Positions 1 to 64,000 of a stretch of DNA of 64,000 nucleotides are shown piece after piece (the first letter of the stretch is position 1; every line of letters starts with the position of its first letter). Where the stretch lies: the NCBI GenBank assembly GCA_029168955.1, contig JAPDOI010000382.1, positions 62,001 to 126,000 on the forward strand. Reading direction: 5' to 3'. The position numbers were made by a program, and so were the translations under genes. Below the pieces are notes generated by a model, which did not search any database, was not told the origin of the DNA, and saw only the letters and a list, made by a program, of their open reading frames with translations. The DNA is from Aplectana chamaeleonis. Lineage: Eukaryota; Nematoda; Chromadorea; Rhabditida; Cosmocercidae.

Positions 1-1186
1 GTCGAAGGACGGAAGGTCTGCTATTCAAAATGGATTCTGGTAGGCATAGTTGAACATTTTTGAGACAGTACTAAATTTAAGGAGGTGGCCCTGCTTTTGA
101 CCTATTGATGGGCAGAAATTTGTGCCCAGTGTTTCGCCGTTCACCTATCACCACCAGCTTGGGGGTTTGATGCGATAGGATAGCGGCGAGAAAAGGAGCC
201 GAGAATCTTCTTTTCGCAAGAGTTCTTAAAGGCATCGTACGCGCTGAAAACCAATGTCCATTTTTCGGACTCAATTTCATGAATGTCGAAGGTGGACCAC
301 GGCGGTGAAGTTTTGCGCGTCAAAAAAATAGTTCTGAAGTTGGAGTGGTTCATAATGGCGATCCGCCACCAGTTTTCACCAACCATCTAGCAAAAGCAAC
401 ATAAGCGCATTCACAGGCGCAGACTATTCAGTATTTGGAAATCTTGTGCGTGGGGATAATAATAATAATATTCATTATCGGCTAAAACATTCAACAATGT
501 AAGATTCAACATGAAGGAATTATCCGATACTGGTAAAGAAAAATATGATTCATAGAAATTCAAAAAAATACTAAAAAATTTTAAAAAATACTAAACATCT
601 GGTGCTAAAATATGAAGAATGCCTTGGTGGGAGGGAGTGGATAGCCTCGGTTCAAAGGGCAGTGGCCGCCAACACTGCAAGCCGCTAGCGGAATGCGGCT
701 CCGGATACCAACTGAGAAGGTCCGCCAAATCCACCGAGATCCACATGTCGATCAGCATTGGGACAACGATCGATACAATATCACGAAGCACCAGACGAGA
801 CTATACATAAGAGGAGGAGATTTCACAAGCTTGAAACGAGTCAATAATAGAAAAGAACACGGCGGAGACCAAGACGTTGAAGCGAGTGGCTGAAAGTAGA
901 TTATTCTGATAGACAAGATGTATAAATTGAAACTTTTAATAAATCAAAAACGTTACCGAGGTTCAGCGAATACTCCATGCCCATCTGGGTAGTCGTTCCT
1001 TGCGTGAATCAAAAGACTCGAAGAAGTTCATTCAGTTCCACCCCTCTGATTTCAGAATATCACTAATAGTTTTCTTGAAAGTTTCCGATGATTTTAGACT
1101 GACCACCGATACTGGCAATTTATTCCAAAACGAAATGGCTCTCTGTGAAAAGCTGTTTCTGAAACTTTCCGAACGTATTTTCTCTT
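1..1186. other. No gene recognised
   Basis: Only short unconvincing reading frames are present. The stretch is AT-rich with small simple repeats, such as an AAT run near 460-470 and AAAAATACT runs near 568-595. I see no splice-bounded exon and no recognisable domain. Confidence 0.5.
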
Positions 1187-2030
1187 TTAGAATTCTGAAG
1201 TTATGACCCGAGTTTGGCCAGTACTGGTGGATTTCGTGAACAACAGATCAAAATTCACACCATACTCTCCTTTTGGAATCCTGTGAACCAAGTCGTAATC
1301 TATCACTTTCCTACGCATTTCAAGAGTGGTAGTATTGGAGTAAGCTAGGCGTTCCTCATAAGGAATGTGGAATAGGCCAGCGCGAGCGAAAATGGATTCT
1401 GTGAATTCCTTTTGAATATGTTCTATCTGATTTACCAAAACACGTGTGGAAGGGGACCAAATAGGCGCGCAGTATTCTAATAGCGGCCGAACGAATGTCT
1501 TGAATAGACGAAAGAGCGTTTTTCTGTTCCTGGTAGAGAATGCGCGCAATATGAAGTTAGCGCGGCATTTGGCTGCATTCGTTATACTCGTTATGTATTT
1601 GCCAAAACATAGAGTGTTATCATAGATGAGTCCGAGATCTTTGACTACTTCCGATTCTTTAATAGGTAGACCGTCAAGCGCAAGTCGTTGAGTAGCGGCG
1701 CGAGTCCCTCCTAGTCGCAGAACCGCTGTTTTTTCGCATGAGACATCTAGGCCCCAAGCTTTAGACCAAAGCGAAAGTGCGTCAAACGATAGCTGAAGTG
1801 CATTGAGGTCATTGAACGAATGTAATTTAACGTCATCAGCATACATTGTACAGTTGACCGATGGCGGGAACCTATCTGGAAGATCATTTGAGTACATTAT
1901 AAACATAAGAGGCTCTAAGCAGGTGCCCTGAGGCACACCTTAGGAGGTTTCGTACAACTCTGATAATGTATTATTGATTTTGACTGCTTGCCTTCGCTCA
2001 GACAAAAAAAGATACCAAAAAGATACCAAA
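1187..2030 (-). pseudogene. Jockey/CR1-type reverse transcriptase fragment, 5'-truncated
   Basis: This is the palm and thumb part of a non-LTR retrotransposon reverse transcriptase. Read on the minus strand it shows LSERRQAVKIN, then GVPQG, then the catalytic YADD box (YADDVKL), then RPLLEYCAPIWSP, a typical jockey/CR1 thumb motif. Similarity continues upstream of the first Met to about 2030, but an in-frame TAA at 1940-1942 sits directly before GVPQG. The endonuclease and fingers are missing, as expected of a 5'-truncated insertion. It belongs to a different family from the other LINEs in the window. It cannot make active enzyme. Confidence 0.8.
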
Positions 2031-2211
2031 AATATTGGATATTAGGATATAGGATATTGGTGGTGCTGTTCACGGCTAGTAAGCCCTTTTCTAGTTTTCC
2101 AGACGATTACGGTAGCTAAATGACTTCTACCTACATATCTAAACGAGCCATAATCTTTTAAAAATTTGAAAGCGGATACTCGAAGTCTGGTGACCCTTCT
2201 GGATAAGGCTT

Positions 2212-2696
2212 AAAGGCAGTGTTCACGATAATCTTCGATTTTTATATTAATAGCTAAGTCGACTGTTTGGCCACCGGCGAGAACCGAAATGACGAGTAAT
2301 TTAAAAGAAACGCAACAGAAAGGCCCGAAATCCTTTACTCTCACCCCACCTCTTTACTCTCACAGGAACTGTTTGTTGTGACAATGAAATCTTTAGCGAA
2401 CCCGTCCTTTGCAATTCTTTACTCTCTGTTGCTCCGTCCTATCTTTCGGACCCTAACTAACCCAGTCCTGACTTTGATATTCCTCCATTTTCAATTGACC
2501 CAATTTTTAGCCGCTTACAACCACCATGAGCATGTTCATACAACCGGACATCTAGTCCATGCTGTAGAAGTCCACTGAAATGCGACGTTTCAATGCGTTT
2601 CTCGCCAATTCTTCGTAATTTCGGTAACACTAGGAGGCCAACGCATTGTTTTATGTAAAAAACTCGAAAACGAAAATCATCGTGAATACTGCCTTT
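2212..2696 (+). repeat. MITE, AAGGCAG terminal-repeat family, interior type A
   Basis: About 485 bp bounded by inverted repeats AAGGCAGTGTTCACGA (left) and its slightly mutated complement (right). Interior type A is marked by GATAATCTTCGATTTT near the left end and TTTACTCTCAC with GACAATGAAATC in the middle. Related copies lie at 7018-7505 (inverted), 40000-40485 and 62165-62572. No transposase is encoded. Confidence 0.8.
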
Positions 2697-4150
2697 GATT
2701 AAGCAGAAAAGTTTCAGGTATCGAGAAAAAAAAAACCTCTGGACCACTTTCGATCTTAGTATTTGAATTGAAGGAAGTTTGAAATATCGGAATTGATCAT
2801 TTTTTCCACAAAACTAAACAAACGGGTCTACAACACTCGTTCGTGCGCTCGGGGTATTCCCTATTGTTAAATCATTAGGAAAATCACTGTTTTTTGGTAT
2901 CTGGCGTGGAATTTCCATGTGGGCATGTCATGTTGAAAGTATAAATAGTATTTTATTGTAGAATACCTCGAAAAGGTCTATATTCTCTTTGAAGTTCTTT
3001 TTTAGGCTCTTCAAATATCTGATGCTGGCTGGTTTGACTGTTGGATTCTTCCTAATTTGCAGTGAAAATTTCCCTACTCGTAATTCGATTCATTGTTCGA
3101 CCATCTGAGGAAGCGGATAGTTCTCCATTCAGAGACCTGAACACTTACACTTTTTAGCTGTGCTATTCTTTGGTAAGACTGGTGGGTTCCTGTTTGTTTG
3201 TTAGTAGTATGCTACTGTTCCTGCCGTGTTGCCCACTATTAACTATATTATGTATGGTAATAATGTTTTTCGTGACAACTTAATTCTGTTCTGGATGACT
3301 TGGTTGATCTTGCATGTTTAGGCGGCAAATGTTGGGCGCTGTTCATACTCGCGCTCGGGCGTGGCGTCGGAGTATGAATGGCCTGACCCCACGCCCGCGC
3401 TGCACGCGCGTGACCCCCGCTTTGCCATGGCGGCGACGGCCGTAACGACTTTTCCATCATTTTCACTATTAATCCATCATCAACTTAATTCCGTTTTATG
3501 ATAATTAATTTATGATAACTTTCCTCTGCTACCGTGATGGTGAACTCGTGTATAGAATTTGTTTGTTTGATTATGTATAGGTCCCTTCCTTCCTCTCCGA
3601 AATGGCGACGCCACTGGCGTAATCACGCCATGCCCGCGCGTCACGCGCGTGCCGCGCTGACGTTGAGGAGTATGAATAGCGCCTTACATAGAGCCTAGTA
3701 CGTATTTCCTGAGACGCGCGACCGCGAAAATGCATATCAGCAATATCGATTTTCCATCGATATAGATGAAAAGCACTTTGGCGCTCGTCGCGTGAAGTAT
3801 GCACTAGGTCTTAGGATACCAAAGTTGGTGAAATTGAGCTTATCTGTGAGGTGCTCCTATGAAAATCATGTTTTTTCTAGTTATTCGGTGTATCTTCGCT
3901 GGTTGTTCACTTTGCATTTTACTGCGAATACTGTCAAAATGAGATGGCAAGAAGAATTCAGTAATGTTTTTGAATATATTTGGTGAGAGTCTGTAAATCC
4001 AATTTTGTAAGCCTGTGAATTTGTTGCGCGGAATTTTGTGTATTGTAATTTCATGTGAATGTAGTATTCCAGAAAGTTCTTCATAAGCTGTGTTGTGTTT
4101 TAGCAGAAATATTGTATAAACAAACCGTTTCGAAACTTGTGCATGCGGTA
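2697..4150. other. No gene recognised; two related GC-rich patches
   Basis: The stretch is mostly AT-rich without exons I can support. Two GC-rich patches, about 3335-3445 and 3600-3690, share blocks such as GAGTATGAAT and CACGCGCGTG, so they look like diverged copies of one repeat. Confidence 0.4.
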
Positions 4151-4164
4151 ATTGGGCAGGACGG

Positions 4165-4410
4165 GCAATGGGACTCATAAGGGCCGGGATTATTAGCGTT
4201 TGAAACGGAACACGGGGTGGTGAGGGCCGGAAAATCAAGCGCTTGAAACAAAACTGGTAGCAGCATACGTCTCGTGAACTGTGGTCTTAAAAGCCCAATA
4301 CTTGGTGCAGTCTAAGCCGTGAGATGTGGCTTTGAAACCAAGGCTGGGAGCAGCATATGTCCCGTGAACTGGGGTTGCAAACTCAAAAATGGCGGCAGCA
4401 TATGCTGCGG
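4165..4410. repeat. Degenerate direct repeats
   Basis: AGGGCCGG followed by AGCG.TTGAAAC appears near 4181 and again near 4223. GCAGCATAYGTCYCGTGAACTG appears near 4259 and 4350, and a shorter GCAGCATATG near 4395. They are old local duplications of unknown origin. Confidence 0.5.
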
Positions 4411-4667
4411 TGGTTCCGCCCCCTTACGCCCACTTTTGCAGCAGCTAGGGAACGGCCTTGGCCTAGAAACCTCCATGATGTGTCCTAGCTGCTCAGCGAT
4501 TATGCGAGTGTGATTACAGGGCACATAAACGGCGTTCACGCAGAACTTCAGCGCATGGTAGATGATGAGACAACACTCGATAGAACTGTGAGAGCAGGTG
4601 CGAACCCAACATGATTAAAAGAAATTTTAGGTCTCTAAATATGTTTTGTTATAGGGTTTCTTTTCAG

Positions 4668-5102
4668 CGTCAACGTGGCTTATAGCTCAGAACAACTACG
4701 CATATCGGCTCGCTCAAGAGCAGATGAACTTTTCGTACCTCAAAATGGGGTTGCTACATCAGGTCCGCTGGTCGGCCAGCATGCAGCAAGCGCTAGCAAA
4801 GATCCTACGCAACTACCCTGTTTTGATGAGGTGCCTTCGAGCCTTGGCGAACGAAGATACATTTGTAAGTATCAAAGCAAGAGGATCCACGTTTCTAATT
4901 CTTGACCACGTGAGAGACACACTATCCCAGCTGTCATCTTTTTCAGAGGAATCACAATATGAAGAAAGTCTCATGGTAGATGATGCGTCTCGCTGGCGCT
5001 GACTCGACCACATGATGGGAAACAACGACGGCAAAATGGCAAATGTTGCAGAAAGATTATTGAGAGACAGTCACGTTTTGAAAATGAAGAATTCCTTAAA
5101 CT
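4668..5102 (+). pseudogene. hAT-like (KIAA1586/ZNF862-type) transposase-domain fragment
   Basis: After a good splice acceptor (TTTCTTTTCAG ending at 4667) one frame stays open to 5002, with HQVRWSASMQQALAKILRNY followed by DTLSQLSSFSEESQ. The pattern VRW.AS...L..ILRNYP.L, then a short charged linker, then D.L..LS..S resembles the catalytic core of hAT-derived proteins of the KIAA1586/ZNF862 group; this is recognition from memory. A TGA at 5000-5002 interrupts it, yet the same frame continues as MMGNNDGKMANVAERLLRD until a MITE begins at 5104. A perfect GTAAGT donor inside the frame at 4865 may be fortuitous, since the frame runs through it. It is either a relic transposase or a broken host gene derived from one. 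Confidence 0.5.
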
Positions 5103-5103
5103 T

Positions 5104-5534
5104 AAAGGCAGTGTTCACGATAAATTTCACCTCCGATATCTCCAAGGCTTACGGATGGTCTGGTGCCCTATATAGCAAGGCACGCTTAAAAAGAACACGA
5201 AAGACGCGTTTTTGAGCAAAAGTAGGCTCTCTCTTGTTTACGTTGATTTTTGAGCGTAGAGAAATTGACGGCGAAGGATGATACCTATCAGTGCAATGAA
5301 GCGATCAGCTCACTTATCAGCACTTCCTTGATTTGATCAATCCTGTAGTCTGAGTCTTCATTTGTTCATTCCGAAGAGGCGAATCTGGGGCGCCAAAACG
5401 TATGTATGCAGCCGTTAGTTCGCCGCCCCTGGCTCGTTTTCTACCGTTCTTTCGACACTGGGAGCCTAGGATCCTTCTCGCCTATCATTTGACTGTGGAA
5501 AGTCAACGAGGATGATCATCGTGAACGCTGCCTT
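5104..5534 (+). repeat. MITE, AAGGCAG family, interior type C
   Basis: The left end AAGGCAGTGTTCACGA and the right end TCGTGAACGCTGCCTT are inverted repeats about 430 bp apart. The interior is unlike types A and B. It abuts the next copy, and it cuts into the hAT-like relic on its left. Confidence 0.7.
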
Positions 5535-5535
5535 A

Positions 5536-6000
5536 AAAGGCAGTGTTCACGAAGAAAAGGTTGCATGTTTTTTGGCTAAAAAGTAAGCTTTGGGTCCCTC
5601 TAAGAAGATTAAGGACGGAAGTGCGACGAAAAACGGTCGGTAAGTGGGGAAAATCTCGTGGGCCAGCCAACCCATTGGGCCACTCCGCCCACGTCCTATA
5701 ACAGTTTCCCTAAATTTGTGGTTAGATGAGCGATGGTTTCCGATCAAAAGCCCCGTTCTTCCCTTCACTCTCAACGTCTTTCTTTACTCAGGTCAGCTCG
5801 CACACATCGACTGCAAAAAATGAGAGTTACAAGCCTCGGACAACTCGTCCACAATGCTTTCCTAGCGAGATTTTGAGGGGAAATAACTCCGTTTCCAGGG
5901 GGTCTTGTACGATCCAGGGACATCATTGAAGTCGGCATGGGACCGTTTTCAAGATAGGCGGAAAAACAGAAAAACGAGTTTTATCGTGAAAACTGCCTTT
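5536..6000 (+). repeat. MITE, AAGGCAG family, interior type B
   Basis: The left end AAAGGCAGTGTTCACGA and the right end TCGTGAAAACTGCCTTT bound a type B interior, marked by GAGCGATGGTTTCCGATC and CAAGATAGGCGGAAAAAC. It lies head-to-tail with copies on both sides. Confidence 0.7.
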
Positions 6001-6503
6001 AAAGGCACTGTTCGCGATAAATTTCATCCTCGATTTTTTTATGACAAACGCTTCTCGTGGCTCTCAGAAGTAGAACAGAGTCGAAAAAACGGGACGAAAA
6101 GCTACCCAGGAGCCGCAAAACGGCTCAGAAAAGTGGGCAAACCCCGCCATTGTGGGCAAGCCCCGCCTCTTCCCACCCCTCGACGTGAACAAAGGAACAC
6201 TCGAGATCGTGAGTTGAGCGATGGTTTCCGATCAAAAACCCCGTTCTTCCCTTCATTCTCAACTTCTATCTTTACTCAGGTCAGCTCGCATACATTGGCT
6301 GCAAAAGACGGAAGTTACAAGCCTCAGACAACTCGTCCACAATGCTTCCCTAGCTCAATTTGGACCTCAGGATTTTGGGGGACCATAACTCCATTCCCAG
6401 AAGGTCTTGTACGATTCCAGAAGCATCATTGGAATCAGAATGGGACCGGTTTCAAGATAGGCAAAAAAACAGAAAAGCGATTTCTACCGCGAACAATGCC
6501 TTT
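6001..6503 (+). repeat. MITE, AAGGCAG family, interior type B, second copy
   Basis: Ends are AAAGGCACTGTTCGCGA and TACCGCGAACAATGCCTTT, so the compensating change (GTTCGCG / CGCGAAC) is kept in both arms. The interior matches the preceding type B copy. A long open frame spanning 5905-6966 crosses both copies and is not a gene. Confidence 0.7.
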
Positions 6504-7017
6504 AAGATTCGAAAGTGGGACCAAAGTGTTCCTCGATCAGTACTATGCCTCTTTTGGAGGCCCAATATCTGAGCACCTGTTTAGTTATGATCCTAAGACA
6601 TGTAGGGCTTTGATAGACCGACGTCGCAAAACCATGAAACGCTCTCAACTTCTGAGTCCCGATACACGAAGCCAGAAAAACAAAGATGAGGAGTCACACC
6701 CCGTCAAAGAGACCAAGACAACGCTTTTCGCTACTCCGATTACACTACTTTTGGCATCGAAGCTCTTAGCTATCCAGCCTCGGTTAAGGTGTATAACTAA
6801 GGGACACCCGTTGCTCTGGCTAGCGCCCACATCACTGAGCTCTACTCCAGCTATACCAATCAGATTCAAGGGTATATGTCCCCAAGAGATGACCCTAGCG
6901 CAGGAAGCAGGAGGACTTCCCCTATGCTTTGGGTCGTCATATACTGCTGGAGAGGATAAATTGTGAAAAAACGAGTTTCGAAGACTTCAAAATGTATAAA
7001 CCTGCAAACGTCAAGTT
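6504..7017. other. No gene recognised
   Basis: Sequence between two MITEs. It is open in one frame by chance, and no domain, splice pair or repeat similarity is visible. Confidence 0.4.
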
Positions 7018-7505
7018 AAAGGCAGTGTTCACGATGATTCTCGTTTTCAAGTTTTCCACTCAAAACAATGCGTTGGCTACCAAGTGTCACCGAAATCACG
7101 AAGAAACGGCGAGAAACGCACTATTTTGTCTTATTTCAGTGACATTATTCTATGGCCTGGACTAGTTGTCCGACTAGATGAACAAGTTCACGATGGTTGT
7201 CACCGGTAAAAAATGAGACTAATCGAAAATGGAAGAATATTTTGGGCAAAACAATTTTAGTTAGGGTCCAATGGAAAGGACGGAGCAACACTGAATAGAG
7301 AATTGCAAAATACGGGTCCACAAAAGATTTCATTGTCACAACGAACAGTTCCATTGATACTTAAGAGGCGGGCTGATACTTGAGGATTTCGTGCCCTTCT
7401 GGTGCGTTTTTCTCGGTTTCTTCGTCATTTCAGTTCTACTCGGGGGCCAAACAATCGATTTAGCGATTAATCTCAAAATCGAAGATTGTCGTGAACCCTG
7501 CCTTT
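7018..7505 (-). repeat. MITE, AAGGCAG family, interior type A, inverted
   Basis: Ends are AAGGCAGTGTTCACGAT and GTCGTGAACCCTGCCTT. The interior is the reverse complement of the type A copies, for example GATTTCATTGTCACAACGAAC near 7327. Confidence 0.75.
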
Positions 7506-8163
7506 AAGCACCAGAGATTGGCCCAAATGTATAGACGACGCGAACAAGATATAAATTAAACAGTACGCCAAGATTCGATGACGAACTCAATTGCCTTACA
7601 CCAGAAGTACTGTGCTATACAGGATGTACATAGTGCATAGTTAAAAACCTTCTACGCTACCACTGCCAGTTCTGCACGAAGTTTGCAGTCGTGGCCTAAC
7701 GACTTCCGACGCAATAAAAATAGTCTCCGCTTCCATCGAATTTTGCTAGAAATTCACGAAGTATTGTCTATTCCAAATGTTGTAGAAGGGGTAATGTTGA
7801 ACTAGTACACGTTTGATGATTTACTCCATTTTTCATTTCAAACCGCTCTTGTTCCATCGATAATGTTTACTATTCCATGGTGAATAATCATGGCCCCAGA
7901 CAATTTTACCTCAAGATTCGATTTTTCGGCGATACAGACATTATTTTAGTTGGGTCAAAATAATAACGACTCCCTAAAAAAATTTCAAGTTTTTCTCAAA
8001 AAATGTCCCCCTCGGTTCCACGGTAGTCCGCGGACCACTGTGAGCTTGACCCTGGTTTCGAATGAGAGCTACAGCCACCCATCATATAGCTTACAATTAG
8101 GTTGCAAGGATGAGTCTGGGCGGAGTAAGCAGCGGAGCGGTCGGTGATGGCAAAATATAAAAA

Positions 8164-8199
8164 ACCAAACCTCTCCAGCCACTTCGCGGCTGGAGCGAT
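8164..8199. repeat. Conserved 36-nt hairpin sequence, copy 1
   Basis: CCAAACCTCTCCAGCC, then a short TTCG loop, then GGCTGGAGCGATA. It folds into an 8-bp stem and is repeated at 16184-16219 with one difference, while the flanks are unrelated. It may be the end of a mobile element or a structural RNA relic. Confidence 0.5.
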
Positions 8200-8587
8200 A
8201 GTGATAGGGAGATTTAGACATGATAAGCCCGATAAGCCTTGCTTCGACAGACTCAAAAAGAGCGGCCTAGGCTATACATAAGTGTTACTCTGTCCATCTT
8301 ATGCAACATTCAGAGGAACGTTTCCCCGGACGTCTCGGCCCCAGAAAAGACGCCCCTGTTGGTTTTAAGTTGTTATTTTATATTTCACATGGCACAAGTC
8401 AAGTAAAAAATACATCAGATACGAATGATAATTTGAGAGACCACTTGAAATGAACCCATACAAAGAGTAGTACTCGTTATATCTTATCAAGTACATAAAT
8501 CTTCTTGGAACCCAGCCCAGGTGCTGGAGGACAATTTAGGCCGTGAGGGAAGTCCCAACAGTCTGCAGCCGGGGTGGCATCTCAGCC

Positions 8588-8715
8588 AGGGATGTGCGGC
8601 AATTGCTGTTTGTCGGTTGCCGATCGCCGTTTGAAGGTCAATTTCGGAGGATTTTTGTCGATTGTCATTTGCCGTTTTTCCTCTCCTTTTTCGACGAAAT
8701 TCGGCAAAAAGAACG
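8588..8715. repeat. Drifting simple array seeded by GGGATGTGCG
   Basis: After AGCCAGGGATGTGCGGCA the sequence becomes variations on ATTGCCGTTTGTCG for about 120 nt. Related seeded arrays are at 11000-11103 and 57345-57420. Confidence 0.5.
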
Positions 8716-10733
8716 CAATACATAAATAACAAACTCCACGAGTAGGACGCGCATGGTAAACCCGATAAGCCTTGCAGCGACCGTCTCGAATTTAGAGAGA
8801 CAGACTATACCTACCTCAAAAATTCAACCCAGCCGAAGTACTCAGATAGAGACACCACACTTCCCGCGGTACCACTAGCCGACGTCCCGTAACCCCTCCC
8901 GCGGAAGGCCAATAGATCAGTCGCGGGCAGTCGGCAGCGCTGTTTCGTTGACTGCCCGTACACGGTGAACACGCACTCTGCGGCCCTTCTGCCACCGCCT
9001 TACGGCTAATCTGATGACTGACAGAAGACAATCCTAAAGCAGTTTGCGGCACATTTAAAAATCCCTTTTCAAGTAAAGGTATGTTAAAACAAAATTTGAA
9101 AACTCCACTCCTGGGAATTTCATCTTGAACTGCTCTTGACAAGTAAGGAGTGAGCTTCTACGGAGAAGCTTCCTACACTCACTGCTTCTTGCAGCCTTCC
9201 CATTCGCAGATGCCATTAACGGACAGTGGTTCACCTGCCCAAGGCCAGCGTCGCACACAGCGCGGGTTTTGGAAAGAGTCTCAACACAGCGTTCTCTGCT
9301 CAGCAGTCGTTCATTGGCTCCACTCTAGTGGGTGGTGCAATGATGATATCAAAGTGGGAATCGATGAGTGAGTGTTCGATGACCCCCAGGAGTAGCCGAC
9401 TGTCCGCCGACACTCCGCGGAAAGACGGGAAAACCTCTCTCTCCGCGGGAAGTGGGGCGCTGTGCCACGCCCACAAAATTGGGGCCGCGCGAAGTCGACT
9501 AGGCCGACTTGGCCGGCGGGAAGTGGGCTGTTTTTATCTGAGTAACCTACCGCGCGGTCACGTCGAAGCGATTGCTAGTATTGTAGTGTGCGTGTATGTT
9601 GCCTTTAACGTAGATCGTCTTCAAGGCTTGTACGACCACGGTTAGATTCAGCAACCCATCTTTCTACTGTTCTAATTGTAGGTGAACAATCATTATACAC
9701 TTTTAACATTCGTTCGTGAATTTCTTATGGTGCCACACCTTCGAAAAATAAGAATTTTATCACTGCACGATATTCAATTTTTCCCTTTGCTGTGACACGG
9801 CGACACTAAATGGCTTGTAAACAAAGAATGAATTGAATGCTTGGATGAAACTTCACATACGTTCATATAAAGAGTGTACCAACAAAACGAAAAAATTTTG
9901 GGCTAGTAGCAACGCCCCTCTTATCGAACGACAAAACTTATTGAACAACCTGGTATTGTAGTGTCATGCACGCGTGGGCCCTCGTGTCTGGAAGAGTACC
10001 GAATTCCCCACTCCCCGCTTTTTGAGGCTTGAGCAACTGAAGCCAGTGTTTACAATAAAAAAACCATAATCCAGTTTTCGATGTTTTTGATAAGGCAAGT
10101 TCGCAAAGTAGACTATAAAAGGGAAAAGTTGCCATGACTGCATCAGCAAATCCACGTCGACTACTATGCACTGTCCTGTGTGGTCTCGCCGGTGTAGTCA
10201 CCCAAGATTGATTACCCACGTCCCATATCTTCTTGTCCGCAGTAACGGGGATACCCTCTATCCCTATCAGACAGAGTACCTAGAAATCGTAGGTATGAGT
10301 TACTCTCAGTCGGTCCTATTTTTGTAAAGTTGCAGCCACCGATAGCGGAACTTTCACGGAGCCGCTGTGGGGCGTCTAGGAGCCGGTGTAGCTTTATCGC
10401 GGAGCCGCAGTGGCATTTCTACCAGAGAAGCGGCGTAACTGTCACGTTCGTTAGAGAATAATCACCCTAAGTAGGACAACATCGAGCTCATCATTTCCTT
10501 GACTGAATTTCGAGTGCGTACCCTCTTAACTTGGATTGCGCGAAACTCTTAATTTTGTGCGATGAATTTGAAACACGAAGCAAAGGAATGAATACAACAT
10601 ATTCCGAGAAAATTTGACATTACAGAACATTGTAAAGTACTATCCTTTCACCACAACGTTCCTATTGCCAGTGTTCAATAGAATGCTCATTCCGGTGCTG
10701 TTTCCAAAATAAGATTTTGTACGAACGTATGGT

Positions 10734-10869
10734 GGATCACTGGTCGAGAGAGCGCCGCGTCGAGCACATGTGGCACGCACGCAAGCGAGAAGGTAATGAT
10801 CCTATCACTACCTTCTCGCTTGCGTGCGTGCCCCATGTGTTCGACACGGCGATCTCTCGAGCAGTGATC
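10734..10869. repeat. Near-perfect inverted repeat (about 61-bp arms, 13-nt loop)
   Basis: The left arm (10734-10795) and right arm (10809-10869) are nearly complementary. They share GCACGCACGCAAGCGAGAAG and its complement, so a transcript would form one long hairpin. Mismatches are few and scattered. Confidence 0.8.
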
Positions 10870-10999
10870 GACGATAAGAGTTTCAACTTCTTGTGGTATT
10901 TTCAAAGAACCTTTTCTTATCTGGCTATTGAAATACGAAATGTGCATGAGAAAATAGTATTTTTACCGTTACGTTTGAAACATTTGTATCGTTTTTGTA

Positions 11000-11103
11000 C
11001 AAGATTTTTAAAATTTTCCCGTTTGTCGATTGCCGGCTATTTTCGGACAAATTTTTTCGATTTCCGTTTCCCGATTTTTCGAAATCGTTTGCCGCACATC
11101 CAT
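11000..11103. repeat. Drifting simple array ending in TTGCCGCACATCC
   Basis: Variations on TTTTCGATTGCCG run into TTTGCCGCACATCCATGATC. That end is the complement of the seed at 8588 (GGATGTGCGGCAA), so this is the same kind of array in the opposite direction. Confidence 0.45.
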
Positions 11104-11154
11104 GATCCCAGCTGCAGGCTGTGGATAATCTACTCAAAATTAATATAAATCTGT

Positions 11155-11642
11155 AAAAAAGGGGTCTCCCAAGCAGAAGTGGTTTGGTTAGCGTTACAAA
11201 TGCTTCAACAAAAAGGGAACAATAGGAAAGCGGAATGAGGAGAGTCTACAAAAATGAACAATATCCTCCAAGAACTCTTTTCTTTTCGAAACTTCCAAAC
11301 AGCGGAAACAAACCGTTGTGGTTCTCTATGAGGAAGCGCTTTTGGCTCCATAAAGGACTTTGATTATGTGAGTGCCGATAAAATATGTATATATGCATGT
11401 AAACCTAATAGCTATCATTAAAAGGGAGATGATGTTAAATTGTTTTAGGGAACCAGTCAATTCTTCCTCGTAAAATACCACAACGGTTTGTTTCCGCTGT
11501 TTGGAAGTTTCGAAAAAGAAAGGAGTTCTTGGAGGATATTGTTGATTTTTTGTAGACTCTCCTGATTCCGCTTTCCTATTGTTCCCTTTGTTGAAGCATT
11601 TGTAACGCTAACCAAGCCACTTCTGCTTGGGAGACCCTTTAC
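11155..11642. repeat. Foldback element, about 185-bp arms
   Basis: Left arm 11160-11345 and right arm 11455-11637 are inverted copies, with outer ends GGGTCTCCCAAGCAGAAG and CTTCTGCTTGGGAGACCC, separated by about 110 bp. No coding capacity is visible. The class is not determined. Confidence 0.75.
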
Positions 11643-12447
11643 AGAATTGTTCACTTTTTCTTGATATTACGCTGTAATATCCCATGCAAGAATTTCGAAC
11701 AAAGACCTCTTCATCTCCCCACTAGACCAGTCCTCTTTCTGTGGTCACAAGAATCAATGACCCAAACTGTTGTAAAACTATCTCAGAAAAATCACTCGAT
11801 GTGGCTGACAAGACCGATGTTCACATGATATTAGCTAACAGCCGGATGCAGAATCTGCCTGCAGTTCTTCGCTTTCAAATGAAACTAACTTAAAACCGGG
11901 ACAGTCAGAAACTACCTTCCATTCCATCTGGACACTTTCACATCAGTGGAACAAAGCAGTTTTACATACTCATTATTTCGTTCCCGTTGCCCCATTCCTT
12001 CGCAGAACAGCCGCTTCGATTCCATGAATCTGATATGAAAAAGCTCTGCTGAGCTGCGAATGGAGATAGTTCTAACAATTTGTTTTTGAATTTGGATGCT
12101 AATAAGCAAGTACCATTTATTGCAGAAAAAATCAGTAGGCTGGTGAAGAAGGAAGAGGGAGCACTCAAAATGGGGTTGTGTGAATGACCTTACGAAACTG
12201 AAAAGCAGCCTGGCAACATGACCTGACATGACTCACATAACATCTCAAACTTTCTGCTTGCTATGCTTGTCATCCTTACACTTTTACAAAAAAGTTTTGC
12301 AAGGTGTTCTCTCCTGCGCAAACTCCGGGGCATAATTTCTCGGATGGCTAGCATCGAGTCTGGGCTCCTGCTCACTCTACGGGGTGGTCTTCACAACTTT
12401 TCGGATGAGCAGCAACGGGTCCCGAACACCTGCCCACTATCCGGGTT
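11643..12447. other. No gene recognised
   Basis: Unique-looking AT-rich sequence before the satellite block. No exon or repeat family is apparent. Confidence 0.35.
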
Positions 12448-13950
12448 TCCACGACGTCCCGATGACTTCATCAGAAGCCCGAAGCACTTTTGGGACTATC
12501 CTAGACGGGGGGGGGGTCACCCACGATTTTCCCATGAAAATGAATGGAAAACCTGATAAAAGATGTTTGATGCTGCTATCAATCATTGTTGTTGATGAAG
12601 TTCTGTAGAAATACTTCGATTGATAGCGTTATAGATCGGTGGTTCATTCCATTTCTCACTTGAATCTTGAGTGCCCCCCCCGTCTAGGATAGTCCCGCAC
12701 TTCTCATGATGTCCCGATGACGTCATCAGAAGCCCGAAGCACTCTTGGGACTATCCTAGACGGGGGGGGGGCACCCAGGACTTTCTCATGGAAATGAATG
12801 GAAACCTTGTGAAAAGGTGCTTGATGCTGCTATCAGTCATTGTTGTTGATGAAGTTGTGTAGAAATACTTTGATTGATAGCGTTATAGATCGGTGGTTCA
12901 TTCCATTTCTGACTTGAATCTTGAGTGCCCCCGTCTAGGATAGTCCCGCACTTCTCACGATGTCCCGATGACGTCATCAGAAGCCCGAAGCACTCTTGGG
13001 ACTATCCTAGACGGGGCACCCCCGACTTTCTCATGAAAATGAATGGAAACCTTGATAAAAGGTGCTTGATGCCGCTATCACTCATTGTTGTTGATGAAGC
13101 TCTGTAGAAATACTTTGATTGATAGCGTTATAGATCGGTGGTTCATTCCATTTCTGACTTGAATCTTGAGTGCCCCCCCCCGTCTGGGGTAGGCCCGCAC
13201 TTTTCACGACGTCCCAATGACGTCATCAGAAGCCCGAAGCACTCTTGGGACTATCCTAGAGGGGGGGGGGGGCACACACGACTTTCTCATGAAAATGAAT
13301 GGAAACCCTGATAAAAGATGTTTGATGCTGCTATCACTCATTGTTGTTGATGAAGCTCTGTAGAAATACTTCGATTGATAGCGTTATAGATCGGTGGTTC
13401 ATTCCATTTCTGACTTGAATCTTGAGTGCCCCCGTCTAGGATAGTCCCACACATCTCACGATGTCCCGATGACGTCATCAGAAGCCCGAAGCACTCTTGG
13501 GACTATCCTAGACGGGGGGCACCACGACTTTCTCATGAAAATGAATGGAAGCCTTGATAAAAGGTGCTTGTTGCTGCTATCAGTCATTGTTGTTGATGAA
13601 GTTGTGTAGAGATACCTTGATTGATAGCGTTATAGATCGGTGGTTCATTCCATTTCTGACTTGAATCTTGAGTGCCCCCCCCGTCTAGGATAGTCCCGCA
13701 CTTCTCACGATGTCCCGATGACGTCATCAGAAGCCCGGAAGCACTCTTGGGACTATCCTAGACGGGGGCACCCACGACTTTCTCATGAAAATGAATGGAA
13801 ACCTTGATAAAAGGTGCTTGATGCTGCTATCAGTCATTGTTGTTGATGAAGTTGTGTAGAAATACTTTGATTGATAGCGTTATAGATCGGTGGTTCATTC
13901 CATTTCTGACTTGAATCTTGAGTGCCCCCCCCCCGTCTGGGGTAGGCCCG
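12448..13950 (+). repeat. Six ~250-bp composite satellite units
   Basis: The block CAGAAGCCCGAAGCAC recurs near 12471, 12727, 12979, 13228, 13479 and 13729, a spacing of 249-256 bp. Each unit is one 42-bp satellite monomer (as at 13951-15850) plus about 208 bp flanked by inverted repeats GGGACTATCCTAGACGGGGG and its complement. Near-duplicates GCACTCTT and GCACTTCT flank that insert, as an 8-bp target duplication would. So a terminal-repeat element inserted in a monomer and the composite was then amplified. G-run length varies among units. Confidence 0.8.
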
Positions 13951-15850
13951 CACTTTTCACGACGTCCCAATGACGTCATCAGAAACTCGAGACACTTTTT
14001 ACGACGTCCCGATGACGTCATCAGAAGCCCGAAGCACTTTTCACGACGTCCCGATGACGTCATCAGAAGCCCGAAGCACTTTCACGACGTCCCGATGACG
14101 TCATAAGAAGCCCGAAGCACTTTTCACGACGTCCCGATGACGTCATCAGAAACCCGAAGCACTTTCACGACGTCCCGATGACGTCGTCAGAAGCCCGAAG
14201 CACTTTTCACGACGTCCCGATGACGTCATCAGGAGCCCGAAGCACTTTTCACTACGTCCCGATGACGTCATCAGAAGCCCGAAGCACTTTCACGACGTCC
14301 CGATGACGTCATCAGAAGCCCGAAGCACTTTTCACGGCGTCCCGATGACGTCATTAGAAGCCCGAAGCACTTTCACGACGTCCCGATGACGTCATCAGAA
14401 GCCCGAAGCACTTTTCACGACGTCCCGACGACGTCATCAGAAGCCCGAAGCACTCTCACGACGTCCCGATGACGTCATCAGAAGCCCGAAGCACTTTTCA
14501 CGACGTCCCCATGACGTCATCAGAAGCCCGAAGCACTTTCACGACGTCCCGATGACGTCATCAGAAGCCCGAAGCACTTTTAACGGCGTCCCGATGACGT
14601 CATTAGAAGCCCGAAGCACTTTCACGACGTCCCGATGACGTCATTAGAAGCCCGAAGCACTTTCACGACGTCCCGATGACGTCATCAGAAGCCCGAAGCA
14701 CTTTTCACGACGTCCCGATGACGTCATCAGAAGCCCGGAAGCACTCACGACGTCCCGATGACGTCATCAGAAGCCCGAAGCACTTTTCACGACGTCCCCA
14801 TGACGTCATCAGAAGCCCGAAGCACTTTCACGACGTCCCGATGACGTCATCAGAAGCCCGAAGCACTTTTCACGACGTCCCGATGACGTCATCAGAAGCC
14901 CGAAGCACTCTCACGACGTCCCGATGACGTCATCAGAAGCCCGAAGCACTTTTCACGACGTCCCGATGACGTCATCAGAAGCCCGAAGCACTCTCACGAC
15001 GTCCCGATGACGTCATCAGAAGCCCGAAGCACTTTCACGACGTCCCGATGACGTCATCAGAAGCCCGAAGCACTTTCACGACGTCCCGATGACGCCATCA
15101 GAAGCCCGAAGCACTCTCACGACGTCCCGATGACGTCATCAGAAGCCCGAAGCACTTTTCACGACGTCCCGCTGACGTCATCAGAAGCCCGAAGCACTCT
15201 CACGACGTCCCGATGACGTCATCAGAAGCCCGAGGCACTTTTCACGACGTCCCGATGACGTCATCAGAAGCCCGAAGCACTTTCACGACGTCCCGATGAC
15301 GTCATCAGAAGCCCGAAGCACTTTTCACGACGTCCCCATGACCTCATCAGAAGCCCGAAGCACTCTCACGACGTCCCGATGACGTCATCAGAAGCCCGAA
15401 GCACTTTTCACGACGTCCCCATGACCTCATCAGAAGCCCGAAGCACTCTCACGACGTCCCGATGACGTCATCAGAAACTCGAGGCACTTTTCACGACGTC
15501 CCGATGACGTCATCAGAAGCCCGAAGCATTTTTCACGACGTCCCGATGACGTCATCAGAAGCCCGAAGCACTTTCACGACGTCCCGATGACGTCATCAGA
15601 AGCCCGAAGCACTTTTCACGACGTCCCCATGGCCTCATCAGAAGCCCGAAGCACTCTCACGACGTCCCGATGACGTCATCAGAAGCCCGAAGCACTTTTC
15701 ACGACGTCCCCATGACCTCATCAGAAGCCCGAAGCACTCTCACGACGTCCCGATGACGTCATCAGAAACTCGAGGCACTTTTCACGACGTCCCGATGACG
15801 TCATCAGATGCCCGAAGCACTTTTCGCGACGTCCCGATGATGCCATCGGA
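13951..15850 (+). repeat. 41-42 bp tandem satellite, about 45 copies
   Basis: The monomer begins CACGACGTCCCGATGACG, continues TCATCAGAAGCCCGAAG and ends CACTTTT, alternating with CACTTT or CACTCT variants, which gives 41- and 42-bp units. Most monomers hold the 12-bp palindrome GATGACGTCATC, whose centre TGACGTCA is the consensus cAMP-response element bound by CREB/ATF bZIP proteins. Monomers are nearly identical, so the array is recently homogenised. Apparent reading frames across it come from the repeat. Confidence 0.95.
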
Positions 15851-16183
15851 ATCCCCATTCACCTACAAATCGATTACTTACCAGCCTACGTACCCCCTAC
15901 CAACTTACCTGTCTGCCAAGTTGATTGCCTGCAACCATTGGCAGTGGCTATTAGCAGTGAGGACTGAAAAGCGTGACGGCCTACGGCTCACGGCCTACGG
16001 CGCACACCATGAAATTTTCTTAAGCTTTCGGGCTCACAACTTTGTTATTTGTGAAGCGATTTTGCTGAAATTCGGACAGCAGGTGTCTTCTGGACCCCTT
16101 CGCTTATATCCAGAAAGAAATCTTCAGAAAGATTCTATAAACTATTTTATAAAATTCTAAGTGATCACAAGGCCTAGGCAAAA

Positions 16184-16219
16184 CCAAACCTCTCCAGCCG
16201 CTTCGCGGCTGGAGCGATA
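16184..16219. repeat. Conserved 36-nt hairpin sequence, copy 2
   Basis: Same sequence as at 8164-8199, with a 9-bp stem CTCCAGCCG / CGGCTGGAG around CTTCG. The flanks differ from copy 1. Confidence 0.5.
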
Positions 16220-16296
16220 TATTTTGAGATTCCCGCGTAGCGTAAGAAAACTCGTCCAGTTTCCGTTTTTTGCAAGCATCACTAAAACTCGCCCGT

Positions 16297-17046
16297 CTCA
16301 GAAAAATCAAAACAAGTTACTTGTAATATAAATGTAACTTACTTGAATGTCTCAAGTAACTTACATTTATATTACATGTAACATACATTTATATTACATG
16401 TAACATACATTTATATTACATGTAACTTACATCTATATTACATGTAAGTTACACTTATCTTACACGTAAGTTACACTTATCTTACATGTAACTTACATTC
16501 GAATTTTCACTATGGGTGGCCATCACGTGACGCAGACGACACGCGACACAGAGGGCGCGTCCCAGACCACACACTACGCAACAAAATGCGGTGCACGGCC
16601 TTCCCTGCTGGTGGGGGGTCAAGTACCTCAAACTTGGGTAATTGAACCAACAGGAACGCCAGTCTTAAGCCTGACCCCGCGAGTGCGTCGTACATCCCCC
16701 TGGTAAATATCTTCTAGGCCGATTTAAGTTACTTGCGACTTTATTATGCCATTTAAGTTACATGTAACATATCGGAGGCGCACTTCACGCACTGTCTTCT
16801 CAGAAATCGAAAACAAGTTACTTGTAACATATCTAAGCTGATGTAAGTTACTTGCGACTTATCTCAAGTCATTTAACTTACATGTAACATATCGGAGGCG
16901 CACTCCACGCAGTATCCCACCGATATGTTACATGTAACTTAAATGACCTGAGATAAGTCGCAAAAACTTACATCGGCTCAGATATGTTACAAGTAACTTG
17001 TTTTCGGCCTTTTATGTTACAAGTAACTTGTTTTCATTTTTCTGAG
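16297..17046. mobile_element. TTACATGTAAC-rich terminal-inverted-repeat element, copy 1
   Basis: About 750 bp between CTCAGAAAAATC and CATTTTTCTGAG. Both flanks are filled with short palindromes such as TTACATGTAA and ACAAGTTACTTGTA. The centre (16510-16700) is non-palindromic, conserved with copy 2 (39650-40779), and contains a CACGTG E-box and an antisense SL1-like sequence. Possible 2-bp target duplications (GT here, TT in copy 2) flank the ends. I cannot assign a superfamily. Confidence 0.65.
16627..16648 (-). ncRNA. SL1-like spliced-leader sequence, copy 1
   Basis: On the minus strand these 22 nt match nematode SL1 at 21 positions (T to C at position 5), including the core AATTACCCAAGTTTGAG, and GTACTT follows at once, as a splice donor does in SL RNA genes. 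An ATTTTG motif lies about 45 nt further on, but I cannot see a confident Sm site. It may be an SL RNA-derived piece carried by the repeat rather than a working gene. Confidence 0.5.
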
Positions 17047-18067
17047 GTGCCGCTCTTTTCTGAGCTGTGATTCTCAGATTTAAGCTTGAATAGAGAAGCT
17101 GGCTCTGTGTGAAGACTACCGTTCTTAGGCCCCTGAACACTCCTGAGTCTGAAGGAGAAGTTTTACTCTGGCTTGGTGCGATGTAGCTGGCCTAAGAAAA
17201 TTTGCGCTCGGACGAGTTCGACGCAACCGTTTGCAATGAAATTGGAGCAGTTTTGTCACAACCGCTTCAGGGCGCCTCTACATTTTGCATGAAGTTGCAT
17301 TTTCGTTTATTTTATTCATTCTTCGATCAGTCATTGTGAAAGTCGTCGATAGCAGTTAATTTCTACTTTTTTACCCAGGCCGAACGGTAGTTCTTCTGCT
17401 TCTTTGCCACCCAGATAATTTTCGGCTCTGCCTTTCCTTGTTAATTGGAGGATTTGCTTAGTAATGGGGAAAATTTTCGTTTTAGCCAAGCATAAGACGT
17501 CTTTCGAGTTTTCAAATTCTCTTGGTTCAAATAATAGTGCTGCCAGTCCTTACACTACCGATTTTACATTTTTAGATCAGGCCGCGAAATGCGGCGCCTT
17601 GGTGAGCCAGATCCGGATAGCGGCTACCCGACTCCTCGTGATGACGATCAGTTTTCGGTCAGTCCATTCAGACAATGCGATTTGTAGTCCGTTTCCAAAA
17701 TATCTTGTAATGTAGATTTCGTTCAATGCAACTAGGTAGATCAAAAAGGACCAAAACCATGAGTTACGGTAGGTTAAATGTCATTCCCCAGTAATTTATC
17801 ATATTCCGTAAAAAAAACTAATACTGGACCTCGTGTCAAGTAACATGTAGCGGGTGTGCAAATTACGCTCAATTTTGTGTATAATTAGCGCAAGTTACAT
17901 GATACTTTACTCAAAAATCTTGACAAGTTAAACGTAACATCGTTTCAAGTTACTTGTGAACTTCAAGTAAGTTGCGTGAAGCCATCATGCAGCTTTCGCT
18001 AATGTCTTTGGTGACTTGCTCAGAAATTTCTGAGTTTCTTTTTTTGAGTAATTTCTGAGTATGATTT
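17047..18067. other. No gene recognised
   Basis: Contains only a weak scatter of the TTACTTG/CAAGTTAC motif near 17820-17970, probably an eroded relative of the adjacent element. No exon is supported. Confidence 0.35.
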
Positions 18068-18349
18068 AGGCTCCGTCCATAGCAGACGACCTAGCGCCAA
18101 GTGACGCTGGGGTTTTGCACCTTTAATATTTGTTACTGATCTCGCTACTCAGCGAATCCCCAGCGACCACTGCAGCCGGTCTGCCGCTGACGGTGGAGGC
18201 AAGCGGCAGTAGCGGCTGTCACTAATTATATCAATAGCATCGTTAACCTCGTGCCGTCCTCGGGCACGTTGATTGCGCCATCCGTCGAGCGTCATGCGCC
18301 AGCGTTTTGGATACGTATGACACCTGCTGCTTGTCTGATATGGACGGAA
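18068..18349. repeat. MITE with CCGTCCATAGCAGACG ends
   Basis: About 280 bp with inverted ends CTCCGTCCATAGCAGACG and TGTCTGATATGGACGGA. The same element, split by an insertion, lies at 48179-49621. No coding capacity. Confidence 0.7.
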
Positions 18350-18369
18350 CAAAATCTATGTTCTTCCTT

Positions 18370-18625
18370 TTGTTTTCGGTCTGGCTTTATATTATGACCT
18401 GTTTGAGAATGATCGCTTCGAATAACGAGAAAATACAGGCTCGAGACAACTCGTCCGCGAACTTTTATCAGTTCAAATTCAAATTATTTGAGGAGCCGTA
18501 GCTCAGTTCGTAGTGAGTTCTGAGCGATTCTGAAGACACCATTGTGATCAGCGTGAAATTTTCTCCAAGATAGGCAGAAAAACGAAAAATCGATTCCGAG
18601 CGTGGACTGTGGCTTCAAGACCACT
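18370..18625 (+). repeat. Eroded type B MITE of the AAGGCAG family
   Basis: Blocks GACAACTCGTCCGC and CCAAGATAGGCAGAAAAAC match the type B interiors at 5536-6503, but the terminal repeats are hardly recognisable. Confidence 0.45.
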
Positions 18626-18828
18626 GTGTAGGTCACGTTTCTTCTATATCCTCCCATTCCAGCGTTCAGGTTTCTTTCCCTTTTTTGTAGTTGTTGACAT
18701 ACCCATCTGCATTGGATGGAACTTCAAAATCTAGATTGTTTCTTTCGATTGCGTGACAACTGATCCGCCTCGCGATTTCGTAAGCTCTGATACCTGAGGT
18801 TTACTCACTCACTCACTGATCCCGTTAG

Positions 18829-18993
18829 CTGGCGTCTGGCGGAGCGGGATAACCTCTTAGCCAATACTCTGCTGTGGGTGCCATGGGAGCCCGAGCGGCC
18901 TGAACGATACGCTTCCATTCAGAACGATTCGTAGCAATAGATCTAGCATTAAGGACACTGCACCGTTGTTTCTTCAGATCGTCCTCGATTTCT
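18829..18993 (-). pseudogene. RTE C-terminal coding piece
   Basis: Reads DDLKKQRCSVLNARSIATNR, then WKRIVQAARAPMAPTAEYW, ending at a TAA at 18829. It completes the protein interrupted at 19617, where the same chain reads KKTWLKQLR. Confidence 0.7.
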
Positions 18994-19616
18994 CAGAACG
19001 TCGGAGGGCCGTGTGCCCGGGAATTTCCGACCAAGGGCGAGCGGCGGGGGCCATGTTTTGCGAGCGGAGAATCATCAGGCGCGAGGCGGGGGCGCCACCA
19101 AGTTTCGTTAGCTCGGTCCTGCAGGGAAAATTCGAAACAGAGGAAAACATGTTCGCTCAGGCAAATCGTATTACACGTTGAACGCTAGAATCAAACCCGT
19201 GCCACATACGGAGCACAATTTTATGATAAGTTCACTGCAGGCAGCCTCGAGCAAGTACTTACATCATCGCGCACTTCGCGCGGTGGCAGTAAGGTAAGTT
19301 CCCCAGTCTATCGAATAGACTTGAATGGGACACCCACCATAGGGTTTCGAAAATTTTGGAGAAAGGTAGAGCACCCACCCAGGGTGTGGGAGGGATGGTT
19401 CCCGCAGATCGTTATACAAGGAATCAATCACTTAAGCGATGACACCGCGGAGATGTTCTGCCCGGGCCCCGCGCCCTTTCGCTTGAATGTCCGGGCTTCG
19501 CGCCCATTATGAGTCATGGGGCTGGGGCGGGAATCTGTTGGGCGCCAGGCGCGGAGAGGGGCCCCGCCTCGCTGAGTGGTGGGTACGGGGACGCGGCCCT
19601 CCGACGTTCTGAGTTG
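18994..19616. mobile_element. GC-rich terminal-inverted-repeat insertion inside the RTE
   Basis: Ends CTCAGAACGTCGGAGGGCCG (left) and its exact complement (right), about 620 bp apart. It sits inside the RTE coding sequence between KQLR and the C-terminal piece. The interior is GC-rich with a hairpin near 19265 (CGCGCACTTCGCGCG). No transposase. Class unknown. Confidence 0.6.
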
Positions 19617-21676
19617 TTTCAGCCATGTCTTTTTAGGGGCCGTTCGTTGGATCTTCCACTGCACTGGACGTTTCCTCCATAGCACGCTGTACGGTAGTCG
19701 ACCCGCGTCCATCCTGCAAACGTGTCCTAACCACCGCAATCGTCTGGTCTGAACTTGGTACTCGATCGTGGGCTGGTGGTCACATCGCTCCCTGATGATT
19801 TCGTTGCGTATGCGGTTACAAAGCGTAATACCGAGAATCTGGCGCAAGCATCGCACCTGGAAGGACTCGGGTTTCACCAGGTCCGACTTGAGCAGCGTCC
19901 ACGTTTCCGAGCCGTATAATAGTATAGGAATTATCAATGCCCGGAACAGCCGAATCTTCGTCGTCATCGATACGTTGGCTTCCTTCCACAGACACCAGCC
20001 AAGCGAAGCTAAAGCAGTAGCAGCCTGTCCGATTCTGCTTTGGATCTCCGTCGTTGCTACCACTTTGTTCTCCTGCACTACTGTACCTAAGTACTTGAAG
20101 TCCTTCACTTGCTGGAGTTCAGCTCCTTCGAAGAGCACAGAGGCGTGCGACCCATCTGATGGTATGACCTTTGTCTTGTCCTTATTGATTCGCGAGCCAT
20201 ATGAGTTCGCAATCAACTCTATGTTCCCAATTAAATACGCCGCCTCAGCATCGGTATCCGCGAACACAGCACTATCATCCGCAAACATCAAGTTCGTGAC
20301 GTAATCATTGATACCGTACTGGACGCCTCTTCTGTTTTCAAAGGCCTTTCTCATGATGGCATCAATCACGGTATTGAAAAGTAGCGGTGAAATGACATCC
20401 CCCTGACGATTACCAGCGTTGATAGTAAATTCTTCAGACAGCCTATCTCCGATGCGAATGCAACTAGTTGATCCATTGTATGTTTCCTGAAGGAGCTTCA
20501 CTATCTTCTTCGGTATGTGTTCGCATTCAAGTGATCTCCATAAAGCCGGCCAGTAAACGCAATCGAATGCTGACGAAGTCGATACACACGATGACAACAC
20601 GTTTACCGCAACGGATTCTTTCTTCCAGGAGCTGACGCAGAGCGAAAATTTGGTCGGTGCAGCTACGTCCCGGTCGAAACCCTGCTTGTTCTTCACGGCT
20701 GGTTTGTTCTCGATGTCGCTGAAGTCTGCTCTCAATGATCCTGTTGAAGACTTTTCCAACAATCGATAATAGACTTATTCCGCGATAGTTATGACAGTCC
20801 CTGGCGTCACCTTTCTTGTGAATAGACACGATGATTCCGCGCTTCCAAGTGGTTGGTATGTTCTTAGACTGCCAAATGAGCTTAATCAGCTTATGAAGTT
20901 GACACAACAGAATGTCTCCGCCAGCTTTAATTGCCTCAGCAGTTATGTTGTCAACGCCCGACGCCCTGCCGTTCTTCAGCAACTTGACAGCCAATCTCAA
21001 CTCGTCCATAGAAGGTTCTGAATCCAAAGCGGCTTCCTGCGGCACTTCTAATGGAGGCGACTCGACAACCGGTCCCCGTTGTGCGTCGTGCCTGTAAAGG
21101 TCACTAAAGAACTGTCTCCAACGCTGTAGACGTTCTTCTGCAGTGCGCACGAACGTCCCGTCTGAGCTCCTGATGCTATCGCTAACGGGCTTAGTCTTTT
21201 CCCGAGGCGCTTCAACGTACGGTAGAGTGAACGGTAGTCATGCTTAACAGCAGACTCCTCCAAGTCGTCGGCTACCCTGTTCCATTATGACTGCCGTTCC
21301 GCCTTGAACCTGCTTCGAATTTCTTTGCACATATCCGTATACCGATTGAAATTAGGCAGTTTAGCTTGCTTCCGTTCGTCTATGAGGCGAATAGACTCGT
21401 CAGATATCCATGGTTGCGTCCGCTGACGGGTGACAAGACAAAGTGGCTCCGCGCATTCCAGGATGGCGTCCGTTGTCTGCCTCACTTGTACGTCCACTGA
21501 CTCAGTTTCAGCTAACAAAGCAAAACGGTTCGACAGCGCGACTTGGAAAGCCTCCTTCCTATTGGGTGCCACTAAACGCGAGCAATCAAGTCTTCTTCTG
21601 GGAGGCTCCACACGCCTAACTCGCTGCAACCGAAGCTTCACCAATGCACGCAGGAGATAGTGGTCCGAACCGCAGT
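19617..21676 (-). pseudogene. RTE reverse transcriptase region, frameshifted
   Basis: Successive frames give the linker, then GRASGVDNITAEAIKAGGD, YRGISLLSIVGKVFNRII, QAGFRPGRSCTDQIFAL, then motif A (VCIDF, with a frame change just before SAFDCVYWPALW), NRQGDVISPLLFNTVIDAIM and the catalytic box FADD. A thumb and C-terminal domain follow, with YGSETWTL and RLRWLGHVCRMD. At least two frame changes (near 20560-20590 and 21150-21285) break it. Confidence 0.8.
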
Positions 21677-21723
21677 CAGCGCCTCTTCTTCTTCTTCTTC
21701 TGCAGCCACAGAGAGGGTCCTGT

Positions 21724-24700
21724 CATAGATTGAGGAACTGAGCCACAAGCGTCGGATTCTCCCACAGATCTACTGGTGTTAACGATGTCGGTCTCATCGG
21801 GCAGTTGAAAAGGTGCGCAGTAGTATGCCCTTTATTACCACAATCCGGGCACTCGTCAGGTCTGCTGCTATCGATCTTATGTAAATAAGACATAAGCATG
21901 GGGGAGTGCCCGCAGCGCAACGAGGCAAGGGGTGCACCTGGCACGCCTACCGAGTTCCATCTCGGTTTCGCTGACCTCAGGCGGCACGACTCCGAGAATG
22001 GAGTTTACGGCGGTCTTGCATAAGTGATCCTTGACGAATTGGGTATGCTCAGCACGTAAGAGACGGAGGCGTTCTTGTTGTGCGTTGGTCCATCTCTGTA
22101 TATTGATTTTCGTGGGAGCATCGGCAAACGGCTTTCTTATACTTCTCTCTCTGACGGGGTCTAATACTCTTCGCGACGGATGATTTGGCTGCTTCAGGAT
22201 GTTTATGTACAGCTGTTGTGCATGGAGTTGGCAATGGTCCTTAACTGGCAGGATGCGAGCCTCGGCGTGTAGGTGCTCTACTGGAGAGCTTTTAGAACAG
22301 CCTGTTGCGATTCGCAATGCTCCATTTTGAATGCGCTGCAGCTTGGACCAGGATGTGTCCGACACGATATGCTGCCAGACTGGTGCAGCATACTCCAGGG
22401 CGGGCTGTACGATGGCCCTGTACGTGGTCAGGATCGTTTCTTTACTGCACCCCCAGGACGTTCCGCCGAGAGCACGTAGGACGTTAAGTCTTGTTTTCAC
22501 TGCAGCTTGCTTCTGCTCAGTGTTCTTATGAAACCTCAGTGAAGGGTCCAACACGAGTCCGAGCAGCTTAGGGAATCGGGCGGCCGGCAGGCGAGTTTCG
22601 TCCCATTTCACCATGGGATGAGCACTGTGCTCCGCAGGATCAGTGGAAAAGACGGTGACGGATGATTTAGCGGCAGAGACCGTAAGCATCTTGCTATCGA
22701 GAAAACATTTCAACTCGATCAAGTAGTCATTGATCTTACTGGCAGCTACATTTATGTCGCGATCCCGGCATAGTATAGTAATATCATCCGCATATGCTAC
22801 GACCTTGATGTCTTGGGATGAAACGGGTAGATCTTCAATATACAGACTGAAAAGAGCAGGCGATAGAACTCCTCCTTGAGGTGCACCGGCGGCAATTGGG
22901 TTGCTATTGGAGACGTGCCCTTGAAATAGCACATTTGCCCGACGTCCTTTGGTGAATGCGGTTATTTACCGCTTCTGCCAGGGTGGAATGGTAGACCTTA
23001 ATAGGCTCTCCGACAAAATGCCCAAATTTACAGTGTCAAAAGCCTTCGTCAGGTCGAGGGCTACACCTACGGTACGCTGAGGTCTCATGGCATTGAAGCC
23101 GTCCAAAACATAGCTCACAATTTCCAGCAGGGCCGTAGTGGTGGAATGTAGCTTACGGAAACCATGTTGATGCTGTTGTTTGCTATTATGTTCGGCAAGC
23201 TCCTCCACAGCCAATTTTTCTGCAACTTTGGCAATAGGTGAGAGAAGACTGATTGGCCTTTAACCTTTTGCCGTGGATGGTGATTTACCCGGCTTCGGCA
23301 ATGGGATGACGCGTGCTACTTTCCAATCTTGAGGTAATGTACAGGTGCGAAACGGTGTATTAATGACGTCAGCGAGCAGGGGTAGTAGTTCATTTGGCAG
23401 TTTCTTTAGAACTGCTGGGCTCAAACCATCTGGCCCTACTGCCTTCGAGTTACTCATTTCCTTGATAACCTTCTCGACCTGAGCGGGCGTGACTGCATCA
23501 TCTTCAGCCATGAGTGGCAATTCACAGAGTTCCCGAACAGTTATTCTATTCTGCTTCCCTCTTTTTGATTTAGTTATGAAAAAATGTTTCCCAAGAGCAT
23601 TTGCGGCCTCTTTCCCTGACTTGAAGACTCCGCCGTCGAATTCAATCGTGGAATTGTCGGCGGAGGTGAACTTTCCGGAGATCCTTTTCAAGGCCTTCCA
23701 CGTTGCTGCTGCATCATTTCTGAAGTTCATCTTCTCAGTGAACTTTTCCCAAGATTCTTTCTTGTGCCTATCAAGGTCCATCCTGATCTCATTATCCAGC
23801 TCGGCAATGTCTGGGTCAAGATGATTAGCAGCTCTCTTTGCGTCCCTTGTCCTTATCTTCTGCAGTGTCTCCCTGGTGACATTGGGAAAGAAGGTCTTGA
23901 CACGACCTTCAGGGATCGCAGCTTTCATCGCCTTCCTGATGGCATTAGAGAGGTGGCGCTCCTTCTGGTGTACATTGCCATTCCACGGATATTCGGCCGC
24001 TTGGCGGAGTGCTACCTCCCTGAACAGGCTCCAGTCTGCAAGGCCTAAATTGAGATAAGAACGATGACGAACACCTGTATAGGGAGCAAGAGAGTTAGAG
24101 AGATCGATATTGACAAAGACCGGAATGTGATCACTGGAAAGAGTTGTGGATGTAGACCAAGAGCAGGCGTTAGAGAGATTAGAAGAGACAAGGGAGATGT
24201 CTGGGCTGGAGGATCGACCGTAGGCAGGGAGACGAGTGGGCTGGCCATCGTTAAGGATAACGAGGTCGCACTCATCCGCCCAGTCTTCGACGTCATTTCC
24301 TCTAGCATCAGAATCGAGCGACGAGCAGAACGTGTGAGCATTGAAGTCACCCGCAAAGACAATTGAGGGAGATACGATGGTAGTTATGCAGCGGATATTC
24401 GACAACGATGTGCGAAAGCTACGTCTGCATTCAATTCTCTAACCAAGTGTTTGTGGTCTACCACCATCGCGAAGGAAGTCAAGTTGCGCGTCTACCTATC
24501 CGCTATTCGCCCTATCATGATGTACGGATCGGAGACGTGGGCAGCACCGAAAACGCAGATGGAAAGGTTGGATTGCACGGAGAGGAAGCTTTTTAGGCGT
24601 TTGCTTGGATATTTCTGGCCGCGTGTATGCCATAACGAAGACCTTTACAAGGAAATCGACGCAGTACATCAACGCTTGACACGAGGGAGGTGCCAGCATC

Positions 24701-25850
24701 TCCTAACGCCATCTCAGGCAGCAATGGAAAGTCGACTTCGACTGCTCGGGCATATACTAAGAAGAACGCCGGATCGTCTCGTACAACACGCTTTAAAAAT
24801 GCTTCCAAATCCTGTCTGGAAACGGCCACCTGGGCGTAGGCGAAAGTTCTGGACGGATGTGGTTAAAGAGGATTTAAAGTCACTCGGCATCGAAAGACAG
24901 TTCAGGCGCGATGTTTCGTTTCGCAGGAAATGGAATAGTGACAGCTGGATGGAATGTGTTCAAATTGTGGCTGAAGACCGTGAAAAATGGACACGGCTGA
25001 CTACTAGGACGGCACACCTCGGTGAAGATGCGGAATGACCGCGTCAGGCGAAAGCCAACCGATTAAGTAAGTAAGTCAAGAGAGCAGTCATACAGCTGCT
25101 TGAGTAGAGGGATAGGGTTGTAGGTTGGTGGACAGGATGTAGGAGGAGGAATGTATATATTGAAAAGAGAAAGTGGAGGTTTTAGAGGTAGATGGATGGG
25201 GATGTACGCGAGGGGGGCATCCACTGGAGTGTTTGGAGTGATGTGAGAGGGAAGAGACGACAGAACAAAAGTAGAGACTCCGCCTCCCTGAGATGACCTA
25301 GGATTATGAGATGCAGTATAGCCCGGGATGTTTGGATGTCGAGAGGTAGCAGAGGGAGAGAGTTTGGTTTCCTGAACCATGATAACATCCGGGTGATGAG
25401 TACGGGCGAAGAGAGATAATTCAGAAAGCTTGGCGCGAAGGCCGTTGAGATTGATATGTACAATAAAGAGAGGGCGGTTGGTATTAGATGAGGAATTGGA
25501 GTTACTGGAGGCGGAGCACACAATACAACGAAAGGAAGAATCGTGGTGCCTCACAGAACTGAGACCCGAACAAGAGAAGTGCACCCACCTTTGGCATCCA
25601 AAACATTGGACGCTGGTTCCATACCAATTGACATCTCTGTCGCATGTGGCACATGGGTAGTTCTTCTTCTTCGCGGGTCCTGGGTTCCTCTCGACGCCGG
25701 CTCTTTGCAGTAGGATCTTCAGGAGAGCTGCGGCCAGCCAGCACCTCTCCCATGACAAAAACCCTCTCCGCGGAGGGATTGACGTCGGTTTGCACGGAGG
25801 TGGTCTTCTTTCCTCCACACTGCCACGGCACGAACGTACGACATCTCGGC
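21724..25850 (-). pseudogene. LINE polyprotein of copy 1, broken
   Basis: Catalytic motifs survive: GDFNAH in the endonuclease, DLTKAFDTVN, GAPQGGVLSPALF and YADDITIL in the RT, and CPDCGNKGHTTAHLFNC near the C-terminus. The frame shifts at about 21945, 22945 and 23250, and the RTE insertion separates YDCS from VFAGDFNAH. Similarity to the intact copy is high throughout, so the disruption is fairly recent. Confidence 0.8.
24374..25079 (+). mobile_element. 5'-truncated RTE fragment inside LINE copy 1
   Basis: The + strand matches the last ~700 bp of the RTE at 27165-30360 from RCAKATSAFNSL onwards, including YGSETWAAPKTQMERLDCTE and RTAHLGEDAE, and ends in TAAG repeats. This copy has CGA (Arg) where the longer copy has a stop at 29959-29961. 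Confidence 0.85.
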
Positions 25851-25853
25851 AGC
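25781..25853 (-). ncRNA. HDV-like ribozyme candidate at LINE 5' end, copy 1
   Basis: Hand-folded from the first 73 nt of the element; see the second copy at 61316-61388 for the pairing. Only two bases differ from that copy, at element nt 45 and 65, and both fall in unpaired positions (L4 and J4/2). All proposed stems are unchanged. Confidence 0.55.
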
Positions 25854-25863
25854 CAGCGCCTCT

Positions 25864-26600
25864 CATAGCGCGCACGTCATTCAATGACGACCTGAAGCGT
25901 GAATTTATCAACGCGTAGTCTAGCGTGGCCACGTCCTTTCGATTAGGGTTCCTCCACGTCAACTGATGTTTCCTACGGTGTTGAAAGTGAGTGCTCCCAA
26001 TGAGACGTCCATTAAACGCAGCGAAAGAGAGCAGACGCAGTCCATTGTCATTCAATTCTCCAACACCGAATCTTCCCATAACTTCTTCCCATCCTGATCT
26101 GTCTCTGCCGACACGTGCGTTGAAATCTCCTGCGACCATGATGAGATCAGTCCTTGGCATAGAATTCAGCGCATCTTGAAGTTGAGCGTAGAACACGTCC
26201 TTTTAGGCATCACAGCTAGGTTCCGTAGGCGCATAGACGGCCACGATGTGTGTCTTGACTGTTCTGCTCAATGTGAGAACAGCGATCCTGCTAGAAAACG
26301 GCTCGAACGCAACAACACTTCCAGCTTCACGATTGCTCAGCATAAATCCAACGCCTTGGTGGTGTCCGTCGCTACCGGAGTAGTACAACGTCATCTTCTC
26401 GTCACTGTCTGGCAGTTGGACGGTCATTGTTCCGCATCCACTTATCCTGAATTGGACAGTGCAGCAACCGATATCCCGCCTTTGGACAATTCTCTCGCGG
26501 TGATATCCTTTTGCCCAAACGTGGTGCGCCGTTCGTACGTTCCATGCTCCGATTCGTACCTTCTTTCCGGCAACGGTTTTTCGCCTTCCTCACAACCCTT
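25864..26600 (-). pseudogene. RTE apurinic-type endonuclease region
   Basis: Reads IGAWNVRTAHH, then TVQLPDSDEKMTLYY, VYAPTEPS, an in-frame TAA, KDVFYAQLQDALN, GDFNARVGRDR and LDYALINSRFRSS. These match the AP-endonuclease fold of RTE/CFDP2-like proteins. A frame change lies near 26430. The LINE insertion follows directly. Confidence 0.75.
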
Positions 26601-26640
26601 AATGACCATTTATCAAATCTTTACTTTGAGTTCAGAGTGA

Positions 26641-26992
26641 GCGCTAGTAAGGGCACCTAAAGTGAGTTCTTATTCAAAGATATCAAAAATCTTTCCATCG
26701 TAAATGCAGCTTTCTGAAACACAAAAAATAGACAAAGCTGCGAAAAATAAGTTAGATGAGGGGTGCTCCGTATTCCGGAGTTTCTCCTGTACTCCAAAAG
26801 TTTTTATTTTACATGGTATATTTTTCAGGACGACGGAAGAGAAAGTCCTGGGTGCACCTGTCCGGAACCACTAACTTCAACACCGATCGCTTCTCATCGA
26901 CGTACTTCGGTGCGATCTTTCTTTGAGTAGGTGTTACCCATTTTTCGCTGTGCATATCTATTTGGTAGAACGGAGTCGGGCACTGTCCTTGA
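26641..26992. other. No gene recognised
   Basis: A minus-strand frame through 26809-27051 (TPTQRKIAPKYVDEKRS) is open but matches nothing I know and overlaps a MITE. Confidence 0.35.
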
Positions 26993-27164
26993 CGGGTAGA
27001 GGGGTGGGGGCACTCAGGATTTTCCATAGAAAGGAAGAAAAACTCCGACATCCAAAGCTCAATATCGATGTCAATCAGTTTTTAATTGGAATTTCTGTGG
27101 AAACGCGTTGACTGATGGCGTTTTCAATCGGCCAATCATTTCATTTTCGTATTGAATCCTGGGG
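26993..27164. repeat. MITE of the satellite-associated family, cut by the RTE
   Basis: Begins GGGTGGGGGCACTCAGGATT and ends TTGAATCCTGGGG, the layout of the ~208-bp insert in the satellite units and of the copy at 34333-34497. The RTE entered at its right end, which is duplicated at 30361-30373. Confidence 0.55.
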
Positions 27165-30100
27165 GGTGTGTATACAAGTCTGTTGGTATCTGCTCGTCGT
27201 GGCCCCTGCTCCTACTGAACCCAGCAGACGTTTGAGTGTACACTGGGAACGTTCGAGCGATATATCGTGCACAACTATATCGCGAAAGTATCCCATACAT
27301 TGCATAAAGGTGTCGCCGTCCGGCACACTAAGGCCTCTGGTCCATAACACCTTAGGATCCGTACCTAAGGAGTCTGCGCTATCCAGACTTCTGAGCTATT
27401 TCCATGCACCGTTTGCTGCTTTGCAGGAAACCCGCCTCAATGATAGACCCGTCATCAACGTCGGAGAGTACACCATCTACTGCGGTAACGCTGACGATAG
27501 GAGAGTGGGAGGCTGTGCAATAGCTGTAAGAAAGGATTGCAATGGTATGGTCAAGGAGTTTGGCTCAACGTCGTGCCGGAATGCATTCGTACGACTGCGG
27601 AATCACAGAGGATTCAATCTGTGGATAGTGAGTGCTCATGCGCCCACTGAAACCGCCGAAGACAATTCGAAGGATGCGTTTTATGAGGAACTCAATACGT
27701 CGGTGGCCAAGATACCTTGTCAACATGCTGTTGTCGTGGGGATTGATGCAAATGCGAAGATAGGAATTGATCAGGAATCCGAAGTACTCGGTAAATGGTT
27801 CTACCCAGTGGAGCAAACATCGGACAATGGCTACCGCCTTGTCGACTTTTGTGAACGCAGTGGTCTGATTATTGCATCGACATTCAAGAGGAATCATCGC
27901 CGCCATCAGCTTACGTGGCAGGGACCAACCCAGCTGTCTCCAGAAGAGCAGCGGAAGCGGAAGATGACAACTTTGAAACTACAGCTCGACTATGTTCTGA
28001 CGAGGAATATTCCAGTATCGAACATTCGAAGATCTAGAGCTGTGTGGGATGTCGCATTCGATTCGGATCACCGTCCTGTTCTGTTGAACTTCACTGCGAG
28101 GATTCATAAGAGGAAGCGAGGGGCTCAGCCTCTCCAGAGGATTGACATGACAAGTCTCAGAGATGAAGAATGCAGAAGGAATTTTCGACAACGCGTTTCT
28201 ATTCATATCGGAGTACGGACGAAGAAGAAACTTTGCGACGCGGATTCTTTTGTCAAGTGCATCCAGGACGCTTCGAAAGAGGCACTCCCGGTTGTACAGC
28301 CTAAGAAGAAGTTCGCCTACGTCTCAGAGGAAACGACGTCTACTTACAACAAGGTATGTGCTCTCCGAACTGCAGGAAACTTCGTGGAGGAGAAGCGTCT
28401 GAGGAGGAAGTTGCGTCGGCAGCTTCAAAGTGACCGCGAGCGAGAGTGGACGTGTAGAGCTAAGGAGTTCGAGAAGGAGAAGAATCCGAGGGAAGCCTAC
28501 ACGTTGCTGCGACAGTATAGCGGGAAGGTGAAAAGATGTTCTCCTGTCTTGAACACTACCAATGGAGCTGCAGTTGATGATGCGACGCTGCCAATATGGA
28601 AGGATTACTTCAGTTCACAACTGAATCGTCCAGCGCCATCAGTACCTGAGCTCCCGCATGTTCAGAGAGCACATTACGATGTCAGTGAGGAACCGCCGAC
28701 TGAGTCCGAAGTTTTGGATTGTGTCCGGAAAATGAAGAATGGAAAGGCAGGTGGAGATGACAGCATCACTGCTGAAATGCTGAGAGCTCTTCCTCCGTCT
28801 GGGATTCGTGAAATGACCAACACCATCCGTGCCATATGGATGAGCGAAAGGATACCCGATTCGTGGAGACATGCGATCATCGTACCTCTTCACAAGAAGC
28901 TATCCGTCACGGATCCTGAAAACTACAGAGGAATCTCTCTACTTCGTGTCATGTACAAGGTTTTAGAACGTATCATTCTCGAGCGACTTATCAAACATCG
29001 TGAAGGAACGAACAGAGATGAGCAAGCCGGTTTTCGACCTGAAATATTGAATATCGACCAATTGTTCGTTGTGAGAAGAGTAATTGAATCGTGGCAGCGG
29101 TATTCGAAGCCATTACAGCTTGCTTTCTTTAGCTTTGAAGCCGCGCTCGACTCTCCTCATCGTGATCGATTGCTCAAGGCTCTGCGAGCAGATGGAGTCC
29201 CGGAAAAGTATGTTCGGTTAATCGAGGACATGAACAGAGGAACATTTGCAGCAGTTCGTACACCTGTCGGATTTACGTCAGCTTTCGAGTTGAAAACAGG
29301 AGTAAGGCAAGGAGCCGTAGCAGGATCTTTTCTTTTCAACTTCGCCGTTGATGACATTATGCGTAGAGTTGCAGAACAGTTCCCTGCGGATGTGGTTCTA
29401 ACACCATCAGGACGCTTCCTTGCCGACCTGGAGTACGCCGACTACATTGTGTTACTCGCTGAAAACAACGCAAAACTGCAAAGGATTATGAACCTCGTTT
29501 CAAAGTATGCCGCAGCCTATGTACTTCATCTTCGTCCCGACAAATGCAAGCAGATGTGGGTCTCTCAGAGGCCTTCAACGGGAGTTTGTGTGGACGGACA
29601 ACGTATCGAACTGGTGGACGATTCCTGTTATTTGGGCTGTTTGCTGAAGAACGATGGTAGGTATGCAGGTGATATTCGGCAACGATGTGCGAAAGCTACG
29701 TCTGCATTCAATTCTTTAACTAAGTGTTTGTGGTCTACCCCCATTGTGAAGGAAGTCAAATTGCGCGTCTACCTATCCGCTATTCGCCCTATCATGATGT
29801 ACGGATCGGAGACGTGGGCAGCACCGAAGACGCAGATGGAAAGGTTGGATTGCACGGAGAGGAAGCTGTTTAGACGTTTACTCGGATTTTTCTGGCCGCG
29901 GATGTGCCACAACGAAGATCTCTACAACGAGATTGACGCCTTACATCACCGCCTGGCATGAGGGAGGTGCCAGCATCTGCCGACGCCATGCCAAGCAGCA
30001 ATGAAAAGTCGACATCGACTGTTCGGGCATATACTAAGAAGAACCCCGGATCGCCTCGTACAACACGCTTTAAGAATGCTTCCAAATCTTGTCTGGAAAC

Positions 30101-30315
30101 GGCCACCTGGGCGTAGGCGGAAGTTCTGGACGGACGTGGTTAAAAAGGATTTGAAGTCACTCGGCATCGAAAGACAGTTCAGGCGCGATGTTTTGTTTCG
30201 CTGGAAATGGAATAGTGAGAGCTGGATGGAATGTGTTCAAATTGTGGCTGAAGACCGTGAAAAATGGACACGGCTGACTGCTAGGACGGCACACCTCGGT
30301 GAAGATGCGGAATGA
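27165..30315 (+). pseudogene. RTE endonuclease-reverse transcriptase with lost catalytic residues
   Basis: One frame is open from before the element to 29961. Endonuclease motifs: LQETRLNDRP, VVGIDANAKIG, SDHRPVLL. RT motifs: GKAGGDDSITAEM, YRGISLLRVMYKVLERI, GVRQGAVAGSFLFNFAVDD. Motif A reads FFSFEAALDS, where family members have FLDFEAAFDS, and the catalytic box reads YADY instead of YADD, so two catalytic aspartates are gone. A TGA at 29959-29961 replaces the CGA of the fragment at 24374-25079, and the frame then continues to 30315 as GHILRRTPDRLVQHALRM. The first Met and next ~16 codons (from 27115) lie in flanking DNA. Confidence 0.85.
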
Positions 30316-30360
30316 CCGCGTCAGGCGAAGGCCAACCGATTAATTCAATTAAGTAAGTCG
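27165..30360 (+). mobile_element. Full-length RTE-type retrotransposon, inactive
   Basis: The 13-bp duplication TTGAATCCTGGGG (27152-27164 and 30361-30373) fixes both ends, giving 3,196 bp. The 3' end is a short TAAG-type repeat without poly(A), typical of RTE. I recognise the protein as the high-copy hookworm family; this should be confirmed by search. Confidence 0.9.
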
Positions 30361-30422
30361 TTGAATCCTGGGGCCGTATGCAAGAACACGCCGGCTGGGG
30401 CAGGGGCAGTGCAGTCGGCGCT

Positions 30423-30646
30423 TTTGAAGATCGCCCTTGCTCACAAGACGGGACACGTCTATCGTGGTTGGTCGCAAGTCAAGATGCGTATGTCGTGCCC
30501 CATCGCTGTGCCCTAGCCGCAACAGCTAGGAGATTGGAGCGGCCGAGAGTAGTGAGAAGGACTGCTGGGGCAAGACACACGTGTCTAAACTTGTGACGTG
30601 CCACGATAGACGTGTCCTGTCTTGTGAGCAACGGCGACCTTCAAGC
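30423..30646. repeat. Small foldback MITE
   Basis: Arms starting TTGAAGATCGCC and ending GGCGACCTTCAA share CACGTCTATCGTGG and its complement, about 220 bp in total. Confidence 0.65.
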
Positions 30647-31152
30647 CACCCAGAAGCAGCCCAACCACCCATCTTGGAGAGTACTTGAGCCTGTAAGAGA
30701 GAGAGGCATCAGAAAACCTTTTGCCGATGCTCCAGATAAAGTCAACCTGCAGAGATGGCACGATTCACAAATAGAACGCTTCCGTCTGTTGCGCAAGGAG
30801 CACACCCACTTCGTCCGAGGGTATCCGAAAAGAGCGGCTGTTAATCCTATTCTTGGTACTGTGCTGCCTCGAGTTTCTGAGTCTGAGTCTTAGCTTAGTA
30901 GACGTGCCAGATGCACTCTAGCCTCGTCGCGCTGTGGGTACTCAACGTTCCTGAAGTCCTACGTGAACAGGATCGACAGTAGCACGTTTGCCCGGACTGT
31001 GGTGGTCCTGGCCACAATACCCTACATTTATTCAACCGTTCAAAAAACAACATTGACTACAATAGACCTTTGGATGAATCCGACGCTGGTCGCCCAGTTT
31101 CTGAACCTATAGCGATTACTCTCTTCGCGGCTGCAAAGAAGAAGAAGAAGGG
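30647..31152 (+). pseudogene. LINE 3' fragment (same family as 57937-61388)
   Basis: Reads KQPNHPSWRVLEPVRERGIR and AVNPILGTVLPRVSESES, then frame-shifted zinc-finger remnants, and ends in an AAGAAGAAG tail. It is a 5'-truncated insertion nested in the terminal-repeat element. Confidence 0.75.
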
Positions 31153-31470
31153 TGCCGACTGCACTGCCCCTGCCCCAGCCGGCGCGTTCTTGCATACGGT
31201 CCCTGAATGTCCTCCCAACACCACCACCCCATCTAAGATAGTACCCGAAGTCGCCGTTTTGTTTACCTATGCTAGTCAGGGCCAAGCGGGGCGTTTCGTA
31301 ATTTTTCGAAATCGGAGCGACCCCCACCAGCACAATTTTTTTTCCAAAATTTTTGCAATCCCACCTCCGAGGCGCGATTTCTGGGCAGTTTATCTTCTTT
31401 TTTGCAGCCACTGAGAGGGTTTTGTCACAAGTTGAGGAACTGGGCGACCAGCACTGGATTCGTCCACAAG

Positions 31471-31768
31471 CAGGGTTGAGCAGGGTTGCGACCCGACACA
31501 ACGAGAGCTCGTAAAGAATTGGGGAAATTTTAGACAAAAAATGAAAGTTTTTGGGGGGGGTCGTGAAATTTTCAGAATGAAAGTACTCTTCCTTCAAGCA
31601 GTCCGTTGCGTTGAAGAAGTATGCATTCTATGCTCTCTTATTATTCACTCAAATTAGGCTAAACAGGTTTTTAATCTAGAGGGAGGTCGTAAAAACTTTT
31701 GCAAAATTTTATTCAACAGGGGGGTCGTAGCTCCGCAGAAAATGGTCGCGACGGCCTCTTCAGCTCTG
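31471..31768. repeat. hAT-type MITE with 8-bp target duplication, copy 1
   Basis: Starts CAGGGTTGAGCAGG and ends CTTCAGCTCTG, flanked by TCCACAAG on both sides (31463-31470, 31769-31776). A CAGGG terminus with an 8-bp duplication is the hAT signature. Confidence 0.8.
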
Positions 31769-32863
31769 TCCACAAGTCTATTGTACTGAGCGTTGTTGGT
31801 TTCTTCGGACAATCAAATGGGTGCTTAGTGTCGTGGCCTTGGTTTCCACAGTCCGGGCACACGTCAGGCTGGCTATTGTCGATCCTGTGCAGGTAAGACA
31901 TAAGCAATGGAGATTGTCCGCTGCGTAACGAAGCGAGGATACACCTGGCGCGCCTACCGAGCGCGGACTCGGTATCACATGCCCTAGGCGGCACATCACC
32001 GAGAATAGGGTTAACATCCGCTTTGGCAAGATGATCCTTGACGAACTGGGTGTGCTACGCGCGCAAGAGACCAAGCCGTCCTTGGTTTGAGTCGGTCCAT
32101 CTCTCTGCAATCACTTTGTTCGGAGCATCGGAAAATGGCACTCTGATCGATCTCTCTCTTACGGGATTTGATAGTCTTCTCGACGGATGATTAGGCTGCT
32201 CAAGGCCATTAATGAACATCTGCTGAGCCTGGAGCTGGCAATGCTCTTTCACTGGCAAGATGCGGGCCTCGGCGTGAAGGTGCTCAATCGGAAAGCTTTT
32301 TGCACATTTGCTGGCGATTCGAAGTGCAGCATTCTGAACTCGCTGCATCTTAGTCCATGAACTGTCCGACACGATGTGCTGTCAGACAGGTGCAGCAAAC
32401 TCCAATGCAGGCTGCAGAATGGCTCGATATGTCGTCAAGATTGTCTCTCTGCTGCAACCCCAGGACGTTCCTCCCAAAGCTCTCCGAACAATGAGCTTCA
32501 CCTTGACGACTGTTTGCTTCTGTTCGGCATTTTCGTGAAACTTCAGCGATGGGTCCAAAATGAGGCCCAGCAGCTTGGGAAATTTCGCTGTAGGCAAAAG
32601 AGCACCATCCCACCTGACGTCAGGTTGGGCGCTGTGTTCCTTTGGGTCAGATGTGAAAACCGAAACAAAAGATTTTGCCGCGGAAACTGTGAGCATCATA
32701 CTATCGAGGAAGATTTCAAGCTCGAGGAGAGATAGTCGCTGATTTTGCTACCTGTATGTCGCCGCGGTTTCGGCACATGTTGGTGATATCTTCGGCATAC
32801 GCAACAATTTTTATTTTTATATTTTCAGGAGGCTCGGGTAGGTCTTCGATGAACAGGCTGAAG

Positions 32864-33134
32864 CAGGGTTGAGCAGGGTTGCGACTCGGCGCAGCGGGGG
32901 TCGTAAAACAATTGGAAAATTTCTGAAAAATTGAAAATCGGGGGTCGCATTATTTGACTGAATTTTACTACAAATTTCAACTTTTTCCAACTTTTTCACC
33001 CCCAAAAAGCTTAGCGGGTTTTTTATCTTGGAAGGGGATTCGTAAAAGTTTTGGAATTTTTCTGAAAAATTCGGGTCCACGGGGAGTGGGTCGTAGCTCC
33101 GTCGGAAATTGGCGCAACGGCCTGCTCAACCCTG
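32864..33134. repeat. hAT-type MITE with 8-bp target duplication, copy 2
   Basis: Starts CAGGGTTGAGCAGG and ends CCTGCTCAACCCTG, perfect 14-bp inverted ends, flanked by GGCTGAAG (32856-32863, 33135-33142). It interrupts the LINE RT region. Confidence 0.9.
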
Positions 33135-34219
33135 GGCTGAAGAGGGCGCCACCCTGCGGGACACCGGCTGCTATAGGTATACTATCGGAGACGTGATTCT
33201 GGAACAGCATTTGGCCCGACGACCCTTCGTAAACGCTGCAATCCAACGCTTCTGCCACGGTTGTAGCGAGGACTGCAATAGTTTCTCGGACAGAAGTCCA
33301 AGGTTAACAGAATCAAATGCTTTGGTTAGATCGAGGGCAACGGCCACGGTTCTGAGAGGCTTCCTGGCGTTGAACCCATCGACTGCATAGCTTACAATCT
33401 CCAGAAGGGCAGTGGTGGTGGAGTGAAGCTTCCTAAACCCATATTGATGTTGTTGTCCCTCATTCTGCTCTGCCAGGTTTCTTACGATTAGCTTTTCTTT
33501 TCGGCTGTCTCTGCGATAGGTGATAGCAGGCTAATAGGGCGATAGCCCTTTGCCGTGTTTTGCGATTTGCCTGGCTTAGGCAGGGGTATCACATTGGCCG
33601 CCTTCCATGCTTGGGGTAGGGTGCCGGTACGGAAAGAAGTATTTATGACATCTGTGATCAGCGGTAGAAGTTCCATTGAAAGCTTCTTCAGAATGGCTGG
33701 AGAGATACCGTCTGGTCCGATTGCCGTCGAATTCCGCATGTCCTTGATAGCCTTTTCCACTTGCGTAGAAGTGAAGGCCTCGGAAGCGTTCATCAGCGGC
33801 AGATGGCTCAGTTCTCATACCGTGACTCTGTTTTGTACGCCTCGCTTGGTACGTGTGTTGAAAAAGTTTTTGCCAAGAGCATATGCGGCAGCCTTTCATG
33901 ATTTGAAGACGCTGTTTTCGAACTCTATGGTAGAGTTCAAGGAAGGGCGGACTTGCCAGATATCTTCCTCAATACTTTCCACGTCATTGTTCCGCTGACT
34001 TTGAAATTCAACTTCTCAGTGATTTTCTCCCAACTGTCTTTCTTGTGCTTGTCCAGGTCTCTTTTTATCTCATCATCCAGCTTGGCCACTTCAGGATCCA
34101 AACGGGCGGTTTATAATTGATTACTAAAACAACTGTTAGGCGCCAAAAATTGGTTCAGTAGTCTGGCTAAAGCGTTCAAAACCTGAGCAATGCTACGATC
34201 CTTCCTTCGGTGACCAAAA

Positions 34220-34325
34220 TATCGAGTCTTTGGGATATCTTCAACAAATTTTTATTTTCGGGCCAAAATTTCTGCGACCCCCCACCATCTCCATTGCGAA
34301 ATTTCGCAACCCCGCTTGACCCTGA
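34220..34325. repeat. Relic of the hAT-type MITE family
   Basis: CGCAACCCCGCTTGACCCTG at the right edge is a mutated form of the CAGGG end. A similar relic lies at about 31277-31392. Confidence 0.4.
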
Positions 34326-34332
34326 ACTTAGT

Positions 34333-34497
34333 TGAGGGGAGGGGGGGCATTCAAGATTCATTCATGAAATTGAAAATTTCTTCCGGTATCAGATATCTGA
34401 TGGCATTTCAGTCGTTTTTCTAGAAATTTCGTAGAAAGTTTCAGAGATTCCTGAACGTGGTATCATGCTTTACTTGAATCCTGAGTGCCCCTACCCT
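34333..34497. repeat. MITE of the satellite-associated family
   Basis: GGGGGGGCATTCAAGATTCA at the left and TTGAATCCTGAGTGCCCC at the right are imperfect inverted ends. This single-copy relative shows the family also exists outside the satellite. Confidence 0.6.
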
Positions 34498-35164
34498 TGC
34501 AACTAGGTTTGTGCCTTTTCCGTTCCAAATCGAAGCTTTCTTTCTATTGCTTTCATTGAAAGTTTTATTCCAGAAACTCAGAAAAGAATGGGAATCGAAC
34601 AGGACTTGGTCTCCTTCCAGAGGGAGATGCCACTATACTAGGTTTGAATTTCATGCTTGATGCGCTTCTTAGTTGCAGCGTTACTACGGTGTCATTATTT
34701 TATAGGCACTTTTCATTTTACGCACAAGCCTTTAATTTATCGCTAGAAAGGGAAAGAAACGGCATCGTTTCGTTCCATTCTAGACGGTGGGGGGGGCAGT
34801 CAAGATTTATTCAATGAAGTGAAGAAAACTCTGATTTACCCACTTCCATAAATATGCGAACACCACCGGAATCCTTGTTTCTGAAAGTCGAGAGATATCT
34901 TGAGCTGTGAAAGTGTTGCCACGGTTTTCTACGTCATCAAAAACTTCGTATAAATTATAGTTAGCCTCTTTGCAACGTATTTTTTTTACATTTCCTGCAG
35001 TAGAGCACGTTTTTGCCCGTTCCATGAATACACGAACACTCAACTTCAGAACTTCTATGAACTTCAGAACTTAAACTTCAGAAAAAAAATTCTCGGGAGA
35101 ATTCTCTTCTATCATTGTCGGATATTATGTTGAAGAAATTGCATAAGTTACTAGGCATCCATTC

Positions 35165-36132
35165 ATGCCACGCTCTTCCCTTCTATCTGGGAAAGAGCAA
35201 GCCCAAGCGAGGGCACTGCGCATTTCCCGGCAAGGGGTGAGACAAACCGCTCGCCAACTGGGGCCCTCAGCAGTCTGCATTTAAGCTTTTCTGGAGGACC
35301 TCTACTCTTATGGGACGCGTCATAGTCCAGGTCGTCCCCGAGAGCCTTCTCGGCAGGATGAACATCATATTTCTTCTAGCGCAATGGTGTCAGCTTTCGA
35401 GGCTTACTTGGAGTTTTCACTTTTGGTTCCGAAACAAACTATTTTGCGCAACATCCACTGCTACTTACCCGTAGAGAGGGCTTTGATGAAGAAAGTCTCT
35501 AGCTTGAACGGACCTCGCAGAGTCGCTCAGCTTTGGTTCACACGCCTGATTATGAACAGGAACTAAGACAGCTTTGCAGAGTGTTTCAAGTGGGAGTCCA
35601 TAAAACTTGACTGAGTGTTTCAGGTAATCATTACCGACAAAAAAAGTTCATTTTGGATGGTCCGTAAGGAGAACTACATTATTTGAGCGACCTAAGGAAA
35701 GAACCAGCCTTCTTTAGCCGTCGGAATTTCGTAGGCAAAAACTTCATAGACTGGATGGTATTCGGTACTGTTGGAATGGTTTTCTTGACTAGCAGGATGG
35801 ACTTTGAAGAGTACTAGAAAGCCTTGGGTAGCCACCTTCTACCATTTCCCCACCGTAGACGACGTTAGAGGTTCCGCTTCGCCCAAGATAACGCGAGAAT
35901 CCACGTCAGCCGCTCTAATCTGTCTTGGTTAGAGGCGAAGAATGTCGCGGTTTTGTCTTGCCTTGCGGTAAGGCCGGATTTGAATCCTATCGAAAACTTG
36001 TGGGGTATCATAGTTCGCAGAATTTTTTCGAAATAAAAGAAGTACCAAATCGTGGGCAAGCTGAAGTTGGCTATTCTGAATGCGTAGAACTGTATCGATG
36101 ATGTCCTACTGAGAATTCTCCCCAAAGTCTAA
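35165..36132 (+). pseudogene. Tc1-family transposase, inactivated
   Basis: Starts MPRSSLLSGKEQAQ, followed by a helix-turn-helix region (ISRQGVRQTARQLG). The DDE domain is seen as FILDGP near 35650, QDNARIHVS near 35890 and RPDLNPIENLWG near 35970, the canonical second-Asp and third-catalytic-residue surroundings of Tc1. Nominal length, about 320 codons, is near the usual 340. Frameshifts (one in the A-run at 35639-35645) and several stops destroy it. Confidence 0.85.
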
Positions 36133-36165
36133 ATGGCAGGATATTTGAAGTCGTTTCATTTAGGG

Positions 36166-36334
36166 GTGCGTTCCAAGAACATTCCCATGGCAAAACTCGT
36201 CCATGGAATCGTAGCCACGGCCACGTGGGAGCAATTTTCAGTTATAACTCGCATCCATGGAAAGCAAATTTGTTCATGGGGAGGTTGTTTTGCCTCCCAC
36301 AGCGTCGTGGGAACGTTCCTGGAACGCACCCCAG
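36166..36334. repeat. Small MITE inside the Tc1 element
   Basis: GGTGCGTTCCAAGAAC and GTTCCTGGAACGCACC are inverted ends about 170 bp apart, downstream of the transposase stop. Confidence 0.65.
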
Positions 36335-36865
36335 TAGTGTTTCATATTAAAATATTATCAGTGATTGCCACCCAATTTGTTGACAAAATTGTTATTTTCC
36401 ATAGGTGTTCGTATATTTATGGAACGGTCTGAAGGCGTGTCTTTGTTCAGGAAATGGGAAAAACAGTCACAAAGTTTCTATCTCCGATTGATTAACGGTT
36501 TCTGGAGCTATAGAAAACGGTGGTAACACATTCACAGCTCCGAAATTTTATCGAGTTCCAGAATTAGCGATTCTAGGGGTGTTCGTGTATTTATGGAACG
36601 GAGTGTATCAGATGCTTGATACCGCTATCAATCAGTGTTCTCTTAGAAATCCTATGGAATATCCTGATTGATAGAGTTGTTAATGCTCATATTTACCTCG
36701 ATGAAACTTTCTCTACGTTAATTTTTACCGTAAAGTTTCTCACTTGTAAAATTTTTCGGCTATCTATTCCAAGCTGTTACAGCTTGCAGCACTTTTCAAA
36801 TATCGCCTTCGTGTCCATCAAAAAATGCAAGAAGTGTTTGTACATACGACTTTATAGCTGACAGT

Positions 36866-55365
<18,500 letters not shown>

Positions 55366-55521
55366 GTAATATTGGTGACGAGATGTTTTCCCAGGTTTGG
55401 GTCTGCTTTTGATATGTGAGATTGGATTTTAAAAGACTCAAAGGTATAGTAACAAAATAAGTAAGGGACTCATTCATATTTGCTGCTGCAGTGTTTTTTT
55501 TACTTTATATGACCATTTCTG

Positions 55522-56066
55522 AAAATTTAGCTCCCTGGCAAAAGTAGCGATTTGGCAATGTCATTTAGAAGTCAGAAAAAAAATTTCGAAAGTATTCATG
55601 AAATATTTTTAGGAAGTGATTTGGCGTAAAATTGGTAGGAGTATTAAAAAAGCAGGGAAATGAAGTGAACTAACCAAAAAATACGATTTGCTGGTCGATC
55701 ATTTCACAAGCTTCTCCGTTAGACTTATCAAAACGAAATCAAGCGCGATATGGAATGAAGCCTTGCGTTCACCTTGCTTGACCGATGCTGATTCCCTTAT
55801 TACAGCTTTCAAAAATGGCTTAGTGTTTCCGTTGCGCGCTCGATTTCGTTTTGATAAGTTTAACGGAAAAGCTTGTGAAATGATCGACCGCCAAATCGTA
55901 TTTTTGGTTATTTCACTTTATTTCCCTGCTTTGTTATTACTCCAGGCTATTTTACGCCAAATCACTTTTTAAAGATATTTCAAGATACTTTTGTAATTTT
56001 TTTCTGACTTCTAAATGACACTGCCAAATCGCTACTTTTGCCAAGAAGCTAAGTTTTCAGAAATTT
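55522..56066. repeat. Foldback element, about 235-bp arms
   Basis: Left arm (55525-55760) and right arm (55825-56065) are inverted, for example CTTATCAAAACGAAATC and GATTTCGTTTTGATAAG, with about 65 bp between. It lies just 3' of the last visible exon. Confidence 0.8.
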
Positions 56067-56139
56067 CACATATTTTCCCAAAGGTTCCCTTTCTGACTTC
56101 AATTTTGCTCAACGATTTTCATTTTGCAATGATGAAACA

Positions 56140-56530
56140 TGTAACCGACGATATTGTCGTATGAGTACAATTTTGAAACCTGTTGCCCACAACCATAAAA
56201 ATACCACTCATTGCCGCATTTGGTGCAAAATGTGAAAAATCAGTATTATTGATCATTAATATTTGATCTTGCATGATGAGAAGAATTTCCCAAACAAATG
56301 ACTTAGATCCATAAAAAATTGATAATCATTGCGGCATTTTTTGCAACAGACGGAAAAATCGATATTATTGATCGGTATTCATAAATAATGACTCATGAGC
56401 AAAATTCTTCAACCAAGAAAACCAATCCCAAAAGCAATCACCACTGTTCGCCGCATTTTGTGCAAAAAGCAAGAAAATCGATGATATTGATTATCGATCA
56501 ATGACGTCTCATGAGTACAAATTCTGACAA
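56140..56530 (+). repeat. Degenerate ~120-bp tandem repeat, about 3 copies
   Basis: CATTGCCGCATTTGGTGC, CATTGCGGCATTTTTTGC and TTCGCCGCATTTTGTGC occur near 56211, 56328 and 56448, each followed by AAAATCGATATTATTGATC-like and ATGACTCATGAG-like blocks. Confidence 0.65.
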
Positions 56531-57923
56531 GTTCAGTACTTATCTCCGACGAACTGTGTTGATTGGCTGCAAATTCATCCGCACACCCCGGTCTCCACAG
56601 CCGCAGCAGGAAAAAGCAGTTTCCGTGCTCCACGGCTGTAAAGCCACGATTTTGGGGTACCCTCCAAAGTAAAGGTATCGAGTTCAAATTGGATTAGAAG
56701 CGACCTTCATCCATTTCCAGCCTCCTGTCCAAAAATGGGCTCCCTAGCTAAATTTTAACTGGTAGCACAAGATCGTGAACGCCGTCTGAAAAAAAGGAGA
56801 TTAACAGAGAAAACTTGCGGTTTTTCAAATTTTTCTCGAATTCTAGGAAACCATTCTAAACAAATTTTGGGCATTATATACAACTTTTTGCGCTCTTTTC
56901 AATGCAATTTAGAGCTGATTTCTACTTTCAGCCTGAACTTGAATTTTGAAAAACGGGTTGCACGCGTGGCCGATTCAAAACCAAATCAAGTGCGCGCTTC
57001 GCGCGCCCCACAATTATGGCCCAGTTTCAACGCTAAAGCCGGAATCATACTATGGCCAAGCGCGGTTGTGTGATTTCTCAACGGGTGGTGAATTTGTCGA
57101 TAGAATTGTAGCACAAAAATGAAAATTTCTCGTGAGGATCGTAAGAATTTCGACAACGGGAATTCGATGGCGGAATCGTAGAGATTTTCCAAAGTTTTTT
57201 GACCAAGGGGAGGGGTCGTAGCTCTACCGAGGTCCTAAACAACGAGCAGCACAGTGCATATCAGGCATAACGATTTTGGTCGGTGTTGAGGGCAAAAATT
57301 TCGTCGCGTCGCTCATGGCTGAAAGTATGATTCCGGCCAGGGATGTGCGTAATTACGATCAACGACCAACGGGCTTCTTGGGTGTTACGGCTAACGACTA
57401 ATCAGATTAAAAATACTTTCGTAAGCAGGCCCAAAATTCGTTAGAGAGTCAATAGTCATTTACATTGCGCTCTAACCCAAGGCAGGATTGATACATATTT
57501 GGCCTTTTGGTTGTTCTAGGTTAATGGTTCAAAATAACCATAGCCTTCAGTATTTATGATTTCCAATGAATCTGCTAGGCAGTTCTCGAACCCCCCACCG
57601 AACGCTGCGCAAGGTTAGGCGTTGCATCCATGCCGTTTCGCGTCGGTCGCGCTACTCTATTGTAGGCTCACTGAACCGGTTCCGGCACTGACCGACTCCA
57701 GTGGAGATTTTCGCAGAGGACACTATCAGAGGTCATAATATGGAGCGGTTTTTGCAGGCCACAACGACGGGAACAGTATCCGATAACTGGATTGCAAAGG
57801 GTGCTGTCCTTCGATTTTCAGTCATAAATTCGAGATATGTGGCTTCTATAAAGTGGTTCGGAGACCTCTCAGGGGTCAGATTTTAACTTGGGTGCTAAAT
57901 TCTTCCAACCTTTCCCCATTATG
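56531..57923. other. No gene recognised; repeat debris
   Basis: Contains a GTGCGCGCTTCGCGCGC hairpin near 56991, a hAT-type MITE relic near 57100-57235 (GGGGTCGTAGCTCTACC), and a drifting array at 57345-57420 seeded by CCAGGGATGTGCG. Confidence 0.4.
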
Positions 57924-57936
57924 GGAACAAGCTCTC

Positions 57937-60900
57937 TTCTTCTTCTTTTTCTTTGCAGCCACAGGAAGGTTTTTGTCAAAGGTTCAAGAAACGGGCGACT
58001 GAAATCGGATCCGTCCACAAATCCATTGTTGTAAGAGTGGTAGGCCTCTTTGGGGATTCGAATAGGTGTTCAGTTGTGTGGCCACGGCTACCACAGTCCG
58101 GGCACTCGTCCGGCTTACTGCGATCGATCTTATGCAAGTATGACATCAGCATAGGGGAATGACCGCAGCGTAACGAGGCAAGGGTACTTCTAGCCCGCCT
58201 ACCGAGTTCCATCTCGGTGTCGCTGACTATGGGTGGTACGACCCCCAATATGGGATTGACGGTCATCCTACTCAAGTGATCCCTGACGAACTTGGTGTGC
58301 TCCGCACGTAAAAGACGCAGACGATCCAGTTGGGAGTCCGTCCATCTTTGTATATTAACTTTTTCGGGAGCATCCGCAAAAGGTCTCCTGATATGTCTCT
58401 CTCTCACGGGATTCATGATCCTTCTTAATGGGTGGTCAGGCTGCTTGACAATGTTAATAACCAGTTGCTGCGCTTGGAGTTGGCAGTGCCCCTTAACTGG
58501 CAGAATTCGGGCTTCAGCATGAAGATGTTCCACTGGGGTGCTTTTAGCACACCCTGTGACAATCCGAAGAGCAGCATTTTGGACTCGCTGCATCTTTGTC
58601 CACGATGAATCCGATATCATGTGCTGCCATACCGGTGCAGCGTACTCCAACGCCGGCTGCAATATTGCCTTGTAGGTAGTCGAAATTGTCTCCTTGCTAC
58701 TTCCCCACGACGTTCCTCCCAGAGCTCGTAGGACGTTGAGCTCTGCTTTCACTGTAGCCTGTTTCTGCTCAGTATTCTTGTGGAACCTCAACGAAGGATC
58801 CAATTCTAGGCCGAGCAGCTTAGGAAAACGTGCGGCAGGCAGACGAGCGTCTTCCCAGTTCACAACGGGGTGAGCGCAGTGTTCCTTAGGGTCAGTGGAG
58901 AAAACTGATACAGATGATTTAGCGGCAGAAACAGTGAGCATCATATCATCGAGAAAGTTCTTCAGAACGATGAGGTAGCTATTGATCTTGCGTGCAGCTA
59001 CATTAATGTCTCTGTCCCGGCACAAGATGGTGATGTCATCCGCATACGCAACGACTTTGATGTCACTTGGGGGGACGGGCAAATCTTCCAGGTAAAGACT
59101 GAACAGAGCAGGCGGTATGACTCCTCCTTGAGGGACACCGGCAGCGATCGGAATGCTATTAAAGACATGTCCCTGAAACAGCACCTTTGCTCGGCGCCCT
59201 TTGATGAGTGCTGTAATCCATCGCTTCTGCCAAGGCGGGATGGTGGACCTCAATAGCTTATCAGACAGTATGCCCAAGTTGACAGTGTCAAACGCCTTCG
59301 TGAGGTCCAAGGCTACTCCAACAGTGCGTTGAGGCTTGGTGGCGTTGAAACCATCCAAAACATGGCTCACAATCTCCAGCAGCGCCGTGGTGGTAGAGTG
59401 TAATTTGCGGAATCCATGCTGGTGCTGCTGATTGTTATTATGCTCGGCAAGCTCCTTGACGACCAGTTTCTCAGCGACCTTTGCGATTGGTGATAACAGA
59501 CTTATTGGCCTGTATCCCTTAGCCGTCGATGGTGATTTACCTGCCTTAGGCAACGGAACGACGCTTGCCATTTTCCAGTCTTGGGGTACGATGCACGTGC
59601 GAAAGGATGTGTTGATGACGTCAGCCAGGATTGGCATAATCTCAGTCGGCAGTTTCTTCAAGACCGCTGAACTAATGCCATCCGGCCCTACAGCCTTCGA
59701 GTTGCGCATCTCTTTTACCACCTTTTCAATCGGCGCGGGCGTCACTGCTTCTGCTTCATTCATGAGTGGCAACTTACAGAGCTCTCTTACAGTCACTCGA
59801 TTCTGTTTCCCTCTCTTAGCCTGAGTTATGAAAAAATTCTTTCCGAGAGCAGTTGCAGCCTCCTTTCCCGATTTGAAGACTCCATTCTTGAACTCGATCG
59901 TAGAGTAGTTGGTGGAGGTGCTCTTGCCAGAGATTTTCTTTAGAACTTTCCAAGTTGACGCTCCATCACTCTTGAAATTCATCTTCTCCGTGAATTTCTC
60001 CGAACACTCCTTCTTGTGCTTGTCCAGATCTCGCTTGATCTCGCTATCCAGCTCAGCAATGGTCGGATCCAGGTGATCTGCCACTCTCTTTGCATCCCTT
60101 GTCCTTATCTTCTCCAAGATTTCCCTGGTGACATTGGGAAAGAAGGTCTTAACTCGGCCCTCCGAAATGGCGGCTTTCATTGCCTTGCGAATCGCGTCGG
60201 TCAAGTGACGTTCTTTCTGGTGCACGTTTCCATTCCATGGGTAGTCAGCCACATGGCGAAGTGCCACCTCCCTGAACAAGCGCCAGTCTGCAAGGCAAAG
60301 ATTAAGATAAGACCTTTGACGGATACCTGAATAAGGAGCAAGAGAATTAGAGAGATCGACATGGACAAAAACGGGGATATGATCACTGGACAGAGTTGTA
60401 GCTGTCGACCAAGAGCAGGCGCTGGAGAGATTAGATGATACAAGAGAGATGTCTGGACTAGAGGATCGGCCGTTGGCCGGGAGACGAGTGGGCTGATCAT
60501 CTTTGAGAATGACCAGATCGCACTCCTCCGCCCATTCTTCGACGTCTTCTCCTCTAGCGTCAGTGTCAAGCGACGAGCAGAATGTATGAGCATTGAAGTC
60601 GCCTGCGAAGACAACAGAGGGTGAAAGGGAACAGTCGTACAACTGCTTGAGTGAGGGAATAGGGTCATAAGATTGGGGACAGGACGTGGTAGGAGGGATA
60701 TAGATATTAAAAAGAGATATAGAGGTTTTAAGAGGGAGAGGGATAGGTAGGTACTCGAGAGTACCGTCCTTCGGTGTGTTTGGTATGATATGAGAGGGTA
60801 GATTTGATAATACGAAAGTGGAAACTCCTCCGCCGAGAGCTGACCTTGGAGCATGATAAGCAGTGTAGCCAGGAATGTTAGGGTGACGTGCGGTAGTAGA

Positions 60901-61388
60901 AGGAGAAAGTTTGGTTTCCTGAACCATTGTGACATCAGGATGATGAGTACGAGCAAAAAGAGAGAGTTCAGACAACTTGGCACGAAGGCCATTGAGGTTA
61001 ATATGAAGGGAGAGGGGGCGGTTAGTAAATGAGGAATCAGAGTTACTGGGGGCAGAGCAAAGAACACAACGGAAGGAAGGATCGTGATGCCTCACAGAAC
61101 TGAGACCCGAACAGGAGAGATGCACCCACCTTTGGCATCCGAAGCACTTGACGCTTGTTTTCCTCCATGTGACATCCTTGCCGCACGTGGCGCATGAGTA
61201 CTTCTGAGCGGGTCCTGGATTCCTCTCGACGCCGGCCATTTTTAGTAGAATCCTTAGGAGAGCTGCAGCCAGCCAGCATCTCTCCCATGACAAAAACCCT
61301 CCACGCGGAGGGGTTGACGTCGGCTTGCACGGAGGTGGTCTTCGTTCCTCCACACTGCCACGGCACGAACGTACGACATCTCGGCAGC
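57937..61388 (-). mobile_element. Full-length LINE with intact coding frame
   Basis: The 13-bp duplication GGGAACAAGCTCT (57924-57936, 61389-61401) fixes the ends, giving 3,452 bp. The 5' end is GCTGCCGAGATG, the same first base as copy 1. The 3' end is a GAAGAAG-type tail after a ~40-nt UTR. The coding frame is uninterrupted and all endonuclease and RT motifs are present, so it could be recently active. By motif content it belongs to the jockey superfamily; the exact clade is not determined. Confidence 0.95.
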
Positions 61389-61431
61389 GGGAACAAGCTC
61401 TAAACATCACCACGCACGAATCAAACGCCAT
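57976..61431 (-). CDS. LINE polyprotein: 2A-like, PHD finger, endonuclease, reverse transcriptase
   Basis: The 1,151-codon frame encodes the protein that nicks target DNA and copies the element RNA into it. Order: 2A-like GVERNPGP (67-74); PHD-like finger C80-C83, C96-C99, H104-C107, C122-C125; AP endonuclease with SLHINLNGLRAK, VQETKL, VFAGDFNAH and SSDHIPVF; RT with AVGPDGISSAVLKK, YRPISLLSPIAKVAE, DLTKAFDTVN, GVPQGGVIPPALF and YADDITIL; and a C-terminal CPDCGSRGHTTEH finger. No RNase H is seen. The only upstream Met codons lie in flanking DNA: the first 14 codons come from outside the element. The native start is therefore unknown; see findings. Confidence 0.9.
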   Translation of the reverse strand: MAFDSCVVMFRACSRCRDVVRSCRGSVEERRPPPCKPTSTPPRGGFLSWERCWLAAALLRILLKMAGVERNPGPAQKYSCATCGKDVTWRKTSVKCFGCQRWVHLSCSGLSSVRHHDPSFRCVLCSAPSNSDSSFTNRPLSLHINLNGLRAKLSELSLFARTHHPDVTMVQETKLSPSTTARHPNIPGYTAYHAPRSALGGGVSTFVLSNLPSHIIPNTPKDGTLEYLPIPLPLKTSISLFNIYIPPTTSCPQSYDPIPSLKQLYDCSLSPSVVFAGDFNAHTFCSSLDTDARGEDVEEWAEECDLVILKDDQPTRLPANGRSSSPDISLVSSNLSSACSWSTATTLSSDHIPVFVHVDLSNSLAPYSGIRQRSYLNLCLADWRLFREVALRHVADYPWNGNVHQKERHLTDAIRKAMKAAISEGRVKTFFPNVTREILEKIRTRDAKRVADHLDPTIAELDSEIKRDLDKHKKECSEKFTEKMNFKSDGASTWKVLKKISGKSTSTNYSTIEFKNGVFKSGKEAATALGKNFFITQAKRGKQNRVTVRELCKLPLMNEAEAVTPAPIEKVVKEMRNSKAVGPDGISSAVLKKLPTEIMPILADVINTSFRTCIVPQDWKMASVVPLPKAGKSPSTAKGYRPISLLSPIAKVAEKLVVKELAEHNNNQQHQHGFRKLHSTTTALLEIVSHVLDGFNATKPQRTVGVALDLTKAFDTVNLGILSDKLLRSTIPPWQKRWITALIKGRRAKVLFQGHVFNSIPIAAGVPQGGVIPPALFSLYLEDLPVPPSDIKVVAYADDITILCRDRDINVAARKINSYLIVLKNFLDDMMLTVSAAKSSVSVFSTDPKEHCAHPVVNWEDARLPAARFPKLLGLELDPSLRFHKNTEQKQATVKAELNVLRALGGTSWGSSKETISTTYKAILQPALEYAAPVWQHMISDSSWTKMQRVQNAALRIVTGCAKSTPVEHLHAEARILPVKGHCQLQAQQLVINIVKQPDHPLRRIMNPVRERHIRRPFADAPEKVNIQRWTDSQLDRLRLLRAEHTKFVRDHLSRMTVNPILGVVPPIVSDTEMELGRRARSTLASLRCGHSPMLMSYLHKIDRSKPDECPDCGSRGHTTEHLFESPKRPTTLTTMDLWTDPISVARFLNL
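61316..61388 (-). ncRNA. HDV-like self-cleaving ribozyme candidate at LINE 5' end
   Basis: Numbering from the first element base: P1 pairs nt 1-6 with 30-35 (GCUGCC with GGCAGU, including G1-U35 wobble); P2 pairs 9-15 with 67-73 (GAUGUCG with CGACGUC, one G-U); P3 pairs 17-19 with 27-29 around a 7-nt L3 (20-26); P4 pairs 38-42 with 54-58 (GGAGG with CCUCC). J4/2 (59-66, GUGCAAGC) has C62 followed by AA, where HDV ribozymes place the catalytic C75. Order, lengths and the G1-U wobble agree with the HDV family, and cleavage would fall exactly at the element's first base. The fold is by hand and untested. Confidence 0.6.
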
Positions 61432-62058
61432 TCTCCAGTGAGGCCGCCAGGCCTATGCGTCGAACTCGCTCGGAAACGGAAACCATACATAATTTAAAGT
61501 ATCTCCTTAACCACTCCGCCTATGCTGCACGAAAGCCTAATACTCGAGAGTGTGTGTTTATCTATTTTTGTCATTTTTTTCGGTAAGAAAAGAAACAATA
61601 TGGGGAACCGAGAAAATTTACAACTCTGCTTTTTTCCTAGTGAAAAATTTGCCATTCTGCGCTATATGATGTTATTTGCCATCTACCGACGGAACAAGCT
61701 CTAAACCACGCAAGCGCCCGGCTCGCGACGCTGAGCAAAGAACACTTAGTGCAGAGTCGGTGCGATTCTCCGTGTTGTCACCATCGGGTAGATGGCAAAT
61801 AACATCATATAACGCAGAATGGCAAATTTTGCACTAGGAAAAAAGCAGAGTTGTAAATTTTCTCGGTTTCTTTTCTTACCGAAAAAATGACAAAATTAGA
61901 TAAACACACACTCTCGAGTATTAGGCTTTCGTGCAGCAAAGTCGGAGTGGTTAAGGAGATATTTTTAATTATGTATGGTTTCCGTTTCCGAGCGAGTTTG
62001 ACGCATAGGCCTGGCGGCCTCACTGGAGAATGGCGTTTCGATTCGTGCGGGGTGATGT
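61404..62058. repeat. Foldback element, about 280-bp arms
   Basis: Arms 61404-61687 and 61786-62058 are inverted copies (CACGAAAGCCTAATACTCGA and its complement, ACATCACC / GGTGATGT at the edges). The ~100-bp centre repeats the GGAACAAGCTCTAAAC that flanks the LINE. Confidence 0.8.
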
Positions 62059-62164
62059 ACCGTCGCAGTCCCGTCCATTCATCAGACTAAAATTATTAAG
62101 CGAGCTCTATATGTAGGTTTGCAGTTTGAACTAGGTTCTCTAACAAGGAATGATTTGTTTCTTT

Positions 62165-62572
62165 AAAGGATGTGTTCACGATAATCTTCGATTTTGAGAT
62201 TGATACCTAAATCGATTGTTTGGCCCACGGGCCTCTTTACTCTCACAAGAACTGTTCTTTGTGACAATGAAATCATTTGTGGACCCGTCCTTTACAATTA
62301 TTTGCCTTCTGTTGCTCCGTTGTCTTCTTCGTGTCCTACCTAGTACTATTTTGCCTGGAATATTCTACCATTTTCGCCTGATCCCATTTTTTACCGGTGA
62401 CAACCACCGTGAACATGTTCATACCACTGGTCAACTAGTCCAGGCCAGAGATTAATGTCACTGAAATATGACGTTTTAGTGCGTTTCTTGCCGTTTCTTC
62501 GTAATTTCTGTAACACTCAGTGTGTTTTGAGTGGAAAACTCGGGAACGAAAATCATCCTGAACACTGCCTTT
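62165..62572 (+). repeat. MITE, AAGGCAG family, interior type A
   Basis: Left end AAAGGATGTGTTCACGA (mutated), right end TCCTGAACACTGCCTT. The interior matches the other type A copies. Confidence 0.7.
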
Positions 62573-63036
62573 AAAGGCAGCATACACGCTCGTAAACGTG
62601 GTTGGGAAAACAATGTGAATCGAACCGTATGCCTTACAACATAATGCCTACGCATTTTGAAGTGTCAAAAACGACCCACAATGCCGCTACATGAGTTAGA
62701 AATTGGCCCCGCCCTGTATTTTCACGCCCCCTGTAATTGCCCTTTTCCTCCAATGCAGGGTTGTTGGGCCATCTTCGCCATCAGTGATGTGTGTGGTTTA
62801 TTTGTTAGGCAATCTACCAACAGTACCAACGGTGAATATGACCCAGTAACCTTGCGTTGCAGGAAAAGGGCAAATACAGGGGGCGTGAAAATACAGGGCG
62901 GGGCCAACTTCTAACTCATGTAACAGCATTGTGGGTCGTTTTTGACACTTCGAAATGCGTAGGCGTTGTAATCTGGGCCACACCATTCTATTTCCGTAGT
63001 TATCTCAATCACTTTTACGAGCGTGTATGCTGTCTT
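62573..63036. repeat. Foldback element with related AAGGCAG ends
   Basis: AAGGCAGCATACACGCTC and GAGCGTGTATGCTGTCTT start arms of about 180 bp, continuing with GGGGCGTGAAAATACAGG and its complement. It abuts the preceding MITE at a shared TTTAAA. The terminal AAGGCAG suggests the same transposase could mobilise both. Confidence 0.75.
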
Positions 63037-63282
63037 CAGTGGACATGAATGTTTTGGAAAACATACATCTCTTCATGCCTTTCTTTTTTTTATTCTTAAG
63101 GGTTTTTTTTCTGCCTCAACTCTGCTCGTTTTCAAAGCCTAAATTTTTAACGACTCACGAGGGCTGTCAGCCTGAGACCTGACCGTTGCCCGACGTCCGC
63201 CTATTGTCGGGCTGTTGACATTTCGATGTATCGCGTTTATCATTGCAGGACTGTTTCATCTAGCTGAGAAACTACTCTACAC

Positions 63283-63402
63283 CGACAAGCCTCGCGGTCG
63301 GCACACCGGCACGCCTCGCGGTCGGCACACCGACACGCGTCACGGTCGGCTCATCGACACGCGTCACGGTCGGCTCATCGACACGCGTCGCGGTCGGCGC
63401 AC
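63283..63402 (+). repeat. Five 24-bp tandem repeats
   Basis: Unit CGACACGCGTCACGGTCG plus GCTCAT, five copies. One frame (63215-63499) is open across it and repeats an 8-residue T-D-T-R-x-G-R-x pattern, but no gene structure supports translation. Confidence 0.85.
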
Positions 63403-63403
63403 C

Positions 63404-63590
63404 CATGCATCGCGGCTGGGTCGACCCGCCTCTACTGGGGCCGCCACCGGATGGGCAGGGCCTCCAGATCCTGGGTGGGCCAATGTACCGCAATCTTGAG
63501 CAATTGACTCGGCTGCACTCGTGTCATTTGAAGCATGCCTAAGAAATGCGTCGTATACCTCCCTTTTATTCAGAGCTCGAAAACGCTAGC
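63404..63590. repeat. Eroded relative of the SL1-like repeat centre
   Basis: TCTTGAGCAATTGACTCGG and GCGTCGTATACCTCCC align in order with the conserved centre of the TTACATGTAAC elements. The SL1-like part is heavily mutated. Confidence 0.35.
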
Positions 63591-63795
63591 TGTGCAACAG
63601 CTCGACATCGACCAGATCATAACTCGCGGCCCTGGCCCCGCCGAATATCGGCGCGTTAGCCAGCGGTGACTCATGGTGGGCGGATCAACCTGTTGTCGAC
63701 GCCCAAGTTTGCCTGAGTGTCTTCTCAAGGAAATTCATATTTTCTATATCTAAGAAAGTTGTGCAGACGAGAACTTTTTTTCAGGAAATTATATT

Positions 63796-64000
63796 AAAGG
63801 CAGTGTTCACGATGAAAAAATCCAGTTTTTTTTCCACAGAAACGTGAGCTTTGGGACCTACGATGAAAACAGTGAAGAGAGAATCACGAAAAACCATCGG
63901 TAAGTGTGTGGAAATCGCGTGGGCCAGTCAACCCATTGGGCCACCCCACCTTCCAAACAAATGCTTTCTGAAGAAGCCTGAACACATAAACAGCCGGTCA
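63796..64000 (+). repeat. MITE, AAGGCAG family, interior type B, runs off the window
   Basis: Starts AAAGGCAGTGTTCACGA and shares GTGGGCCAGTCAACCCATTG with the copy at 5536-6000. The right end is outside the window. Confidence 0.75.

Follow-up and report, generated by a model that had tools for sequence, protein, structure and literature searches.

A predicted HDV-like self-cleaving ribozyme at the 5' end of 2A-bearing APE-type LINEs in a nematode genome

Introduction

What fixes the first base of a LINE, so that insertion after insertion begins with the same nucleotide, whatever the sequence in front of it? The question is raised by a stretch of 64,000 nucleotides from the nematode Aplectana chamaeleonis (contig JAPDOI010000382.1, positions 62,001 to 126,000; hereafter the window), in which two separate insertions of one LINE start at an identical position of the element. 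A reading of this DNA made from the letters alone (the sequence-only reading) had placed an HDV-like ribozyme at precisely the 5' end of this LINE, and the analysis reported here supports that placement by the fold, by compensatory change and by a fixed 5' end in three LINE families, which we denote A, E and D. We consider it probable, at roughly 0.9 and as judged from sequence comparison, that the first 73 nt of the element (72-98 nt in its relatives) form an HDV-like self-cleaving ribozyme which sets the 5' end of 2A-bearing LINEs of the APE type. If this is true, self-cleaving ribozymes head very abundant LINEs of a hookworm-type genome and the origin of LINE RNA becomes directly testable; it also raises the matter of how translation would proceed on an RNA lacking both a cap and an in-frame AUG ahead of the 2A.

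The LINE and its two copies in the window

Copies A and B were confirmed as two insertions sharing one first base, with coordinates and ends as originally claimed and each framed by a target site duplication (TSD) (Table 1). The single ORF of LINE A matches PF14529/PF03372 (APE endonuclease) and PF00078 (RT) in Pfam, and the combination of APE and RT in one ORF with TSDs of variable length (accepted lengths 7-13 bp) is that of an APE-type non-LTR retrotransposon. RNase H, which follows the RT in the L1Tc/ingi clade, gave no Pfam match in LINE A, and a Cys/His finger downstream of the 2A was read by eye and is not called by Pfam. The eight closest long proteins show 31-35% identity to LINE A where aligned, and no protein was matched when the N-terminal 115 aa served as query. 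Copy B is interrupted by an RT-like ORF whose best match, at 74% over 98% of the query, is a protein of Necator americanus, and 119 of the 120 matches listed (161 in total) are named Necator; the label 'hookworm-type', which the sequence-only reading had used, is fair because Necator dominates the matches of this ORF inside copy B.

Table 1. Coordinates of the LINE copies, their predicted ribozymes and the associated features in the window
Feature	Position	Strand	Remarks
LINE copy A, full-length, 3453 nt	57936..61388	-	APE endonuclease + RT, GAA-rich 3' end
TSD of copy A, 13 bp, GGGAACAAGCTCT	5' copy 61389..61401, 3' copy 57923..57935		
HDV-like ribozyme (predicted), copy A	61316..61388	-	nt 1 (G1) = 61388; first 73 nt of the LINE
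P1 (predicted), nt 1-7/29-35	61382-61388/61354-61360	-	wobble G1.U35 (A-type)
P2 (predicted), nt 9-15/67-73	61374-61380/61316-61322	-	
P3 (predicted), nt 17-19/27-29	61370-61372/61360-61362	-	
L3 (predicted), TTCGTGC	61363-61369	-	
P4 (predicted), nt 38-42/54-58	61347-61351/61331-61335	-	
Putative catalytic C62	61327	-	opens J4/2
2A-like peptide LAAALLRILLKMAGVERNPGP	61210..61272	-	first codon CTG
ORF frame of LINE A	57976..61386	-	open through the ribozyme
LINE copy B	21689..25853	-	interrupted at 24373-25077 by another LINE fragment
TSD of copy B, 10 bp, CAGCGCCTCT	21679-21688 / 25854-25863		
HDV-like ribozyme (predicted), copy B	25781..25853	-	nt 1 = 25853
LINE D, decayed, interrupted, 2A-like AGIEANPGS	38424..42566	+	end is that of the last tblastn match
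HDV-like ribozyme (predicted) of family D, decayed, P1' and L3 mutated	38424..38521	+	5' end of LINE D

A double pseudoknot in the first 73 nucleotides

The nested double pseudoknot of HDV type, which had been fitted by hand, fits base for base in a pairing check done on the common A-type sequence, with G65 in copy A. Its elements follow the order P1-P2-P3-L3-P3'-P1'-P4-J4/2-P2' in three sequence families. T29 is common to P3 and to the optional seventh pair of P1, which has 6 bp if P3 has 3 bp, and P1.1 is C22-G36 in the A-type. J4/2 reads C62-A63-A64-A65 in the common A-type sequence; copy A carries G65 (CAAG), as do 3 of the 30 fetched copies including the window copy L002, and A65 is found in the other 27. 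The C that opens J4/2 is followed by N-A-A/R, giving CAAA in the common sequences of A, E, D and a further set of copies, the C-type, and U20, C22, G25 and the G after P1' are present in all four. An L3 signature of U..C..G together with P1.1 is a hallmark of HDV-like ribozymes; here the signature is mutated in single copies and in the D copy of the window. The G1.U wobble at the predicted cut is present in A, C and E, and D has G1-C instead. The minimum free energy (MFE) fold of copy A is another, nested structure, while that of copy B includes P1 and P4.

An AUG lies within P2 (nt 10-12 of A, window 61377-61379, minus strand) and recurs at the same place in E, out of the main ORF frame; the reading frame that it opens has 41 codons in A and 33 in the E copy of L045.

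Descriptor searches and the odds of a chance fit

A strict descriptor was drawn up from HDV-like geometry, with P1 of 6-7 bp starting with G, P2 of at least 5 bp, P3 of 3 bp, L3 of 7-8 nt with U..Y..G, a G after P1', C-N-A-R, and P4 of at least 3 bp; since it was written after the site had been seen, its hit count is by itself not blind. In the window (128 kb of strands) it matches solely at 61388 and 25853, both LINE 5' ends, and replacing the catalytic C of the pattern by T, A or G leaves no match in the window.

These matches might reflect the chance fit of one conserved 5' end to a permissive pattern, and loose descriptors do match at control rates. The relaxed form (one mismatch per helix, P4 optional) gives 5 matches in the window with C at the catalytic position, against 8 with T, 10 with A and 5 with G, both real sites being also among the G matches through a one-base shift; in the 100 kb adjoining the window it gives two C and three A matches, one of the former falling on the LINE 5' end of an old E copy. 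Even strict controls can match by chance, as seen when the window was scanned together with regions L001-L050 (242,670 b, overlaps counted), where the T and A controls gave one chance match each, at the same place in L029, and G gave none. Dinucleotide shuffles, however, produce only 4 strict matches in 51.2 Mb and 49 in 768 Mb, a single one of the 49 having P2 of at least 7 bp and P4 of at least 5 bp, and shuffles of the 200-nt 5' end produce 1 in 100,000; E and D moreover fit at their own 5' ends, with covariation that speaks against chance, and we regard a chance fit as extremely improbable.

The strict form had no C match in the 100 kb adjoining the window, where the form without the P4 rule had one T match. 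No Rfam model matches any of these RNAs; as each model is specific to its family and does not represent the pseudoknot, we do not take this as defining. No relative was confirmed in viral and prokaryote contigs scanned by pattern.

Copies of the A/B and C types across the genome

The genome searched comprises 1.037 Gb in 2087 contigs, in which first-look candidates for the four probes numbered 135 (A), 2096 (E), 5039 (C) and 10951 (D), and 40, 40, 40 and 150 of these respectively were scored. Of the 40 candidates scored for the A probe (nt 1-73), 35 include nt 1, and the others start at nt 2 (four) or nt 3 (one); 30 A/B-type copies, the window copy L002 included, were extracted from the 35. 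In all 30 the flank gives way to identical sequence at nt 1, where identity rises from about 0.25-0.32 to 1.0, and 28 of the flanks are distinct (L001 equals L002, and L021 equals L027). Within the ribozyme only sites 45 and 65 vary among these copies, a uniformity which is not used as evidence of constraint because the copies were selected by nt 1-73; that evidence was replaced by a comparison of A with B and by a C sample selected on the element's body. The boundary at nt 1 is itself informative because the flanks are unselected.

TSDs were surveyed in 20 longer regions (L031-L050, plus-strand matches) and in the window's copies A and B. They were accepted in 12 of the 22 copies, abutting G1 exactly in nine and leaving extra nucleotides before it in three (1 in L044, 5 in L034 and 10 in L037), which may represent either untemplated addition or uncut read-through. 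For the other 10 of the 22 no acceptable TSD was found (none or doubtful), and the same rule also missed the TSD of an E copy.

The C sample came from a body probe starting at nt 74, with 20 copies fetched of the 39 that lay outside the query's own place. Seventeen of the 20 begin with G and 13 pass the strict descriptor; of the seven that fail, three do so because they begin with another base. In its majority sequence this sample departs from the common A sequence at three sites, all in L4. One C-type copy, whose identity to A across the element is 71%, is old and no longer has the catalytic C.

Some irregular arrangements were also seen. Two ribozyme heads lie 219 nt apart in L022 (1501-1607, and 1720 onward), the LINE sequence of the first stopping at nt 107, and two lie 934 nt apart in L013 (reverse complement; 1501 and 2435). 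At L053:8043-8072, ribozyme nt 5-34 are intact and unrelated sequence follows P1', so that this is either a chimera or another family sharing the core.

Two further families with their own 5' ends

In the scan of the window together with L001-L050, the strict descriptor gave, besides the A/B-type sites, one C match of unrelated sequence, at L045:2904, exactly where an A-type copy is interrupted. Given the T and A control matches in L029, it is the place of this site, and not the match alone, that counts. The interrupting element, LINE E, has 46-51% protein identity to A, and its copy within the A copy is accompanied by a 12-bp duplication of A nt 2716-2727 abutting G1 (BLAST coordinates). The E 5' probe gave 41 matches, 36 of them from nt 1, and 20 of these 36 were fetched; all begin GGATCC and have unrelated flanks, with identity passing from 0.25 to 0.98-0.99 at nt 1, and 16 pass the strict descriptor, 2 the relaxed one and 2 neither.

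LINE D is more distant, at 25-40% identity to A depending on the segment. Relaxed descriptors found nothing upstream of LINE D in the window, where the copy is mutated, and the family was recognised only from relatives. These were sought by N-terminal protein, and the 8 copies fetched are thus a protein-selected set. All eight begin GCTCT and have unrelated flanks, and in 9 of 9 copies, the window's included, identity rises from 0.26 to 0.98 at nt 1. Three of the eight pass a descriptor, and only the form without the P4 rule, for which the null with P2 of at least 7 bp is 4 matches in 192 Mb. The other five (L105-L109) have a 9-nt L3 with an extra T and fail every descriptor form tried, and in one of them P2' was not found, after a deletion. 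The longer loop of this subfamily points either to a tolerated L3 length or to a weak ribozyme.

Compensatory change and constraint

In an alignment of 10 sequences (eight A/B/C and two E), 98.8% of cells are paired and 6 pairs have changed on both sides. Among 500 shuffles none reaches the observed pairing or covariation score, 2 reach the number of pairs changed on both sides and 107 the pair-type count; controls in which the pairing was slid have at most 57.6% of cells paired. When A, E and D are each represented by one chosen copy, all 16 pairs of P1, P2 and P3 are standard and 11 of the 16 differ at both bases between two families or more, P4 being left out of the count because it does not align. 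All three preserve the L3 pattern U-N-C-N-N-G, the G that follows P1' and C-N-A-A. Loss of complementarity in P1 and P2 across copies, which the sequence-only reading had named as the outcome that would tell against it, is not what is seen between families, since P1, P2 and P3 are rebuilt in E and D; single old copies lose pairs or the catalytic C, as expected of dead copies. By this comparison, at least three families have built one predicted fold from different bases.

Constraint is also visible between A and B. Of the 73 ribozyme sites they differ at 2, nt 45 (L4) and nt 65 (J4/2), neither of which lies in a helix; at nt 115-760 they differ at 140 of 646 sites (Fisher p 1.6e-5), and among third codon positions at 87 of 214.

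A conserved 5' segment might alternatively be an internal promoter that starts transcription at G1, with the fold secondary or absent. The precedent is L1Tc, in which, as described in the account of L1TcRz/Pr77 (PMC4748587), the 77-nt 5' head is both promoter and ribozyme and carries CGTG at +25 to +28. Such a promoter could fix the 5' end and conserve the DNA as well, and might act beside a ribozyme, as in L1Tc; by eye, CGTG occurs at +22 to +25 and +27 to +30 in the A-type and at +24 to +27 in E. D, however, has CGTT at this place, and a DNA promoter leaves the paired changes in P1, P2 and P3, the catalytic C and the L3 pattern unexplained, making this an improbable account of the segment.

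The open reading frame and the 2A-like peptide

The first in-frame ATG of the LINE A element is the one inside the 2A peptide, which itself opens with CTG. In the relatives P0001 and P0002 an initial M stands at the place of this CTG, followed by a 20-residue stretch ending NPGP. The 2A consensus is given as D(V/I)ExNPGP in a report of 2A sequences in LINEs (PMC4981915); the putative 2A here reads GVERNPGP, without the consensus D. CTG occupies the codon in 24 of 30 A-type and 20 of 20 E copies, the remaining A-type copies comprising five that the search rule did not find and one with CTA. A readable 2A is present in 24 of 30 A and 18 of 20 E copies (8 of the 50 are without one), and among those that have it 22 of 24 (A) and 16 of 18 (E) keep an open frame all the way from nt 1, with an in-frame Met upstream of the 2A in 4 of 24 and 1 of 18, respectively.

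A frame open from nt 1, mostly with no Met before the 2A, fits a role in translation, and the RNA might have kept its shape but no longer cut, being retained to support a non-AUG start in the manner of an IRES, or as a binding site for the protein of the element. This would leave unexplained why three diverged families retain the catalytic C and the full active-site signature and why the element starts precisely where the cut is predicted, and we judge it still less probable than a promoter.

A possible route from transcript to insertion, and known systems

Self-cleavage would act as follows. The LINE would be transcribed within a longer RNA, whose 5' head would fold into the double pseudoknot and cut the backbone just before G1, the J4/2 cytosine C62 probably serving as general acid, like in HDV. 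The freed RNA would start at G1 with the ribozyme intact and may be used as the template, so that reverse transcription to its end would yield a full-length copy from G1 at any target. Taken together, the unvarying first base, the predicted fold and the catalytic C point to self-cleavage before G1, with the freed RNA as template.

Several known systems are comparable. The CPEB3 ribozyme has a 7-nt L3 and a one-pair P1.1 beside a U.U, and is alike in loop length and in P1.1; it differs in belonging to a single-copy mammalian intron, and it passes the relaxed descriptor and fails the strict one. R4 elements use a restriction-like endonuclease, whereas the enzyme here is of the APE type. R4 of Ascaris and Dong of Bombyx are reported to have an HDV-like structure at the element's 5' junction, with cleavage shown for Dong; R4, also a nematode element, is rDNA-specific, whereas the flanks here are unrelated (PMC3774820 for R4 and Dong). 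The ribozymes of R2 share the fold and the role, P1 being typically 6-7 bp, P2 at least 5 bp and P4 highly variable, but R2 resides in 28S rRNA genes and in many species is cut upstream of its 5' end, as set out in PMC3774820. HDV-like ribozymes are also reported from the nematodes C. japonica and P. pacificus (PMC8256844). A parallel in architecture is L1TcRz/Pr77 of the L1Tc/ingi clade, where an AP-endonuclease LINE encoding a 2A carries an HDV-like ribozyme at its 5' end; L1Tc is described as having RNase H and a nucleic acid chaperone (PMC4748587), whereas the LINE here has no RNase H match and, as read by eye, a Cys/His finger after the 2A.

The sequence-only reading had held that HDV-like ribozymes are known at the 5' ends of other elements, which the sources bear out for R2, R4, Dong, RTE and L1Tc (PMC3774820, PMC4748587), and that it knew of none described for this LINE, in agreement with which no paper on such ribozymes in Ancylostoma, hookworm or CR1 was found in the open-licence literature. 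The ribozyme thus looks new for these LINE families, its kind being known from other jumping genes. More speculatively, and on balance unlikely, a 5' HDV-like ribozyme, an N-terminal 2A and a non-AUG start could be one old module of APE-type LINEs, common to the nematode families and L1Tc, in which the ribozyme would make an uncapped 5'-OH RNA whose fold would direct initiation at the CUG opening the 2A.

Neighbouring repeats

Inverted-repeat elements at 61423-62038 and 62574-63036 adjoin the insertion site of copy A, with arms of 157 nt (96%) and 226 nt (81% complementary), respectively. Elsewhere in the window, at 12450-16160 and 36997-37174, there are long tandem arrays of 42-bp and about 250-bp units and a perfect self-complementary simple repeat.
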